Under the pieces are notes generated by a model. The model searched no databases and was not told where the DNA came from. It saw only the letters and a list, made by a program, of their open reading frames with translations. A stretch of 64,000 bases of DNA from Sphingomonas koreensis (GTDB taxonomy: Bacteria > Pseudomonadota > Alphaproteobacteria > Sphingomonadales > Sphingomonadaceae): positions 248,001-312,000 of the forward strand of contig NZ_PGEN01000001.1 in NCBI RefSeq assembly GCF_002797435.1. Reading direction: 5' to 3'. The translations under genes and the position numbers were made by a program. Positions 1-64,000 of the stretch are shown in pieces. Positions within the stretch are counted from its first letter, which is position 1. Each line of letters opens with the position of its first letter.

Positions 1-278
1 ACCTGGCGGTTCACTTCATCGACCAGTTCGGCGCGCCGCTTCCAGCTCGTGCTCGCCGGTGTCGGCTCGCTCTTCCGCAACGATTTGGGGATGCGATAGG
101 GCGATTCCCCGACCTTTGAGCAGATGACGACCTCTTCCTCGCTTGAGGCCTTCGGGCACTGATCGTCACCATAAAGAAGCACGCTGCGCACCCGCTGCGG
201 CGGCGCATTGTCGTCGTCTGCCTCTTGCGCAAGCACCGGGGTCGCGGCCAGCGCCGCCAGCATCAGAACTCGGATCAT
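1..278 (-). CDS. small secreted protein of unknown function (3' end outside window)
   Basis: Partial gene: the start is inside the window and the end lies before base 1. The ATG at 278 has a GGGAG ribosome binding site upstream. The 92 visible residues open with a Sec signal peptide (hydrophobic residues about 3-16, likely cleavage near VLA-Q). An acidic stretch follows, with two cysteines in DDQCPK and VVICSK, then SPYRIPKSLR. The two cysteines could form a disulfide in the periplasm (inference). From memory, small secreted proteins of this style are common in sphingomonads. I recognise no enzymatic motif and assign no function. Confidence 0.7.
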   Translation of the reverse strand, partial: MIRVLMLAALAATPVLAQEADDDNAPPQRVRSVLLYGDDQCPKASSEEEVVICSKVGESPYRIPKSLRKSEPTPASTSWKRRAELVDEVNRQ

Positions 279-369
279 CACGCAACTCCCGTCAGGCACA
301 CGCCTGACATAGGTATCGCATCGGGCCGCATTAAGGCCGCCTGAACCGTGATCGGCTGCCAATTTGAGA

Positions 370-388
370 TTTACCCCAAACGGGTGAA
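370..388. promoter_or_regulatory. operator-like dyad 1 upstream of the HTH-DAHP synthase gene
   Basis: Inverted repeat TTTACCC-N5-GGGTGAA, arms matching at 6 of 7 positions. It lies 47 bp before the ATG at 436 and shares its 19-bp layout with a second dyad 36 bp downstream. A possible -35-like TTGAGA (364-369) and a weak -10-like TTATCG (389-394) flank it. A protein bound here would block that promoter if it is real. Confidence 0.5.
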
Positions 389-405
389 TTTATCGCTTGC
401 ACCCA

Positions 406-424
406 TTTACCCGGCGGGGGTAAG
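406..424. promoter_or_regulatory. operator-like dyad 2 upstream of the HTH-DAHP synthase gene
   Basis: Inverted repeat TTTACCC-N5-GGGTAAG; the inner six bases TTACCC/GGGTAA are perfect. It ends 11 bp before the ATG at 436. The half-site and the 5-bp spacer equal those of dyad 1, and the two centres are 36 bp apart, so both lie on nearly the same face of the helix. The natural candidate ligand is the HTH domain encoded just downstream (inference). Confidence 0.5.
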
Positions 425-435
425 GCGCTCGCACC

Positions 436-2019
436 ATGACGACATTAGCTGGTTCGAAAATCCGCCGCTTCCGCGAAGAACGCTCCCTCTCCCGCGCCGC
501 CTTCGGCGCATGGTTCGACACGCCCGGTTCGACCGTTCAGGGCTGGGAAGAGGATGGCAAGCGCGCTTCGCCCGCCGTGCTCAACCAGATCGCCGCCAAC
601 GGCATCGCGCATCATCAGGACTGGTACGTCCATGTCCGTAATTTGGAGCAGGCCATGGGATGGACCCCCGACAGCTGGAAATCGGCCGAAGCGCGCCAGC
701 TCCCGATTTACCCCGATACCGCTACGCTCGCTGCCGCGACCACCCAGCTTTCAAGCTTCCCCCCGCTGGTGTTCGCCGGCGAAGCGCGTGCGCTGACGCA
801 GGAACTGGCCAAAGTCGCACGCGGCGAGGCCTTCCTGCTGCAGGGCGGTGACTGCGCAGAGAGCTTCGCGGAGTTCCACCCCAATAACATCCGCGATACC
901 TTCCGCGTCATCCTCCAGATGGCAGTCGTGCTGACCTTTGCGTCGAAGCTGCCGACGGTGAAGGTCGGCCGCATGGCCGGCCAGTTCGCCAAGCCGCGCT
1001 CGGCTGATACCGAGACGATCAATGGTGTCGAGTTGCCCAGCTACCGCGGCGACAATGTCAACGACATTGCCTTCACCCCAGAAGCACGCATCCCCGATCC
1101 GCAGCGGATGATCCAGGGCTACAGCCAGTCCGCCGCGACGCTCAACCTGCTGCGCGCCTTCGCCAGCGGTGGCTACGCGAACCTGCATCAGGTCCACAAA
1201 TGGACGCTCGACTTCATGGGCAAGAGCCCCTGGAGCGCCAAGTTCGCCGATGTCGCCGACCGGATCGGCGAGGCGCTGGACTTCATGCAGGCCTGCGGGA
1301 TCGACGCCGACAGCGTCCCCCAGCTCAAGGGCACCGATTTCTACACCAGCCACGAAGCGCTCCTGCTCCCCTATGAGCAGGCGCTGACCCGGCAGGATTC
1401 GCTCACCGGTGACTGGTACGACACCAGCGCCCACATGCTCTGGATCGGCGACCGCACCCGGTTCGACGGATCGGCGCATGTCGAGTTCCTGCGCGGTATC
1501 GGCAACCCGATCGGCATGAAGTGCGGACCCAGTCTCGAGCCCGACGCGCTGTTGCGCCTGCTCGACACGCTGAATCCCGCACGTACACCGGGCCGCCTAA
1601 CCCTCATCACCCGCTATGGCCATGACAAGATCGAGGACGGTCTGCCCAAGCTCGTCCGCGCGGTGAAGCGCGAGGGGCATCCGGTGGTGTGGAGTTGTGA
1701 CCCGATGCACGGCAACGTCGTCAAGGCGGCCAATGGCTACAAGACCCGCCCGTTCGAGCGCATCCTGGCCGAGGTCCGCGGTTTCTTCGCCGTGCATCGC
1801 GCCGAGGGCACCTATGCCGGCGGCATCCATGCCGAGATGACCGGACAGAACGTGACCGAGTGCACCGGCGGCATGATCGACGTCAGCGAGCACGACCTGG
1901 CCGATCGCTATCACACCCATTGCGACCCGCGCCTCAACGCGGGGCAGAGCCTCGAGCTGGCCTTCCTGCTGGCCGAGATGCTCAACGAAGAGATGGCGGA
2001 GCGGCGCAAGGCCGCTTGA
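436..2019 (+). CDS. class II DAHP synthase with N-terminal XRE-like HTH domain
   Basis: 3-Deoxy-D-arabino-heptulosonate-7-phosphate synthase condenses phosphoenolpyruvate and erythrose 4-phosphate, the first step of the shikimate pathway, in the cytosol. The class II body starts at Met74 ([10 protein letters not shown]) and carries [11 protein letters not shown] (residues 134-144, Cys140) and [11 protein letters not shown]. From Met74 it is 454 residues, the normal family length. Residues 1-73 are extra and look like an XRE/Cro helix-turn-helix ([36 protein letters not shown]). No stop separates the two parts. The ATG at 436 has only a weak ribosome binding site, whereas the internal ATG at 655 has GGAG at 645-648 with ideal 6-nt spacing. 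Two products, a fusion and a standard enzyme, are therefore possible (inference). Two dyads precede the gene. Confidence 0.93.
645..657 (+). promoter_or_regulatory. internal ribosome binding site and ATG for the DAHP synthase body
   Basis: GGAG at 645-648, six nucleotides, then ATG at 655-657, in frame with the upstream HTH coding sequence. The enzyme made from this ATG has the usual class II DAHP synthase N-terminus. The site decides whether the HTH part is fused to all or only some of the protein. Confidence 0.5.
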
Positions 2020-2023
2020 ACGG

Positions 2024-2548
2024 TCAGGCCTCGATGGGTCCCGCAACCTCGATCCGGGGGTTGCGGAACCCCATCGCGATCCATGCGCCGAGCAGCTTAG
2101 CGTAGAAGCCGATCGAGTGGCTCTTCAGGTTGGGAATGTCGTCCGGCAACCTCGATGCATCGGCGAGATCGCCGGTCATCGTCCGCAGTTCGGGCTTGGG
2201 CCGGTCGCGTTCCGGCCACAGGTGCAGGTAGATGCTCAGCCAGTGCCCGCTCTTCACCTCGAGGAACAGGGGCGTGTTGCAGCACGCCGCGACCACGCGG
2301 CGCGTACCGGCATCAGGTTTCAATTTGAACTCGCGCAGATGTTCCACTCCCGCCAAGATGCGTATCCGGTCCTTGCGATATTCGGCTGCTGGCGTCGCGG
2401 CGTAGTCGGTGAGGATGGTGGGCGCGCCTGGAAGGGCGGCAAGCCGAGCCGCCGCTGCCCGACAACTGTCGCATAGACACTCAGACACCAGGATCGGCTT
2501 GCCCGACACCTCGAAGTGCGTGGCGCCGCATGTACACCCGATCATCAT
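2024..2548 (-). CDS. GFA/CENP-V-like zinc protein (DUF6151-like)
   Basis: 174 residues from the ATG at 2548, which has GAGGTG 9 nt upstream; the frame is open further 5' but overlaps the neighbour. Zinc-binding cysteines occur as CTC near the N-terminus (C5, C7) and C-L-C-D-S-C (C24, C26, C29), with a further CC in VAACCNTPLF. This resembles the glutathione-dependent formaldehyde-activating (GFA) fold, whose real substrates are mostly unknown. The upstream gene's TGA overlaps this gene's Shine-Dalgarno, so the genes at 4217-2024 look like one translationally coupled unit. Its stop faces that of the DAHP synthase gene 4 bp away. Family assignment is from motif recall. Confidence 0.75.
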   Translation of the reverse strand: MMIGCTCGATHFEVSGKPILVSECLCDSCRAAAARLAALPGAPTILTDYAATPAAEYRKDRIRILAGVEHLREFKLKPDAGTRRVVAACCNTPLFLEVKSGHWLSIYLHLWPERDRPKPELRTMTGDLADASRLPDDIPNLKSHSIGFYAKLLGAWIAMGFRNPRIEVAGPIEA

Positions 2549-2556
2549 GCTGTCAT

Positions 2557-3141
2557 TCACCTCGCATCCTCCATTCTCAGATAGCGCATCACCCAGTTGG
2601 TCTCCCATGTCACGCCGTCATCGACCGAGAAGGCTTGCTCCCATCGCGCCTCCTCCCGGTTCACCGATGCAAACTGTCCCCGTACCAGCAACTGCCGGCC
2701 CTCGAATGTGTCGCGCGACAAGAATGTGCCGACACCCCTGGAGAACCGCCCGTACAGTGGCGGGTCGATCTTGCTCAGATCGCCCCCCGACAGATACCAG
2801 TCCGCCCAGCGACCGCCCGGCTCGTCCAACGCGCGCAATCCCATGCCGTAGCTGGTTCGCCCGCCGCGGTACGAGATGCTCTCGTTGAGATTGACGAGCC
2901 CGCCGAACATCTGCTGGCAATGCGTGCGGCCAGCGAACGCCTCCCAGTCGTTGCTCCCCGCCAGCCGCTTGCGTAGCCGCTGATGCTCGACGCGCCAGCT
3001 GCCGAGGAAATAGTCGAAATCCCCGCGAGAAGCTGTTCCAGGCGGTAGCTGCACCTCCGCTTCGGCCGCCTTCACCCCCCGCGCGCTCAGCCCCGCCAGC
3101 GCCAGCACCGCGCTCTGGATCACTCTCCGCCGTTGCATCAT
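2557..3141 (-). CDS. secreted single-domain DUF1579-like protein
   Basis: 194 residues. The N-terminus MMQRRRVIQSAVLALAGL has a basic head and a hydrophobic core, so it is probably exported (Sec or weak Tat type). The rest is one domain of about 150 residues: DYFLGSWRVEHQRLRKRL, a GG segment, RIDPP-like KIDPPLYGRF, GVGTF, FEGR, and WEQAFSVDDGVTWETNW. The same landmarks occur twice in the gene immediately upstream. The pattern of short beta strands rich in Trp recalls DUF1579-type beta barrels (inference). It starts inside the stop codon of the upstream gene (ATGATG over TGA), indicating translational coupling. Function unknown. Confidence 0.8.
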   Translation of the reverse strand: MMQRRRVIQSAVLALAGLSARGVKAAEAEVQLPPGTASRGDFDYFLGSWRVEHQRLRKRLAGSNDWEAFAGRTHCQQMFGGLVNLNESISYRGGRTSYGMGLRALDEPGGRWADWYLSGGDLSKIDPPLYGRFSRGVGTFLSRDTFEGRQLLVRGQFASVNREEARWEQAFSVDDGVTWETNWVMRYLRMEDAR

Positions 3142-4217
3142 GCCATCCGCGTGAAATCGGAGACCCAGTTGACCTCCCAGCTATCGCCTCCGTCCGCTGA
3201 GAAGGCTTGTTCCCACCGCGCGGTCGTCCCTGTGATGCGCGACCAGGTGACACGTGCCTTGACCGGCCGCCCCTCATGTTCGTCATCGGAGAAATAGGTC
3301 CCGACCCCATCGACGAACCTGCCACGCAGCGGCGTGCCGATCTTTCCCGGGTCACGCCCGTCAAGCCACCAGCTCAACCACTCGCGCGTCGCCGGATCCC
3401 ATGCGCGAAAGCCCACGCCGCGGAACGCGCCGCCCGGCGCGTTCATCAGATTGTCGCCGACATTACCGTTGCCGCCCAGCGTCGGCCAGTTGACGAAGGT
3501 CCCGCTGAACTCGTCCCATTCGCGGCTCCCGATCAGCCGCTTGCGCAGCTTGCGATGACGCACGGTCCAGCGCCCCGCCAGGAAACCCCAGTCATCGGGC
3601 GCACGCGTCGCGTCTCCTTGCGGCAGCAAAGGCAAGGGGGTCGGGGTCGCCGCGGTGCGAGTGAAGAAATTCTCCCAGTTCATTTCCCAACTCGCCCCGT
3701 CATCCGGCGAAAAGGATTGCTGCCAGTGCGGTCGCGAGCTGCGGATCCCCCGCCAGCGAAAGCGCACGTCAATCAGGCGCCCTTCGAATAGATCCGATCC
3801 GCTGAAGGTTCCCGAATCGCCATGGAACCGCCCGGTCACTGGCGGGTCGATCCGAGTCGGGTTGCGCCCGTCCAGCCACCAGATCGACCAGCGATCGCTC
3901 GCGGGATCATAGGCGCGGATGCCCACCGCCCGGTAATCGCCACCGGGCAAGTGCAGGATATTGTCGTCGATCGTACCAAGCCCGCCCAGCGTCATCCAAA
4001 CCGCGCTGGTTCCGGCAAAGCAGTCCCAATGATTGTCCCGCACAAGCCTTCGCCGAAGCCGTCGGTGCTCGACCTTCCAGTTTCCTTCAAGCCAGGCCCA
4101 GTCGCCTCGGCGGTCCACTTCCCAAAGCACGCCACGCGCCGCTGCAGGCAGAACGAGCCCGGCTCCACCCAATCCCGCAATCATCGCCCGCCGATCCAGG
4201 GCGTCAAAGTTCCTCAT
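3138..4217 (-). CDS. secreted protein with two tandem DUF1579-like domains
   Basis: 359 residues from the ATG at 4217, chosen because AGGG lies 7 nt upstream; an earlier in-frame start at 4235 has no such site. A signal sequence (RRAMIAGLGGAGLVLPAAA) is followed by two homologous repeats of about 155 residues, each with W.VEHR/RHR, LRKRL, LGG, GGxxRxVGxRAxDP, W(W)LDGR(N/D)P, GTPL/DPPVTGRF, EGR and W(Q/E)Q(S/A)FSxDGGxSWEVNW. Both repeats resemble the single domain in the next gene, so three copies sit side by side. A divergent LysR regulator starts 136 bp away and may control the unit. Function not recognised. Confidence 0.8.
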   Translation of the reverse strand: MRNFDALDRRAMIAGLGGAGLVLPAAARGVLWEVDRRGDWAWLEGNWKVEHRRLRRRLVRDNHWDCFAGTSAVWMTLGGLGTIDDNILHLPGGDYRAVGIRAYDPASDRWSIWWLDGRNPTRIDPPVTGRFHGDSGTFSGSDLFEGRLIDVRFRWRGIRSSRPHWQQSFSPDDGASWEMNWENFFTRTAATPTPLPLLPQGDATRAPDDWGFLAGRWTVRHRKLRKRLIGSREWDEFSGTFVNWPTLGGNGNVGDNLMNAPGGAFRGVGFRAWDPATREWLSWWLDGRDPGKIGTPLRGRFVDGVGTYFSDDEHEGRPVKARVTWSRITGTTARWEQAFSADGGDSWEVNWVSDFTRMA

Positions 4218-4295
4218 GCGTCCGCCCTCCAGCAAAGACTGTCGCTTTCTTGCGGCCTTGCTGGACGTTCCGGGACTCGAAAGATCGCCTCCTAC

Positions 4296-4313
4296 CCCTA
4301 GTATGGCTTAGGG
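4296..4313. promoter_or_regulatory. dyad in the LysR/DUF1579-like intergenic region
   Basis: CCCTA-N8-TAGGG, a perfect 5-bp inverted repeat in the 136-bp divergent region. It lies about 40 bp before the LysR start and 80 bp before the other gene. An interrupted dyad here is where a LysR-type regulator usually binds, although the spacing is not the classical T-N11-A form. Confidence 0.4.
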
Positions 4314-4353
4314 TAATGCTTCCCATTCGATTCCGACAGGTTAAGCTTGCTTT

Positions 4354-5247
4354 GTGGTGACCTCCGACCTGCCCTCGCTGATCGCTATTCGCGCCTTCGA
4401 AGCAGCTGCGCGGCTCGGCGGTTTCGCATCCGCCGCGCGTGAGCTTGATACCACTGCCGCGGCGGTCAGCTACCATGTCCGTCGGCTTGAGCAGGAGCTG
4501 GGGATCGACCTGTTTCACAGGCATGCGCAACGCGTCGAGCTGTCGACGGCGGGTGCGCTCCTCGCGGCAGACGCGCTGTCCGCCTTCACCACGTTGCGTG
4601 CAGGGTTCGCCCGGGCAATCGATGCCGACCAGACCCGGCTCGGCATCACTGCCCTGCCCTCGCTCGGTACGACCTGGTTAGCGCCGCGCCTGGGGCGATT
4701 TCGAGCGCTCCATCCCGAATTGAGGGTCGAGCTTGACCTTTCGCCCGATCCCCGCGACCTCGCCGGCGGTGGCTACGATGTCGCGATCCGCAACGGGCAT
4801 GGCAACTGGCCGGCGCTGCATGCGATCCCGCTGTTCCCCAGCGTGTTCACGCCATTATGTGCACCCGGGCTGGCCGATATCGCCCGCGACCTCGAAGACC
4901 CTAATCGCCAGCTTCGCGTGTCACTGCTTGGCCGACCGGACTGGTGGGCGCTGTGGTACCGCGATCTCGGCCATGCAAACGGCCCGGCGCCGGAGCGTTT
5001 CGGCACCACCTTTTCTGCAGAATATCTGGATGTTGCGGCGGCTATCGCCGGTCACGGCGTCGCGATCGGCTCACCGATTCTGTTCGCCGATGATATTGCC
5101 GCCGGGCGTTTGACCCGCGTCCATCCGCATGCGGCCACCGATGGCCGCGCCTTCTGGCTCGTCTATCCCGCGGCGCGGCAGCGCAGCGCGAAGATCGTCG
5201 CATTCCGCCAGTGGATCGCCGCCGAGATTGCGGCGGCGATCCACTGA
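4354..5247 (+). CDS. LysR-family transcriptional regulator (GcvA-like)
   Basis: 297 residues, the usual LysR length. The N-terminal winged HTH (LIAIRAFEAAARLGGFASAA, then AAAVSYHVRRLEQELGIDLFHR) is followed by a periplasmic-binding-like effector domain from about residue 92. The sequence style (AVSxHVRxLExxLGxxLFxR, GGYDVAIRNGHG) is that of the GcvA/AmpR subgroup. It starts with GTG at 4354 and is transcribed away from the two DUF1579-like genes. LysR regulators commonly control the divergent neighbour and themselves, so those genes are the first candidate targets (inference). The effector is unknown. Confidence 0.92.
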   Translation: MVTSDLPSLIAIRAFEAAARLGGFASAARELDTTAAAVSYHVRRLEQELGIDLFHRHAQRVELSTAGALLAADALSAFTTLRAGFARAIDADQTRLGITALPSLGTTWLAPRLGRFRALHPELRVELDLSPDPRDLAGGGYDVAIRNGHGNWPALHAIPLFPSVFTPLCAPGLADIARDLEDPNRQLRVSLLGRPDWWALWYRDLGHANGPAPERFGTTFSAEYLDVAAAIAGHGVAIGSPILFADDIAAGRLTRVHPHAATDGRAFWLVYPAARQRSAKIVAFRQWIAAEIAAAIH

Positions 5248-5253
5248 TGCGGC

Positions 5254-5907
<654 letters not shown>

Positions 5908-5923
5908 GTCTCTCCGTCGGAAA

Positions 5924-6916
5924 TCACTGGTTTTGGAGTGCCGCAACGCTGCGCACGGGGTTGGGGAGGATGAACCAGCCCGATCCCCACAGCGGCGCGA
6001 CCATCGTTTCGGTCGCCGCGGTCTGGCGTTTGGCAGCGTCGTTCGTCACCTCGAACAGCGTGCTGAAATCGTTGAGCGAGTCGCCGACCAGCGCGACGAC
6101 GCAATAGCCGGCAGCGATCACCTGACGCACCTGCTCGTCGCCCTTGCCGGTTTCCGCGCTGCCGGCCAGGATCAGTGTCCGTCCGGGCTCGAACCGGCCA
6201 AAGCCGAGATGATCGAGCAGGCCCGCCACGCCGGGCGCGCTTTCGGGGGAACGCCGGGTAGTGAAGATCACCGCAATGCCCTCGCGCCGCGCGGCGTCGA
6301 TCCCTTCCACGGCGCCGGGGGTCGCGGTCACCGCATCGCTGCCATCCCCCTTCCAGCGGCGCCAGGGCGCATCGGGGTCCGCCGCCTTGTCAGCGCTTTC
6401 GTCAAGATCGAAGATCACCGCCAGCGGCTTGCTTCCGCAGCTCGAATAGCGCGGCGCGTCCAACGTCGTGCCGGGCATCAACACCACCGATTGCAGCGGC
6501 TCGCCCTTGCGGCGACGTTCGACCTGCAGCGTGAGATGGTTCCACAAAGCCTGATAGGCCTGAAGGCTGTAGGCCGCGGCTTCACCGGTCCCGGCGGTCA
6601 TACCGTCGCCGGACGGCGGAGGCAGCGTGCCGGGTACAGGAGCGCCGCCCGGCACCGGAAGCGTGTCGTGCCTGGGCTGCGTAATCCTCTTTCCCTCGAT
6701 CGCTGCCAACGCGGCGCGTCCCTCGGCAGTACGCATGCCGACCGGCTCGCCCTGATCTTGTCGCTCGTCCTTCTTCGCCTTGCGCGTCTTGCCCTCGCCC
6801 TTGAGTTGGTCCCGCGCCATCACGCCGCCAGCCACGATCGGCACGGCCGCAACAACGCAGCCGCCCGTCAGCACCGGCAGCAGCATCAACGCGGCCGCGG
6901 CGCACAGCCGGTTCAC
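5924..6916 (-). CDS. HAD-superfamily acid phosphatase-like lipoprotein
   Basis: 330 residues. A lipobox (LTGGC, Cys20) predicts an acylated lipoprotein. A charged linker rich in Lys, Pro and Gly reaches to about residue 110. The C-terminal part is a HAD fold: motif I VIFDLDES, motif II in VIFTTRRS, and motif [14 protein letters not shown]. This matches class C (e(P4)-type) acid phosphatases, which dephosphorylate nucleotides or other phosphomonoesters in the periplasm; motif I ends in Ser rather than the common Thr. Its start overlaps the end of scoA by ATGA and scoB follows 16 bp later, so it is co-translated with the CoA transferase. The link between them is unexplained. Confidence 0.82.
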
Positions 6917-7620
6917 GCGGTTTCCCGCGCCCGCGTGGTCCGGAACTCGATCTTCTTGTCGTATGGCGCGCCCACGATCATCCGCTTCACATAGATGCCC
7001 GGGAGATGGATCGCATCGGGATCAAGGCTGCCGACCGGCACCACTTCCTCGACTTCGGCGACACAGATGTTCGCTGCGGTCGCCATCGGCTGGTTGAAGT
7101 TGCGTGCGGTCTTGCGGAAGATCAGGTTCCCCGCCTCGTCCGCCTTCCAGCCCTTGATGATGGCCAGATCGGCGCGGATGCCGCGCTCTAGGATATATTC
7201 CTGGCCATCGAAGACCTTGGTTTCCTTGCCCTCGGCCACCTTCGTGCCGACGCCGGTCTTGGTGTAGAAGCCGGGGATACCCGCACCGCCTGCGCGGCAG
7301 CGTTCGGCCAGCGTGCCCTGCGGACAGAATTCGACTTCCAGCTCGCCGGCCAGATACTGCCGCTCGAACTCCTTGTTCTCGCCGACATAGGAGGAGATCA
7401 TCTTCCTGACCTGGCGGCTGCGCAACAGCTTGCCCAGGCCCTCATTGTCGATCCCCGCATTGTTCGACGCGATGGTCATATCCCTCACGCCCGAAGCCTG
7501 AATCGCGTCGATCAGCCGCTCGGGGATGCCGCACAGCCCGAACCCGCCCGCGCAGATCGTAATGCCATCGTGGAGCAGGCCCTCAAGCGCGGCCTCGGCA
7601 CTGGGATAGAGCTTCTTCAT
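6913..7620 (-). CDS. scoA: 3-oxoacid CoA-transferase subunit A
   Basis: 235 residues from the ATG at 7620 ([12 protein letters not shown]), preceded by GGAGAG; this gives the standard family N-terminus. Conserved blocks include [49 protein letters not shown] and FNQPMATAA. It forms the heteromeric succinyl-CoA:3-ketoacid transferase with ScoB. The usual order scoA-scoB is interrupted here by a phosphatase lipoprotein gene that overlaps scoA by 4 bp. Subunit identity is clear; substrate preference is not visible from sequence. Confidence 0.95.
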
Positions 7621-7730
7621 CGCGGCGATTCTCTCCTGTGTGCGTTTGCGTGCGCGATAGTCGGGCGATCCGGGGGCGGTCAAGCAAAGCTGAACCGGGT
7701 TTCAACTTGAGTTGCGGCAAGCGAAACAAC

Positions 7731-7743
7731 GCTGCAACGCAGC
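7731..7743. repeat. short palindrome in the 7621-7821 intergenic region
   Basis: GCTGC-AAC-GCAGC, a perfect 5-bp inverted repeat about 20 bp upstream of the -35 box at 7764. It could be an operator for the small membrane protein gene or for the divergent sco operon. No regulator can be named. Confidence 0.3.
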
Positions 7744-7763
7744 AAAGTTACGACGAGCCGAAA

Positions 7764-7792
7764 TTGAAGCGTTAACCCTTCCCCTGTAATTT
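7764..7792 (+). promoter_or_regulatory. sigma70-like promoter with CtrA-like TTAACC in the spacer
   Basis: TTGAAG (7764-7769), 17-bp spacer, TAATTT (7787-7792), about 30 bp before the ATG at 7822. The spacer contains TTAACC (7772-7777), the core of a CtrA half-site. Binding there would compete with RNA polymerase. Confidence 0.5.
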
Positions 7793-7821
7793 AGCGCCGC
7801 ATTTCGGGGCGGGACAGCGCA

Positions 7822-8046
7822 ATGATCGAGTTCACGGTTTTCCTGTATGGGTTGCTGACGGCCTTCGTCCTGATGTCGGCCGGGCAGAATCGCCGTCTCG
7901 AGCGTCCCAACCCGGCAATGGTGACCGCAGTCGGCTGGGGCCTGTTCTCGATGTCGTCGACGCTCGCAGTCCTTCTCGGCGGCGTCTCGCTGGCGCTGGC
8001 GCTCGGCATGGACATCCCCAGCCTAGCTCACCTCGCCCTTCGCTAA
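7822..8046 (+). CDS. small two-helix membrane protein
   Basis: 74 residues. Two hydrophobic helices (about residues 3-20 and 35-62) flank a short basic segment, GQNRRLERPN. The ATG at 7822 has GGGCGGG-type purine-rich sequence upstream and a good promoter at 7764-7792. No family is recognised. The gene is monocistronic: the next gene downstream is on the other strand. The CtrA-like core in its promoter hints at cell-cycle control (inference). Confidence 0.6.
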   Translation: MIEFTVFLYGLLTAFVLMSAGQNRRLERPNPAMVTAVGWGLFSMSSTLAVLLGGVSLALALGMDIPSLAHLALR

Positions 8047-8065
8047 CGCACAAGAGCGAACCGGC

Positions 8066-8093
8066 AAAAAAGAATGGGCGGCCGAAGCCGCCC
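8066..8093 (-). terminator. rho-independent terminator of the GlsB/YeaQ gene
   Basis: Read on the minus strand: GGGCGGC, TTCG tetraloop, GCCGCCC, then ATTCTTTTTT. This is a perfect 7-bp stem with a U tract, 27 bp after the stop at 8120. Confidence 0.85.
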
Positions 8094-8119
8094 AGGTGCT
8101 TGGGAAGGTTTTGCCCGGG

Positions 8120-8389
8120 TCAGCGCACCGAACCGCGCCGCACCAGGTTCACGATTCCGAGCAGAACGACTGCGCCGAGGAACGAGACCAGCAGCGAGGT
8201 CAGGCTGAACTCCTGCGTGATGGTCGCGCCGCCGATCAGCGGCGTGATGAGCAGGCCCGCCAGCACCGCGCCGACGATACCCACCACGATGTTCAGGAAC
8301 ATGCCTTGCTGGGCATCGGTGCGCATCACGATGCTGGCCAGCCAGCCCAGCACACCGCCTACGACGAGAAGTACGATGAGATTGATCAT
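8120..8389 (-). CDS. GlsB/YeaQ/YmgE-family stress membrane protein
   Basis: 89 residues with three transmembrane helices (about 2-22, 30-50 and 62-84) and the Gly-rich pattern GGVLGWLASIVM and NIVVGIVGAVLAG of the transglycosylase-associated (YeaQ/GlsB) family. These small proteins are induced by stress; their molecular role is unclear. The ATG at 8389 follows GGAGACGGCAG. A GGAAC-N16-CGTA element at 8437-8461 resembles an EcfG promoter, and a strong terminator closes the unit, so it is a single-gene transcript. Confidence 0.88.
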   Translation of the reverse strand: MINLIVLLVVGGVLGWLASIVMRTDAQQGMFLNIVVGIVGAVLAGLLITPLIGGATITQEFSLTSLLVSFLGAVVLLGIVNLVRRGSVR

Positions 8390-8436
8390 CTGCCGTCTCC
8401 TGCAATCCGGCTCGGCAGTGCCGAGTCATCCAGATA

Positions 8437-8461
8437 TACGGTTGAAACGGCGGGACGTTCC
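8437..8461 (-). promoter_or_regulatory. EcfG-type general stress promoter (candidate)
   Basis: On the minus strand GGAAC (8461-8457), 16 bp, CGTA (8440-8437). The alphaproteobacterial EcfG consensus is GGAAC-N16/17-cGTT, so there is one mismatch in the -10 element. The site lies about 50 bp before the YeaQ-like start. Confidence 0.5.
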
Positions 8462-8501
8462 GCCCGCGAAAAAATTCCACGAGGGATGAGGAGAAGCCGC
8501 G

Positions 8502-9026
8502 ATGGCCCTGTACGCGTTCGAAGGCAAGGTGCCATCGATCCACCCCGATGCCTGGGTCGCGCCCAGCGCCGACGTGATCGGCGACGCACGCCTGGCCGAA
8601 GGCGCAAGCCTTTGGTTCGGTGCAGTGATCCGCGCGGACAACACCCCGATCATCGTCGGCGAACGCAGCAATGTTCAGGAAGGCGCGATGCTCCATTCGG
8701 ACCCCGGCATCCCCCTCACCATCGGCGCCGACTGCACCGTCGGCCACCATGCGATCCTGCACGGCTGCACGCTGGGGAATCGCGTGCTGGTCGGCATGGG
8801 CGCGATCGTCCTCAACCGTGCCGTGATCGGCGACGATTGCCTGATCGGCGCCGGTGCGCTGGTCACCGAAGGGAAGGAATTCCCGCCGGGCAGCCTGATC
8901 GTCGGCAGCCCGGCGCGGGCGGTGCGCGAGCTTGACGCTACGGCGCGCACCGCTTTGCTCATTTCCGCGCATAGCTATGCCGATCGCCAGCGCCGATTCC
9001 GTGCAGGCCTGACCCGCATCGACTAG
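8502..9026 (+). CDS. gamma carbonic anhydrase family protein
   Basis: 174 residues with the left-handed beta-helix hexapeptide repeats of the gamma-CA/YrdA/CaiE family (for example ADVIGDARLAEGASLWFGAV and IGDDCLIGAGALV). Three zinc-ligand histidines are in place: H65 in MLHSD, then H82 and H87 in GHHAILHG. Members hydrate CO2 or bind acyl-CoA-like ligands as trimers; many YrdA-type proteins have no proven activity. The ATG at 8502 has GAGGAGAAGCCGCG upstream. It is followed by a hairpin and a nitronate monooxygenase gene. Confidence 0.9.
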   Translation: MALYAFEGKVPSIHPDAWVAPSADVIGDARLAEGASLWFGAVIRADNTPIIVGERSNVQEGAMLHSDPGIPLTIGADCTVGHHAILHGCTLGNRVLVGMGAIVLNRAVIGDDCLIGAGALVTEGKEFPPGSLIVGSPARAVRELDATARTALLISAHSYADRQRRFRAGLTRID

Positions 9027-9040
9027 CCGTTTCAAGGATT

Positions 9041-9057
9041 GGGTATGGAGCATACCC
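9041..9057 (+). terminator. hairpin after the gamma carbonic anhydrase gene
   Basis: GGGTATG-GAG-CATACCC, a perfect 7-bp stem with a 3-nt loop, 15 bp after the stop codon. The following CCCTCTTCC is pyrimidine-rich but is not a U tract, so it may be a weak terminator or a 3'-end stabiliser. Confidence 0.4.
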
Positions 9058-9109
9058 CCCTCTTCCTGCGCCCGCTGGACAGGAAATTCAGTTCCGGTAT
9101 GAAACGCAT

Positions 9110-10093
9110 ATGACCCTGCCTGCTCTTTTTGATCGCCTGCGCCTGCCCGTCATCGGCTCGCCGCTCTTCATCGTCTCCGGCCCGGAACTGGTCATTGCCC
9201 AGTGCAAGGCAGGGATCGTCGGCTCGTTCCCGGCACTGAATGCGCGTCCGCAGAGCCAGCTCGACGAGTGGCTCCACCAGATCACCGAGGAACTCGCGGC
9301 CTGGAACCGCGACAATCCCGACCGCCCTGCCGCGCCCTTCGCGGTCAACCAGATCGTCCACCGCTCGAACGACCGGCTCGAGGCCGATCTCGCCACCTGT
9401 GGCAAATGGCAGGTGCCGATCGTCATCACCTCGCTCGGCGCGCAGGAGGCACTCAATCAGGCGGTACACGGCTGGGGCGGCATCACGCTGCACGACGTGA
9501 TCAACGACCGGTTCGCGCGCAAGGCGGTGGAAAAGGGCGCGGACGGCCTCATCCTCGTTTGCACCGGTGCGGGCGGCCATGCCGGCCAGCTCAGCCCCTT
9601 CGCTTTCGTTCAGGAAACCCGAGCCTGGTTCGACGGGCCCATCATCCTTTCGGGCTCGATCGCCAATGGCGGTGCGATCCTCGCAGCGCAGGCGATGGGC
9701 GCCGATCTTGCCTATATCGGCTCCCCCTTCATCGCGACCACCGAGGCCCGTGCCGAGGACAATTACAAGAACGGTATCGTCGACGGCTCTGCGTCGGATA
9801 TCGTCTACACCAGCCTCTTCACCGGGGTTCATGGCAACTATCTGCGCGCCTCGATCGAGAATGCCGGGCTCGACCCCGACAATCTGCCCGAGAGCGATCC
9901 GAGCAAGATGAATTTCGGCTCGGGCGGGAATTCGAAGGCCAAGGCGTGGCGCGACATCTGGGGATCGGGCCAGGGCATCGGCGCCATCCATGAGATCACC
10001 CCCGTCGCCGAGTTCGTCGATCGCCTCGACAATGAATATCGCGCCGCCCGCGCGCGGGTCGCCGGTCTATCCCAGGGTGGCTGGAGTGCCTGA
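9110..10093 (+). CDS. nitronate monooxygenase / NAD(P)H-dependent flavin oxidoreductase
   Basis: 327 residues of the 2-nitropropane dioxygenase-like TIM barrel: PVIGSPLFIVSGPELV at the start, the FMN-phosphate loops CTGAGGHAGQLSPFAF and ILSGSIANGGAILAAQAMGA, and AYIGSPFIATTEA. The family oxidises alkyl nitronates such as the toxin propionate-3-nitronate to aldehyde or ketone plus nitrite, using FMN. The length is normal. The ATG at 9110 follows weakly purine-rich sequence. Its stop faces that of the RcdA-like gene 3 bp away. The physiological substrate is unknown. Confidence 0.9.
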   Translation: MTLPALFDRLRLPVIGSPLFIVSGPELVIAQCKAGIVGSFPALNARPQSQLDEWLHQITEELAAWNRDNPDRPAAPFAVNQIVHRSNDRLEADLATCGKWQVPIVITSLGAQEALNQAVHGWGGITLHDVINDRFARKAVEKGADGLILVCTGAGGHAGQLSPFAFVQETRAWFDGPIILSGSIANGGAILAAQAMGADLAYIGSPFIATTEARAEDNYKNGIVDGSASDIVYTSLFTGVHGNYLRASIENAGLDPDNLPESDPSKMNFGSGGNSKAKAWRDIWGSGQGIGAIHEITPVAEFVDRLDNEYRAARARVAGLSQGGWSA

Positions 10094-10096
10094 CGT

Positions 10097-10561
10097 TTAG
10101 AAAGCGTGCGCGAGCCGGTCGAGCATCCGCCGTGCGGGGCTCACCGGTACCGGCGCCTCCTCACTCTCGACCACGTCGAACCGGGCGACCCTTCGGTACA
10201 GATCCTGGCTCGCCGCGATCAGCCCCTGTGCGGCCAACGGCATCGCATCGAACGAAGCCGCATCGGTTTCCGGCGCCGTGCCGAGGCGCCGCGACGGATC
10301 GAGCGCGTCGCCGGCGGGAAGCTCTCCAGCATCGACGGCGCGCTGCGTAAGCAACCATGCGATGACATGCATCAGGCGCGTCGTGACCTTGAGCGACTCG
10401 CAGGAGAAGACCACTCGCGTCATCGCGTCGAGCGTGTCGCGCTCGTTCCGCCCCATCTCGTCGAAATAGGCGCGTGCCTCATCAGCCAGCACCATCGACT
10501 CGGTATAGAGTGAATCGATCAGCCGCCGGTGAATCCGCGATGTTGCGCTGCCTCTGCTCAT
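10097..10561 (-). CDS. rcdA: DUF1465 protein, RcdA-like CtrA-degradation adaptor
   Basis: 154 residues from the ATG at 10561. The all-helical sequence (LIDSLYTESMVLADEARAYF, LKVTTRLMHVIAWLLTQRAV) is the DUF1465 family, whose Caulobacter member RcdA delivers CtrA to the ClpXP protease at the cell pole. The upstream frame to 10645 is open but lacks a ribosome binding site and is not family-like. The neighbouring YdcH-type gene on the same strand and a divergent second one form a layout I recognise from sphingomonads. Whether it acts on CtrA here is inference, but CtrA-like sites occur elsewhere in the window. Confidence 0.75.
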   Translation of the reverse strand: MSRGSATSRIHRRLIDSLYTESMVLADEARAYFDEMGRNERDTLDAMTRVVFSCESLKVTTRLMHVIAWLLTQRAVDAGELPAGDALDPSRRLGTAPETDAASFDAMPLAAQGLIAASQDLYRRVARFDVVESEEAPVPVSPARRMLDRLAHAF

Positions 10562-10646
10562 CACCGGCAACGCTGACACAAAGGATAGGCAAGCGAAATA
10601 GCCAATCTTCGCAATCCCATGTCCCAAAGCGATGCGCGGCGGCACC

Positions 10647-10844
10647 TCATGCGATGATGTCGGGGATCAGCCCGTCTTCAAGCATCGCGATCTCGTCGCG
10701 CAGCCGCAGTTTGCGCTTCTTCAGGCGCGCGATCTGAAGCTGGTCCGGTGCGCTCGCTGCCGCAAGCGCTTCGATCGCCGCGTCGAGATCGCGGTGCTCC
10801 ACGCGCAGCAACTCCAGGCGGCGCAGAATCTCGGTATCTTCCAT
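10647..10844 (-). CDS. YdcH-family (DUF465) small coiled-coil protein
   Basis: 65 residues from the ATG at 10844 (MEDTEILRRLE). Two helices, LELLRVEHRDLDAAIEAL and LQIARLKKRKLRLRDEIAMLE, give the hairpin typical of DUF465, ending in EDGLIPDIIA. The family pattern H-x2-LD-x2-I and LKKxKLxLKDxI is present. Function unknown across bacteria. It lies 85 bp upstream of the DUF1465 gene on the same strand and is divergent from a second YdcH-like gene at 10995. Confidence 0.85.
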   Translation of the reverse strand: MEDTEILRRLELLRVEHRDLDAAIEALAAASAPDQLQIARLKKRKLRLRDEIAMLEDGLIPDIIA

Positions 10845-10994
10845 CCGTTTACGCCCCCGCCAAGCCAATGCGGTTTCAGTCCACCGCATGACGCCGTTGC
10901 CCTGTCGATGCAGCGATTCGCAAGGGGCGACAAGCGCCGCGAATCATGATTTACTCCTTAGTCCCCCCAACCCACGAGCAGGAGGACAGCTTCC

Positions 10995-11150
10995 ATGCAG
11001 AACGCGCATCTCTCGGCACTTACGGCCAAGCACGCGACACTCGATCGAAAGATCAGTGCGGAGTCGCAGCGGCCGATGCCTGATCAGATGATCATAGCCG
11101 ATCTGAAGCGCCAGAAACTTCGTGTGAAGGAAGAAATCACGCACATGTGA
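10995..11150 (+). CDS. second YdcH-family (DUF465) small protein
   Basis: 51 residues, easily missed because of size. The ATG at 10995 has a strong GGAGGA 8 nt upstream. The sequence contains LSALTAKHATLDRKIS and IIADLKRQKLRVKEEI, the two helices of DUF465 with the H-x2-LD-x2-I and LK(R/K)xKLxxKEE signatures. It is divergent from the other YdcH-like gene (150 bp apart), so the two may share regulation. Function unknown. Confidence 0.85.
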   Translation: MQNAHLSALTAKHATLDRKISAESQRPMPDQMIIADLKRQKLRVKEEITHM

Positions 11151-11255
11151 TGCGTGACCCGGTGTCGCCCTGGCTGAACGGCCGGGGTGACGCCATACAC
11201 GCGCGCCGCTCCGGGCAGCGGGTGCGCCTTCCCGTCCACATCCGTCAATCTACGG

Positions 11256-11657
11256 TCAGGGTTTGAAAAGCGGACGCGCCGGGCGTGGTGCGGTTTCGGT
11301 CGCCTTTGCATAGCGGGGCGTATGCGTTCCGTTTCCGACAGGCTTGCGCGCCGCCATCGGATAGATCTCCCGGTCGAAGGCGATTCCGATCCGGCCTTCC
11401 GCCGTCCAGGCGACTCGCCCGCCAACCCAGCCCACGCCGCGTACATCGACTTGCACCGTGCTCCCGATATCTACCGGCTGCGCATATTCGGCCATCAGGC
11501 CGCCGGCGGAGAGGTTCCGAACGCGGACGGTGGCTTCCGGCTCGCCCGCGATTCGCAGCTGAGCCGACAGCAACAGGCTATCGCGAGCCGCGGAACGTTG
11601 ATGCGTCGGATCTTCGCTCAAATTCGCGCTCATCGGATCGGTCGGAAACTGGTCCAT
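11256..11657 (-). CDS. PilZ-domain protein (putative c-di-GMP effector)
   Basis: 133 residues. A PilZ-like core spans about residues 20-95: QRSAARDSLLLSAQLRI, then VRNLSAGGLMAEY (the NxSxGG element) and VAWTAEGRIGIAFD. PilZ proteins bind cyclic di-GMP through an RxxxR motif plus (D/N)xSxxG; here R22-S-A-A-R25 is one residue short of the strict spacing, so binding is uncertain. The last 30 residues are Pro/Arg/Lys-rich and probably disordered. The start at 11657 has no strong ribosome binding site; Met9 (11633) is an alternative. A diguanylate cyclase is encoded at 36594-38126. Confidence 0.8.
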   Translation of the reverse strand: MDQFPTDPMSANLSEDPTHQRSAARDSLLLSAQLRIAGEPEATVRVRNLSAGGLMAEYAQPVDIGSTVQVDVRGVGWVGGRVAWTAEGRIGIAFDREIYPMAARKPVGNGTHTPRYAKATETAPRPARPLFKP

Positions 11658-11751
11658 ATGCCGTTCTGCAAACTCGCGTTCATGCGCGAATTAGAGCAGG
11701 AATCGCTATCCAAAGCGTTAATCGAAATGAGTAGGCGTGCCCGATTTGGCA

Positions 11752-12216
11752 CTATTCGTCGCGTGAAACCTTCTCGTTGCGCTCGTGACGCTCCTGCGCT
11801 TCAACAGTCATCGTCGCGATCGGCCGCGCTTCGAGCCGGCCCAGGCTGATCGGCTCGCCCGTCACCTCGCAATAGCCGTACTCGCCATCCTCGATCCGGC
11901 GCAGCGCCGCGTCGATCTTGGCAATCAGCTTGCGCTGGCGGTCGCGGGTGCGCAGTTCGATCGACCAGTCGGTCTCGCTCGATGCGCGGTCGGTCAAGTC
12001 CGCCTCGCGCAGCGAATCGACCTGTAGCTGCGAAAGCGTGCCCGCCGCTTCCCGATGAATCGCGTCCTTCCACGCCAGCAGCTTCTCGCGGAAATATTGC
12101 AGCTGCCGCGGATTCATGAAGGGTTCTTCGGGGCTTGGCCGATATCCATCCGGCAGATCATTGGCAGCCGGCGGCGCCTTTTCGGGTTCGTCGCGGTGCT
12201 CGTAAACGGTCGCCAT
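11752..12216 (-). CDS. dksA: RNA polymerase-binding protein DksA (single-Cys type)
   Basis: 154 residues from the ATG at 12216, which follows GGAGAGTGGC. DksA enters the RNA polymerase secondary channel and, with ppGpp, lowers rRNA promoter activity. The coiled-coil (FREKLLAWKDAIHREAAGTL ... LRTRDRQRKLIAKIDAALRR) and the tip aspartates in the D-x2-DRAS segment are present. The zinc finger is reduced: only the first cysteine (GYCEVTGEPI) remains, the other three positions being T, T and Q-like. Such Cys-poor DksA proteins are known from alphaproteobacteria. A promoter lies at 12279-12307. Confidence 0.9.
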   Translation of the reverse strand: MATVYEHRDEPEKAPPAANDLPDGYRPSPEEPFMNPRQLQYFREKLLAWKDAIHREAAGTLSQLQVDSLREADLTDRASSETDWSIELRTRDRQRKLIAKIDAALRRIEDGEYGYCEVTGEPISLGRLEARPIATMTVEAQERHERNEKVSRDE

Positions 12217-12278
12217 GCCACTCTCCACACCGGGTTTCAGCGGTTGCTCCGATCGAAACCCGACTTTTGCCCGTCGGC

Positions 12279-12307
12279 GCTATAGGCAGGTGCGTCTTGC
12301 TCCACAA
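12279..12307 (-). promoter_or_regulatory. sigma70-like promoter for dksA
   Basis: On the minus strand TTGTGG (12307-12302), exactly 17 bp, TATAGC (12284-12279). Transcription would start near 12272, about 55 bp before the dksA ATG. Confidence 0.6.
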
Positions 12308-12397
12308 GCGTCCGAATCCACAGATTTGTGGGCCAAACTGTTCTTGACGTGTGGAAAATTGCACTTGCCTGAACCGAAAAGGGTGTTGCAGCGCTGG

Positions 12398-12405
12398 TTA
12401 ACCAT
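12398..12405 (+). promoter_or_regulatory. CtrA-type half-site TTAACCAT
   Basis: Exact TTAACCAT, a half-site form described for CtrA-controlled promoters in Caulobacter-related bacteria. A near copy, TTAACCAC, lies at 12457-12464. Confidence 0.45.
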
Positions 12406-12512
12406 ATCGGGTAGCCATGGCCGGATCGGGTAGCGAAGCTGTCTCGGTGTGGCACATTAACCACAGCCTGCGCACTCAACGGAGACAAAACTACCCAAGT
12501 TGATGCCGATTT

Positions 12513-12520
12513 ATGGTTAA
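12513..12520 (-). promoter_or_regulatory. CtrA-type half-site (reverse)
   Basis: ATGGTTAA, the reverse complement of TTAACCAT, 105 bp before the ATG at 12625. With the sites at 12398 and 12457 it makes three half-sites in 123 bp. Confidence 0.45.
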
Positions 12521-12545
12521 CGCCGTTGCACTTAATGGTTTGTTC

Positions 12546-12560
12546 TGCACTTTCTGTGCA
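12546..12560. repeat. TGCAC-N5-GTGCA dyad upstream of the surface-protein gene
   Basis: Perfect 5-bp inverted repeat with spacer TTTCT, 65 bp before the ATG at 12625. A candidate operator or a hairpin in the leader transcript. Confidence 0.3.
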
Positions 12561-12624
12561 TGAGCCTGCACAGGCGCTGTGTCCGCAGCATCCACGCAGC
12601 CTCCGGGAAATAGAGAGAGCGATC

Positions 12625-13560
12625 ATGTCGGTTCGGATGGCCTTGGCTAAATTGTGCGCATGTGCGTGCGGCGGCGCCGTGATCGGCGGTGGTGCGGTGC
12701 ACGTCGCCGAGTCCCGCGCTGAGCGGTCTTACATGTCGAAACAGCCCGTCGCGGCGAAACGCGTGATCAAGAAGCGTGTCGTGAAGCGCCCGGCCGTCCG
12801 CAAGCGGATCGTGCGACGCACCGTCACAACCACGGCGCAGTGCCAGCCTCAGGTGGTCACCGTCACGCCGCAGGGCGCGCCCGTGCCGCTTCCCCCGGTC
12901 TTCGCCGAAATGCCGGCGATCGGCGGTGGTGGCGGTGGCGGCGGCGGCGGTGGAGCCGCGGTCGGCGGTGGCGGTTTCGGCGGCGGCTTTGGCGGTGGTT
13001 TCTTCGCGGGTGGCTTCTTCGGCGGCTCGGGCGGTTCGGGCGGCAGCGGCGGGATCGTGATCTCGTCCACCTCGTCCGGCGGTTCCACGAGCACCTCGGG
13101 CGGCTCGACCTCGTCGGCATCTGGCGGCTCGGGTGGCTCAGGCGGTTCGTCTACCTCGACCTCGACCGGCGGCGTGTCGAGCACCAGCACCTCCTCGACC
13201 GGCGGGTCTTCGACCAGCTCGGCCTCGGGCGGTTCGTCGACTTCGGCATCGTCCTCGGGCGACGTGTCGTCCTCCTCGAGCGGCAATGTCTCGACTTCGA
13301 CCTCCACCTCGGCTTCTTCGTCGGGCGACGTCTCGTCCTCGACCTCGAGCGGCTGGAGCACGTCGAGCGGCTGGAGCAGCACCTCGTCGACCAGCACTTC
13401 GACCTCGACCAGCACGTCGAGCGGCGGCAGCAGCTCGTCGGGCGGCCCCGATCCGGTCCCCGCCCCGCCGATGGTCCTCTTGTTCGGTGCGGCTGCCGCG
13501 GCTCTGGTCGTGCGCAAGCGCTTCCAGAACCGCAAAGCGAAGGAAGCCGAGGCGGGCTGA
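12625..13560 (+). CDS. Gly/Ser/Thr-rich secreted protein with PEP-CTERM-like C-terminus
   Basis: 311 residues from the ATG at 12625 (GAGAGAGCGATC upstream). An N-terminal hydrophobic segment (about 5-25) is followed by a very basic stretch (KRVIKKRVVKRPAVRKR), a Pro/Val segment, a glycine run with GGGFGGGFGGGFF repeats, and about 170 residues almost wholly of Ser, Thr and Gly. It ends GPDPVPAPPMVLLFG, an Ala-rich helix, and VVRKRFQNRK: a proline motif, transmembrane helix and Arg/Lys tail, as in PEP-CTERM sorting signals cleaved by exosortase. The motif is PAPP rather than PEP. Such proteins are exported and often glycosylated. CtrA-like sites lie upstream. No exosortase is in the window. Confidence 0.75.
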   Translation: MSVRMALAKLCACACGGAVIGGGAVHVAESRAERSYMSKQPVAAKRVIKKRVVKRPAVRKRIVRRTVTTTAQCQPQVVTVTPQGAPVPLPPVFAEMPAIGGGGGGGGGGGAAVGGGGFGGGFGGGFFAGGFFGGSGGSGGSGGIVISSTSSGGSTSTSGGSTSSASGGSGGSGGSSTSTSTGGVSSTSTSSTGGSSTSSASGGSSTSASSSGDVSSSSSGNVSTSTSTSASSSGDVSSSTSSGWSTSSGWSSTSSTSTSTSTSTSSGGSSSSGGPDPVPAPPMVLLFGAAAAALVVRKRFQNRKAKEAEAG

Positions 13561-14004
13561 TTATCCGGCGCCGATAAGCGCCTGCTCGATTTCGGGTATC
13601 GTATGGCGGGTGAGATCCTTGTCGATCTCGCCCGCCAAGCGATTCTCTACTTCCTTGTGATAGTGTTTCCGCAGCTCGCCCAGTGTTCTGGGCGGCGCAA
13701 TGACGATCAGCGATTCGAAGTCGTTCTCAAGCGCGCGCTTGCGCAGCAGTTCCGCTGTTTCCGCGGCGAAGCGGTCCTCCTCCAGCTGGTGAAAATCAGT
13801 CTCCTCATAGGCGCTACGCCGCGCGCCCACGCTCTGGAACGAGCGGCCGGGCGCGTCGGTTTTCTGTGCGCCGTTCGACGGATTCTCCTGCACCCGCTTG
13901 CGTTCGAGCTGAAGGTTGGGATGGGTCGCATCGCCCTCGTTGCGCAGGAACAGCATCTTGCGGCCGTCGGCCACGACGACAAAGGCGTTGTGCGGAAGCA
14001 GCAT
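13561..14004 (-). CDS. host attachment protein family (eRF1-like fold)
   Basis: 147 residues from the ATG at 14004, preceded by AAGGAGAAGAGTG. The opening LLPHNAFVVVADGRKMLFLRN, followed by a charged region with a conserved Glu/His segment and SLIVIAPPRTLGELRKHYH, matches the family annotated as protein required for attachment to host cells (related to the bacterial archaeo-eRF1 family). The biochemical function is unknown; the name derives from an Agrobacterium phenotype. The gene is convergent with the PEP-CTERM-like gene, the two stops being adjacent (13560/13561), and divergent from serS. Confidence 0.85.
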   Translation of the reverse strand: MLLPHNAFVVVADGRKMLFLRNEGDATHPNLQLERKRVQENPSNGAQKTDAPGRSFQSVGARRSAYEETDFHQLEEDRFAAETAELLRKRALENDFESLIVIAPPRTLGELRKHYHKEVENRLAGEIDKDLTRHTIPEIEQALIGAG

Positions 14005-14092
14005 CACTCTTCTCCTTACTGTGCGGCAAGGTGAACGCGCGGCATGCGTCGCGGGTTGCGCGAGCCATCGCCCCTCGCCATAGCCCTGCCCC

Positions 14093-15370
14093 ATGCATGA
14101 CATCCGCCTGATCCGCGACAATCCCGAAGCCTTTGACGCGGCGCTGATCCGCCGCGGGGCCGATCCGCTCGCCGCCGGCCTGATCGCACTCGACGAATCG
14201 CGTCGCGCGCTTACCACCCGCCAGCAGGAGGTGCAGGCGCGCCGCAACGACCTGTCGAAGCAGGTCGGACAGGCCAAGGCCGCCAAGGATGAAGCCCGCG
14301 CCCAGGCGCTGATGGCCGAGGTCAGCGCGCTCAAGGACGAGCTGGAACGGCTCACCACCGATCAGGCCGAAGCCGACGAGGTGCTGAAGACCGCCCTCGC
14401 CGCGATCCCCAACCTCCCCGCCGCTGACGTTCCCGATGGTGCCGACGAAGACGACAATCTGCTTGTCCACACGCGCGGCGAGCAGCCCGTCTTCGCCTTC
14501 GAACCGCGCGAGCATGACGCCTTCGGTCCCGCGCTCGGCCTGGATTTCGAGACCGGCGCGCAACTCGCCGGCGCCCGCTTCACGCTGGTCCGCGGCCATG
14601 CCGCGAAACTCGCCCGCGCGCTCGGTCAATTCATGCTCGATACGTTGACCGGCGATCACGGCTATGAGGAGGTTAACCCGCCCATCCTCGTCCGCCCGGA
14701 CGCGATGTTCGGCACCGGCCAGCTGCCCAAATTCGCCGAGGACAGCTTCCAGACCACAGATGGACGCTGGCTGATTCCTACCGCCGAGGTCAGCCTCACC
14801 AACATCGTACGCGAGCAGATCCTGGCCGCCGACACGCTGCCGCTGCGCTTCACGGCGCTGACCCCCTGCTTCCGCTCCGAGGCTGGCGCGGCGGGCCGCG
14901 ACACGCGCGGCTACATCCGCCAGCACCAGTTCGACAAGGTCGAGATGGTCTCGATCGTCACCCCCGAGGAATCGGAGGCCGAGCATGAGCGCATGACCGC
15001 CTGCGCCGAGGGCATCCTCACCGCGCTCGGTCTGCCCTTCCGCCGGATGAAGCTGTGCGCGGGCGATATGGGCTTCTCCGCGACGCGGACCTACGATCTC
15101 GAAGTCTGGCTGCCCGGTCAGGCCCGCTATCGCGAAATTTCGTCCTGCTCGGCCTGCGGTGACTTCCAGGCGCGCCGCATGAACGCGCGCTATCGAGGGG
15201 CCGACGGCAAGCCGGCCTTCGTCCACACCCTCAACGGATCGGGCCTTGCGGTCGGGCGCACGCTCGTCGCGGTGCTGGAGAATTACCAGCAGGAGGACGG
15301 GTCGGTCGCGGTGCCGGAGGCGCTCAAGCCGTATCTGCGCGGCCTCAACCGCCTCGAACCAGCCGCGTGA
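14093..15370 (+). CDS. serS: seryl-tRNA synthetase
   Basis: 425 residues, normal for the family. It charges tRNA-Ser with serine. An N-terminal antiparallel coiled-coil arm (about 30-100, rich in Lys/Glu/Ala) recognises the tRNA long variable arm. The class II catalytic core has motif 2 ([23 protein letters not shown]) and motif 3 ([19 protein letters not shown]), plus the serine-site [15 protein letters not shown]. The start ATG at 14093 gives [14 protein letters not shown], the standard N-terminus. It overlaps surE by 4 bp and begins a serS-surE-LysM/M23 operon typical of alphaproteobacteria. Confidence 0.97.
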
Positions 15371-16131
15371 GGATCCTCCTCACAAACGATGACGGGGTCC
15401 ATGCCCGCGGCCTTGAAGTGCTCGAACGAATCGCCCGCACCCTGTCGGACGATATCACCATCGTCGCGCCGCTCGAGGAACAGTCGGGCAAGGGCCGCTC
15501 GCTCAGCCTCACCGAACCGGTTCGCCTGCGCCGCTTCGGCGACCGCCGTTTCGCGGTCACCGGCACCCCGACCGACGCAGTGATGATGGCGCTGGCGGAG
15601 ATCATGAAGGAGTCGCCGCCCGACCTCATCCTCTCGGGCGTCAATCGCGGCGCCAATCTGGCCGAGGATGTCAGCTATTCCGGCACCGTCTCCGCCGCGA
15701 TGGAGGGCGCGCTGGCCGGCATCCGCTCGATCGCGCTCAGCCAGCGCTACGCCGCCCCAGCACCCGGCGAACGGGTCAGCTTCGAAGCCGCAGAGCAGTG
15801 GGGCGAACGCGTGCTGCGCCCGCTGATCGACGCACAATGGGCGCCGCGCACGCTAATGAACGTCAATTTCCCGCCCATCCCCGCCGCCGAAGTGGCAGGG
15901 GTCAAGGCGGTGCATCAGGGCCTGCGCGACTATGGCCGGATGAAACTCGACAAGCGTACAGACCCGCGCGGGTTCGACTATTACTGGTTCGGCCTCGGCC
16001 GGATCGACCATACGCCTGCCGCGAACACCGATCTTGAGGCGATCGAAATGGGTTACGTCACCGTCACGCCGCTACATCTGGACATGACGCACCGCGAATC
16101 CCTTGATATGGTTACCGATATATTTCGTTAG
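15367..16131 (+). CDS. surE: 5'/3'-nucleotidase SurE
   Basis: 254 residues. SurE dephosphorylates nucleoside monophosphates and helps stationary-phase survival. The metal site LLTNDDG (D8, D9), [15 protein letters not shown] with its conserved Ser, [11 protein letters not shown] and [26 protein letters not shown] are all present. It starts with GTG at 15367 inside the serS stop codon (GTGA overlap), so it is translationally coupled. The LysM/M23 gene follows 16 bp downstream. A pcm gene, often found between these two in related bacteria, is absent here. Confidence 0.96.
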
Positions 16132-16147
16132 TGCCGGGGGGCAGGTA

Positions 16148-17218
16148 ATGGTTGGCCGGGGGGCCTTGTATCGGGGCGTGATCGTGGCGGCATTGTTGCC
16201 GCTCGCTTCTGCATGCATTCCAGCGGGCAGCGGCCCGCCGCCCGCGCATAGCTACGCCGATAACGAGCCGCAGGATCCCACTCGTGCGCCGCGGCGCGAG
16301 GACGTAACGTCGCTCCCAGCGCCGCCGCCCGCCTGGGAAGCCCGCCCCGTCACCGCCGACGCTCGAACGATCTCCGCCTCGGTCTACATCGTCCAGCCGG
16401 GCGACACGCTGCGCGGCATCGCCAACAAGACCGGCGCGGGTTCCGAGGCGATCGCACGGACCAACGGCCTGGAGCGCCCCTTCGTCATCCGCGCGGGCCA
16501 GCGGCTGTCGATCCCCGGCGGCCGCTACCATCTCGTCCGCGATGGCGAGACCGGGATCGCCATCGCCCGCGCCTATGGCGTCGCCTGGAACCAGATCGTC
16601 ACCGCCAACGACCTGGCCGAACCCTATATCCTGCGCACCGGCCAGCGCGTGCTGATCCCCGGCGCCGAGCGCCCGCGGACACGGGAGGAGCGTGCCGCAG
16701 CCTTCCGCCTCGACATCGACGACATCGTGACGGGCAGCCAGCCCGCGATCCCCGAGCGCGCACGCCCGACCCGGCCGACCGCCTCGTCGGCCCGCGTCCT
16801 CCCGCCCACCGCCGCGGTCGCTCCGCCGGCCGCACTCAAGGGCCAGTTCCAGTGGCCGGTGCGCGGCAACATCGTCCGCCGCTTCGGTCCGGTCGCATCG
16901 GGTGAGCGCAGCGACGGTCTCAAGATCGCCGTCCCGCTCGACACGCCCGTCCTCGCCGCGGCGGACGGCACCGTCGCCTATGTCGGTAGCGACATTCCCT
17001 CGCTGGGCGGTCTGGTCATCCTCCAGCATGGCGGCGGCTGGACCACGGTCTACGGCCATGCCGGCCAGCTTCTCGTCCAGCGTGGCCAGTCGGTGAAGCG
17101 CGGCCAGATGATCGCGCTCTCGGGCGACAGCGGCGCCCACCGCGCGCAGCTCCATTTCGAGATGCGCCAGGGCCGCACCCCGGTCGATCCGGTCCCGCGG
17201 CTCCCGGCACGGCCCTGA
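16148..17218 (+). CDS. LysM/M23-family lipoprotein, NlpD-like amidase activator
   Basis: 356 residues from the ATG at 16148 with GGGGGGCAGG upstream. A lipobox (LASAC, Cys22) predicts outer-membrane anchoring. Two LysM domains (about 80-125 and 128-175) bind peptidoglycan, then a Pro/Arg linker leads to a C-terminal LytM/M23 domain. The zinc site is broken: the HxxxD motif reads SDGLK (S255, K259), while the later His of YGH (304) and LHFE (336) remain. Such degenerate LytM factors activate cell-wall amidases at division instead of cutting themselves. The serS-surE context fits alphaproteobacterial NlpD homologues. Loss of activity is inferred from sequence. Confidence 0.85.
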   Translation: MVGRGALYRGVIVAALLPLASACIPAGSGPPPAHSYADNEPQDPTRAPRREDVTSLPAPPPAWEARPVTADARTISASVYIVQPGDTLRGIANKTGAGSEAIARTNGLERPFVIRAGQRLSIPGGRYHLVRDGETGIAIARAYGVAWNQIVTANDLAEPYILRTGQRVLIPGAERPRTREERAAAFRLDIDDIVTGSQPAIPERARPTRPTASSARVLPPTAAVAPPAALKGQFQWPVRGNIVRRFGPVASGERSDGLKIAVPLDTPVLAAADGTVAYVGSDIPSLGGLVILQHGGGWTTVYGHAGQLLVQRGQSVKRGQMIALSGDSGAHRAQLHFEMRQGRTPVDPVPRLPARP

Positions 17219-17262
17219 CCGCGCATTGATTACCTCGCGATAGCGGCTAATCTCCGTTCCGC

Positions 17263-18288
17263 ATGCGCTTCCTTCCCCACGCGACGCTCAAGCGCAAATC
17301 GACCCTCCCCGTCTGGGTCTCGATCAGCTGGCGCGTCCTCGCGGTGGTAGGCTTGCTCGCGCTCGCGATCGGCGTCCACTGGTTCGACCGGGAGGGGCTG
17401 CGCGACAATTATGACGGCCACATCAGCTTCGTCGACATCGTCTATTTCACGATGATCTCGATCACTACGACCGGTTATGGCGACATCGCCCCCGTCACCG
17501 AACGGGCCCGCCTGTTCGACGCGCTGGTGGTCACCCCGATCCGCGTCTTCGCGGTGCTGCTGTTCCTCGGCACCGCCTATAATTTCGTTCTCAAGCGTAC
17601 ATGGGATAGATGGCGCATGGCCCTGATCCAGCGGAACCTTCACAACCACATCATCGTCGCGGGCTATGGCACCACCGGGTCCGAAGCGGTGGACGAGCTG
17701 ATCGCGCGCGGTACCGATCCCGGCTGCATCGTCGTCATCGACGGCAACGCCCAGGCGCTCGAGCGCGCGCGCGATTGCGGCTGTATCATCCTTCAGGGCG
17801 ACGCCACACGCGACCAGACGCTCGAGGACGTCAGGATCGCCCGCGCCCAATCGATGATCGTCAGCGCGGGGCGCGACGACACCTCGGTGCTCATCACCCT
17901 CACCGCCCGCCATCTCGCCCCTGATCTCAAGATCAGCACGGTGGTGAAGGCGGAGGACAACGAGCTTCCGGCCCGCGCCGCCGGCGCCACCACGGTCATC
18001 AATCCGGTCAGTTTTGCCGGCCTGCTCCTTGCGAGTTCGTGCAAGAGCCAGCACGTCGCCAGCTACATGATGGACCTCGCCTCGATCGAGGGGCCAGTTG
18101 CGCTCAGCGAGCGCCCCATCCGCCCTGAAGAGGTCGGCACGCCGCTGGCCGCCATCGCCACCGGCATCGGCCTGCGCCTGTACCGCGGCGGCGAGCCATA
18201 CGGATTCTTCACCGAGGAGGCGAAGGCGCTTATGGCCGGGGACACGATCGTCGAGGTCGTACGCACTGGCGGAAAGGCGGCGGCATGA
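17263..18288 (+). CDS. potassium channel with RCK/TrkA-N domain
   Basis: 341 residues. Two transmembrane helices (about 21-41 and 86-106) surround the pore helix and a selectivity filter TTTGYGD (68-74), the K+ channel signature. The cytoplasmic part has a Rossmann RCK/TrkA-N domain (HIIVAGYGTTGSEAVDELI, about 132-150; VVIDGN; LQGDATRD) and a C-terminal TrkA-C-like region. Ligand gating by NAD(H) or nucleotides is usual for the family. It overlaps the next gene by ATGA. Architecture is that of Kch/MthK-type channels; physiological role unknown. Confidence 0.93.
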   Translation: MRFLPHATLKRKSTLPVWVSISWRVLAVVGLLALAIGVHWFDREGLRDNYDGHISFVDIVYFTMISITTTGYGDIAPVTERARLFDALVVTPIRVFAVLLFLGTAYNFVLKRTWDRWRMALIQRNLHNHIIVAGYGTTGSEAVDELIARGTDPGCIVVIDGNAQALERARDCGCIILQGDATRDQTLEDVRIARAQSMIVSAGRDDTSVLITLTARHLAPDLKISTVVKAEDNELPARAAGATTVINPVSFAGLLLASSCKSQHVASYMMDLASIEGPVALSERPIRPEEVGTPLAAIATGIGLRLYRGGEPYGFFTEEAKALMAGDTIVEVVRTGGKAAA

Positions 18289-19304
18289 CCGGCCAGATGC
18301 GCGCGCTGCTCCTTACCCGCTATGGCGGCCCCGAAGTTGCCGAACTGCGGACCGTGCCCCGGCCGGTCGCGGGTGCCGGCGAACTGCTGGTCCGCGTCCA
18401 TGCCGCCGGCCTGAACCCGGTCGATTTCAAGACGCGGGAAGGCAAGCTCAAGGTCATTCAGCGCTATTCGCTGCCTGCCGTGATGGGCAACGAACTGGCC
18501 GGCACCGTCGAGGCGGTCGGTGCGGGCGTCACGCGCTTCTCCGTAGGTGATCGCGTCTTTGCGCGCGTGCCCAAAGGGTCGATGGGCGCCTTCGCCGAAT
18601 ATAGCGTCCTACCCGAGGCCGTCGTCGCGGCGATGCCTGCCAATCTCGATTTCGAGACTGCGGCGGGCGTTCCTCTTGCGGGTCTGACCGCGCTTCAGGC
18701 GCTGCGCGACGAACTGCATCTAAAGCCAGGAAGCCGCGTCTTCATCCCCGGCGGCGCGGGCGGCGTCGGCACCTTCGCCATCCAGATCGCCAAATGGCTA
18801 GGTGCAGAGGTCACCACCACCGCCTCCCCGCGCGGGCGCGATCTGGTGGAGCGGCTCGGCGCGGACGTGGTAGTAGACTATACGACGCAGGCTTTCACCG
18901 ATCACGTCAGCGGCATGGACGGCGTGTTCGATCTGCTCGGCGGAGATACGCTGAGCCAGTCCTTTGGAGTGGTGAAACCCGGCGCCACGGTCGTCTCAGT
19001 CGCCGCGCTTCCCGAACCGCAAACGGCGCTCAAGGATCTGGACCGCGGCCGCGCGCTTGCCGCGCTGTTCTGGCTCGTCAGCTACGGCCTGCGAGCCCAG
19101 GCCCGCAAGCACGGCGCCCGCTATCGCTTCCTGTTCATGCATCCAAGCGGTGAGGAGCTTGCCGAACTCGCCGGGCTGATCGCGGACGGCAAGCTCGAAC
19201 CGGTTATCGACCGGGTCTTCCCGTTCGAACAGATCGGCGATGCCTTCGCCTATCTCGAATCCGGCCGTGCCAAGGGGAAGGTCGTCGTGCGAATGACGAG
19301 CTGA
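18285..19304 (+). CDS. NADP-dependent oxidoreductase, quinone-reductase subfamily (MDR)
   Basis: 339 residues of the medium-chain dehydrogenase/reductase superfamily without the catalytic zinc cysteines. N-terminal GroES-like domain: LVRVHAAGLNPVDFKTREGK, VMGNELAGTVEAVGAGV, FAEYSV. The Rossmann domain has FIPGGAGGVGTFAIQIAKWLGAEV and ends FPFEQIGDAFAYLESGRAKGKVVVR. This is typical of NADPH:quinone reductases and enone reductases. The ATG at 18285 overlaps the channel stop, so the two are co-translated; I see no obvious functional link. Substrate unknown. Confidence 0.9.
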   Translation: MTGQMRALLLTRYGGPEVAELRTVPRPVAGAGELLVRVHAAGLNPVDFKTREGKLKVIQRYSLPAVMGNELAGTVEAVGAGVTRFSVGDRVFARVPKGSMGAFAEYSVLPEAVVAAMPANLDFETAAGVPLAGLTALQALRDELHLKPGSRVFIPGGAGGVGTFAIQIAKWLGAEVTTTASPRGRDLVERLGADVVVDYTTQAFTDHVSGMDGVFDLLGGDTLSQSFGVVKPGATVVSVAALPEPQTALKDLDRGRALAALFWLVSYGLRAQARKHGARYRFLFMHPSGEELAELAGLIADGKLEPVIDRVFPFEQIGDAFAYLESGRAKGKVVVRMTS

Positions 19305-19305
19305 A

Positions 19306-19358
19306 CCGCTCGCTTCCAGCGCCCGATCCCCTCTTGTTGATCGGCGTGGGCCGAGCGG
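19306..19358. repeat. nested inverted repeat before rimO
   Basis: Outer arms CCGCTCG (19306-19312) and CGAGCGG (19352-19358), inner arms CCGATC (19323-19328) and GATCGG (19339-19344). It starts 2 bp after the oxidoreductase stop. No immediate U tract follows, although CTTTTT occurs about 30 bp further. A transcript end or a structured leader of rimO are both possible. Confidence 0.45.
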
Positions 19359-19424
19359 CACAGGGTCAGCACTATCGCCTGCCCCTATCTTTTTCCGCAA
19401 AAATCTCTATGTGCGCCGCCGATC

Positions 19425-20753
19425 ATGGCAACGCGACTCCCCGAAGCCCCAAAGGTGGGCATGGTGTCGCTCGGCTGTCCCAAGAATCTGGTCGACAGTG
19501 AGCGTATCCTGACCAAGCTCCGCTCCGATGGCTATGCCATGTCGGCCGACTATGCCGGCGCCGACGTGGTGCTGGTCAACACTTGCGGCTTTCTCGACAG
19601 CGCCAAGGAAGAGTCGCTGGAAGCGATCGGCGAGGCGATCGCCGAGAATGGCCGTGTCATCGTCACCGGCTGCATGGGCAAGGAGGCGGAGGTGATCCGC
19701 GCTCGCTTCCCCAACGTCCTCGCCGTCACCGGCGCGCACCAATATGAGGAAGTGGTCGGCGCGGTGCACGACGCGGCGCCGATGCCGCCCAACGCCTTCC
19801 TCAACCTGGTGCCCGACAGCGGCCTCAAGCTGACCCCACGCCACTACAGCTATCTGAAGATCAGCGAGGGCTGCAATCATCGCTGCGCCTTCTGCATCAT
19901 CCCGGCGCTGCGCGGCGATCTGGTCAGCCGCCGCCCCGACGCCATCCTGCGCGAAGCCGAAAAGCTGGTCGAGGCGGGGACGAAGGAACTGCTGGTCATC
20001 AGCCAGGACACCTCGGCCTATGGCGTCGACATCCGCAAGGAACCGCGGATGTGGAAGGGCGCTGAGGTCGTTCCCCATATGACCGACCTCGCCCGCGAGC
20101 TGGGCAAGATCGCCCCATGGGTGCGGCTGCACTACGTCTATCCCTATCCCCATGTCGATCAGGTCATCCCGCTGATGGCCGAGGGGCTGATCCTCCCCTA
20201 TCTCGACATCCCCTTCCAGCATGCCAGCCCATCGGTGCTGCGAACGATGCGCCGTCCCGCAAACGAAGCGAAGGTGCTGGAGCGTCTGCGCAACTGGCGC
20301 AGCATCGCGCCCGACATCACGATCCGCTCGACCTTCGTGGTCGGCTTCCCCGGCGAGACCGAAGAGGACTTCCAGTACCTCCTGGACTGGCTGGACGAGG
20401 CGCAGCTCGACCGCGTCGGCGCGTTCCGCTTCGAGCCCGTAGAGGGTGCCGCTGCCAACGATCTGCCCGGTGCGGTCCCCGAAGCGGTCAAGGAAGAGCG
20501 CTACGCCCGGATCATGGAAAAGACCGCCGCGATCAGCGCCGCGAAGCTCCAGGCCAAGATCGGCCGCACGCTCGAGGTGATCATTGACGAGGTCGAAGAT
20601 GACGGCGCCAACGCCCGATCCCAGGCCGACGCGCCCGAGATCGACGGCACCGTCTTCCTCCGCGACGCCGGCCATCTGAAGCAGGGCGACATCGTCAAGG
20701 TCGAGATCGAGGACGCCGACGACCACGATTTGTACGGCGCGCCGCTGGCCTGA
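19425..20753 (+). CDS. rimO: ribosomal protein S12 methylthiotransferase RimO
   Basis: 442 residues. RimO adds a methylthio group to the conserved aspartate of ribosomal protein S12, using two [4Fe-4S] clusters and S-adenosylmethionine. The N-terminal MTTase domain shows its three cluster cysteines in [22 protein letters not shown] and TGCMGKE. The radical-SAM motif [15 protein letters not shown] follows, and a C-terminal TRAM domain ends the protein. [12 protein letters not shown] distinguishes RimO from MiaB. Its stop overlaps the start of the next gene (TGATG). Confidence 0.97.
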
Positions 20754-21652
20754 TGCGGGTCCGCGCCGCTCTCGCCGCCGCCCTGTGGCTGGCGCTGGGC
20801 GGTGCGCGCGAGGAGACGGGGGTACGGCGTACGCCCGTCGATCCCCTGACGCTCGCCGACGACGATTTCGCCCGCCACCGCGACCCGGCGGAATGGCGCG
20901 GCCTCGCCGTCAGCCGGATCGAGTTTCAGGAAGAACGTGGCAGCTGGCGCCTCTTCCGCATCGCCAATGTGAAGAAGCCCCGCGGCCCGCTCTGGTTCGT
21001 GCCGCACGACAATGAAAATGCCGGGTTCGAAGCGGCGCTCGCCGGGGTGCGGAAACATGGCGGCGTGATGATCGCGGTCGATTCGGGCATCGCGGAGGAC
21101 GGCAAGCGCCGCAACGGCGCCGTCGATCGCGGCCGGCCGATCGATCCCAACCGCAATTTCCGCGACGGTTATCCACGCTACGCCCGCACTGTCCTCGCCG
21201 ACTATGCTCGCGGCGCGCACCCGATCATCGCGCTCCACACCAACGCGCCCGGCTTCGATTCCTCCGCCTCGCACTGCAACCGCTCCGCGCCTCCCGGCCG
21301 CGGCGAAGTCTCGATTCGCTTCTGCGACGATGTGATGCGGCCGCGCCCCTCGGCCAGCCGCGCATGGCCGTTCGATGATGACGATACGCTCGCTTATGTG
21401 CCTTGGCGCAGCGGTACCGCGCCGATGACCGCGTGGTGCGGGCGGATGCTGGCCAATGCCGACTTCAATGTCGTGTTCGAGCGGGTCGCGGTGACCGACG
21501 GATCGCTGTCCAACTACGCGCTGCTCCACGGGCTTGATTACATCAACTTCGAAACACAGGAACGCGGCCTCGATCCCGCCGCGCTGGCGCAGAGCCGCAA
21601 CCGCCTCACCGCCATGATCGACCGCGCCCTCAACCTCTGCGTTCGCCGATAG
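20753..21652 (+). CDS. secreted M14-like putative zinc hydrolase
   Basis: 299 residues with a short N-terminal signal-like segment (about 1-18). The pattern resembles M14 carboxypeptidase / succinylglutamate desuccinylase folds: HDNE (zinc H-x2-E) in LWFVPHDNENAGF, then DPNRNF, then IIALHTNAPGF with a possible third ligand His, and NFETQERG late with a possible catalytic Glu. DPNRNF recalls the substrate-binding Asn-Arg of M14 enzymes. Assignment rests on these spaced motifs only. It is translationally coupled to rimO (TGATG) and precedes an M17 aminopeptidase, suggesting peptide or amide hydrolysis (inference). Confidence 0.6.
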   Translation: MRVRAALAAALWLALGGAREETGVRRTPVDPLTLADDDFARHRDPAEWRGLAVSRIEFQEERGSWRLFRIANVKKPRGPLWFVPHDNENAGFEAALAGVRKHGGVMIAVDSGIAEDGKRRNGAVDRGRPIDPNRNFRDGYPRYARTVLADYARGAHPIIALHTNAPGFDSSASHCNRSAPPGRGEVSIRFCDDVMRPRPSASRAWPFDDDDTLAYVPWRSGTAPMTAWCGRMLANADFNVVFERVAVTDGSLSNYALLHGLDYINFETQERGLDPAALAQSRNRLTAMIDRALNLCVRR

Positions 21653-21691
21653 CGCTTGGCGGCAATGCTTCGGAGTGCTTAGATCGCCGCA

Positions 21692-23086
21692 ATGACCGAC
21701 CTCTCCCCGCTGCTTCAGCCCGATCGCGGCCAGCCCGCGCGCACCATCCATGTCGTCCACCCCGATCAATGGGCCGGCTGGCTCAAAGGCCAGCCCGCGC
21801 GCGTCCGCACCGCGATCACGGCGAACAAGGTGGTCGGCAAGGCAGGCAACCGCGCCGTGCTGCCGGGCGACAAGGACGACGACTGGTCGATGCTGCTGGT
21901 ATGCGACGAGGCCGAGACCTCGCCCTACCGCATCGCCTCGCTCGGCGAGCAATTGCCCGAGGGCACCTATCGCCTCGCAACCGGCGAACCCGGCGCTGCG
22001 ATGCTCGGCTGGGTGCTCGCCCAGTATCGCTTCGACCGTTACCGCAAGGACGAAAACCCGGTAGGCCCCCGCACGCTGCTGACCGGAGAACCGGGCAAGA
22101 TCGAGGAGACGCTGCGCATTGCCGCCGCGACCTTCAAGGTCCGCGACCTGGTCAACTCCGCCGCCGCCGATCTGGGCCCCGCCGAACTGGAGGCCGAGGC
22201 CGTCGCGCTCGCCAAGGCGCATAAGGCGACGCTCACCGTCACGCGCGGCGACGCCCTGGAACAGGGCTATCCGATGATCCACGCGGTCGGCATGGCCGCC
22301 GCACGCGGGCGCGAGCCGCGGCTGATCGAGATGGAATGGGGCGATCCCAAGCATCCGCGGATCGCGCTGGTCGGCAAGGGCGTTTGCTTCGACACCGGCG
22401 GGCTGGACATCAAGCCGAGCGCTGGCATGCGGTTGATGAAGAAGGATATGGGCGGGGCCGCGCACGCACTGGCACTGGCCGGTGTGGTGATGGCGCAGCG
22501 CCTGCCTGTCCGCCTCCACCTGCTTATTCCCGCAGTCGAGAATTCCGTCGCGGCGAACGCCTTCCGCCCCGGGGACGTCCTCAAGACGCGCAAGGGTCTG
22601 ACGGTCGAAAACACCAACACCGATGCCGAAGGCCGCCTCATCCTGGGCGATGCACTAGCGAAGGCGGTCGAGGCCAAGCCCGATCTGATCCTCGACTTCG
22701 CCACGCTCACCGGCGCCGCGCGTGTCGCGCTGGGACCGGAACTGCCGGCGCTGTTCGCAAATACCGACGCGCTCGCGAACGACCTGCTCGATCACGGAAT
22801 CGCCCAGAAGGACCCGCTTTGGCGCCTTCCGCTGTGGGACGGCTATGACGAGATGCTCAAGTCCGACATCGCGGACATGGTCAATTCGGCCGATGGTCCT
22901 TTTGCCGGGCCGATCACCGCAGCCCTTTTCCTCCGCCGTTTCGTGCCCAATGACATCGCCTGGGCACATTTCGACCTGTTCGCCTGGCGTCCCGTGCCCA
23001 AGCCCGGACGGCCCAAGGGCGGCGACGCGATGAGCTTGCGCGCGGTCTGGTCGATGCTCAAGGCGCGCTACAACAGCGCTGGCTAA
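21692..23086 (+). CDS. M17 leucyl aminopeptidase family protein
   Basis: 464 residues. M17 enzymes remove N-terminal residues from peptides using two metal ions. The catalytic C-terminal domain has VGKGVCFDTGGLDIKPSAGM (metal Lys and Asp), MKKDMGGAAHALALAG and the signature NTDAEGRLILGDAL, followed by DFATLTGAARVALG. The N-terminal domain is shorter and more divergent than in E. coli PepA, as in the PepB-like or general M17 group. It follows the M14-like gene by 39 bp. Cytoplasmic peptide turnover is the likely role. Confidence 0.94.
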   Translation: MTDLSPLLQPDRGQPARTIHVVHPDQWAGWLKGQPARVRTAITANKVVGKAGNRAVLPGDKDDDWSMLLVCDEAETSPYRIASLGEQLPEGTYRLATGEPGAAMLGWVLAQYRFDRYRKDENPVGPRTLLTGEPGKIEETLRIAAATFKVRDLVNSAAADLGPAELEAEAVALAKAHKATLTVTRGDALEQGYPMIHAVGMAAARGREPRLIEMEWGDPKHPRIALVGKGVCFDTGGLDIKPSAGMRLMKKDMGGAAHALALAGVVMAQRLPVRLHLLIPAVENSVAANAFRPGDVLKTRKGLTVENTNTDAEGRLILGDALAKAVEAKPDLILDFATLTGAARVALGPELPALFANTDALANDLLDHGIAQKDPLWRLPLWDGYDEMLKSDIADMVNSADGPFAGPITAALFLRRFVPNDIAWAHFDLFAWRPVPKPGRPKGGDAMSLRAVWSMLKARYNSAG

Positions 23087-23136
23087 CCGACGCAATCGCC
23101 TCGACTTCCCCAACCCACGACGGCACAAGAGACATC

Positions 23137-24795
23137 ATGACGACGCTTCGTAACGGTGGCCGCATCCTGGTCGACAATCTCGTGGCCCAGGGCTGCGATC
23201 GTATTTTCCACGTTCCCGGCGAGAGCTTCCTCGCGGTGCTCGACGCGTTGCATGACGTCCCGGAGATCGACCTCGTCACCTGCCGGCAAGAGGGCGGCGC
23301 TGCGTTCATGGCCTGCGCCGACGGCACGATGACCGGCAAGCCGGGCGTCTGCTTCGTCACCCGCGGCCCCGGCGCGACCAACGCCAGCATCGGCGTCCAT
23401 GTCGCGATGCAGGATTCGCAGCCGATGCTGCTGTTCATCGGCGACGTCGACCGCTCGATGCGCGACCGCGAAGGCTTCCAGGAAGTCGACTTCCCCGCGA
23501 TGTTCGCCCCGCTCGCCAAATGGGCGACCCGGATCGAGGACGCGCGCCGCATCCCCGAATATGTCGCCCGCGCCTGGAACGTCGCGACCAGCGGCCGCCC
23601 CGGCCCGGTGGTGATCGCGCTGCCGGAGGACATGTTGCTTGACGAGGTCGAAGCGGTGGACCGGCCGGTCTCCACGCCCTACCCGCTGATGCCCGACGTC
23701 AACGAAGATGCCGCGCATCAGATCGTCGAGCGGATCCGCGCCGCGAAACGCCCGATGGCGATCGTCGGCGGCGCGGGCTGGGACATCTCGACCGGCCGTG
23801 ATTTCGCGACCTTCGCGGAGCGCTGGGGTATCCCCGTCGCGGGCGCATTCCGCCGTCAGGACGCGATCGCGAACACCTCGTCAGCATGGGCGGGCAATCT
23901 TGGCTACGGTCCCAACCCCAAGCTCGTCCAGCGCATCCGCGACGCCGACCTGCTGCTCGTCGTCGGCGCGCGTCTGGGTGAGGCGACCACCGACGGTTAC
24001 ACGCTCGTCACCCCCGATCATCCCGGCCAGACGCTGATTCATGTCCACCCGGACCCGGAAGAACTCAACCGGGTCTATCATGCCGACATGGCCGTGTGCT
24101 GCGATGTCGGCATCTTCGCCGACATGCTGTCGAGCCTGAAGCCGTTGGACACGCCATTCTCCGGTGCCGCCGAAGCCCATGCCGAGTGGCTCGACTGGTC
24201 CACGCCCAAACCACGCGAAGGCGTCACGCTCGACCTCGGCCAGTGCGTCGCGGCGATGCGCGAACGGCTCGGTCCCGACGATGCGATCATCTGCAACGGC
24301 GCAGGCAATTTCTCGGGCTGGTGGCATCGCTACTGGCACTATGGCGCCCAGCCCACCCAGCTCGCCCCCACCTCCGGCGCAATGGGTTATGGCACCCCCG
24401 CCGCGGTCGCCGCTGCGCTGCGCCTTCGCGATCGGCTCGCCGTTGCGCTCGCGGGCGATGGCGACTTCATGATGAACGGGCAGGAACTCGCCACCGCAAT
24501 CCAGCACGATGCAGACCTGCTGGTGCTGATCATCGACAATGGCGCCTATGGCACAATCCGCATGCATCAGGAGCGTGAGTTCCCCGCGCGCCTGTCCGGC
24601 ACTACGCTGCACAACCCGGATTTCGCCGCGCTCGCCCGCGCCTATGGTTGCTGGGCCGAAACCGTCGTCAAGACCGACGAGTTCGCGCCCGCGCTCGATC
24701 GCGCGCTCGCGCAGACCGGCGTCCGCCTGCTGCACCTCAAGACCGATGTGGAGTTCATCACCCCCGGCACCACGATCACCGCGATCCGGGGGTAA
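23137..24795 (+). CDS. thiamine-pyrophosphate-dependent enzyme (acetolactate synthase-like)
   Basis: 552 residues with the three domains of the acetohydroxyacid synthase/pyruvate oxidase superfamily. The N-terminal PYR domain has HVPGESFLAVLDAL and the cofactor-activating Glu in CRQEGGAAFMA. A central domain begins near RPMAIVGGAGW. The C-terminal PP domain has AGDGDFMMNGQELATA ending in IIDNGAYGTI, the GDG-N motif for Mg-TPP. Many such proteins decarboxylate 2-oxoacids other than pyruvate; no small regulatory subunit is adjacent, so it is probably not the biosynthetic IlvB. It stands alone between the aminopeptidase and a convergent HTH gene. Confidence 0.88.
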   Translation: MTTLRNGGRILVDNLVAQGCDRIFHVPGESFLAVLDALHDVPEIDLVTCRQEGGAAFMACADGTMTGKPGVCFVTRGPGATNASIGVHVAMQDSQPMLLFIGDVDRSMRDREGFQEVDFPAMFAPLAKWATRIEDARRIPEYVARAWNVATSGRPGPVVIALPEDMLLDEVEAVDRPVSTPYPLMPDVNEDAAHQIVERIRAAKRPMAIVGGAGWDISTGRDFATFAERWGIPVAGAFRRQDAIANTSSAWAGNLGYGPNPKLVQRIRDADLLLVVGARLGEATTDGYTLVTPDHPGQTLIHVHPDPEELNRVYHADMAVCCDVGIFADMLSSLKPLDTPFSGAAEAHAEWLDWSTPKPREGVTLDLGQCVAAMRERLGPDDAIICNGAGNFSGWWHRYWHYGAQPTQLAPTSGAMGYGTPAAVAAALRLRDRLAVALAGDGDFMMNGQELATAIQHDADLLVLIIDNGAYGTIRMHQEREFPARLSGTTLHNPDFAALARAYGCWAETVVKTDEFAPALDRALAQTGVRLLHLKTDVEFITPGTTITAIRG

Positions 24796-24801
24796 GCGAG
24801 G

Positions 24802-25125
24802 TCAGGCTGCGACCAGCGCGCGCTTTTCGGCCATCGCTGCCGTGATCGCCTCGCCCGCCCAGCGCTCGCACAGCCCGACCGAGCGCGCGAACGCCTTGAC
24901 GAAGCCCTTGGCGTAGATGCGTCCGGGGATGATCTCGAACTGCTCGTCCTCGATCGCGTGCAGATAGCGAATCGGTACGCGCGTCTGCGCCGCAACCTGC
25001 TCGATCGTCATCGCGCGCTCTCGGCGCGCCTGAGCGAGCACATAGCCCAGGCTGCCGCGCGGTTCGACGCGCCACTCGCCTTGAGCAAAAGGCAGGATTG
25101 GATGTTCGGCAACAGCGTTGATCAC
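24802..25125 (-). CDS. RodZ-like N-terminal HTH protein
   Basis: 107 residues from a GTG at 25125 (GGGGGG-type site upstream). An earlier in-frame start at 25221 would add 32 residues that do not look conserved. The central part is an HTH_25/RodZ-type domain: GSLGYVLAQARRERAMTIEQ, VAAQTRVPIRYLHAIEDEQF, PGRIYAKGFVKAFARSVGL. Full RodZ proteins continue with a transmembrane helix and link MreB to the wall; this one stops after the HTH and a 20-residue tail. It could be a regulator or a truncated relative. It lies downstream of the csbD terminator. Confidence 0.72.
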   Translation of the reverse strand: MINAVAEHPILPFAQGEWRVEPRGSLGYVLAQARRERAMTIEQVAAQTRVPIRYLHAIEDEQFEIIPGRIYAKGFVKAFARSVGLCERWAGEAITAAMAEKRALVAA

Positions 25126-25226
25126 GAGTCGAGCCCCCCGGATGGCTGACTTGCGCCGGGAAACGCCCGGCCCGAAGGCAGGACAATGCACAACGAAAGT
25201 TAACGAGTCGAATCGGCCCACCCGCG

Positions 25227-25258
25227 AAAAAGGGCCGCTTCCCGCAGGAAACAGCCCT
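25227..25258 (-). terminator. rho-independent terminator of the csbD-like gene
   Basis: Minus strand: AGGGC opening arm, closing arm GCCCT, inner stem GTTTCC with GGAAGC including one wobble pair, loop of four, then TTTT. It lies 31 bp after the CsbD stop and separates it from the HTH gene. Confidence 0.8.
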
Positions 25259-25288
25259 GATCCGCCTTCTATGCGGGTTTATATCGGG

Positions 25289-25459
25289 TCAGATATCGTC
25301 GCCCAGCGCCCCCTTGACCTTCCCGGCCATTTGCTGAGCCTTGCCTTTCAGCTCCTGCTTCTCGCCTTCCGCCCGCGTTTCTGGGTCCTTGCTATGCTGC
25401 TTGGCCTTGCCGATCGCTTCGTTGACGTTGCCTTTGATCTTGTCGACGAGTTCGCCCAT
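25289..25459 (-). CDS. CsbD-family stress protein
   Basis: 56 residues from the ATG at 25459, fixed by a GGAGG five nucleotides upstream that lies inside the longer alternative frame starting at 25471. The sequence VDKIKGNVNEAIGKAK, then GEKQELKGKAQQMAGKVKGAL is the repeated amphipathic pattern of the CsbD family: small, highly charged, probably disordered, induced by stress. An EcfG-type promoter (25493-25517) and a terminator frame a monocistronic unit. Molecular role unknown. Confidence 0.9.
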   Translation of the reverse strand: MGELVDKIKGNVNEAIGKAKQHSKDPETRAEGEKQELKGKAQQMAGKVKGALGDDI

Positions 25460-25492
25460 GATGGCCTCCATTGTGGTTGGTCCTGACTATCC

Positions 25493-25517
25493 AACCAGTG
25501 GGGGATGTGAGGGTTCC
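25493..25517 (-). promoter_or_regulatory. EcfG-type general stress promoter for csbD
   Basis: Minus strand GGAAC (25517-25513), 17 bp, GTT (25495-25493), matching the alphaproteobacterial sigma EcfG pattern GGAAC-N16/17-GTT. The -10 lies about 34 bp before the start codon. Confidence 0.6.
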
Positions 25518-25549
25518 TGAAAGGCGCCAGAACGTGGCGGACGAACGAC

Positions 25550-26146
25550 GTGCCTGATCGCATCGCCGAACTTTATCAGCGTCACGCGCACGCCTTCGAT
25601 GCCGCGCGCCGTCGCAGCTTTCCCGAACGGCTCTGGCTCGATCGCTTCATCCGCCATCTGCCGGAGAATGGCGAGCTGTTGGACCTAGGCTGTGGCGGAG
25701 GCGAACCGGTCGCGCGCTATCTGGTCGACCGGGGCTTTCACCTCACCGGCGTCGATATCGCGCCGACGATGATCCACCTCGCCCATACCCGCTTCCCGCG
25801 GCATCGCTGGATCGAGGCGGACATGCGCAAGTTCGGCGCCGAATCGAGCGCCTATGACGGCATCATCGCCTGGAGCAGCCTGTTCCACCTCGATGTGGAC
25901 TGGCAGGAAAAGCTGATCCCGCGCATCGCGGTGTGGCTGCGCCGCGGCGGCGTCGCCTTGTTCAATACCGGCCCGGCGCGCGGCGTCGCCATCGGCGAGC
26001 TTGAGGGCGAGGAGTTGTTCCACGCCAGCCTCGCCCCCACCGAATATCGCGCCCTGTTCGCGAGCTGCGACCTTGCCGTGATCGCCCACCGCATCGAGGA
26101 TCCCGAATGCGGGGGCATGACCGTCTGGCTGGTCGGAAAGGTCTAG
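25550..26146 (+). CDS. class I SAM-dependent methyltransferase
   Basis: 198 residues with motif [21 protein letters not shown] (about 43-62), acidic motif [10 protein letters not shown], and motif post-[15 protein letters not shown]. Full-length for a small class I methyltransferase. The GTG at 25550 is the only early start in frame. It is divergent from csbD and convergent with the thiazole synthase gene, overlapping its 3' end by 4 bp. Methyl acceptor unknown. Confidence 0.88.
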
Positions 26147-27153
26147 ATCAACCCTGCCAGCGGCGAGCTGGGGTCGGCATAGCGACGCTTGGCCATGCGC
26201 CCGGACAGATAGGCCAGCCGCCCTCCCTCCACCGCCAGCCGCATCGCGCGCGCCATCCCGATCGGGTCCCTGGCCTCGGCGATCGCGGTGTTCATCAGTA
26301 CGCCGTCGCAGCCCAGCTCCATCGCCACCGCCGCGTCGCTCGCCGTGCCGACGCCCGCATCGACCAGCACCGGTACCTTGGCGCCCTCGACGATCAGGCG
26401 GATCATCACCTGGTTCTGGATGCCAAGCCCGGACCCGATCGGCGCGCCCAGCGGCATGATCGCCACCGCGCCCGCATTCTCCAGCCGCTTCGCCGCGATG
26501 GGATCGTCGGCGCAATAGACCATCGGCTTGAAGCCTTCATTGGCGAGGATCTCGGTCGCGCGCAGCGTCTCGATCATGTCGGGATAGAGCGTCTTCGCCT
26601 CGCCCAGCACCTCCAGCTTGACCAGCTCCCAGCCGCCTGCCTCGCGCGCCAGCCGCAGCGTGCGGATCGCACTCTCCGCGTCGAAACAGCCAGCGGTGTT
26701 GGGCAGATAGGTTATCTTCTTCGGATCGATATAGTCGGTCAGCATCGGCGCATTGGGATCGCTGACGTTCACCCGGCGCACCGCCACGGTGACGATCTCT
26801 GCGCCCGACGCTTCGACCGCGGCCGCATTCTGCTCGAAATCCTTGTACTTGCCCGTACCGACGATCAGCCGCGAACGAAACGTCTTGCCGGCGACTGTCC
26901 AGCTGTCGTCGTTCACCGTTGCGGCGTGATCGCCCCCGCCGACGAAGTGCACGATCTCGATCTCGTCGCCATCCTCGACCAGTACCTGCGCCAGCGTCGA
27001 TCGCGGCACGACCTCCAGATTGCGCTCCACGGCGACCTTTTCGGGCGCCAGCCCCAGCTCGCCCGCAAGCTGCGCGAGCGTGATGCCGCCCGTAACGCGG
27101 CGATGCTCGCCATTGACCGTGATCGTGATCGTGCCGTCGCTGTGAGTCTGCAT
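26143..27153 (-). CDS. thiG: ThiS-ThiG fusion: sulfur carrier plus thiazole synthase
   Basis: 336 residues. Residues about 7-73 are a ThiS domain with the beta-grasp pattern ending EIVHFVGGG; residues about 84-336 are ThiG ([19 protein letters not shown], the Schiff-base Lys region [48 protein letters not shown]). ThiG builds the thiazole phosphate of thiamine from 1-deoxyxylulose 5-phosphate, glycine or tyrosine imine, and sulfur carried on the ThiS C-terminal Gly-Gly thiocarboxylate. Here that Gly-Gly is internal and followed by DHAATVNDD, so it must be cleaved or work otherwise. Fusions of this kind are known in databases. No TPP riboswitch fits the 63-bp upstream gap. Confidence 0.93.
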
Positions 27154-27216
27154 GCTGGTCCTTTCGCCGGGGCGCGATATAGGGACTGGCGCAAAAGCTC
27201 AAATGCGGGAGTCGGC

Positions 27217-27651
27217 ATGACGGATACGATCTACGTACTCAACGGGCCGAACCTGAACCTGCTCGGCATGCGCGAGCCGGAAATCTACGGTTCGGACACG
27301 CTCGACGATATCGCCGGGATGCTCGAGGATCGCGGCCGCGAGCTCGGCCTGACGATCGACATGCGCCAGTCGAATCACGAAGGCCATCTGATCGACTGGA
27401 TGCATGAAGCCCAGGCGCGCGACGCGAAGGCGATCCTGCTCAATTCCGGTGCCTATACCCACACCTCACTGGCGCTGTACGACTGTATCCGCTCGATCCG
27501 CACACCGGTAATCGAAGTCCATATCTCCAACCCGCACGCCCGTGAGGAGTATCGCCGCCACAGCTATGTCGGCATGGCGGCAAAGGGAACGATCGCCGGC
27601 TTCGGCGCGCTTTCCTACGTGCTTGCGCTTGAAGCCGCGGCCCGACTCTGA
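27217..27651 (+). CDS. aroQ: type II 3-dehydroquinate dehydratase
   Basis: 144 residues from the ATG at 27217 with GGGAG upstream. It dehydrates 3-dehydroquinate to 3-dehydroshikimate, the third shikimate-pathway step. Signatures are [46 protein letters not shown] and VEVHISN-like [18 protein letters not shown]. The catalytic Tyr is in the EIYG loop and the His in HISN. It is followed 64 bp later by accB-accC, an aroQ-accB-accC order common in alphaproteobacteria. Confidence 0.97.
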
Positions 27652-27715
27652 CATTGGGCGCGGTTATATGCGGGACCCGGGCACACTGAGGACCGCTTCC
27701 GATTTTCGAGGTCGC

Positions 27716-28201
27716 ATGAGCGAAGAGAACAAAAAGAACATGCACGTGGATATCGAACTGGTGCGCCAGCTCGCCGCAGTGCTCGACGAAACCAACCTGA
27801 CCGAGATCGAGGTCGAGGACGGCGACCGCAAGGTTCGCGTCGCACGCAAGGTGCAGGTCACCCAGAACGTGATCGGCGGGCAGCCTGCGATGGCCGCGCC
27901 GGCACCGGCCCCGGCCGCCGCACCCGCGTCGATGCCGTCGGACCCCGCGTCGATCACCCCGGCGCACGAGAATGCGGTCAAGTCGCCGATGGTCGGCACC
28001 GCCTATCTCGCCGCCGAGCCGGGCGCCAAGCCGTTCATCGCGGTGGGCAGCCAGGTCAAGGCCGGCGACACGCTGGTGATCGTCGAAGCGATGAAGGTGA
28101 TGAACCCGATCGCGGCGCCGCATGGCGGCACCGTCAAGGCGATCCTGATCGAGAACGGCCAGCCGGTCGAGTTCGACCAGCCGCTCGTCGTGGTCGAGTA
28201 A
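27716..28201 (+). CDS. accB: biotin carboxyl carrier protein of acetyl-CoA carboxylase
   Basis: 161 residues. BCCP carries biotin between the biotin carboxylase and carboxyltransferase of acetyl-CoA carboxylase, the first step of fatty acid synthesis. An N-terminal domain ([20 protein letters not shown]) is joined by an Ala/Pro linker (about 58-80) to the biotinyl domain, whose EAMKVMN holds the biotinylated Lys127. The ATG at 27716 was chosen for the family-like [15 protein letters not shown]-terminus. accC follows 6 bp downstream. Confidence 0.96.
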
Positions 28202-28207
28202 CGCGCC

Positions 28208-29572
28208 TTGCCGGAAATCAAGAAACTCCTGATCGCCAATCGCGGCGAAATAGCGCTGCGTATCCATCGCGCATGCCATGAAATGGGGATCAAGACGGTC
28301 GCGGTCCACTCGACCGCGGATGCCGACGCAATGCACGTCCGTCTCGCCGATCAGGCCGTCTGCATCGGGCCGCCGGCCGCGGCGGATTCGTACCTCAACA
28401 TCCCCAACATCATCTCGGCCGCCGAAATCTCGGGCGCCGACGCGATCCATCCGGGCTATGGCTTCCTTTCGGAAAACGCCAAGTTTGCCGAGATCGTCGA
28501 ACTGCATAACCTGATCTTCGTCGGCCCGAAGCCTGAGCACATCCGGGTGATGGGCGACAAGGTGGAAGCCAAGCGCACCGCGGGCGCACTCGGCCTGCCG
28601 CTCGTGCCCGGTTCGGACGGCGCGATCAGCGACGTCGAGGAGGCCAAGAAGCTCGCCGCCGAGATCGGCTACCCGGTGATCATCAAGGCGGCGTCGGGCG
28701 GCGGCGGCCGCGGGATGAAGGTCTGCACCGACCCCGATCAGTTCGAGACGCTGATGCAGCAGGCCGGCAGCGAGGCGAAGGCCGCGTTCGGCGACGCCAC
28801 CGTCTATCTCGAAAAATATCTCGGCAACCCGCGCCACATCGAAATCCAGGTGTTCGGCGATGGCAATGGCAACGCCATCCATCTGGGCGAGCGCGACTGC
28901 TCACTCCAGCGCCGCCACCAGAAGGTGCTCGAGGAAGCCCCTTCCCCTGTCCTCTCGACCGAGGAGCGCAACCGCATCGGTGAGATTTGCGCGAAAGCGA
29001 TGGCCGATATGGGCTATCGCGGTGCCGGCACGATCGAGTTCCTGTGGGAAAATGGCGAGTTCTATTTCATCGAGATGAACACCCGGCTTCAGGTCGAGCA
29101 TCCGGTGACCGAGGCGATCACCGGCCTCGACCTGGTCCGCGAGCAGATCCGTGTCGCCGAGGGCCATGGCCTGACGCTGCGTCAGGAAGACGTGCAGTTC
29201 CGCGGGCACGCCATCGAATGCCGCATCAATGCCGAGGATCCGCGCACCTTCGCGCCTTCGCCGGGCCGGGTGAGCCAGTATCACGCGCCGGGCGGCATGA
29301 ACGTCCGCGTCGATAGCGGCCTCTACTCCGGCTACAAGGTGCCGCCCTACTACGACAGCATGATCGCCAAGCTGATCGTCTACGGCACCACGCGTCAGGG
29401 CGCGCTCCGCCGCCTGCGCCGCGCGCTTGAGGAGTTCGTGATCGAGGGCGACGGGATGAAGACCACCATTCCTCTGCATCAGGCACTGCTCGACAATCCG
29501 CAGTTCCAGCAGGGCGATTATACGATCAAGTGGCTCGAGGAATGGCTCGCGCGCGAGGAAGAGAAGGGCTGA
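28208..29572 (+). CDS. accC: acetyl-CoA carboxylase biotin carboxylase subunit
   Basis: 454 residues. It carboxylates the biotin of AccB using ATP and bicarbonate. ATP-grasp hallmarks: [15 protein letters not shown] at the start, [23 protein letters not shown] (Gly-rich loop, about 156-170), [20 protein letters not shown], and [20 protein letters not shown]. It starts with TTG at 28208, unusual for a highly expressed gene but the only start giving the family N-terminus. The gene ends inside a strong palindrome shared with the convergent cyclase gene. Confidence 0.96.
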
Positions 29573-29622
29573 TCCTGCCGCAGCGTGTCCCCGGGGACAC
29601 GCTGCGCTAGCCCGGCAGGATC
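29571..29622. terminator. nested palindrome between convergent accC and cyclase genes
   Basis: Outer arms GATCCTGCCG (29571-29580) and CGGCAGGATC (29613-29622); inner perfect 13-bp arms GCAGCGTGTCCCC (29580-29592) and its complement (29593-29605) without spacer. Both genes' stop codons lie in it. There is no U tract, but the symmetric position suggests bidirectional termination or transcript-end protection. Confidence 0.6.
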
Positions 29623-30509
29623 GCCCAGGGCCGCACCGGAAACGTCCCCATATGCCGCACCTTGGGCGGCACCGCGGAGAAGCGGAACCCGCTCGCCGGC
29701 AAGTCACCCAGACGCGTCATATGCTCGACGATCGGGATGCCCGCGCCCAGCAGCACGCTGTGCACCGGCCGCGTGTTGCCGGAGGTATCGTCGATATTGT
29801 GGGAATCGATTCCCACCAGCCGCGCGCCCTGATCGCGCAGATACAATGCCGCCGCCTCGGTCAGGTGCGGATGCCCTTCGAAATACTGGTCGGTGCGCCA
29901 GTGCCGGTCCCATCCGGTGTGGACCAGCACGGCCTTGCCGCGCACCTCAATCGCCGCAAAGGCCGCCCAGTCGATTGCCCGGTCCACAGCGCCCTCGACC
30001 CGCACCACCACACCCTCACAGTCGGCCACGCGCGCCAGCGGCAGATCCGCCAGATCGTGCCCGTCGGCATAGCGGTGATAGGGCGTATCGAGATAGGTGC
30101 CGGTGTTCCCGACCATCTCGATCCGGCCGATCTGAAACTCGGTCCCCTCGGCATAGATTCCACGCGAAGCCTCACGCGACAGATGGTCGCAGATCAGCGG
30201 CGCGGGCAGCCCCTTATAGGTGATCATCCCCGCCTCGATCACATGGCTGAGGTCGATCAGCCGCGCAGCCGGAACGGCCGCAGGCGCTTCCGTCATTTCG
30301 CCGCGCTTGTGCCGCTCTTCGATGATCCGCTTGTTGAGGATGCGCACCTTGCCAACCATCAGCAGACGCAGATCGGCGATCACGTAGCGGGCCAGTTCGG
30401 CGTCATCGATCTCGTCGCCATCGATATCCAGTCGGAAATCCTGCCCCTGCACTCCGCCGCCATTGGTGAAGCTCACCTCGAAATCGAAACAAACGCGCTT
30501 TTCGGTCAT
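29607..30509 (-). CDS. cyclase family protein with fused N-terminal domain
   Basis: 300 residues from the ATG at 30509 (GGAG 5 nt upstream). The C-terminal part from about residue 72 (MTEAPAAVPAARLIDLSHVI) is a cyclase/kynurenine formamidase-like metalloenzyme with VGNTGTYLDTPYHRYADGHDL (the HxxxD metal segment), LVHTGWDRHW, GIDSHNIDDTSGN and HMTRL. These hydrolases act on amide or ester bonds such as N-formylkynurenine. Residues 1-70 (CFDFEVSFTNGGGVQGQDF, DIDGDEIDDAELARYVIADL, LLMVGKVRILNKRIIEE) form an extra compact domain. I recall similar short proteins encoded beside cyclases, so this may be a gene fusion. Substrate unknown. Confidence 0.85.
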   Translation of the reverse strand: MTEKRVCFDFEVSFTNGGGVQGQDFRLDIDGDEIDDAELARYVIADLRLLMVGKVRILNKRIIEERHKRGEMTEAPAAVPAARLIDLSHVIEAGMITYKGLPAPLICDHLSREASRGIYAEGTEFQIGRIEMVGNTGTYLDTPYHRYADGHDLADLPLARVADCEGVVVRVEGAVDRAIDWAAFAAIEVRGKAVLVHTGWDRHWRTDQYFEGHPHLTEAAALYLRDQGARLVGIDSHNIDDTSGNTRPVHSVLLGAGIPIVEHMTRLGDLPASGFRFSAVPPKVRHMGTFPVRPWAILPG

Positions 30510-30583
30510 CGCCACTCCTTCGCCGCTGGCACCCGCGAGATTCCGCCCCTATCTACGCGGCCTGTTCGGGCCGGGGATTCGGA

Positions 30584-30919
30584 ATGAAGGCGACCATCTA
30601 TCACAATCCGCGCTGCTCCAAGTCGCGTGAGGCGCTCGCGCTGCTCAACGATGCGGGTGCCGAGGTGACGGTGGTCGAGTATCTCAAGACCCCGCCGTCG
30701 CGCGACGAGCTCGCACGGCTCTATGCAGAGGCCGGAATCTTGCCCCGCGACGGACTGCGCAAGGCGGAGGACAGTGCCAAGGCACTCAAGGGCGCAAGCG
30801 ATGACGCCATCCTCGATGCGATGGCTGCCGATCCGATCCTGATCGAACGGCCGCTTGTCGAGACCGAAAAGGGCGTCCGCCTCGGCCGTCCACCCGAAGC
30901 GATCCGCGAAATCCTCTAG
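30584..30919 (+). CDS. arsC: glutaredoxin-dependent arsenate reductase (ArsC family)
   Basis: 111 residues. The family reduces arsenate to arsenite with glutathione and glutaredoxin. The catalytic loop HNPRCSKSR holds Cys11, and the downstream Arg residues in LIERPLVETEKGVRLGRPPEAI match the oxyanion-binding arginines of ArsC. No arsR or arsB is adjacent, so a role in arsenic resistance is not supported by context. Its end overlaps the convergent PAS gene by 4 bp. A second, YffB-like member is encoded at 47819-48166. Confidence 0.88.
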   Translation: MKATIYHNPRCSKSREALALLNDAGAEVTVVEYLKTPPSRDELARLYAEAGILPRDGLRKAEDSAKALKGASDDAILDAMAADPILIERPLVETEKGVRLGRPPEAIREIL

Positions 30920-31290
30920 CCCGGTTCGCCCGTCATCTCGCCGGTGACGTCGATCTTCGTACCGTAGAGATAACGCGCGGCGCCATTCTCGCTCACGACG
31001 TCGGCGGTGATGCGCATCCAGCGGATTTGGCCGTCCACGCGCCGGATCTGCGCCTCGAACGTAAAGCTCCCGCACGCCGCGATCGCTGCGCTACGCAACC
31101 GCGCCAGCTCCGCCTGCGACTCGGGAAGGTACATGGCAACAATCGCCTCGCGCTCCAGCGCGCTGCCTCGCGGCAGCCCGAACAGGTCGTAGACCCCGTC
31201 GCTCCAGGTCAGCGAATCGTCGCGCAGGTCGCACTGCCAAGCTGCCTGGATCGGCATCAGTCGCGCATGGGGGTCGCGGACTCCGTGCAT
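30916..31290 (-). CDS. stand-alone PAS-domain protein
   Basis: 124 residues, almost all a PAS_3-type fold: AAWQCDLRDDSLTWSDGVYDLFGLPRG at the start, VAMYLPESQAELARLRSAAI, FEAQIRRVDGQIRWMRITADV, and RYLYGTKIDVTGE at the end. PAS_3 domains sense small ligands or mediate dimerisation, normally attached to a histidine kinase, GGDEF or HTH output. No output domain is fused here and no kinase is adjacent. It could be a detached sensor module acting in trans. The exact start is not fixed by a strong ribosome binding site. Confidence 0.78.
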   Translation of the reverse strand: MHGVRDPHARLMPIQAAWQCDLRDDSLTWSDGVYDLFGLPRGSALEREAIVAMYLPESQAELARLRSAAIAACGSFTFEAQIRRVDGQIRWMRITADVVSENGAARYLYGTKIDVTGEMTGEPG

Positions 31291-31350
31291 GGCCCGGCGT
31301 TACCACCCTCGCCCCTAATGTCCAGTAACCATAGGTGACGCGGCCTCGTT

Positions 31351-32826
31351 ATGCCGATAACAACTTGGGCAATGGAAAGCCGTGCGGCCGATTCGCTGCT
31401 TTTTGCGCCCGGTCGCAATTGCTGGCGCGCCGAGAACGCCTCGCGCCTGTCACTGATCGTCGACGCAGATGCCTATTTCCGTGCAGCGCGACAGGCGATG
31501 CTCACTGCGCGCAAGCAGATCCTGCTGATCGGCTGGGATTTCGACGCCCGCATCTTGCTGACCCGCGACGACCCGCCCGATCATCCCGAAGCACCGCGCG
31601 AGGTGGGGGATTTTATAACCTGGCTCACGCACCAGCGGTCGGAACTCGACGTCTATATCCTTCGCTGGGACATCGGCGCGCTAAAGTCTGTGTTCCGCGG
31701 CAAGACCTTTCTTACCCTGCTCAAATGGCGCTCGCGCAAACAGGTGCACCTTAAACTCGACGGCATGCACCCACCTGGCGCCTCGCACCACCAGAAGATC
31801 GTGGTGATCGACGACTGTATCGCATTCTGCGGCGGGATAGACATGACTCTCGGCCGATGGGACACCCCATCGCACAGCAGCGATGCCGACAAGCGCCTAG
31901 ACCCCGACGGCACGCCCTATATGCCTTGGCACGACGCAACGACCGCGATCGAAGGACCGGCGGCACGTGCGCTTGGTGAGTTGTGCCGCGACCGCTGGCA
32001 CCGGGCGGGCGGGACGCCGGTTTCAACGCCAGACAGTTCGCACGAATGCTGGCCGGAGAGCCTGGCGCCCGATTTCACGGACATTCGCATCGCAATCGCG
32101 CGCACCCAGCCCGAACTGGCCGATGCCGAACCGGTGCGGGAGATTGAGGCGCTCTACACCGACCTGATCGCCAGCGCGCGCCACCACATCTATGCGGAGA
32201 GCCAGTATTTCGCCTCGCGCCGGATCGCCGAGGCGATCGTCGCCCGCCTCGCGGAATCGGACGGGCCGGAAATCGTCGTCATTAATCCAGCTCATGCCGA
32301 TGGCTGGCTCGAACAGACCGCAATGGATACTAGCCGCGCGCGGCTGTACCAGGCGCTCAAGCAGCGCGATCCGCACGATCGCCTGCGGATCTATCATCCG
32401 GTGACCCGCACGGGCGAGGACATCTATGTGCACGCCAAGGTGCTTGTGATCGACGATCGCGTGCTGCGCGTGGGTTCGTCTAACTTCAATAACCGCTCGC
32501 TCGGGCTGGATACCGAATGCGACGTCGCGCTCGCGGCAACGACCGATGATACGGCAGAACGCATCGCCGGAATCCGCAACGGTCTGATCGCCGAGCATCT
32601 GGGAACCGACACGATCACCGTCGCCGCGCGCCTGGCCGAAACGGGTTCGCTGATCGCGACGATCGAAGGTTTACGCACGCGCGGGCGCACCCTGCGCGAT
32701 TATGTCGTGCCTGATCTAGACGCGGTCGAAGCCTGGCTGGCCGAGAATGAAGTTCTCGATTCGGGTTCCGAAACGGTGTTTGAGGCTATCGCCAAAGGCG
32801 GGCTGCTGCGCCGCCTGCGCCGCTGA
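31351..32826 (+). CDS. phospholipase D-like protein
   Basis: 491 residues with two HKD motifs of the phospholipase D superfamily: SHHQKIVVIDD (H147, K149, D154) and VHAKVLVIDDRVLRVGSSNFNNRS (H361, K363, D368). The N-terminal VDADAYFRAARQAMLTARKQILLIGWDFD is typical of full-length bacterial PLDs. These enzymes hydrolyse phosphodiesters in phospholipids or transfer the phosphatidyl group (as in cardiolipin synthases). No signal peptide or N-terminal membrane helices are visible, so it is cytoplasmic or peripheral. ATG at 31351 or 31372. It is convergent with a 2OG-oxygenase-like gene. Confidence 0.93.
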   Translation: MPITTWAMESRAADSLLFAPGRNCWRAENASRLSLIVDADAYFRAARQAMLTARKQILLIGWDFDARILLTRDDPPDHPEAPREVGDFITWLTHQRSELDVYILRWDIGALKSVFRGKTFLTLLKWRSRKQVHLKLDGMHPPGASHHQKIVVIDDCIAFCGGIDMTLGRWDTPSHSSDADKRLDPDGTPYMPWHDATTAIEGPAARALGELCRDRWHRAGGTPVSTPDSSHECWPESLAPDFTDIRIAIARTQPELADAEPVREIEALYTDLIASARHHIYAESQYFASRRIAEAIVARLAESDGPEIVVINPAHADGWLEQTAMDTSRARLYQALKQRDPHDRLRIYHPVTRTGEDIYVHAKVLVIDDRVLRVGSSNFNNRSLGLDTECDVALAATTDDTAERIAGIRNGLIAEHLGTDTITVAARLAETGSLIATIEGLRTRGRTLRDYVVPDLDAVEAWLAENEVLDSGSETVFEAIAKGGLLRRLRR

Positions 32827-32830
32827 CGGT

Positions 32831-33484
32831 TCAGGCGAACTGGAAGTTCGGCGGCGGGGGCAATTTGTGCCCGTCAAAGGCATGGTCCCGGTGGGGTCCG
32901 TCGCGATCGACCCAATGCAGGAACAGGTGGGCGGACCAGCCATTGCGGTTCGGCGTCATCCGTCCGTGCCGGTGCTCGACCCCCCGATACAGCACGGCAT
33001 CGCCCACCGCCATTTCGATTGCTGCAAAGGGCTCGGCTCCGAAATCCTCGGTCACGCGCGCCGACGGCGTGCCTGCCTCCTTACCGATCTCCAGCGCCCA
33101 CGGCTCGCCGTCGCTGTAGTCGATCGTCAATGACAGGCTGTGCTCGCAGGAGGGGCGGTCATGATGCACGCGGCACACATCGCCCTCGCGATAGATACGG
33201 AAATAGTCGTAGCTCGGTAAAAGGTCGCGCCCGGTCAGCGCGCACATCGTTGGCGTCAATCCCCACAAGAGGTGGAGCATCGGCGGATAATGATGGCCGT
33301 AAACCTCGAACGCTGGACGCTTGAGCAAATTGGGGAACTCGGTCACCTGGCTCAACGGGATGGCATTCTCACCAGCTGCGGCCTTCAGGCTCACAAGGAA
33401 CGATCGCGTCACCTCTTCGGGCAAAAGACCCAGAAGGTGTGCATAACCGTCCCGCGCATAGTCCCCGATCAATCGCATCGGCAC
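32831..33484 (-). CDS. 2-oxoglutarate/Fe(II) oxygenase-like protein
   Basis: 217 residues. The double-stranded beta-helix pattern of 2OG-Fe(II) dioxygenases is suggested by RVHHDRPSCEHSLSLTIDY (H-x-D at H107/D109), then GDAVLYRGVEHRHGR with a distal His (H171 or H173) and nearby Arg (R175), and SAHLFLHWVD. This gives a complete facial triad and a possible 2OG-binding Arg. Substrate unknown; proteins of this type hydroxylate amino acids, nucleic acids or small metabolites. The start at 33484 or 33478 is uncertain. Neighbours give no clear hint. Confidence 0.72.
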   Translation of the reverse strand: MPMRLIGDYARDGYAHLLGLLPEEVTRSFLVSLKAAAGENAIPLSQVTEFPNLLKRPAFEVYGHHYPPMLHLLWGLTPTMCALTGRDLLPSYDYFRIYREGDVCRVHHDRPSCEHSLSLTIDYSDGEPWALEIGKEAGTPSARVTEDFGAEPFAAIEMAVGDAVLYRGVEHRHGRMTPNRNGWSAHLFLHWVDRDGPHRDHAFDGHKLPPPPNFQFA

Positions 33485-33522
33485 CTGTTACCGCCTCCGC
33501 CGCGCATCGACAATCGCCCGCC

Positions 33523-34278
33523 TCAATCGGGTTCCGGCGGCAGCCGTTCGAACACCCATTCATGCGTCTCGCGGACCAGCGCGGGCACAGGCCGCCCCTT
33601 GCCGTCCCGCGAGGGCCGGAAGCGGAAGCGCTCGCGGATCAACCGGCAGGTCAGCGCATCGAGCCGCGGAATCCCGCTCGACCCCACTACATCGCATTCC
33701 GGCACGCGCCCGTCGATCTGGACCAAGAACAGTACCGTTACCCTGCCCCCGACCCCCGCATCGGCCAGATCCTCGGGATAGTCCGAGTCGCGGATGCGTC
33801 CGCGGATCTGCCGCGGCGGCGTCGCATCGGGATCGCCCGCGCCGTCGCCATCGCCGCTCCCGCCTCCGCCAAAACCGTTCCCCTTCCCGCCCGCGCCCGT
33901 TCCCGGTCCGGCCACTTCCGCCGCACCGCTTGTCGATTCGGCTGCGTCGGCAGGTTTTTCGGCAGCGATAACCAGCGGCTGCACGACGATCGGAACCACC
34001 GGCTTGGGCGCCGCTACCTCCGTCGCGCGTGAGCGCAGATTCGGCGGCGCGGCTTCGCCCGAAGGCCGGGTATTGCGCTGGGGCATCCGCTCCACCTTCG
34101 CCTTTGCTTCCGGTTCAGAGAGGATATCGAACAGCGCCACGTCCGGCTCATTCCTTGCCAGCCGCTCGCGCACCACTAGTCCCAGCGCGAGCACCGCTCC
34201 CAGCGCGCACGTCGCCGCCAGCGCCGCCACCGCGCCGCCCGCACGTTCGCGCGGGTTCGAAAGGACCATCGTCGTCAT
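33523..34278 (-). CDS. TonB family protein
   Basis: 251 residues from the ATG at 34278; upstream frame is open but is shared with the divergent purL leader. One N-terminal transmembrane helix (about 14-32) is followed by a long periplasmic linker with Pro, Ala and Gly (GPGTGAGGKGNGFGGGGSG) and a C-terminal TonB-like domain (YPEDLADAGVGGRVTVLFLV, GSSGIPRLDALTCRLIRERFRFRP). TonB couples proton-motive force to outer-membrane receptors. No exbB/exbD lies nearby, and the linker lacks the classical Pro-Lys/Pro-Glu repeats, so it may be an alternative TonB or a TonB-domain envelope protein. Confidence 0.85.
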   Translation of the reverse strand: MTTMVLSNPRERAGGAVAALAATCALGAVLALGLVVRERLARNEPDVALFDILSEPEAKAKVERMPQRNTRPSGEAAPPNLRSRATEVAAPKPVVPIVVQPLVIAAEKPADAAESTSGAAEVAGPGTGAGGKGNGFGGGGSGDGDGAGDPDATPPRQIRGRIRDSDYPEDLADAGVGGRVTVLFLVQIDGRVPECDVVGSSGIPRLDALTCRLIRERFRFRPSRDGKGRPVPALVRETHEWVFERLPPEPD

Positions 34279-34375
34279 TGCATGCCTAAACGCACAGGGC
34301 GCCTGAACCGGTGCTTGCTCCCGAGTTGGACAGGCAGGGGTGACGAACGCCGCGCGCCCCGCTATGCGCGCGGCC

Positions 34376-36589
34376 ATGACTCAGATCACGCCCGAGATCG
34401 TCGCCGAGCACGGCCTGTCCCCCGAGGAATATGAGCGCGTCCTGCACGCGATGGGCCGCGAGCCCAACCTCACCGAACTGGGCATCTTCTCGGTCATGTG
34501 GTCCGAGCATTGCAGCTACAAGTCGAGCCGCATCCACCTCAAGAAGCTGCCCACCGAGGCCCCCTGGGTGATCTGCGGTCCCGGCGAGAATGCCGGCGTG
34601 ATCGACATCGGCGACGGCCAGGCCGCCATCTTCAAGATGGAGAGCCACAACCACCCGTCCTATATCGAACCCTATCAGGGCGCGGCCACCGGCGTCGGCG
34701 GCATCCTGCGCGACGTATTCACCATGGGCGCGCGTCCGGTCGCGAACATGAACGCGCTGCGCTTCGGCCGCCCCGATCACCCCAAGATGAAGCATCTCAT
34801 CGCAGGCGTGGTCCATGGCATCGGCGGCTATGGCAATTGCGTCGGCGTCCCGACCGTCGGCGGCGAGGTGAACTTCCACAAGGCCTATGACGGCAACATC
34901 CTGGTCAACGCGATGACCGTGGGCGTCGCCGATACCGACAAGATCTTCTATTCGGCCGCATCGGGCGTCGGCAATCCGATCGTCTATGTCGGGTCGAAGA
35001 CCGGTCGCGACGGCATTCATGGCGCGACCATGGCCAGCGCCGACTTCGGCGAGGATGCCGATGCGAAGCGTCCGACCGTCCAGGTCGGCGACCCCTTCAC
35101 CGAAAAGCTGCTGATCGAGGCATGCCTCGAACTCATGGCTTCCGACGCGATCGTCGCCATCCAGGACATGGGCGCTGCCGGACTCACCTCGTCCTCGGTC
35201 GAGATGGCGAGCAAGGGCGGCGTCGGCATCGAGCTGATCATGGACGATGTGCCCCAGCGCGAAACCGGCATGACGCCGTACGAGATGATGCTGTCGGAGA
35301 GCCAGGAGCGCATGCTCATGGTGCTCAAGCCCGGCCGCGAAGCGTTCGCCGAAGCGATCTTCCGCAAATGGGAGCTGGACTTCGCCGTCATCGGTCACGT
35401 CACCGACACCGGCCGCATGGTGCTCAAGTGGAAGGGCGATACCGTCGCCGATATTCCGCTCGCGCCACTGGCCGATGAAGCCCCGCTCTACGATCGCCCC
35501 CATGTTCCGACCCCCAAGCCTGCCGACCTCGCCGACGAGCCGGAATCGACCGACATCGCCGCCGATCTCGTCAAGCTGATGGGCTCGCCCGACATCGCCT
35601 CGCGTCGCTGGATCTGGGAGCAGTATGATCACATGGTCGGCGCCGACACCGTGCAGCGCCCCGGAGGCGACGCCGCGGTGGTCAGGGTCCACAACACCCA
35701 AAAAGGCCTGGCGATCACCACCGACTGCACCCCGCGCTACTGCTTCGCCGATCCGGTCGAGGGCGGGAAGCAGGCGGTGGCTGAGGCATGGCGCAACCTG
35801 ACCTCGGTCGGCGCGACCCCCCTCGCGATCACCAACTGCCTCAACTTCGCCAATCCGCAGCGCCCGGAAATCATGGGCCAGATCGTCGGCTGTCTCGAGG
35901 GCATGGGCGATGCCTGCCGCGCGCTCGACTTCCCGATCGTCTCGGGCAACGTCAGCTTGTACAATGAATCCAAAGCCACCGGCGGCGGCTCTGCGATCCT
36001 CCCCACCCCCGCGATCGGCGGCGTCGGCATCCTCGCCGACTGGTCGAAGTCGATGACCATCGGCTTCAAGGCGACCGGCGACGCGATCATCGCGGTGGGC
36101 GAGCGCGGCGGCCATCTCGGCCAGTCGATCTGGCTGCGCGAGATCCATGGCCGCGAGGAAGGCCCGCCCCCGCCCGTGGATTTGAAGGCCGAGAAGCGCA
36201 CCGGCGATTTCGTCCGCGCGATGATCGGCCGCGGCCTCGTCAATGCGGTCCACGATGTGTCGGACGGCGGCGTTGCCGTCACCCTCGCCGAAATGGCGCT
36301 GGCGTCGGGCATCGGCGCGATGATCGATCAGGCGCAGCCATTCGGCGTCGCCGGCTCGTTCTTCGGTGAGGACCAGGGCCTCTACCTCGTCACCGTCCCG
36401 GACGAAGCACTGACCGAATTCCTCACCGCCGCCGCGGAAGCCGATGTCCCCGCAGACCCGATGGGCCGCACGATCAAGGACCGGATCATCTTCGAGCTCG
36501 ACGAAGGCGACTGGTGCGTCTCGCTCGACACGCTCCGCACGGCGCATGAAGGCTTCTTCCCCGCGCTGATGGGGCCGGCGGCGAGCTGA
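34376..36589 (+). CDS. purL: phosphoribosylformylglycinamidine synthase, small PurL
   Basis: 737 residues from the ATG at 34376 ([19 protein letters not shown]). It converts formylglycinamide ribotide to the amidine with ATP and ammonia, the fourth step of purine synthesis. This is the short PurL form that works with PurS and PurQ, neither of which is in the window. Landmarks are [73 protein letters not shown] and [18 protein letters not shown]. Earlier GTG/ATG starts at 34340 and 34364 exist but overlap the tonB-like leader. Confidence 0.97.
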
Positions 36590-36593
36590 GTCG

Positions 36594-38126
36594 CTAGCCG
36601 AGCGCCGTTAGCGAGGATTCGTCCACCGGCCAGGCCGCAGTCACGCGGTTCCGGCCGGCACGCTTCGAATCGTAGAGCGCGGCATCTGCGCGTTCGATCA
36701 GCCGTGGTCCGGTATCGGTCTCGATATCGGTCAGCCGCGCCGCGCCGATGCTGACCGTCACCCGCCCGTCGGGCGCGGGGGATTCGAGCGCCAGTCCCTC
36801 GATCGCCGCGCGCATCGCCTCGGCCACCGCGAGCGCCTCGGACGGGCTGGCGCCGGGCAGGATCGCGGCGAACTCCTCCCCGCCATAGCGCGCCACCACG
36901 TCTGTCGCCCGCGCCGCGCAGCCCTGCAGCGCATCCGCGACGTCGCGCAACCGTTCGTCTCCCGCCTGGTGGCCGAGCGTATCGTTGAGCAGCTTGAAAT
37001 GGTCGATGTCGATCATCAACAGCGCCAACCCATGTCCCGAGCGGCGCGCGCGCACCAGCTCGCGCCGCAATGCCTCGTCGAACTGGCGGCGGTTGGGCAG
37101 CCCGGTCAGCGCGTCGACCTGGGAAAGCTGCGCCAGCCGGTCGCGTTCACCCATCCCGTGCAGCTGGGCCAGCACCGCGCGCAGCCCATATCCCAGCGAG
37201 GCCGCGACAAATCCCACAATGGCAAGCGACGGCATGCGGGGGATCAGTGCCGCCGACAATACCAGCAGGCTAAGCGGCAGGATCAACGGGCTGCCGGTAT
37301 GCACGACCCGGACGAACATCCCGATCTCGGGCAAGGCGCGCGGCGATCGCTGCCTGCGCAGCGCGAGAACGGCGAGCAGGATGAACGGAACGCCGACGAT
37401 CACGCTGACCAGCGCGCCGGAACTCTCGTCGATGAAGTGGTTGTAGTAGCCTGCAGCGGCGGCATAGACCCACGCGAATACCGCGAGCGCTCCGAACAAT
37501 CGCCGCTCATGCTCGGTCGCGCTCGCGCGGTAGCGGACCAGCGCGAACACCGCGATGAACACGTTCTGGATGTCGAACATCATCGAAAGCACCGATTCGC
37601 TGGCCGAATCCTGCACGCCGGAGAGACCGACAAAGCTGAAGATGAAGGCGCCGAAGAGTCCGCCCAGCACCAGCGCCAGCCCGCCGTCAACCAGCCGCGC
37701 ACGCCACGGATCGCTATCGGGACTGGCCAGCAGGAAGACCAGCGGCACGCCATAGAGCACGAACAGCAGCATCGAGATCGCACCGGTCCCGCTTGCTCCC
37801 GCCGGCGTCAGCGCACCCAGCAGCTGGCCGCCGACGCCAAGGCTCCAGAACAGCATCCCCGCCGCGATCAGCAACCATCCACGACGCTCCCGCCCACCGC
37901 TGTTCTGTGCCCGCCACTCACAGGCCAGAGCCGCGATCAGCGCAGCCAGCGTCTCGCAGGTCAGCGTACCGGCGAAGATGGGATTGGCCGTGCTGAGCGC
38001 TACCAGGGCATGCGCCGGAATGAAGATCAGCGGCAGCGCAATTGCCAGCCGCGCCGCAATCGCATCTGCGCGCGCGGCGGCGATCGTGCCGTGCTCGACT
38101 GCCGTTTCGGGCGCGCTCGCACTCAT
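36594..38126 (-). CDS. membrane-bound diguanylate cyclase (GGDEF)
   Basis: 510 residues. About eight to ten hydrophobic helices (about 28-320) form an integral sensor module. A C-terminal GGDEF domain follows: DALTGLPNRRQFDEALRREL, MIDIDHFKLLNDTLGHQAGD, and the active site ARYGGEEFAAILPG. An RxxD inhibitory site (RATD) lies five residues before GGEEF, so product inhibition by cyclic di-GMP is expected. It makes c-di-GMP from GTP. The PilZ protein at 11256-11657 is a possible receptor (inference). No EAL domain is seen. It is convergent with purL. Confidence 0.94.
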   Translation of the reverse strand: MSASAPETAVEHGTIAAARADAIAARLAIALPLIFIPAHALVALSTANPIFAGTLTCETLAALIAALACEWRAQNSGGRERRGWLLIAAGMLFWSLGVGGQLLGALTPAGASGTGAISMLLFVLYGVPLVFLLASPDSDPWRARLVDGGLALVLGGLFGAFIFSFVGLSGVQDSASESVLSMMFDIQNVFIAVFALVRYRASATEHERRLFGALAVFAWVYAAAAGYYNHFIDESSGALVSVIVGVPFILLAVLALRRQRSPRALPEIGMFVRVVHTGSPLILPLSLLVLSAALIPRMPSLAIVGFVAASLGYGLRAVLAQLHGMGERDRLAQLSQVDALTGLPNRRQFDEALRRELVRARRSGHGLALLMIDIDHFKLLNDTLGHQAGDERLRDVADALQGCAARATDVVARYGGEEFAAILPGASPSEALAVAEAMRAAIEGLALESPAPDGRVTVSIGAARLTDIETDTGPRLIERADAALYDSKRAGRNRVTAAWPVDESSLTALG

Positions 38127-38311
38127 CCAACCGACTCTATGCCCGCGTAGTTAACACTTGCATAGCGGGGCTGCGGGCTTGGGGTTTTCCTACCGCGCCG
38201 ATCTGTGCCACCTTCGGCTCCGGCGAGGCTGATGGGCGACAATGCGGTCTCGCGCGTTATGGGGTGTGACGTTTGTGAATTTCTGAACGGACTCGGGAGG
38301 AACGACAGCAA

Positions 38312-38719
38312 GTGACCGCCGGCTATTCCTCCACTCCGCTCGCCGACAAGCTCGGGTTCAAGCCCGGCATGCGCGCCTTCATCGCCGATATGCCGGCGAA
38401 CGTCCGCGCGGAGATCGCGCTCGATTCCCTAGGGCTTGAGCTGCTCGCCGCGCCGGGCGCCGGGATCGACGCCGCACATGTCTTCGTCACTGAACGCGCC
38501 CGACTGGATTGCGAATTGTCCGCGCTGCGTCAGCTGATCGCGCCCAGCGGCTTCATCTGGGTTTCCTGGCCCAGAAGGGCGTCAGGGGTCGAGACCGATA
38601 TAACCGAAGATACGATCCGCGATCTCGCGCTGCCGCTCGGGCTGGTCGATGTGAAGGTTTGCGCGGTGGACGAGACCTGGTCGGGGCTGAAGCTGATGAT
38701 CCGCAAGGAGCTTCGCTGA
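38312..38719 (+). CDS. DUF3052 family protein
   Basis: 135 residues. The sequence GYSSTPLADKLGFKPGMRAFI, then LDCELSALRQLIAPSGFIWVSWPRRASG, DITEDTIRDLALPLGLVDVKVCAVDETWSGLKLMIRK fits DUF3052, a small cytoplasmic family of unknown function. A GTG at 38312 follows GGGAGGAACGACAGCAA. A membrane protein gene and a DUF418 gene follow on the same strand at 27 and 49 bp gaps, so they may form one transcript. No enzymatic residues are recognised. Confidence 0.8.
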   Translation: MTAGYSSTPLADKLGFKPGMRAFIADMPANVRAEIALDSLGLELLAAPGAGIDAAHVFVTERARLDCELSALRQLIAPSGFIWVSWPRRASGVETDITEDTIRDLALPLGLVDVKVCAVDETWSGLKLMIRKELR

Positions 38720-38746
38720 ATATCTGCGCAATCGATGGGGGGAACG

Positions 38747-39184
38747 ATGTCGAACTGGAGCACCGCAAAGCGAATTGCAGCCGGCACGCTGGTCGCGGGC
38801 ACGCTCGACATCCTCGCGGCGATCGGAATGACGCTGGCCTTCGGGCGGCCGGTCGATGCGATGCTGCGCTATGTGGCGTCCGGCCCCTTTCCCGATGCCA
38901 GGCAATGGGGCGGATCGGGCGCAGCGCTCGGCCTTGCGGTGCATTTCGCGCTGATGGCGATCATGGCGACGGTCTTCACCCTGGCGGCGAACCGGTATCC
39001 GCGGCTCAAGGCACAGCCTGTCTACTGGGGCGTTGCTTATGGCCTCGTCACCTATGTCGCGATGAACCTCATCGTCGTACCGCTGCGGTTCGGCACCATT
39101 CCCGGTGCTGTCGGCATCGCCAGCCAGCTGCTGTTCCACATCCTGCTCGTCGGCGTCCCCATCGCGCTCATCGCCCGACGCTAG
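38747..39184 (+). CDS. four-helix membrane protein of unknown function
   Basis: 145 residues from the ATG at 38747 with GGGGGAACG upstream. Four hydrophobic helices (about 9-32, 58-80, 92-112, 120-142) with conserved-looking GSGAALGLAVHFALMA and VVPLRFGTIPG. It somewhat resembles DUF1440/YagU-like inner-membrane proteins, but I cannot confirm this. It sits between DUF3052 and DUF418 genes on the same strand. Function unknown. Confidence 0.75.
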   Translation: MSNWSTAKRIAAGTLVAGTLDILAAIGMTLAFGRPVDAMLRYVASGPFPDARQWGGSGAALGLAVHFALMAIMATVFTLAANRYPRLKAQPVYWGVAYGLVTYVAMNLIVVPLRFGTIPGAVGIASQLLFHILLVGVPIALIARR

Positions 39185-39233
39185 CATCGCACCCCGGCAC
39201 GGTGTAGCAAGCGCCTAATACAGGGGGGAACCG

Positions 39234-40484
39234 ATGGCCACCACGACACGCGACCGTATTCTGACGCTCGATACCGTGCGCGGCGTCGCGGTGATGGGCA
39301 TCCTGCTCCTCAACATCATCGCCTTCGCCATGCCCCCCGCCGCCTATATGAATCCGCGTGCCTATGGCGGGTCGGAGGGGCTCGACCTTGCCGTGTGGCT
39401 CGGCAACTTCATCCTGTTCGACGGCAAGATGCGCGGGCTCTTCTCCTTCCTGTTCGGCGCTTCGACCTTGCTGGTGATCGAAGGCGCGACCGCGAAGGGC
39501 GAGAGTGCGGCGCGTGTCCATTATTCGCGGATGATCTGGCTGCTGGTCTTCGGCCTGCTGCATTGCTGGCTGATCTGGTGGGGAGACATTCTCAACCACT
39601 ATGCCATCATCGGCATGCTGGCCTATTTCTTCCGCAACAGTTCGGCGAAGCGCCTGATGGGCTTCGGCATCGTGTTTCTCGTCCTGCAACTGCTCGTGGC
39701 ACTGCTGATGCTGATGGGCCTCGAATTCGGCAGGGCCGGTCTTGCCAGCCCGGATCCGCAGACCGTGCGCGACGCGCGGGAAATGCTCGCTGGCTTCGAG
39801 CAGACCTTCGGCGTGCCGCCCGAAGCCGCGCTGACAAAGGATATCGCCGCGCATGGCGGAAGCTGGCTCGACATCGCGCGCGAGCGATTCAAGACCGCCG
39901 GCCTTGCACCGTTCGGCACGCTGTTCATCTTCGGCTTCGAGACGCTGGCCTATATGTTGTTCGGCATGGCCGCCTTTCGCTCGGCCATGCTTACCGGCGG
40001 GTGGGACCGGCGGCGCTATCTGCGCTGGGTCCTGATCGGATTCGGCATCGGCATCCCCGCCTATGCCGCGCTCGCCGCGCTCATCATCAGCCAGGGCTTC
40101 TCGATGAGCGCCGTCATGCTGGGCGTCATCGTTCTGACCATTCCGGTCCGGCCCTTCATGATCCTCGCCTGGGCCAGCCTGATCATCCTGCTCATGCGCT
40201 CCGGCGGCGCGCTCACCACGCGGATCGCGGCCGCGGGGCGGATGGCCTTCACCAACTATCTCGCCACCAGCCTGATCTGCACCACCGTCTTCTACGGCTA
40301 TGGGCTGGGCCTGTATGGCGAGCTCTCCCGCGCTCAGGTCTATCTCGTCGTCTTCGCCGTCTGGGCGGGCATGCTGCTCTGGTCGAAGCCCTGGCTCGAG
40401 CGATTTGCCTATGGCCCGCTCGAATGGCTGTGGCGCAGCCTCGCCCGCGGGAGAGTCCAGCCCATGGCCGGTGGCGCGCTTTAG
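39234..40484 (+). CDS. DUF418 family membrane protein (YeiB-like)
   Basis: 416 residues with about ten transmembrane helices. The start RILTLDTVRGVAVMGILLLNIIAFAMP, then FLFGASTLLVIE and the C-terminal AGRMAFTNYLATSLICTTVFYG GLGLYGE region are the HGSNAT/DUF418 pattern. Such proteins resemble membrane acyltransferases, but the activity is unproven for most. The ATG at 39234 follows GGGGGGAACCG. The bfd gene begins 82 bp downstream after a Fur-like region, so the two are probably separate transcripts. Confidence 0.88.
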   Translation: MATTTRDRILTLDTVRGVAVMGILLLNIIAFAMPPAAYMNPRAYGGSEGLDLAVWLGNFILFDGKMRGLFSFLFGASTLLVIEGATAKGESAARVHYSRMIWLLVFGLLHCWLIWWGDILNHYAIIGMLAYFFRNSSAKRLMGFGIVFLVLQLLVALLMLMGLEFGRAGLASPDPQTVRDAREMLAGFEQTFGVPPEAALTKDIAAHGGSWLDIARERFKTAGLAPFGTLFIFGFETLAYMLFGMAAFRSAMLTGGWDRRRYLRWVLIGFGIGIPAYAALAALIISQGFSMSAVMLGVIVLTIPVRPFMILAWASLIILLMRSGGALTTRIAAAGRMAFTNYLATSLICTTVFYGYGLGLYGELSRAQVYLVVFAVWAGMLLWSKPWLERFAYGPLEWLWRSLARGRVQPMAGGAL

Positions 40485-40502
40485 CTGCCAGTCGCGAACG
40501 CA

Positions 40503-40532
40503 TCGCAATAACCATTGCGAATCACTCGCAGT
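40503..40532. promoter_or_regulatory. overlapping Fur-box-like sites before bfd
   Basis: ATTGCGAATCACTCGCAGT (40514-40532) contains a 7-1-7 dyad TGCGAAT-C-ACTCGCA (6 of 7 arm pairs), the shape of a Fur box. The left part overlaps TCGCAAT-N4-ATTGCGA (40503-40520), a perfect 7-bp inverted repeat. A further ATTGCGAAT lies at 40543-40551. The region ends 16-35 bp before the bfd ATG at 40567. Confidence 0.6.
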
Positions 40533-40566
40533 CTCTCTAACTATTGCGAATAGCGTGAGGGTTTCG

Positions 40567-40737
40567 ATGGTCGTCTGCGTCTGCAATGCAATCCGCGAGA
40601 AAGAGGTCCGCGCCGCGGCCCGTGACGGCGCGATGAGCGCTTGCCAGGCCTATCGCGCGCTCGGACGGCAGGCAAAGTGCGGTCAGTGCGTCCCGTTTGC
40701 GCGAGCCATTATCGACGCAGAGCGTGCAGCTGCGTAG
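40567..40737 (+). CDS. bfd: bacterioferritin-associated ferredoxin
   Basis: 56 residues. Bfd binds bacterioferritin and passes electrons to it so that stored iron is released. Four cysteines bind a [2Fe-2S] cluster: C4, C6, C38 and C41 (VVCVCNAIREKEV and KCGQCVPFAR). The ATG at 40567 follows GTGAGGGTTTCG. Fur-box-like sequences upstream suggest repression by iron, as in other bacteria where bfd is induced by iron starvation. The partner bfr lies 107 bp downstream on the same strand. Confidence 0.95.
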   Translation: MVVCVCNAIREKEVRAAARDGAMSACQAYRALGRQAKCGQCVPFARAIIDAERAAA

Positions 40738-40844
40738 CGTTCGCAAGTCGTAGAAACCGCAGAAATCCGCCATTTTTTGGCTGTCTGAACCGCCGTTTCG
40801 GCGCTATGACGGTGCCCGGATTCTGAACGGAAGGCACGACAGCC

Positions 40845-41327
40845 ATGAAGGGCGACCCCAAGGTCATCGACTATCTCAACGAGGTGCTCAAGAACGAGCT
40901 CACCGCGATCAACCAGTATTGGCTGCACTACCGCATGCTCAATCACTGGGGGGTCAAGAAGCTCGCCGAGTTCGAGCGGCATGAATCGATCGACGAGATG
41001 AAGCACGCCGACATGGTGTCGGAGCGCATCCTGTTCCTCGACGGCCTCCCCAACTTCCAGCTGCTCGGCCGCCTCCGCATCGGTGAGACGGTGGAGGAAG
41101 TGCTCAAGGCCGACCTGGACCTCGAATATGAGGCCGTCGCGGTGCTCAAGGACGCGATCGAGCACAGCGAGAAGGTGCGCGACTATGTCAGCCGCGATCT
41201 GTTCCGCCAGATCCTCGACAGCGAGGAAGAGCATGTCGATACGCTGGAGACCCAGTTCGAGATGATCGAGCGCATGGGCATCCAGAACTACATCCAGCTG
41301 AACTCGAAGCCCGAAGAGGCCGAGTAA
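40845..41327 (+). CDS. bfr: bacterioferritin
   Basis: 160 residues. A 24-subunit heme-containing iron store. All ferroxidase ligands are present: E18, E51, H54, E94, E127 and H130, and Met52 supplies the heme axial ligand. The ATG at 40845 follows GGAAGGCACGACAGCC. It is transcribed with or just after bfd, but a gap of 107 bp leaves room for its own promoter, which is expected because Bfr is usually made when iron is plentiful while Bfd is made when it is scarce. Confidence 0.97.
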   Translation: MKGDPKVIDYLNEVLKNELTAINQYWLHYRMLNHWGVKKLAEFERHESIDEMKHADMVSERILFLDGLPNFQLLGRLRIGETVEEVLKADLDLEYEAVAVLKDAIEHSEKVRDYVSRDLFRQILDSEEEHVDTLETQFEMIERMGIQNYIQLNSKPEEAE

Positions 41328-41346
41328 GACCGCCGGAAAGAAAGGC

Positions 41347-41370
41347 GGGACGGCGCTTCTGTGCCGTCCC
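41347..41370. terminator. hairpin between convergent bfr and hpt genes
   Basis: GGGACGGC (41347-41354), 8-nt loop, GCCGTCCC (41363-41370). On the minus strand it is followed by GCCTTTCTTTCC, a T-rich tract, so it best fits termination of the der-tusA-hpt transcript. It may also protect the bfr 3' end. Confidence 0.6.
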
Positions 41371-41385
41371 GTCAGTCAGGGGAAG

Positions 41386-41832
41386 CTACAACCCCGGACG
41401 GCGGCCAAAGGCCGCAACCGGACGCCGTTCCACCAGCGGATTCGCCTCGCGCTCCAGCAGCGCCAGCGTCGCCTCGAACAGCGGGCGCAACTCAACCACA
41501 TGCGGCAGCGCCTCGCTCGGCTCGTACCGGTTCTCGATACAGTGCCGGGCGATGGTCTCGATCGCGGCCGCGCATTCGGCGAGCGGCTCGGCCCCGAACT
41601 GATGCGATTCGCCCTTCAGCGTATGCGCGGGCAGCACCAGCGCGGCGGCATTGTTGGCACGCATCGCCTCCTCGATCAGCGCGACCGATTTGACGCCATC
41701 TTCATGAAAATAGCCTAGGATCCGCACGAAATTGGCGCCCAGCTCTGCGCGGGCCTGCGAGAACGCAGTCCAGTCCACAAGTCTGTTCGGATCGTCCGCC
41801 GCCAATTCACCCTCCCGCGATATGCGGTCCAT
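41386..41832 (-). CDS. Hpt (histidine phosphotransfer) domain protein
   Basis: 148 residues from the ATG at 41832 (MDRISREGELAADD). The Hpt helix bundle is clear: RILGYFHEDGVKSVALIEEAM, then VLPAHTLKGESHQFGAEPLAECAAAIE, where H70 in AHTLKGES is the phosphorylated histidine. It would relay phosphate between a hybrid kinase and a response regulator; no kinase or regulator is adjacent. Upstream on the same strand are tusA-like (52 bp), der and bamB. A second Hpt-like protein at 52653-52946 lacks this His. Confidence 0.85.
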   Translation of the reverse strand: MDRISREGELAADDPNRLVDWTAFSQARAELGANFVRILGYFHEDGVKSVALIEEAMRANNAAALVLPAHTLKGESHQFGAEPLAECAAAIETIARHCIENRYEPSEALPHVVELRPLFEATLALLEREANPLVERRPVAAFGRRPGL

Positions 41833-41884
41833 CTGTATGATGAATAACGGCAAATCGGTAAACGACCGGTTGACGCAGCGTGAT

Positions 41885-42097
41885 TCAGCCGATGCGAAAC
41901 GCGAGTCCGCCCTCGATTTCAAGGGTTTCGATACCGGCGCCGCGCGCCGTCGCCAGCGCTCGGATCTCGCGCTCCGCCGCCGGATCGTCAGCCAGAATCT
42001 CGATCGGAAACAGTCCGCTGCGCAGCGCCCGCGCCAGCCTCAACGCAGGCCAGGGGCAGCGCAGCCCGCGCGCGTCGATCCGCGCCGGCTCACTCAC
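41885..42097 (-). CDS. TusA/SirA-family sulfurtransferase-like protein
   Basis: 70 residues. [22 protein letters not shown] has the family Cys-Pro-x-Pro motif with the active cysteine C14. TusA relays sulfur for tRNA thio-modification; many homologues instead work in molybdenum cofactor or sulfur metabolism. It overlaps the end of der by 8 bp, so it is co-translated with it. Not enough is visible to call it true TusA. Confidence 0.85.
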
Positions 42098-43448
42098 GAT
42101 CGTACGGATTCTTCGACGGCCGCATCGTCAGCCGCACGGGCACCGCGCCGAAGCCGAACTCCTTGCGCATGCTGTTGACCAGATAGCGCTCATAGCTCTG
42201 CGGCAACAGATCCACCCGCGTCCCGAACAGGATGAAGCTCGGCGGCCGCGTCTTCGCTTGAGTGACGTAGCGCGGCTTGATCCGCTTGCCGCCGGGTGCG
42301 GGCGGCGGGTTGGCCTCGAGCGCACGCTCGAACCAGCGGTTGAGCTGGCCCGTGGTGATGCGCCGCGACCATGCCTCGCGCGTCTCGAACGCGACCTTGA
42401 TCAGCGTGTCGAGCCCCTTCCCCGTCGCAGCCGATACGGTGAGCAACGGCACGCCCTTCACCTGCGCCAGTCCTTCGTCCAGCGCGCCCTTCACGCCGTT
42501 GAACAGGCTCGAGGCATTCTCCGCCACGTCCCATTTGTTGAGCGCGATCACCAGTGCGCGGCCTTCCTGCAGCACCTTGTCGGCGATCTTGAGGTCCTGA
42601 ACCTCCAACCCGCGCGTCGCGTCGAGCAGCAGTACCACCACCTCGGCAAAGTCGATCGAACGCAAGGTATCGGCGACCGACAGCTTTTCCAGCTTCTCCT
42701 CGACCTTTGCGCGCTTGCGCATGCCGGCGGTATCGATCAGCCGGACGGGACGCATATTGCCCTCGAAATCTTCCCATTCCCATTCGATCGCGATCGAATC
42801 GCGGGTAATTCCCGCTTCGGGTCCGGTAATGAGGCGATCCTGTCCGATCAGCCGGTTGATCAGCGTGGACTTGCCCGCATTGGGCCGTCCCACCACCGCC
42901 AGCTTTAGCGGCGCGTCGGGCGAATCGTCCTCGGCCTCTTCCTCCTCTTCACGGTCGATATGCGGGAGCAGCGCCTCGAACAGATCGGCGATCCCTTCGC
43001 CATGTTCGGCCGAAAAGGGCACCGGGTCGCCCAGCCCGAGTGCCATCGCCTCCAGGATTCCCGGCTCCGCCGCGCGCCCCTCGGCCTTGTTGGCGAGCAG
43101 CACCACGGGCACGTCGGCGCTGCGCAGCCAGCGCGCGACCTCTTCGTCCAGCGGCGTCACGCCGGCGCGCGCATCCACCATGAACAACGCGACGTCCGCC
43201 TCGCGCACCGCTGCCTCGGTCTGCGCGCGCATCCGGCCGGGAAGGCTCGCCGCATCCTCGTCCTCGAAGCCGGCGGTGTCGATGATGCGGAAGGGTATGC
43301 CGAGCAGTTCGGCGTCGCCCTCACGCCGGTCGCGGGTCACGCCCGGCTGGTCATCGACCAGCGCCAGACGCTTCCCGACAAGACGGTTGAACAGGGTGGA
43401 CTTGCCGACATTGGGCCGGCCGATGATCGCTACGGTGGGACGGGACAT
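42090..43448 (-). CDS. der: ribosome biogenesis GTPase Der (EngA)
   Basis: 452 residues with two tandem G domains. The first has [21 protein letters not shown] and NKAEG; the second has [27 protein letters not shown] and NKWD. A C-terminal KH-like domain ends [16 protein letters not shown]. Der is essential for 50S ribosome assembly. It lies between bamB (26 bp) and the TusA-like gene (8-bp overlap); the yfgM-bamB-der order is conserved in many proteobacteria. Confidence 0.97.
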
Positions 43449-43474
43449 CTTGGCCTCCTATCCCAACGCGGCGC

Positions 43475-44797
43475 TCAGCGATAGGCGGTGATCTCACCCT
43501 TGTCGCTCAGGACGTAGAGTACGCCCCCAGCGACCACGGGGCTCAGGCTCACCGCGTCCTTACCCTCGATCGTCGTGCCGACCGTGCCGTCGGTCGGCGA
43601 GACCGACGCCAGCTCGCCACGCGAATTGGCAAGCCACAGCTTGTTGCCCGCCAGAACCGGACCGACCCAGGTGATCGCGTTCTTCTTCTTTTCCTCGTTG
43701 CGGAAACCGCGAAGCTGCGAGATCCAGCGGATCTTGCCGGTGCCGCGCGCGACGGCGACGAGCCGCGCGTCGTCGGTGACGACGAACAGCCACTCGCCCG
43801 CGATCCAGGGGGTCGAGATGCCGGCGATATTCTGTTCCCACAGGCGCTGTCCGGTCGCCAGTTCGACCGCAGCCATGCGCCCGCCCTGCCCGACCGCATA
43901 GACGCGGCCCTGATCGATCACCGGTTCCGCGTCGATATCGGCAAGGCTCGACACCGAAGTCGAGGCGGTCGATCGCGCCAGCGTGTCGCTCCACAGCGTG
44001 CGGCCGTTCTCATAGCGATAGGCGTTGAGTTCGCCCGACGAGAAGCCGGCCACGACCGTACCCTGCGCCACGGCAGGCGCCGCGACACCGAACACGCCCT
44101 GCGATTCGAGCGTGCCCGACTGTGTCCAGATCGTGCTGCCGTCAGCCGCTGAGAGCGCAAAGAGCTGGTTGTCCTGCGAGACGACGTAGAGATTGCCTTC
44201 CCAGACGCTCGGCGCGCCGCGCAGGGGGCCGCCCGGCTTCTTGCGCCAAACCTCGCTACCCGCAGCGGCGTCGATCGCCACCACGTCGCCCAGGCCGTTG
44301 GTCGCATAGACGCGCGCGCCGTCTACGCTCACGCCGCCGCCAAAGGCCGCGCGGCGATTCTCTTCGCTCTTGACGGTGGAAAGCTGCCAGCGCCGTGCGC
44401 CCGTGGCCGCGTCGAACGCGTGAACCGCGCCCTCGGTGTCCATCACGAACAGCGTGCCGTTCGCGACCACCGGTGCCGCCGCAAGCCGGGTACGGCCGCT
44501 GGTGCCCGGGATCCGCGCGGTCCAGATGCGGGCCGGCGTCTCGCTCAGCGCCAGATGGCCCAGTGCCTTGGCGGCGCTGCCGCCCGGCTGGCCCCATGCA
44601 TCGTTCGCCGCGGCCGCCGGCACCACGACCTGCACTTCGGCGATCGTGGGATCGGCGACGATGCTCGTCTCCGACGCCAGGATCGGCACGCGCTGACCCA
44701 GCACCGGGGTCTTCTTGTCGCCACCCTTGAAGATGCCGCAGGCGCTCAACGCCACCAGCGCCGCCATTGCGACGGGAACCCGTACCGACTTCATCAT
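43475..44797 (-). CDS. bamB: outer membrane protein assembly factor BamB
   Basis: 440 residues. BamB is a lipoprotein of the beta-barrel assembly machine. The signal ends in a lipobox, ALSACG, giving Cys20 as the acylated residue. The mature part is an eight-bladed PQQ-type propeller with repeated AxDxxTGxxxW-like units (VHAFDAATGARRW, VVAIDAAAGSEVWRKK, LFALSAADGSTIW). It overlaps the upstream yfgM-like gene by ATGA and precedes der, the conserved gene order, which supports identity. Confidence 0.94.
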   Translation of the reverse strand: MMKSVRVPVAMAALVALSACGIFKGGDKKTPVLGQRVPILASETSIVADPTIAEVQVVVPAAAANDAWGQPGGSAAKALGHLALSETPARIWTARIPGTSGRTRLAAAPVVANGTLFVMDTEGAVHAFDAATGARRWQLSTVKSEENRRAAFGGGVSVDGARVYATNGLGDVVAIDAAAGSEVWRKKPGGPLRGAPSVWEGNLYVVSQDNQLFALSAADGSTIWTQSGTLESQGVFGVAAPAVAQGTVVAGFSSGELNAYRYENGRTLWSDTLARSTASTSVSSLADIDAEPVIDQGRVYAVGQGGRMAAVELATGQRLWEQNIAGISTPWIAGEWLFVVTDDARLVAVARGTGKIRWISQLRGFRNEEKKKNAITWVGPVLAGNKLWLANSRGELASVSPTDGTVGTTIEGKDAVSLSPVVAGGVLYVLSDKGEITAYR

Positions 44798-45498
44798 TTC
44801 GCTTTCTTGTCCTCTCCGGCGTCCACAACGGCATCCACGCCCAGAACGCCCGCCATCTGGAGCGCACGCGTGCGGATCGCCCGCGGAACGCCATCCGTCT
44901 TCGAAATTTCGCCGTAGAGCTTGCCCGCTTCGGCGCGCTTGCCCAGGCGAAGCTGCGCGATCGCGACCATCTCGCCCGCGCTGCCGAACCAGGGGCTGTC
45001 CTTGACCGCCAGGCTGCCGAGCCGTGCCACCACCTGGTCGGGCTTCAGCGAATCATATTCGGCAGCGGTCTGGCGGATCAGCGCCAGGTCGCGAAACTCC
45101 TGCGGAACGCCGCCGTCCGCGGCAATCGCCGCCAAAATCGCCGCACCACCCTTCAGATCGTTCTTGGCGAGCAAGGCATCCGCCTGCGCGAAGCGCGCGG
45201 CCGCGCTGAACCCGCTCGAGCTCGACCCGGCGAGTTCCTTTAGCGGGGCCTCCGCTTCCTGGCCCTTATTCTCGCTCAGCGCCTTGACCGCGGCCTTGAG
45301 CTTCTCGCCCTCCTCGCCGCGGCGCCCGTCGCTATGGCTCTGCCAGTAGAGCCAGCCGCCGAACGCGATCAGCCCCGCCACCACCGCGACGATGATCCAG
45401 CGGCCGTAATTCTGCCAGACGTGCAACGCCTGATCCTTGCGCAGCTCTTCATCGACCTCGCGCATAAAGGCTTCGTTGCTTTGCGGGCTCAGCGCCAA
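44794..45498 (-). CDS. YfgM-like tetratricopeptide membrane protein
   Basis: 234 residues. A cytoplasmic N-terminus (MALSPQSNEAFMREVDEELRKDQ), one transmembrane helix (about 34-53) and a periplasmic helical-repeat region rich in Ala match the YfgM/UPF0070 family. YfgM is a TPR protein linked to the SecYEG translocon and periplasmic folding, encoded next to bamB in most proteobacteria. Here bamB follows with a 4-bp overlap. panB lies 70 bp upstream on the same strand. Confidence 0.88.
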   Translation of the reverse strand: MALSPQSNEAFMREVDEELRKDQALHVWQNYGRWIIVAVVAGLIAFGGWLYWQSHSDGRRGEEGEKLKAAVKALSENKGQEAEAPLKELAGSSSSGFSAAARFAQADALLAKNDLKGGAAILAAIAADGGVPQEFRDLALIRQTAAEYDSLKPDQVVARLGSLAVKDSPWFGSAGEMVAIAQLRLGKRAEAGKLYGEISKTDGVPRAIRTRALQMAGVLGVDAVVDAGEDKKAK

Positions 45499-45568
45499 GG
45501 GTCACTCCATCGGGGTAAGGGATTTCGGGCGCGGACCTTAGCCGCGGTCTCCGGGAAACGAAAGCCGG

Positions 45569-46429
45569 TCAATCCTTGGGCTTGTAGACTTGTTCGTCGC
45601 CCGGGAAGCTCCGGTCGCGTACCTGAGCGGCATAGGTTTCAACCGCGGCGGAAATACGGCCGGCCAGATCGTCGAACTTCTTCACGAAGCGCGGGGTGCG
45701 CTCGAACATGCCCAGCATGTCTTCGGTCACCAGCACCTGTCCGTCGCACTGGTTCGATGCGCCGATGCCGATGATCGGGCAGCCCACGGCCGCGACGATC
45801 TCGTTCGCCAGCGTCTCGACCACCCCCTCGGCGACGATCGAGAAGGCCCCGGCGTCGACGATCGCCTTCGCGTCGCCGATGATCTTGGCATATTCGGCAT
45901 TGCCGCGCCCGCGTGCACCATAGCCGCCCAGCGCATTAACCGCCTGCGGGGTCAGGCCGATATGCCCCATTACCGGGATGCCGCGGCGGGTGAGGAACGC
46001 GACCGTCTCGGCCATCGCCTCCCCGCCTTCGAGCTTCACCGCAGCCGCGCCGGTCTCCGCCAGGATGCGGGACGCCGATGCGAACGCCTGCTCCGGGCTC
46101 GCCTCATAGCTCCCGAAGGGCATGTCGATCACGACGACCGCATGATAACTGCCCCGCACCACCGCGGCGCCGTGCGCGCACATCATCTCCAGCGTCACCG
46201 CCAGCGTTGAGGGCAGGCCGTAGATCACCTGCCCCAGGCTGTCGCCGACCAGCAGCACGTCGCAATGCGGGTCGAGCAGCTGCGCCATCCGCGCGGTGTA
46301 GGCGGTGAGCATCACCACCGGCTCCTTGCCCTTTCGCCCCTGGATCGCGGGCACGGTCAGCCGCTTCATCGGGGCCGGAGTCGGGTGCGCGCGGCTGGTG
46401 GAGGTGTCGAGCGTGAAGGTCGTGGACAT
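45569..46429 (-). CDS. panB: 3-methyl-2-oxobutanoate hydroxymethyltransferase
   Basis: 286 residues. PanB makes ketopantoate from 2-oxoisovalerate and methylenetetrahydrofolate, the first committed step of pantothenate and coenzyme A synthesis. TIM-barrel landmarks are [75 protein letters not shown] and VEGVVE. The start at 46429 is slightly earlier than the usual family start, giving about 20 extra residues. No panC is adjacent. Confidence 0.96.
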
Positions 46430-46494
46430 GGCGCGGCGATAGCCGATCGCTTCGGGCCGTACCAGCGAAACGGCGCGAGGAATGTTTATCTGAA

Positions 46495-46523
46495 TTGACT
46501 CTATGTTCGATATTCTTTACATC
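46495..46523 (+). promoter_or_regulatory. sigma70-like promoter for the membrane protein/XRE pair
   Basis: TTGACT (46495-46500), 17 bp, TACATC (46518-46523). A dyad CGAT-N9-ATCG (46508-46511 and 46521-46524) overlaps the -10, a possible operator for the XRE regulator encoded downstream. Confidence 0.45.
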
Positions 46524-46555
46524 GAGTCGCATCAACCGAACATTCAGGAGGCAAT

Positions 46556-47020
46556 GTGTCGTACCGGGAAAAAGTGCAATGGGCTTCGCTCGTGACGGGC
46601 CTGATCGTCTGGGGCATTTATTTCGCCCGCTTCGCCATGTCGCTTGCGGCCGGGCAGCCCAAGCCGGGCGATGTGCTGGGCGGATTCATCGGCGCGGTGA
46701 TCGTGCTCGTGATCCTTCAGGTCGCGGCCATCATCGCCATCGCGGTCCACCGCCCGTCCGAGGCCGAGCTGCCCGCCGACCCGCGCGAGCGCGAGATCGA
46801 GGGGCGCGCCGCGATCGCCGGTTATATCGTGCTGTGCCTCGCCGTGTTCGCGGTCATGATCGCCACGCCGGTGCTCACCATTTCCGGTCCCGCAGCGCTC
46901 GGCCACCCGGGCGGCGCAACAGCGGCGATGCTGGTCGGCAATGCGCTGCTGGCTGCGCTGGTGTTCGCGTCGATCGTCCATTCGATCTGGCAGCTCGTCC
47001 TCTATCGTCGTCAGGCGTGA
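46556..47020 (+). CDS. four-helix membrane protein paired with XRE regulator
   Basis: 154 residues. Four transmembrane helices (about 8-28, 38-62, 86-108, 122-148) and short charged loops (RPSEAELPADPREREIE). A GTG at 46556 follows a perfect AGGAGG. The gene lies 7 bp before an XRE regulator. Pairs of a DUF2178-like membrane protein with a small HTH protein are common in bacteria; the HTH may respond to the membrane protein. No catalytic residues are seen. Confidence 0.8.
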   Translation: MSYREKVQWASLVTGLIVWGIYFARFAMSLAAGQPKPGDVLGGFIGAVIVLVILQVAAIIAIAVHRPSEAELPADPREREIEGRAAIAGYIVLCLAVFAVMIATPVLTISGPAALGHPGGATAAMLVGNALLAALVFASIVHSIWQLVLYRRQA

Positions 47021-47027
47021 GCGGATC

Positions 47028-47243
47028 ATGGCCACTCCCCCCATCACCAATCAGATCCGCACGCTCCGCTTCCTTGCGGGCGAGATGACGCAGGCCGAGC
47101 TCGGCGAGCGCGTCGGCGTCACGCGCCAGACGATCGCCGCGATCGAGCAGGGTAAATACTCACCCACGCTGGAGACCGCGTTCCGCATCGCCCAGATCTT
47201 CAAAAAGCCGCTGGAGGAAGTGTTCCAGTGGCAGGGGAAGTGA
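47028..47243 (+). CDS. XRE-family helix-turn-helix regulator
   Basis: 71 residues from the ATG at 47028. The whole protein is one HTH_3 domain: IRTLRFLAGEMTQAELGERVGVTRQTIAAIEQGKYSPTLETAFRIAQIFKKPLEEVFQ. Very short XRE proteins of this type (YgzD/PuuR-like minimal regulators) bind short dyads near their own promoter. It is co-transcribed with the membrane protein gene just upstream (7-bp gap). Its target is probably the shared promoter at 46495-46523 (inference). Confidence 0.9.
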   Translation: MATPPITNQIRTLRFLAGEMTQAELGERVGVTRQTIAAIEQGKYSPTLETAFRIAQIFKKPLEEVFQWQGK

Positions 47244-47309
47244 ACGTCGGCGTCAGCTGACTGGCCGGAGCCGCGTTCCCCTATGCGCGGCTTCGGCTTC
47301 CCAGACGGC

Positions 47310-47747
47310 TCAGCGGAGCCAGCCGCGCTTCTTCGCGAACCCTGCGAACCAGAGCTGGAACAGCGCCATCGCGAATATGAATGCGGGGAAATAGGTGGTC
47401 CACACCCCCTTCACCTCGATGATGTCGGTGGCCGCGAACATGTAGCCGAACTGCACCATCACTGCGATCAGCGAGAGCAGATAGAGCGTCCCCGCCCATT
47501 TCGCGCGCATCAGCAGCCCGACCGAGCCAAGCAAGCCGGCGAGCACGGCGGTGACATAGGCGATGTTCAGCCACATCGGCAGCGCCTTGTAGAGCGCACG
47601 GTCATAGTCGGTTGCATTCGGGTCCATGTCCGGCCCGATCGCGAAATGCGCGTAGAGCGAGGCGCAGCCTGCCAGTCCCCACAGCAACAGGACAATGGCG
47701 ACGATGTAAAACCAGACGGGTGGCTTCTGAGCAAATTGCGTTGCCAT
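47310..47747 (-). CDS. four-helix membrane protein of unknown function
   Basis: 145 residues from the ATG at 47747 (MATQFAQKPPVW), with GGGAG upstream. Four helices (about 12-30, 55-76, 80-104, 118-138). The only other features are a conserved-looking DMDPNATDYDRALYKALP loop and a basic C-terminus AKKRGWLR. I recall similar unnamed proteins in sphingomonads. Function unknown. It lies downstream of the ArsC-like gene on the same strand, with a 71-bp gap. Confidence 0.72.
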   Translation of the reverse strand: MATQFAQKPPVWFYIVAIVLLLWGLAGCASLYAHFAIGPDMDPNATDYDRALYKALPMWLNIAYVTAVLAGLLGSVGLLMRAKWAGTLYLLSLIAVMVQFGYMFAATDIIEVKGVWTTYFPAFIFAMALFQLWFAGFAKKRGWLR

Positions 47748-47818
47748 CGGAACTTCTCCCCTTTGGGCCGTTCGATGGTAACAGATTACCCTAGAGGACG
47801 AATTTTCCAATCATTTCG

Positions 47819-48166
47819 TCAGAGCAGCGCGGCGGCCCATTCCTCGGGCTTGAACCCAACCAGCACGCCGCCGCGATACTCGACCACCGGCCGCTTGATG
47901 ATCGACGGGTTCGCCGCCATCAACCGCAGCGCCTTGGCCTGATCGATATCGGCCTTGTCGGCCTCGTCGAGCTTGCGAAAGGTCGTACCGGCGCGGTTGA
48001 GCAGTTTCTCCCAGCCCGCCGTCTCGGCCCATTTCGCCAGCCGCGCGGGATCGGCGCCTTCCTTCTTATAGTCGTGGAACGCGTAGGCGATCCCGTTGGC
48101 GTCGAGCCAGACCCGCGCCTTCTTCACCGTGTCGCAATTGGGGATACCGTAGAAGGAAATTGTCAT
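47819..48166 (-). CDS. ArsC/Spx-family reductase (YffB-like)
   Basis: 115 residues from the ATG at 48166 (MTISFYGIPNCDTVKKARVWL). The thioredoxin-fold active-site loop is PNCDTVKKA with Cys10; FHDYKKEG and RPVVEY follow. This is the YffB/Spx branch of the ArsC family, whose substrate is not arsenate in most tested cases. It overlaps the stop of the upstream lipoprotein gene by ATGA, so translation is coupled. It differs clearly from the arsenate reductase at 30584. Confidence 0.88.
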   Translation of the reverse strand: MTISFYGIPNCDTVKKARVWLDANGIAYAFHDYKKEGADPARLAKWAETAGWEKLLNRAGTTFRKLDEADKADIDQAKALRLMAANPSIIKRPVVEYRGGVLVGFKPEEWAAALL

Positions 48167-48765
48167 CGGAAGTTGCACACCTGTCCTGACCAGATCGCCG
48201 TCACCTTGGCAGTTGGCTCCTTGCCGCTCAACAGCCCGGAAAGCTCCCCTGCGGTGAATTCCTCGCCGAGCGAGCTTTCGCTGATCTCCGCGTCATAGGC
48301 GCCGGTCAGCTCCTTGCGCGTCGATCCGATGCCGATCCCCGATGCCGTGGTCAGCTTCGCCCCGGCATCTTCGATGAACCAGCCGGCGAACTTGCCGTCC
48401 TGAAACCAGACCCGCAGCCCGCCCGGCATCCGCGCAAAGTCCATCGCGCCCTCCCCGCATTCGCGGTTCGATCCGCGCTCGGACGGCTTGTCCAGCGCGA
48501 GTGCCAGCGCATCCTCGACCGTTGCCCGATCAAGCCCGAACGCCAGCTCGCGCGAGCGGCCGCTGTTCGGATCGACTAGGCTCAGCGCGCCGGGAGCGAG
48601 GTTGAGGAGCGGCCTGTCGTCGGCTGGAAGTACTTCGGCTGCGTTGTTCGCCAGAGGCACGACCTGCTCCGCCACGGTGTTCGACGGCTCGACCGTGACG
48701 TTAGCGGGCTCGCCGCCACAGGCGGCCAGCAACAGGCATGTCGAGATCAGAAACGTGTTCCGCAT
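48163..48765 (-). CDS. lipoprotein of unknown function
   Basis: 200 residues. Signal with lipobox LAACG (Cys16), then a Pro/Val/Asn linker and a domain with GLDRATVEDALALALDKP, RECGEGAMDFARMPGGLRVWFQDGKFAGWFIEDAG and GSTRKELTGAYDAEISESSLGEEF. The latter half resembles small beta-rich envelope proteins; I cannot name a family. It is coupled by ATGA to the ArsC-like gene downstream. It sits 80 bp after guaA on the same strand. Confidence 0.75.
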   Translation of the reverse strand: MRNTFLISTCLLLAACGGEPANVTVEPSNTVAEQVVPLANNAAEVLPADDRPLLNLAPGALSLVDPNSGRSRELAFGLDRATVEDALALALDKPSERGSNRECGEGAMDFARMPGGLRVWFQDGKFAGWFIEDAGAKLTTASGIGIGSTRKELTGAYDAEISESSLGEEFTAGELSGLLSGKEPTAKVTAIWSGQVCNFR

Positions 48766-48785
48766 CGACCCTCTCCTATGTCAGC

Positions 48786-48801
48786 GGCGCCTCGCGGCGC
48801 C
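48786..48801. terminator. hairpin after guaA
   Basis: GGCGCC-TCGC-GGCGCC, a 6-bp perfect stem in the 80-bp gap between guaA and the lipoprotein gene. No U tract. It may pause or end the guaA transcript, or the genes may be co-transcribed. Confidence 0.3.
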
Positions 48802-48845
48802 GGGTCAACGCGGCGGACGTGCCCCGCACGCCCGCTTGATCGCGT

Positions 48846-50402
48846 TTACTCCCACTCGATCGTGCCCGGCGGCTTCGACGTATAGTCGTACACCACACGG
48901 TTGACGCCCTTCACCTCGTTGACGATCCGTGTCGCCACCCGCGTCAGGAAGCTCGCGTCGAACGGATAGACGTCCGCGGTCATGCCGTCGGTCGAGGTCA
49001 CCGCGCGCAGGCCGCACACGCTGTCATAGGTGCGTCCGTCGCCCATCACGCCCACGGTCTTGACCGGGAGCAGCACCGCGAATGCCTGCCAGATCGCGTC
49101 ATAGAGGCCCGCGTTGCGGATCTCCTCCAGATATACCGCATCCGCCTTGCGCAGGATGTCGCAGCGTTCCTTGGTCACCTCGCCCGGAATGCGGATCGCA
49201 AGGCCCGGCCCAGGGAACGGGTGGCGCCCGACGAACACGTCGGGTAGCCCTAGCTCGCGACCCAGCGCGCGGACCTCGTCCTTGAACAGCTCGCGCAGCG
49301 GCTCCACCAGCTTCATGTTCATGCGCTCGGGCAGGCCGCCGACATTGTGGTGGCTCTTGATCGTCACCGAAGGCCCGCCGGTGAACGACACGGACTCGAT
49401 CACGTCGGGATAGAGCGTACCCTGCGCCAGGAACTCCGCCCCGCCGATCTTCTTCGCCTCTTCCTCGAACACGTCGATGAAGGTCTTGCCGATGAACTTG
49501 CGCTTCGCCTCGGGGTCGGTGACCCCGGCGAGGCCGTTCAGGAACAGCGTCTCCGCATTCACATGCACCAGCGGGATGTTGTAGTGGCCGCGGAACAGCG
49601 ACACGACCTGATCGGCCTCGCCGCTGCGCATCAGGCCGTGATCGACGAACACGCAGGTCAGCTGCTCGCCGATCGCCTCATGGATCAGCACCGCGGCGAC
49701 CGCCGAGTCCACCCCGCCCGAAAGCCCGCAGATCACCTTGCCCGTGCCGACCTGCTTGCGGATCTCCTCGATCTTGGTCTGGCGGAACTCCGCCATCGTC
49801 CAGTCGCCCTTGAGTCCGCAGACATGCCGCACGAAGTTCGCCAGCAGCTTCGCGCCGTCCGGCGTGTGCACCACCTCAGGGTGGAACTGCATCGCATAGT
49901 AACGGCGGGTGTCGTCCGCGATCACCGCAAACGGCGCACCGGCGCTCGCCGCGACAGGACGGAAACCCGGGGCAAGGCTGGTCACCTTGTCGCCATGGCT
50001 CATCCACACCTGATGCGTCTCGCCCTCGGCCCACAGGCCATCGAACAGCACGCAGCTGTCGGCGATCTCGATGAAGGCGCGCCCGAACTCGCCACTGTCG
50101 CCCAGCTGCACGTTGCCGCCCAGCTGCTGCATCATCACCTGCTGTCCGTAGCAGATGCCCAGCACCGGCAGTCCGCTCTCGAAGATCGCTTGCGGAACCC
50201 GCGGCGACCCGTCCTCGAGCACCGATGCGGGCGAGCCCGACAGGATCACCCCGCCCGGCTTCATCCGCTCAAAGGCCTCGGCGGCGGCGTTGAAAGGAGC
50301 GATTTCGCTGTAGACGCCCGCTTCGCGCACGCGGCGCGCGATGAGCTGGGTCACCTGGCTGCCGAAATCGACGATGAGGATGGATTCGCCCGGCTGTGTC
50401 AT
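48846..50402 (-). CDS. guaA: GMP synthase (glutamine-hydrolysing)
   Basis: 518 residues from the ATG at 50402. GuaA converts XMP to GMP with glutamine and ATP. The N-terminal class I amidotransferase domain has the nucleophile in [17 protein letters not shown] and a His/Glu pair in FHPEVVHT. The ATP pyrophosphatase domain has the PP-loop [15 protein letters not shown]. The C-terminal dimerisation domain ends [13 protein letters not shown], the universal GuaA terminus. Frame is open further upstream but only this start gives the family N-terminus. guaB is not in the window. Confidence 0.98.
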
Positions 50403-50470
50403 GGCGGGGCGATAGGCAGGTGCGGGCAGAGTGTAAAGGCGTCGGCGCCGCACTTATGCCCGATGCCGCG

Positions 50471-50478
50471 TTAACCAT
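50471..50478 (+). promoter_or_regulatory. CtrA-type half-site TTAACCAT before the CHAP gene
   Basis: Exact TTAACCAT, 46 bp before the ATG at 50524, in the divergent region shared with guaA. It is the third place in the window where a CtrA-like core lies in front of an envelope gene. Confidence 0.45.
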
Positions 50479-50523
50479 AATCGCAAACCCTTCCGAAGCG
50501 CGGATTGGCGTAGCTCCGGACCT

Positions 50524-51102
50524 ATGAAGTCGAACCGGACCCCCCGCCGGATCGTCTTGTCGATGCTCGGCGCCGCTTCCCTCCTCGCGGCGCCGGCGTC
50601 GGCATCGATCCTCGATTATGTCGGCGAATGCGTGCCCTTCGCGCGCCAGGCCTCTGGTATCCAGATCTGGGGCGATGCCTGGACCTGGTGGGGTCAGGCG
50701 CAGGGCAAATACCAGCGCGGCGACGTGCCCGAAGTCGGCGCCGTCGTCGCCTTCGCCAAATCGAACGCCCTGCGTCTCGGCCATGTCTCGGTGGTCAGCC
50801 GCATCATTGAACCGCGCGTGATCATGGTCACCCATGCCAACTGGTCACGCTTCGATGGCAAGCGCGGGCAGGTCGAGCAGGATGTGACGCTGTTCGACGT
50901 CTCGCCTGCGGGCGACTGGAGCCAGGTCAAGGTCTGGTACCGCGACACCAAGGGCCTCGGCTCGACCACTTACCCGGTCCACGGCTTCATCTACGGTCGC
51001 CCGGCCAGCGGCGCGAAAGTCGCCCGCGCGCGTCCCGCTCCCGAACTGACCGGCGACCGCCCCGACTATGTCGGCTCGCTGATCGACGCCTACGCGCGGT
51101 AG
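50524..51102 (+). CDS. secreted CHAP-domain protein (putative peptidoglycan hydrolase)
   Basis: 192 residues. A Sec signal peptide (about 1-28, cleavage near ASA-S) exports it. A CHAP/NlpC-like domain follows with catalytic Cys36 in GECVPFARQ and His87 in RLGHVSVV, the residues expected for cutting peptidoglycan crosslinks or N-acetylmuramoyl-alanine bonds. The region ANWSRFDGKRGQVE with possible third polar residue also fits. CHAP enzymes can act in cell separation. The CtrA-like site upstream would match cell-cycle control (inference). It is monocistronic. Confidence 0.82.
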   Translation: MKSNRTPRRIVLSMLGAASLLAAPASASILDYVGECVPFARQASGIQIWGDAWTWWGQAQGKYQRGDVPEVGAVVAFAKSNALRLGHVSVVSRIIEPRVIMVTHANWSRFDGKRGQVEQDVTLFDVSPAGDWSQVKVWYRDTKGLGSTTYPVHGFIYGRPASGAKVARARPAPELTGDRPDYVGSLIDAYAR

Positions 51103-51284
51103 ACGCCCCCGCCCTTTCCAAACCGGATCGTCACTCCGGCCGAATGCCGGGGTCCACGGCGCCGCAAACAATGCCCTGGAGCCTCTTGCGCCACCGCCTG
51201 ACGCCCGGTGGATCCAAGCACAGGGCCGAAATGACGGTTGATGCGATGCTGGACGTAGCTCGCTGTACCCGCCAAACTCCCCGG

Positions 51285-52463
51285 ATGTTCTTCTCCTTCG
51301 TCGACCAGCTCCGCGCCGCGGGCATTCCCGCCAGCATGAAGGAGCATCTCGTGCTCCTCGAAGCGCTCGACCGCGACGTGATCGACCGCACGCCCGAGGC
51401 CTTCTACTACCTTGCCCGCGCCACCTTCGTTAAGGACGAGGGCCTGCTCGACCGCTTTGATCAGGTCTTCGCCAAGGTCTTCCGCGGCATCTCCACCACC
51501 TTCGGTGCCCAGACCGCCGACCTCCCCGAGGACTGGCTCAAAGCCGTCGCGGAGAAATACCTGACGCCCGAGGAGATGGAGGCGATCAAGTCGCTCGGCT
51601 CGTGGGACGAGATCATGGAGACGCTCAAACAGCGGCTCGAGGAGCAGCAGGGCCGGCATCAGGGCGGCAACAAATGGATCGGCACCGGCGGCACCTCCCC
51701 GTACGGCAATTCCGGCTACAATCCGGAGGGCGTCCGCATCGGCGGCGAGAGCAAGCACAAGCGCGCGCTCAAGGTGTGGGACCAGCGCGAGTTCAAGAAC
51801 CTCGATTCCACCCGCGAGCTTGGCACCCGCAACATCAAGGTCGCCATGCGCCGCCTGCGCCGCTTCGCGCGCGAGGGCGCGGCGGACGAACTCGATATCG
51901 ACGCGACAATCGACGGCACCGCGCGGCAGGGCTGGCTCGACATCCACATGCGGCCCGAGCGGCACAATGTCGTCAAGCTCCTCCTCTTCCTCGACGTCGG
52001 CGGATCCATGGACCCGTGGGTCAAGCTCTGCGAGGAGTTGTTCAGCGCCGCGACGTCGGAGTTCAAGAACCTCGAATTCTTCTACTTCCACAACTGCCTG
52101 TACGAGGGCGTGTGGAAGGACAATCGCCGCCGCTTCACCGAACGCACCCCGACCTGGGACGTGCTCCACAAATATGGCCATGACTATAAGGTGATCTTCG
52201 TCGGCGACGCGTCGATGTCGCCCTACGAGATCAGCCATCCCAGCGGCTCGGTCGAGCATTTCAACGAGGAAGCGGGTGCAACCTGGATGCAGCGCGTCAC
52301 CAGCACCTATCCCGCCTCGGTCTGGCTCAACCCCATTCCCGAGGAGCAATGGGGCTATTCCCAGTCGGTCCGCATCCTGCGCGAGCTGATGAACGACCGC
52401 ATGTACCCGCTGACCCTGGCGGGACTCGACGATGCCATGCGCGAGCTGAGCCGGAAGACGTGA
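51285..52463 (+). CDS. VWA/CoxE-like metal-ion-dependent adhesion-site protein
   Basis: 392 residues from the ATG at 51285 (MFFSFVDQLRAAGIPASMKEH). The C-terminal domain is von Willebrand A type with MIDAS-like LLLFLDVGGSMDPW (D-x-G-x-S) and later FVGDASMSPYE. The family (CoxE/YeaD-like) works with MoxR AAA+ ATPases as a chaperone pair for metal-enzyme or stress functions. No MoxR is adjacent. The middle has GGTSPYGNSGYNPEG, a conserved linker of this group. Transcribed away from the CHAP gene by 182 bp. Partner unknown. Confidence 0.85.
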   Translation: MFFSFVDQLRAAGIPASMKEHLVLLEALDRDVIDRTPEAFYYLARATFVKDEGLLDRFDQVFAKVFRGISTTFGAQTADLPEDWLKAVAEKYLTPEEMEAIKSLGSWDEIMETLKQRLEEQQGRHQGGNKWIGTGGTSPYGNSGYNPEGVRIGGESKHKRALKVWDQREFKNLDSTRELGTRNIKVAMRRLRRFAREGAADELDIDATIDGTARQGWLDIHMRPERHNVVKLLLFLDVGGSMDPWVKLCEELFSAATSEFKNLEFFYFHNCLYEGVWKDNRRRFTERTPTWDVLHKYGHDYKVIFVGDASMSPYEISHPSGSVEHFNEEAGATWMQRVTSTYPASVWLNPIPEEQWGYSQSVRILRELMNDRMYPLTLAGLDDAMRELSRKT

Positions 52464-52652
52464 CCGGGGACAGCGTCATGCTGGTTCGCATCGCCACCGC
52501 GGCCTGCCTCAACCGCCTGGATCGACACCGCTGTTCGAAATCGTCAGCCAGCCCCGTTTGACACCGGCGCGTGAAGACATGCCGCTCGTGTCAGCATCGT
52601 CAACCGTCTCACCTACGCGCGACAGCGTGACCTTTGGGACTTTCCGCCGCTG
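52464..52652. other. intergenic region after the VWA gene
   Basis: 189 bp between convergent genes. No tRNA, hairpin with U tract or gene-like frame is convincing; an in-frame reading of 127 residues on the plus strand continues into the antisense of the Hpt-like gene and is a shadow. A CCGGGGACA stretch near 52465 resembles half of the palindrome at 29580-29605. Confidence 0.3.
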
Positions 52653-52946
52653 CTACAGGCGCTCCACCGCACGCTGCAGCTTCCGGAGCACGCCCGAATC
52701 TCCCGCCTGCGAGTCCGCTGCCTCTTGCGCCAGCGCCATCAGCCGCACCGCGCCGAAGCTTGCCGACAGGCCCTTGAGCCGCAGCGCGGCGCTGCGCCAT
52801 GCCTCGGGATCGTCCGCCGTCGCGAGCGCTTTCAGCCCGCGCTTCGCGCTGTCGAGGAACGCTTCGCGCAGCTCGGCGATCAGGCCGGGCTCGTCGCCCA
52901 CCGCCGCCGCCAGCGTCGCATCGATTGCACCGGGATCATAAGCCAT
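52653..52946 (-). CDS. Hpt-like domain protein lacking the phospho-accepting histidine
   Basis: 97 residues from the ATG at 52946. The helix pattern DPGAIDATLAAAVGDEPGLIAELREAFLDSA then SAALRLKGLSASFGAVRLMALAQEAADS resembles an Hpt domain, in which the core is usually A-H-x-L-K-G; here it reads A-L-R-L-K-G, so His is replaced by Leu. It cannot relay phosphate but may still bind a kinase or response regulator. It is divergent from the TipN-like gene (81 bp apart), suggesting a shared function. Other members of this fold without His exist in alphaproteobacteria (recall). Confidence 0.72.
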   Translation of the reverse strand: MAYDPGAIDATLAAAVGDEPGLIAELREAFLDSAKRGLKALATADDPEAWRSAALRLKGLSASFGAVRLMALAQEAADSQAGDSGVLRKLQRAVERL

Positions 52947-53004
52947 GCCGTGCGTGTATCGGGCTGTGCTTAACGACTGGTTTCTCAGCGCTATTCCGAT
53001 CTTG

Positions 53005-53024
53005 CCCAACCGTGCTAGATTGGG
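53005..53024. promoter_or_regulatory. dyad overlapping the ribosome binding site of the TipN-like gene
   Basis: CCCAA (53005-53009), 10-nt gap, TTGGG (53020-53024), ending 3 nt before the ATG at 53028. The only purine-rich Shine-Dalgarno candidate, GGGACG, overlaps the right arm, so pairing would hide it. Confidence 0.3.
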
Positions 53025-53027
53025 ACG

Positions 53028-55331
53028 ATGAACGGGGGAACCAACGCAGCCGGCTTTGCCGCGAACGAGGAAGACGGGCTTACGCTTGTCGAGGAGCCCA
53101 TTGCGCAGGTCAGCGCCGCGCATCCGGCCTATGATCCGGCGGAAGATCTCGAGCTGGAAGAAGTCTATCGCGCGCCCGGCGAATGGCTCGTTCCGCTGAT
53201 TGCCGCCGGCCTTACCCTTGCCTGGTTCGGGGTGATGGGCTGGCTGCTCCAGCCCGCCTTCGCCCAGCCGATGCCACCGGTGCAGCTCGTCCAGCTGATC
53301 GCCGCACTCTGCGTCCCGCCGATCCTGATCGGCATCCTGTGGCTGCTCGCGCGCCGGTCGAGCCGCGCCGAGGCACGCCGCTTCGGCAACACCGCGCGTG
53401 CGATGCGCGAAGAGGCCGCGAGCCTCGAGCGCGTCATCGCGACCCTCGCGCGCAAGATCGAGGCGAACCGTGCCGCGCTCGCCGCGCAGACCACCGCCCT
53501 GATGGCGATGGGCGACGGCGCCGCCGAACGGCTTCAGGCCGTGTCCAACGGCATGGCCGCGGAGGCGCGCTCGGTCGACGCCAGCGCCAAGATCCTGATG
53601 GAAAGCGCCGCGACCGCCGAGAAGAGCGTCGCCATCGTCCTCGCCTCGCTGCCCAAGGCGCATGAGGGGATGATCGGCATGGCCGCCACCCTGGATGCCG
53701 CGGGCCTCAAGGCGGGCGAGCATGCCGCCGCGCTCGACGCTCAGCTCTCCGCGCTCGCCGAGCGGGGCCGTGAAGCCGATACGGTGGCGGGCGGAGCCGC
53801 CCAGCGGCTCGCCGCTCACATCGCCAAGATGGAGGCGACCAGCGAGACCGCGGGCGCCCGTCTGGAGGGAGTTGCCGACCAGATGTCCGGCACCGTCGAT
53901 GCGATGCTCGATCGAACCGCCGCTGCGGTGGACGAGGCGCGCAAGGGCATCGCCGCGCAGGGCGAAGCCATGCTGGCGATGCTCGCCGCCAATCAGGCCT
54001 CGCTCGACGCCGCCGGCCGTGAGAGCATCGAGGCCGTCGGCACCCGCGTCGGTGAGATCGAGGAAACGATCAGCCGCATCGCCGAAAAGCTGGGCGAGGA
54101 GCAGACGCGGATCGACATCCTCCTCGCCTCGGTCACCGGCGGAATCGCCCAGGCCGACGGCGCGATGGCCGCGCTCCATTCGGCGGGCATGGATCGCACC
54201 CAGGCGCTTGCCGCCTCAATTAGCGCGCTCGACAGTTCCACCGCCGCGATGACCGAAACCCTCAAGATCGGCGACGAGACCGCGCGCCGCGTCATCGCTA
54301 CCGCGGAGGATCTGCTCACCGCGCTCGACTCCTCGGCGCGCGAGATCGACGAGACGATGCCCGAGGCCCTCAACCGGCTCGAGGACCGGATCGGCTCCAC
54401 CCGCACCGTCATCGCCAGCGCCAAGCCCGAGCTGCTCGCGCTCGTCACCGCTGCCGAAAGCACGCACGACGCGATCGAGGCGATCGCCGATGTCGTCTCG
54501 CGCCAGCGCGAGACGCTCATCAAGACCCAGGCCGCGCTCATCGAAACGCTCGATTCGGGGCATGAGAAGACCGACCAGCTCGAAGAAACCGTCGATCGCG
54601 CCATCGCCAATGCGCGGCGTTTCGCCGACGATGCCGCGCCGCAACTGGTCGACGCCCTGCTCCGTATCCGGGAGACCGCCGCCGCCGCCGCCGAACAGGC
54701 GCGCGCAACGCTCTCGGGCCTTGTTCCCGAGGCCGAGCGGCGGCTGGAGGAAGCCGGCAGCGCCGCGATGCGCCGCGCTGTCGATGCGGGCGTCCGCCAG
54801 CAGCTGGTCGAGCTCAGCCTTGTGTCCGAGAATGCGGTTGCGACTGCCGGGCGCGCCTCCGAGCATCTTACCCAGCAGATGATGAATATCGGCGAAGCCG
54901 CCGCTGCGGTCGAGCGCCGCATCGAGGAAGGCCGTGCCGAGCGCGAAGAGGCCGACCGCGACAATTTCGCCCGCCGCGTCTCGCTGCTGGTCGAGGCGCT
55001 CAATTCCGCCGCGATCGACATCACCAAGGCGTTCGCGCACGAGGTGTCGGACAGCGCCTGGTCGGCCTATCTCAAGGGCGACCGCGGCGTCTTCACCCGT
55101 CGCGCCGTCCGCCTGCTCGACAGCGGCGACGCGCGCGAGATTGCGGGCCTCTATGACAGCGACCCGCATTTCCGCGAGCAGGTCAACCGCTACATCCACG
55201 ATTTCGAGGCGATGCTGCGTCAGGTGCTCGCGCTGCGCGACGGCTCGCCGCTCGGCGTCACCCTCCTCTCCTCCGACATGGGCAAGCTCTATGTGGCGCT
55301 GGCGCAGGCGATCGAACGCCTGCGCACCTGA
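53028..55331 (+). CDS. TipN-like polar coiled-coil membrane protein
   Basis: 767 residues. An acidic cytoplasmic start, then two transmembrane helices (about 53-75 and 88-108), then about 560 residues of Ala-rich heptads (ASLERVIATLARKIEANRAAL, AERLQAVSNGMAAEA, DAAGLKAGEHAAALDAQLSAL and many more), then a globular end of about 110 residues: FARRVSLLVEALNSAAIDITKAF, DRGVFTRRAVRLLD, YIHDFEAMLRQVLALRDGSPL, SDMGKLYVALAQAIERL. This architecture is that of TipN, the Caulobacter birth-scar polarity protein (from family knowledge, not a search). The head could also be a chemoreceptor-like coiled-coil. The divergent Hpt-like gene is next to it. Confidence 0.68.
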   Translation: MNGGTNAAGFAANEEDGLTLVEEPIAQVSAAHPAYDPAEDLELEEVYRAPGEWLVPLIAAGLTLAWFGVMGWLLQPAFAQPMPPVQLVQLIAALCVPPILIGILWLLARRSSRAEARRFGNTARAMREEAASLERVIATLARKIEANRAALAAQTTALMAMGDGAAERLQAVSNGMAAEARSVDASAKILMESAATAEKSVAIVLASLPKAHEGMIGMAATLDAAGLKAGEHAAALDAQLSALAERGREADTVAGGAAQRLAAHIAKMEATSETAGARLEGVADQMSGTVDAMLDRTAAAVDEARKGIAAQGEAMLAMLAANQASLDAAGRESIEAVGTRVGEIEETISRIAEKLGEEQTRIDILLASVTGGIAQADGAMAALHSAGMDRTQALAASISALDSSTAAMTETLKIGDETARRVIATAEDLLTALDSSAREIDETMPEALNRLEDRIGSTRTVIASAKPELLALVTAAESTHDAIEAIADVVSRQRETLIKTQAALIETLDSGHEKTDQLEETVDRAIANARRFADDAAPQLVDALLRIRETAAAAAEQARATLSGLVPEAERRLEEAGSAAMRRAVDAGVRQQLVELSLVSENAVATAGRASEHLTQQMMNIGEAAAAVERRIEEGRAEREEADRDNFARRVSLLVEALNSAAIDITKAFAHEVSDSAWSAYLKGDRGVFTRRAVRLLDSGDAREIAGLYDSDPHFREQVNRYIHDFEAMLRQVLALRDGSPLGVTLLSSDMGKLYVALAQAIERLRT

Positions 55332-55334
55332 CCG

Positions 55335-56501
55335 TTATTTCTTCGCGGCCTCCAGCACCTTCATCCCGAACGCCAGCCGCTGCATGTACAGTGCCCGGTC
55401 GCTTGCCTTCGGCCAGGCCGCGCTGGTGACCATGACGACCTTGGTCGCGGGATCGACCAGAATGACCTGGCCGAAGATGCCCTGCGCCGCATAATAGCCG
55501 CCGGGGATCGTCCACCATTGATAGCCATAGCCGCCGCCCGGATGCGTCGCATGCGCCTTGGTCGCATCGGCGAACCAGCCGGCGGGCACGATCCCTTTCC
55601 CGCCCTCAAGCGTCATCTGCCCGATCCGCGCATAGTCGCGCAGCGAAACCGAGAGGCAGCAACCGCTGACCTCGGCGCCACTCTGGTCGGTCATCCAGAA
55701 GGCATCGCGCTCCATGCCGTAGCGGCGCCAGACCTTCTCGCTCAGATAGTCGGAAAGCTTCTTCTTGGTCGCGCGCCGCACCAGCACGCCGATCAGGTTG
55801 GTCTCGCCGGTCTTGTAGACGAACTTGCTTCCCGGCGGATCGGCGCGCGGGAGCTTGCGCATATAGGCGACGGTCGGGTCCTGTCCCGGCGGCACCGCCT
55901 CGGCGAACATCCGCGCCACGTCGCTGTTGGGATCGGTATAATCCTCGTTCCAGCGCACACCCGATGTCATGGTCAGGATCTGGCGAATGGTCACTCCGTC
56001 ATAGCCGCCGCCGGCAAGGTCGGGGATGTACCTGGTCACGGGCTCGTCGAGCGACTTGATATAGCCGTCCTTGATCGCGGCCCCGACCAGCGTCGATGTC
56101 ACCGATTTCGCAACCGAGAAGCTCGTCCACCGCCCCTCACGCGAATAGCCGAGCGCATAGCGTTCAAGCCGGATCTTGCCATCCTGAAGCACCAATAGTC
56201 CGGCGACGTTCTGAGCCGCCATGAAGGCATCAACGTCCGCGGCAGCGATCGGCAGCGGCGTACCTTCCGGCAACGGCCTCACCTTCCCGCCCGCCTTCAC
56301 GATATGGCCGGGAAAGATCTTCTCCATCGCCGGGAAGTTCTTGAGCCGCTCCTCGGCCGACCAGAACAGCACCGCTGCGCCGACCTGGCGCAGCCGCGCC
56401 TCGTCCTTGGGGGCTGGGACAGGGACCGGTGCGGCGACCTCCGCCTTGGGCGCGCAGCCCCACAAAGCCACCGCCGAAAGCGCGATCCAGGCCGTCCGCA
56501 T
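55335..56501 (-). CDS. serine hydrolase lipoprotein (beta-lactamase-like fold)
   Basis: 388 residues with lipobox ALWGC (Cys16), so it is probably acylated and periplasmic. The S-x-x-K catalytic pair is S129-V-A-K132 in WTSFSVAKSVTS. A Tyr-based motif lies at VYKTGETN in place of the classical YxN, and HPGGGYGYQWW near the C-terminus is in the place of the KTG-like box. These are class C beta-lactamase/esterase relatives; the substrate may be an ester or peptide. It is the last gene after cfa on the same strand, 12 bp apart. Penicillin activity is not implied. Confidence 0.85.
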   Translation of the reverse strand: MRTAWIALSAVALWGCAPKAEVAAPVPVPAPKDEARLRQVGAAVLFWSAEERLKNFPAMEKIFPGHIVKAGGKVRPLPEGTPLPIAAADVDAFMAAQNVAGLLVLQDGKIRLERYALGYSREGRWTSFSVAKSVTSTLVGAAIKDGYIKSLDEPVTRYIPDLAGGGYDGVTIRQILTMTSGVRWNEDYTDPNSDVARMFAEAVPPGQDPTVAYMRKLPRADPPGSKFVYKTGETNLIGVLVRRATKKKLSDYLSEKVWRRYGMERDAFWMTDQSGAEVSGCCLSVSLRDYARIGQMTLEGGKGIVPAGWFADATKAHATHPGGGYGYQWWTIPGGYYAAQGIFGQVILVDPATKVVMVTSAAWPKASDRALYMQRLAFGMKVLEAAKK

Positions 56502-56513
56502 ACCCCTCTCCCT

Positions 56514-57767
56514 TCAATCCTTGATGAGTGTCACCTGCGCCACCCAGATCCCGCCGCCGCGGAACCCACCTTCACAATACATGAGATAATAGCGCCACAA
56601 GTCGATGAAATGCCGGTCGAACTCAGCCGGGATCCGGCCCGACGCTACCGCTTCGTCGAACCGCTCGCGCCAGGTCCTCAACGTCTCGGCATAGTCCAGC
56701 CCGAACTCGCGCCGATCCTGCCAGCTCAGCCCCTGCTCCTCAGCGATCGCGCGGAACTTGCTCTCGGACAGCAGCAGCCCGCCGGGAAAGACATAGGTCT
56801 GGATGAAATCGACGTTGCGGGCATAGGCGTCGAAGATGGCGTCATCGATCGCGATATACTGGATCGCCGCACGGCCGCCCGGTTTCAGCGCTCGGGCGAT
56901 CGCACCGAGATAGGCGGGCCAATATGCCTCGCCGACTGCCTCGACCATCTCGATGCTCGCGATGGCATCATATTGGCCTGCCACATCCCGATAGTCGGTC
57001 AGCGAGACCTCGACGCCATCCAGCCGCGCGGATGCCATCCGCGCATCGACATAGGCTTTTTGCTCGGTCGAAAGCGTGAGTCCGCGAACCCTGCGCCCTG
57101 CCATCGCCGCAGTCTCGGCGAAGGATCCCCAGCCGCAGCCGATTTCAAGTATTTCATCGCCCGGCTGCGTGCCCGTCCGTTCCAGTATCGCTGCCAGCTT
57201 CGCCGCCTGCGCAGCCTCAAGCGTCACGTCCAGTCCTGCGAACAGCGCGCTGGAATAGGTCATGCTTGCGTCGAGCCACGGGGCGTAGAAATCATTCCCC
57301 AGATCATAGTGATAGGCGATGTTGCGCCGCGCCCCGTCGCGATCGTTGCGGCGCATCCAGTGCCACATGCGCTTCGCCAGCCGCGAAAATCCCTGCGCCC
57401 GCCCGGCATCGCCCAACGTCGCGCGGTTGCGCATGAACAGGTCGAACAGCGGCACCGGATCGGGGCTGCTCCATTCGCGCGCCTGCCATGCCTCATACCA
57501 GCCGATCGATCCGCCGGTGGCCAACCGCCACAGCGCTCGCCAGTTGCGGATATCGACCCATGCCTCCGGCCCCGGCGCGCGCCCGCCGAGCCGTCGTCCC
57601 TTGCCGCCCGGCAAGGTCAGTTCGATCACGCCGTAAGCAAGCCCCGCATCGATCCGGTCCAGCAACTTGTGCAGCAAGGGCGATGCGAGCGTGGCCAGTA
57701 CGCCGCGCCGCTGCGAGCCATGATCCCAGCCATCCCGGCGGCCGCGATTTTTAGCCGGTGCTTGCAT
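56514..57767 (-). CDS. cfa: cyclopropane-fatty-acyl-phospholipid synthase family protein
   Basis: 417 residues from the ATG at 57767. CFA synthase adds a methylene from S-adenosylmethionine to the double bond of membrane phospholipid acyl chains. The N-terminal lipid-binding region is followed by NIAYHYDLGNDFYAPWLDASMTYSSALF, the SAM motif EIGCGWGSFAETA, GLTLSTEQKAY, and FPGGLLLSESKF. The C-terminal part ends YYLMYCEGGFRGGGIW. A related tuberculostearate-type enzyme cannot be excluded. It lies 60 bp after korB and 12 bp before the hydrolase gene. Confidence 0.92.
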   Translation of the reverse strand: MQAPAKNRGRRDGWDHGSQRRGVLATLASPLLHKLLDRIDAGLAYGVIELTLPGGKGRRLGGRAPGPEAWVDIRNWRALWRLATGGSIGWYEAWQAREWSSPDPVPLFDLFMRNRATLGDAGRAQGFSRLAKRMWHWMRRNDRDGARRNIAYHYDLGNDFYAPWLDASMTYSSALFAGLDVTLEAAQAAKLAAILERTGTQPGDEILEIGCGWGSFAETAAMAGRRVRGLTLSTEQKAYVDARMASARLDGVEVSLTDYRDVAGQYDAIASIEMVEAVGEAYWPAYLGAIARALKPGGRAAIQYIAIDDAIFDAYARNVDFIQTYVFPGGLLLSESKFRAIAEEQGLSWQDRREFGLDYAETLRTWRERFDEAVASGRIPAEFDRHFIDLWRYYLMYCEGGFRGGGIWVAQVTLIKD

Positions 57768-57827
57768 GTCGCGCACAAACCACGCGGGATCGAGTTGGGC
57801 AAGTGGCAATAGCCGCCTGCGTAACGA

Positions 57828-58859
57828 TCACATCGGATGCGGCTCTTTATCAACCATCCAGGTCTGGCCCTTGCTCACCAGCTTCTGGAGATCGGGCACC
57901 TTCCCTTCGCTCGCCGCCAGGTTCTGCGCCACCACCGCGCTCTCGAAGGTCGGGGCGGGATCGTCGTAGAGCACGCCCAGGGCCATCGGGAACGGGCCGA
58001 ACGGCATCTCGACCAGCATATGGGCGATGGCGCGGTTGCTGACATTGTGGACGATCACCCCCGCCGCCTGCCAGTTACCTTCCACTACATCTACGGTTTT
58101 TAGTGTAAGCCGTTCAGTATCCAGCGCTATTCCCTTCGATCCGCCCGCGAACAGCATCGGCTGGCCATGCTCCAGCCAGAGCTGGTTCCCGGCATTGGCC
58201 TTTTCGGTGAAGGGGGCGAAGACGTCGTCATTATAGACGATGCAGTTCTGGAAGATCTCGACGAACGCCGCACCCTGATGGGCGTGCGCCGCCTTGAGCA
58301 CCGACGGCAGATTCTTGTGGACGTCGATCCCGCGGGCAATGAAGCGCGCGCCGCTGCCCAGCGCATAGGCACAGGGCTTGGCCGGATGATCGACCGAGCC
58401 GAACGGGGTCGAGGGCGAGCGCGTCCCCTCCCGGCTCGTCGGCGAATATTGCCCCTTGGTCAGGCCGTAGATCTCGTTGTTGAACAGCAGCACCTGGCAA
58501 TTGAGGTTCCGCCGCAGCAGGTGCATCGTGTGGTTGCCGCCGATGGAGAGGCCATCGCCGTCGCCGGTGATGATCCACACGTCGAGATCGGGATTGGCGA
58601 GCTTGACCCCTGTCGCCACCGCCGGCGCGCGGCCATGGATGGTGTGGAAGCCATAGGTCTCCATATAATAGGGGAAGCGCGACGAGCAGCCGATGCCGCT
58701 GATGAACACGGTGTTCTCCGGCGTCGCGCCGATCTCCGGCATCGTGCGCTGCACCGCCTTGAGGATCGCATAGTCGCCGCAGCCGGGGCACCAGCGGACC
58801 TCCTGATCGGTCTCCCAGTCCTTGGGGGTCGAGGGCTTGATGGTGGTGATCTCGTTCAC
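57828..58859 (-). CDS. korB: 2-oxoacid:ferredoxin oxidoreductase subunit beta
   Basis: 343 residues. With KorA it oxidatively decarboxylates 2-oxoglutarate or a related 2-oxoacid to the acyl-CoA, reducing ferredoxin. The TPP-binding motif GDGDGLSIGGNHTMHLLRRN ends in LFNNEIYGLTKGQ, and CPGCGDYAILKA holds [4Fe-4S] cysteines with ISGIGCSSRFPYYM. It overlaps korA by ATGA and precedes cfa. The DPAPTFESAVVAQNLAASEG tail is typical of KorB. No ferredoxin gene is in the window. Confidence 0.95.
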   Translation of the reverse strand: MNEITTIKPSTPKDWETDQEVRWCPGCGDYAILKAVQRTMPEIGATPENTVFISGIGCSSRFPYYMETYGFHTIHGRAPAVATGVKLANPDLDVWIITGDGDGLSIGGNHTMHLLRRNLNCQVLLFNNEIYGLTKGQYSPTSREGTRSPSTPFGSVDHPAKPCAYALGSGARFIARGIDVHKNLPSVLKAAHAHQGAAFVEIFQNCIVYNDDVFAPFTEKANAGNQLWLEHGQPMLFAGGSKGIALDTERLTLKTVDVVEGNWQAAGVIVHNVSNRAIAHMLVEMPFGPFPMALGVLYDDPAPTFESAVVAQNLAASEGKVPDLQKLVSKGQTWMVDKEPHPM

Positions 58860-60733
58860 GCGAGCGCCTCCTCGATGGCGGCTTCGATCTCATGGATGCG
58901 GAAGGGTTGGCCGCTGACCTTGTTGAGCGGCCTGGCATCGACGAGAAACTGGTCGCGCAGCACCGTCTTGAGCTGGCCCGTGTTCATTTCGGGCACAAGG
59001 ATGTGCTCGTAACCCTTTAGCAATGCGCCGAGATTCTTCGGCATCGGCCAGATGTGGCGGATGTGGATATGGCTGACGTCGAGACCCTTGCGGCGGGCAC
59101 GGCGCACGGCTTGCGTGATCGGGCCATAGGTCGAACCCCAGCCGACCACGACCAGCTTGCCGCCCGCCTCGCCCTGCTCGATCTCCTGATCGGGCACCGC
59201 GATCCCCTCGACCTTGGCCTTGCGGATGTCGGTCATCGCCTGATGGGTGTCGGGGGCATAGTCGATATTGCCGGTTCCCAGCGCCTTCTCGATCCCGCCG
59301 ATGCGGTGAAGCAGACCCGGCGTGCCCGGCTTGACCCAGGGGCGCTTGAGCTTCTCGTCGCGGGCATAGGGCAGGAACTTCTCGCCGTCCGCCGGAAGCT
59401 CGGTGTGGAATTCCACCGGGAACGGCTTGTAACCGCTCATGTCCGGCACCTTCCACGGCTCGGCCGCATTCTGGAGGTAGCCGTCAGTGAGCAGCATGAC
59501 GGGCGTCATATATTGGGTGGCGATGCGAACCGCCTCGATCGCGCAGTCGAAACAGTCGGCAGCGGAGCGGGTCGCGATCACCGGGACCGGCGCGTCGCCA
59601 TTGCGACCATAGACCGCCTGGTAGAGATCCGACTGCTCGGTCTTGGTCGGAAGGCCCGTGGAGGGCCCGCCGCGCTGGGCGTTGACGATCACCAGCGGCA
59701 GCTCGGTCATGATCGCAAGGCCGATCGCTTCGGTCTTGAGCGCGATTCCGGGGCCGGAGGAGCAGGTGACGCCAAGACTTCCCGCATAGGACGCCCCCAG
59801 CGCCGACGCGACGGCGGCGATCTCATCCTCCGCCTGGAAGGTGGTGACGCCAAACTCCTTCAAGCGTGCGAGATGGTGAAGGATCGCCGAGGCGGGAGTG
59901 ATCGGATAGCCGCCATAGAAGAGCTTCAAGCCCGCAAGCTGCGCACCCGCGACCAGCCCGAGGCTGATCGAATCTGCGCCGGTTACGGTCCGGTACAGGC
60001 CCGGCTCGACCGGGGCGGCGGGGACGTGGAGCTGCCCCACCCCTTGCGCGCCCAGCTCGGCGGTCTCGCCATAGGCATGGCCGGCGTTGAGCGCGGCGAT
60101 GTTGGCCTCGGCCAGCTCGGGCGCCTTGGCGAACTTGGTCTTGAGCCAGTCGATCAGCGGCCCGCGCTCGCGGTCGAACATCCACAGCGCAAGGCCCAGC
60201 GTCCACATGTTCTTGCAGCGCAGCGCTTCCTTGTTGCCGAGCCCGAAGGGCTTCACGGCATCGAGGGTGAGCTGCGAGATGTTGAGCTTGAGCAGCTGCC
60301 ACTTGGCCAGGCTGCCATCCTCGAGCGGGTTTTCGGCGTATTTGGCCTTGTCGAGGTTGCGTTTGTTGAACTCGCCTTCGTCGGCGATGATCAGGCCGCC
60401 GGGCTTCAAATCGCCGACATTGGTCTTGAGCGCCGCGGGGTTCATCGCCACGAGCACATCCGGTGCGTCGCCCGCGGTCTCGATCGCGGCCGAGCCGAAA
60501 TTGATCTGGAAGGCGGAGACCCCGAACAACGTGCCCTGCGGGGCGCGGATCTCTGCGGGGAAATCGGGGAAGGTGGCGAGGTCGTTGCCCGCCAGTGCGG
60601 TCGAAAGCGTGAACTGGCCACCGGTAAGCTGCATGCCGTCGCCCGAGTCTCCGGCGAAGCGGACGACGACCGCTTCGGGGGGCGGATTAGCGGAAGCCTC
60701 TTCGGGCGTGACCTGATGGACGGCTGTGGCCAT
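58856..60733 (-). CDS. korA: 2-oxoacid:ferredoxin oxidoreductase subunit alpha (gamma-alpha fusion)
   Basis: 625 residues. The N-terminal gamma domain (VVRFAGDSGDGMQLTGGQFTLSTALAGND) is fused to the alpha pyrimidine-binding domain (LFYGGYPITPASAILHHLARL, FQAEDEIAAVASALGASYAG, TCSSGPGIALKTEAIGLA) and the transketolase C-terminal region (VVGWGSTYGP, HIHIRHIWPMPKNLGALLKGYEHILVPEMNTGQL). Fused gamma-alpha KorA is usual in aerobic alphaproteobacteria. The palindrome at 60808-60821 lies 75 bp before its ATG. It is first in a possible korA-korB-cfa-hydrolase transcript. Confidence 0.95.
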   Translation of the reverse strand: MATAVHQVTPEEASANPPPEAVVVRFAGDSGDGMQLTGGQFTLSTALAGNDLATFPDFPAEIRAPQGTLFGVSAFQINFGSAAIETAGDAPDVLVAMNPAALKTNVGDLKPGGLIIADEGEFNKRNLDKAKYAENPLEDGSLAKWQLLKLNISQLTLDAVKPFGLGNKEALRCKNMWTLGLALWMFDRERGPLIDWLKTKFAKAPELAEANIAALNAGHAYGETAELGAQGVGQLHVPAAPVEPGLYRTVTGADSISLGLVAGAQLAGLKLFYGGYPITPASAILHHLARLKEFGVTTFQAEDEIAAVASALGASYAGSLGVTCSSGPGIALKTEAIGLAIMTELPLVIVNAQRGGPSTGLPTKTEQSDLYQAVYGRNGDAPVPVIATRSAADCFDCAIEAVRIATQYMTPVMLLTDGYLQNAAEPWKVPDMSGYKPFPVEFHTELPADGEKFLPYARDEKLKRPWVKPGTPGLLHRIGGIEKALGTGNIDYAPDTHQAMTDIRKAKVEGIAVPDQEIEQGEAGGKLVVVGWGSTYGPITQAVRRARRKGLDVSHIHIRHIWPMPKNLGALLKGYEHILVPEMNTGQLKTVLRDQFLVDARPLNKVSGQPFRIHEIEAAIEEALA

Positions 60734-60807
60734 TCAGTCTCTTCCTGCAATGTCTATCCACCCTCTACGCCTCGGGGTGGTCATCACAGAAGGTAGAATG
60801 ATGGGAG

Positions 60808-60821
60808 GCGGTTGCAACCGC
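60808..60821. promoter_or_regulatory. perfect palindrome before korA and the GNAT gene
   Basis: GCGGTTG directly followed by its complement CAACCGC, 14 bp with no spacer. It lies in the 154-bp divergent region, 75 bp before korA and 67 bp before the GNAT gene. The minus strand then reads TTGCAA-N16-TACCTT, a possible promoter overlapping it. Confidence 0.4.
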
Positions 60822-60887
60822 TTCTTTTGCGGGCATCTAGGCGGCGTCCCGAACCGGTGCTAACCGCTATAGCGAAGGGGGCCGGTC

Positions 60888-61628
60888 TTGGCTGATCGTT
60901 TGGACGGACCAGCATTGCAGGCGGTGCGCCTTTCGGCGATCGACTCCGCATCGCGCGACGCGCTGCTCCGCCGCTACGAGATCCAGGTCTACGGCCCCGC
61001 CTTCCCCGACGCTGAGATTCGCGAGGACCCCGCCTATTGGCGCGGCCTGCTCGATGCCGATCCCTATCCGCCCCCGCCCCAACCCCTGATCGAGGTTCTG
61101 TTGCTCGTCGATCCCGCGGGCGATGTTGCCGGCGGCGTGACGATCGAGCTCTATCGCGAGGCGAACGCCGGTCTGCTCACCTATATCTCGGTCGATGCCA
61201 CGCGCCGTGGCCAGGGGCTCGGCAAGCGCCTGATCGCCGAAGCGCGTGCGGCACTCAACCGGATGGGTTCGCCCGCAACGCCGATGTTCGCGGAAACCGA
61301 ACGGCTTGAGGACGCGCGAGACGAGGCCGAGCGTGCCGCAACCGTTCTGCGCCAGCGCCAGCTCGCCGGCATGGGCGCACGCTGGGTCGAGTTCGACTAT
61401 GTCATGCCGCCCCTGCGGACCGATACGCTGCCGCACCGCCTCCACCTGATGCTGTTCGGCGGTCCGGACCGGGTGCCCGCCGCGACCATTCTCGCGCTGC
61501 TCGATGAACTGGCGCGCGCGCTCGGTACGCGCCTCGACGCGTTCCAGGATACGAGCGCGATGGCGTCATGGCTTGCCTCTGCAGACATGCTCCCGGTCAA
61601 ACCGCTGCCCGAAGGCGGGCGTGGCTGA
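60888..61628 (+). CDS. GNAT-family N-acetyltransferase
   Basis: 246 residues with the GNAT core: ETFxDAEIREDP-like FPDAEIREDPAYW, EVLLLVDPAGDVAGGVTIELY, and the acetyl-CoA loop ISVDATRRGQGLGKRLIAEA (R/Q-x-x-G-x-G/A). A TTG at 60888 follows AGGGGG. The C-terminal 80 residues are extra beyond a minimal GNAT and may be a substrate domain. Its stop overlaps the next gene by 8 bp, so the two are co-translated. Substrate unknown. Confidence 0.82.
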   Translation: MADRLDGPALQAVRLSAIDSASRDALLRRYEIQVYGPAFPDAEIREDPAYWRGLLDADPYPPPPQPLIEVLLLVDPAGDVAGGVTIELYREANAGLLTYISVDATRRGQGLGKRLIAEARAALNRMGSPATPMFAETERLEDARDEAERAATVLRQRQLAGMGARWVEFDYVMPPLRTDTLPHRLHLMLFGGPDRVPAATILALLDELARALGTRLDAFQDTSAMASWLASADMLPVKPLPEGGRG

Positions 61629-63498
61629 GGCCCGGCCGCCCGATCGTCTCTTTTTCGAGGCCCCGGCCTTCCGGGATCTCGACGCCGCCGCCTTCACCTT
61701 CGCATTCGAGCTCAGCTATCACGACGGGTCCGGCCAGCCGATCGAACGCAGCGCCTTCCGTCTGCGCGAGATCAGCGACGCGATGAGCCGCAGCCGCGGG
61801 GGCGAGGGTCGGGAGCGGGAGGCGTTCGCGACGCTGGTTCAGCCGATCCGCTCCTTCCTCGACGATGTCACCATGGGCCCCGCGGGCACCAACGGGCGCC
61901 CTGCATTGTTCGCCGCATCCGGCGCGCGGCCCAATGCCCGGAGCCGAAGCGTATGGCTTTGCCGTCCGGAAACCTGGCAGTACGAGTATGAGAATGAAGT
62001 GAGCGAACTGGCGGTCGAACCCGCGCAGCGCTTTCATCACTTCCGGCTCCGCGACAGTTTCGCCGCGTTCGAGAGCGGGCGGATCTTCTATCTGCTCACC
62101 CTGACCCAGCAGGCCCCCGGCGATGAGGCCACGCGGAAGGGAGAAAGCGAGCAAGCCGACCCAGACATGGCATGCGATACGCAGCACGCGCCGATCGACG
62201 AGTACACGGTCCTCCAGCTCCAGCAGCTCGCGCTGGACCCGGACGAGTATGCAGACGACGCCACCTATCTGGCCTTCTGCCGGGACAGGGAATGCCCGGT
62301 GGATACGACCGGCTTCCTCTCGCTCATTCAGCTGGCCGAGCAGCGGTTGCAGGAGCTCGAAGCGAACAACGCTGCCCGTCCCAACGGCATTGCCGATGTG
62401 ATGCGCGCGCGTGACATGATTGCCGACGACTGCCGGCGCCGGCCCCTGACCGCGGATTCGCTTCAGCGCCTCGCCATCGGGATCGAAAGTGATACGCTGC
62501 TCGGCACCGCCGATCGCGTGAACCGCAAGTTCCTCCCGCCCGATCAGGCCGCCGCCAGCCGCATGGGCTGGATCGCGCAGGGCAAGGAGATCGAAGATGT
62601 AAAGGGCCGGTGGGAAGCAACATTCGGCAACGCGCCATCAACTGGCGGACGCCGCGCGCACGACAATCCCGACAATTCGTTCGATCGCGATTTTCTGGTG
62701 TTCGCCGGCCTTGCGCAGGGCATCCCCGATTTCCCCTATCAGGATGAATCGGAGGTCCATGATTCGACCCGCCCGGCCTTCATGTCGGTGGAATCCGCGA
62801 TCTACACCCATCCCCGCTTCGTCCTGGAAGTCGCAAAAAGCTGGCGCTCGTTCAACACCGCCCGCCCTGCAATCGGCACCTGCCCGTATCTGCTGCTGAT
62901 GTTCGTCGTCTCGCTGCATGACGAGCTGGTGGTTGCCGAAATGGAGCGCGTGATCGACGATCTGATCTATCGCCCCGGCGCACATGGCGCTCAGCGCACG
63001 CGTTCCTACCCGATGTCGGACGTGCGCAGCATCCTGATCCATGCGAAGGCAATGTTCGGCGAGCAGGAGGCGATCCTGCAGGCCAATCTCCACCAGCGGC
63101 TCGAGCTGTTCCGGTGGAGCAGCGTACATCGCTCGGGCAACATCTTCCGCTACCCCAAGGAACGCGGCGCGCTCGAAGCGATCCAGAAGGCGATGGCGAC
63201 CGGAACGCGCTTCGACCGCGCGCACAATACGATCGATCGCATGGAATCGTTGGTCGAGGACGTGGCGAACCTCAAATCGGCCTATGCTTCGCGCCGGACC
63301 AACGGCTTGCTGCTCGTGCTCGCGATCGTCGGTGTGATCGGCATTCCAAAGAGCGTGAAGGAGTTTCTCGAAACCCTGGGCGTGACCGGGATTCACAAAG
63401 GCTGGTTCACCGCCACCTCGGTACTGCTGCTCGGCGCGCTATTGTGGTGGTTCCTGTCGCATTGGCGTCGCGGCAGACGGGCCACACGCAGCCGCTAG
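61621..63498 (+). CDS. large protein with CorA-like C-terminal membrane topology, unknown family
   Basis: 625 residues from a GTG at 61621 that overlaps the GNAT stop. An N-terminal soluble part of about 560 residues shows no recognised enzyme motif (LFFEAPAFRDLDAAAFTFAFE, DEYTVLQLQQLALDPDEYAD, FMSVESAIYTHPRFVLEVAKSW). A long helical stretch (AHNTIDRMESLVEDVANLKSAY) leads into two C-terminal transmembrane helices (about 561-582 and 594-616) separated by a short loop. This resembles CorA-type Mg2+ channels in layout but lacks the GMN motif. It may be a membrane sensor or transporter. It has no close neighbours except the GNAT gene. Confidence 0.62.
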   Translation: MAEARPPDRLFFEAPAFRDLDAAAFTFAFELSYHDGSGQPIERSAFRLREISDAMSRSRGGEGREREAFATLVQPIRSFLDDVTMGPAGTNGRPALFAASGARPNARSRSVWLCRPETWQYEYENEVSELAVEPAQRFHHFRLRDSFAAFESGRIFYLLTLTQQAPGDEATRKGESEQADPDMACDTQHAPIDEYTVLQLQQLALDPDEYADDATYLAFCRDRECPVDTTGFLSLIQLAEQRLQELEANNAARPNGIADVMRARDMIADDCRRRPLTADSLQRLAIGIESDTLLGTADRVNRKFLPPDQAAASRMGWIAQGKEIEDVKGRWEATFGNAPSTGGRRAHDNPDNSFDRDFLVFAGLAQGIPDFPYQDESEVHDSTRPAFMSVESAIYTHPRFVLEVAKSWRSFNTARPAIGTCPYLLLMFVVSLHDELVVAEMERVIDDLIYRPGAHGAQRTRSYPMSDVRSILIHAKAMFGEQEAILQANLHQRLELFRWSSVHRSGNIFRYPKERGALEAIQKAMATGTRFDRAHNTIDRMESLVEDVANLKSAYASRRTNGLLLVLAIVGVIGIPKSVKEFLETLGVTGIHKGWFTATSVLLLGALLWWFLSHWRRGRRATRSR

Positions 63499-64000
63499 CC
63501 GCCGCCCAGCGCGAGGATCGACGCAACGTGCCGCGCGGAAACCTCCATCGCATCGACGCCATACCCGCCGCCCAGCGCGCTCGCGAGCGGTACCCCGCGC
63601 GCCCGCGCCAGCGATGCGACCCATTTGTCGCGAACCACCAGCCCTTCGCGGCTCAATTTGAGCCGTCCGAGCCGGTCGCCCTCCCATGGATCGACGCCGG
63701 CCTGATAGAGGATCAGCGTCGGCGCGAAATCCTCGACCAGAGCCGGAAGGCTCGTCGTGAGCGCATCCATATAGGCGACGTCATCGGTACCGTCGGGCAA
63801 CCCGACATCCAGCGTCGAGCGCGCTTTGCGCACCGGGAAATTCTTCTCCGCATGGATCGAATAGGTCGCCACGTCACCCCGCCCCGCCATCAGTGCCGCG
63901 GTGCCGTCGCCCTGATGCACGTCGCAATCGACGATCAGCACGCGCTCGCCCTCTTCCGCCAGCCGGTTGGCGGCAATGGCGAGATCGTTGAACACGCAAT
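63495..64000 (-). CDS. histone deacetylase family protein (5' part outside window)
   Basis: Partial: the stop at 63495 is present, the start lies beyond base 64000. The visible 168 residues contain FNDLAIAANRLAEEGERVLIVDCDVHQGDGTA, the zinc-ligand Asp and His of the class II HDAC/acetylpolyamine amidohydrolase superfamily (DxH in DCDVHQGDG), and YQAGVDPWEGDRLGRLKLSREGL, with the further Asp. The preceding codons (Cys-Val-Phe-Asn-Asp) fit the family. Such bacterial proteins deacetylate polyamines or acetoin-like compounds (AcuC-like). It overlaps the plus-strand gene's end by 4 bp. Confidence 0.9.
   Translation of the reverse strand, partial: CVFNDLAIAANRLAEEGERVLIVDCDVHQGDGTAALMAGRGDVATYSIHAEKNFPVRKARSTLDVGLPDGTDDVAYMDALTTSLPALVEDFAPTLILYQAGVDPWEGDRLGRLKLSREGLVVRDKWVASLARARGVPLASALGGGYGVDAMEVSARHVASILALGGG

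Follow-up and report, generated by a model that had tools for sequence, protein, structure and literature searches.

The locus and its DAHP synthase domain

The window analyzed here, a stretch of 64,000 nucleotides from the genome of Sphingomonas koreensis, carries near one end a gene on the forward strand (436..2019, +) whose predicted long product of 527 amino acids is encoded by a single open reading frame. An in-frame stop codon lies upstream at 421-423, and from the ATG at 436 the frame runs uninterrupted to 2019. The first 73 residues (436..654, +) comprise a helix-turn-helix (HTH) domain and a linker, followed by a class II DAHP synthase domain at residues 76-513 (661..1974, +). Pfam model PF01474 matched the latter with 695.9 bits (cut-off, 27) and was covered at positions 1-438 of its 438, while ORF 436-2019 scored 699.1 with TIGR01358 (cut-off, 614.7). 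The proposal of the preliminary description that an HTH is joined in frame to a complete class II DAHP synthase is therefore upheld. We take the metal- and substrate-binding residues of the Mtb enzyme to be Cys87, His369, Glu411, Asp441, Arg126, Lys133, Lys306, and Arg337. Their equivalents in this protein, which were assigned by eye from alignments to solved structures, are C140, H425, E467, D497, R179, K186, K362, and R393, and all were invariant in the 39/39 sequences compared. In the 4.4 Mb genome of S. koreensis, searches found neither a second DAHP synthase of this kind nor a class I DAHP synthase, and the Trp repressor was likewise not found.

The solved structure closest in sequence to the enzyme domain was 5uxm, the type IIA DAHP synthase PA2843 of P. 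aeruginosa, which is described as a homotetramer with Trp as its sole inhibitor; the same paper gives the inserted helices alpha2a/alpha2b and a short N-terminal extension as type IIA features (PMC6435475). Residues 74-518 of the S. koreensis protein aligned with residues 8-450 of PA2843 with one 2-residue gap and 667.7 bits, and the aligned part, nearly the whole length of the enzyme domain, included the inserted-helix region. The two proteins differ in that the solved 453-residue chain aligns only from query residue 74 onward and has no HTH.

The N-terminal HTH domain

AlphaFold2 predicted five helices in the N-terminal region (residues 4-15, 20-25, 31-39, 46-54, and 60-64) with a mean pLDDT of 97. 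Helices 2 and 3 form the HTH, as they do in the five-helix fold of Cro/C1-type (XRE) proteins, and the recognition helix corresponds to residues 31-39 (526-552, +). The best fold matches were mostly XRE-type proteins, several of them solved as DNA complexes, and included the P22 c2 repressor-operator complex. Identity to the P22 c2 and 434 repressor domains (3jxb, 2r1j, and 2or1) is 13-18%; those are phage repressors, whereas the domain described here is fused to an enzyme. The HTH scored below the Pfam cut-offs for both HTH_31 (residues 6-53; E-value of 1.4e-4 and 22.6 bits for the piece alone; cut-off, 27) and HTH_3 (14.8 bits; cut-off, 23), and a PDB sequence search with the HTH profile returned no match.

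Comparison of 38 fused loci revealed that the median pN/pS of the HTH region was 0.26, against 0.22 for the enzyme, with 674 of the 703 locus pairs meeting the divergence filter; when the HTH region was read in the other two frames, the values were 1.37 and 2.02. The prospect that codon statistics might expose 436-654 as non-coding, which had been named beforehand as grounds for abandoning the fusion, is not borne out by these values. The ATG at the start of the HTH was conserved in all 38 fused loci, 32 of the 65 HTH columns were invariant among 25 aligned sequences, and T33, Q35, G36, W37, and E38 of the recognition helix were identical in 25/25. Among the matches listed from 8000 scored, 64 of 120 homologues had a query coverage of 99-100%, HTH included. 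A search with residues 1-78, which admitted solely proteins of similar total length, identified 66 proteins among 123 candidates, and every one of them possessed a DAHP synthase domain. Taken from sequence comparison, these observations indicate that the HTH is a genuine DNA-binding-type domain under purifying selection, and the earlier assignment of residues 1-73 to an XRE/Cro-like HTH stands. It should be noted that the database entries P0063 and P0068 (454-455 amino acids) start at the internal Met; in some genomes the HTH is probably missing from the public annotation, and entries of this type, which seem to conceal it, are an annotation trap.

Distribution of fused and unfused loci

The 38 fused loci consisted of the window, 30 genome contigs (L002-L031), and loci from seven further genomes; several come from close relatives, and the counts given for them are thus not independent. 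When 593 relatives were ranked by their likeness to the fused query, the 80 best-matching loci, which do not represent a prevalence, included 30 fused and 50 unfused ones. The HTH profile was present in 30/30 of the fused loci and in 0/50 of the unfused loci, for which up to 3 kb of flanking sequence was included; in the latter, the HTH is therefore not simply a separate neighboring gene. The question posed earlier, whether orthologues carry the HTH fused or as a separate gene, is thereby answered for these 80 loci. The genus names among the fused loci were Sphingomonas, Stakelama, and Sphingosinithalassobacter. The HTH-DAHP synthase was found in 8 of 397 genomes of the family, all within the genus group of the window, from which 11 genomes were sampled. 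On a weakly supported tree of 88 DAHP synthase sequences, the fused state required three changes, and a single origin of the fusion may be compatible with such a tree. Orthologues that start at the position of Met74 and have no HTH, which had been expected to count against the fusion, were indeed found (50/80 among the best-matching loci), but they do not refute it because they are without both the HTH and the palindrome described below.

A palindrome at the promoter of the fused gene

Upstream of the HTH start codon lies a 17-bp palindrome, TTACCC-GGCGG-GGGTAA (407..423), which we refer to as the proximal operator candidate O1 and which ends 12 nt before the ATG at 436. All 38 fused loci contained this palindrome (TTACCC-N5-GGGTAA) with no more than two mismatches (28 exact, 7 with one mismatch, and 3 with two), and in each of them the ATG followed the end of the site at a distance of 9-12 nt. 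No unfused orthologue (0/50) had it within two mismatches, even in the longer upstream stretch that was searched; their best matches had three (4 loci), four (14), five (31), or six mismatches (1). Dinucleotide-shuffled upstream regions came within two mismatches in 37 of 7600 cases. Across the fused loci, the arm positions paired in 30-38 of 38, while the two outer spacer positions paired in 9 and 8. In L021, where the site is TTACTC..GAGTAA, both arms have been altered together and the palindrome is preserved.

A -35-like element, TTGCAC (397..402, +), assigned by its position, precedes O1, and in 32/38 fused loci the distance from the start of TTGC to the operator candidate is 9 or 10 nt. 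The presumed -10 position, GTAAGG (420..425, +), is placed from spacing alone, 17 nt after TTGCAC; it overlaps the right arm of O1 and matches the -10 consensus poorly. A distal operator candidate with one mismatch, O2 (TTACCC-CAAAC-GGGTGA; 371..387), starts 36 bp before O1. Such a second site, with no more than one mismatch and 32-36 bp before O1, was found in 22/38 fused loci and was missing from the other 16. L014 and L018 share a proximal site with two mismatches and a half-decayed copy 65 bp further upstream, a possible case of operator turnover. The promoter region of a divergent ORF (window 3-362, - strand; 120 amino acids, open at the window edge), which by its appearance looks like a secreted protein, faces O2.

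In the 4.4 Mb genome, O1 is the sole exact copy of the palindrome; a control pattern had none. Seven of the eight fused genomes in the scan of 397 family genomes have one exact site each, always at the HTH-DAHP synthase promoter, and in the eighth (G245) the site at this promoter has one mismatch. With up to one mismatch, the seven exact-site genomes, G245 being left out of this count, contained 13 sites, of which 12 were at the HTH-DAHP synthase promoter and one, in G311, was elsewhere; the reversed control pattern gave 23 sites in the same genomes. A longer pattern with two mismatches allowed yielded three sites in the S. koreensis genome, the third at 2120671, vs. seven for the reversed control. 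Overall, exact palindromes occurred in 22 of the 397 genomes, including 15 of 389 unfused genomes with 16 sites. Of the ten of these sixteen that were inspected, four were located at the end of the same gene within a single genus group, three had near-identical surroundings, and three were in or between unrelated ORFs; these ten are judged accidental. A regulon for the HTH-DAHP synthase was rejected, as in the fused genomes searched good sites were found essentially at its own promoter alone, and the protein thus probably controls itself rather than other genes. The suggestion that the fusion ties flux into the shikimate pathway to transcription accordingly survives, most likely, in a narrow form, as a palindrome at the gene's own promoter and no regulon.

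A parallel fusion and the origin of the HTH

In addition to the HTH-DAHP synthase, HTHs related to that of the window front longer ORFs in other Sphingomonadaceae genera (59 of 397 genomes), and none of these 59 genomes showed an HTH-DAHP synthase as well. Twelve aligned HTHs of this kind were 41-51% identical to that of the window. The fusions with NadE share one common architecture in 22 loci (L094-L115; HTH start at about 1495-1501 or on the reverse complement). Pfam scans of four of these loci showed NAD synthase and carbon-nitrogen hydrolase domains, and NCBIfam scans of three gave scores above the NAD(+) synthase cut-off. A palindrome of different sequence, GTATCC-N5-GGATAC, ends 8-12 nt before the ATG in 22/22 of the HTH-NadE loci (21 exact and one with one mismatch). 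Neither palindrome was found within two mismatches upstream of the other fusion gene, which suggests that the sequence of the site is tied to the type of HTH. When 300 nt upstream of unfused NadE genes were searched, the best match to GTATCC-N5-GGATAC had 4-5 mismatches in 6/7 loci; the seventh, G356, had two mismatches, and its match ends 8 nt before the profile match.

Seven of the 22 HTH-NadE genomes contained a second exact GTATCC-N5-GGATAC site, which in six (L145-L149 and L151) was located in an ORF that we take to be tldD-like and in one was inside another ORF. The six are explained by the peptide GILKGY, which the site encodes as judged by reading the frame, and the second sites look like chance, a coding coincidence. 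No HTH match coincided with the NadE gene of the S. koreensis genome. A third enzyme partner was not seen in the 397 family genomes or in 385 genomes of the class, in which the six matching genomes were four of the family and two weak ones outside it.

Two standalone relatives of the HTH, open frames of 77 and 85 codons in G036 and G340, were identified (L132:1480-1701 and L152:1746-1973), both near a phage-type primase gene, and the genes beside them match phage DNA primase families (phrog_510). A phage regulator is the probable source of the HTH, to judge from its fold matches and these two primase-adjacent relatives, few as the cases are. The standalone HTH gene of L132 is preceded by a different dyad, AATAATCAAG ... 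CTTGATTATT, which was read by eye.

The internal start at Met74

The preliminary description had also pointed to a weak ribosome-binding site upstream and a better one before an internal start, and the sequence bears this out. The Shine-Dalgarno (SD) sequence before the ATG at 436 is weak (AAGG, at 10 nt), whereas the internal ATG (655..657, +), which encodes Met74 and could start an enzyme-only product of 454 amino acids, is preceded by a GGAG core (645..648, +) with a 6-nt spacer. An SD core of 4 nt accompanied the start of the long product in just 12/38 fused loci. In 32/38 fused loci, an in-frame ATG occurred in the six codons that precede the conserved Trp76, and in 27 of these 32 GGAG occupied exactly positions -10 to -7 relative to it. 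Among the remaining Met codons of these fused genes, GGAG at this spacing occurred in 0/452. With a looser rule (4-nt SD core, spacing of 4-12), an SD was found before 30/32 fused internal ATGs and 109/452 other Met codons. A first reading of the protein alignment had taken Met74 to be a chance codon, which these DNA-level counts overturned for most loci.

Since the strong SD is peculiar to the fused genes, it suggests selection for internal initiation, and in our judgment the internal start is probably used. The alternative that the internal SD and ATG yield no meaningful product, being an inherited start that simply has yet to decay while the fusion is the sole form of the enzyme, is unlikely but deserves the most serious consideration among the competing explanations. 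Unfused orthologues do start at the equivalent place (42/50 have an ATG within six codons of the Trp), the internal ATG is absent from six of the 38 fused loci (L008, L011, L021, L022, L086, and L087) and its presence or absence changes four times on the weakly supported tree of 88 DAHP synthases, and the HTH-NadE genes retain their old start Met in 20/21 loci, with an SD core before it in just 10/21 (control, 27/203). Against a simple relic stands a GGAG-N6-ATG arrangement that occurs in 27/32 fused loci but in 0/42 unfused ATG starts and is thus a feature of the fused genes; under the looser rule, the corresponding numbers are 30/32 and 19/42. The GGAG bases, the wobble position included, are also far less variable than their neighbors: the wobble G at -10 is kept in 28/32 loci while the encoded residue varies (L, V, T, A, M, or S), and third-base G amounts to 37% overall (6288/17180 codons). 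Moreover, L029 and L017/L023 have another SD at about the same place. Given that six of the 38 fused loci are without the ATG, the second product cannot be essential everywhere; two products, likely but dispensable, are what these comparisons point to.

Proposed mechanism

We propose that the HTH-DAHP synthase represses its own transcription, a reading in which we have considerable confidence on comparative grounds. Two HTHs of the enzyme oligomer would bind O1, which follows the -35-like TTGC and reaches into the presumed -10, and occupancy of O1 would block RNA polymerase; should TTGC act as the -35 box, O1 would span both the spacer and the -10 region. The four HTHs of a tetramer would suit two palindromes, and O2 could therefore be held as well. 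The transcript probably begins close to the ATG at 436, and such a near-leaderless transcript would explain the weak ribosome-binding site. The Met74 start on the same mRNA probably gives an HTH-free enzyme that begins at the start position of the unfused orthologues, and HTH-free subunits would mix into the oligomers and set the number of HTHs that each carries. An end product, most likely tryptophan, might bind the enzyme part and change its grip on DNA, which would couple feedback inhibition with repression. This step is the weaker one, and tryptophan as the signal is a tentative guess from the likeness to PA2843. No Trp repressor was found in the S. koreensis genome, which leaves room for another control.

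O2, upstream of TTGC and 32-36 bp before O1 in 22/38 loci, is where the protein might bind if it activated its own promoter, or both activated and repressed it depending on ligand. We regard this as improbable, since the universal site is O1, which overlaps the presumed -10 region, and 16/38 fused loci have no such O2. The HTH of the fosfomycin epoxidase HppE, reportedly, has been proposed to be an Xre-like N-terminal appendage that does not bind DNA, and the Xre-like-domain enzymes HppE and MPnS were among our fold matches. A structural appendage of that type, with the palindrome serving some other, free-standing regulator, would fit the Pfam score of the HTH below the cut-off. It is nevertheless very improbable for the HTH-DAHP synthase: the palindrome accompanies 38/38 fused and 0/50 unfused genes and is essentially unique to the gene's own promoter, its sequence shifts with the type of HTH while its place and 6-5-6 geometry remain constant, and the five recognition-helix residues are invariant in 25/25 HTHs. 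That Met74 is the true start and 436-654 is untranslated is extremely improbable, as the good SD before the ATG at 655 and the weak one before 436, the start of the unfused orthologues at that place, and the public entries P0063 and P0068 are outweighed by an in-frame pN/pS of 0.26 vs. 1.37 and 2.02 in the other frames, by 32/65 HTH columns invariant in 25 sequences, by an ATG at the HTH start in 38/38 loci, and by a confidently predicted fold.

Relation to known systems

In autogenous repression by the HTH-DAHP synthase, catalytic and DNA-binding-type domains reside in one polypeptide, with DNA binding by the HTH as a prediction, and the palindrome at its own promoter lends comparative support to control of a gene of its own pathway. 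Both are traits of a trigger enzyme. BirA and PutA have folds and pathways other than those of the HTH-DAHP synthase. That enzymes can double as repressors is already known, and BirA and PutA, each an enzyme and a transcriptional repressor in one protein, are presented as such under the term "trigger enzyme" (PMC6978683). Like them, the HTH-DAHP synthase would combine a metabolic enzyme and DNA binding in one polypeptide with its own pathway as the target; it differs from them in that the sole target found is its own promoter and that the fusion retains an internal start from which the plain enzyme could be made. In E. coli, the DAHP synthase genes are under the control of TrpR and TyrR, which are reported to show high conservation in many groups of gammaproteobacteria and to be lacking in other classes (PMC5343134). 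Repressor-type transcriptional control of the first step of the pathway is common to both cases, but the E. coli regulators are separate proteins, and the S. koreensis genome yielded no Trp repressor.

A literature search, whose coverage left out most subscription journals, found no recognizable description of an HTH-DAHP synthase or an HTH-NAD+ synthetase. What appears to be new here is an HTH-fused DAHP synthase and NAD+ synthetase, each with a dedicated candidate operator of its own.

Significance

DAHP synthase is the gate to the aromatic amino acids. If the proposed autogenous repression is true, the gate enzyme would act as its own dedicated repressor, the shortest feedback circuit, with one protein, one operator, and one gene, and would lend itself, as a clean system, to the question whether the ligand state of an allosteric enzyme can be relayed to a DNA-binding domain fused to it. 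With another candidate operator in the equivalent position, the NAD+ synthetase fusion makes the two a comparable pair and not a curiosity. We advance, as a proposal whose chances we regard as evenly balanced, that a family of small phage-type HTH regulators serves as a plug-in autoregulation module in the Sphingomonadaceae, inserted in frame ahead of the former start in at least two pathway enzymes (class II DAHP synthase and glutamine-dependent NAD+ synthetase), each having its own 17-bp operator of 6-5-6 geometry at an equivalent promoter position and in effect one genomic target, and that the HTH-DAHP synthase mRNA, through a strong internal translation start retained where the gene formerly began, additionally gives both a repressor-enzyme and a plain enzyme, which mix in the oligomer to tune repression. 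The pair of the HTH-DAHP synthase and HTH-NadE suggests how metabolism recruits phage regulators.
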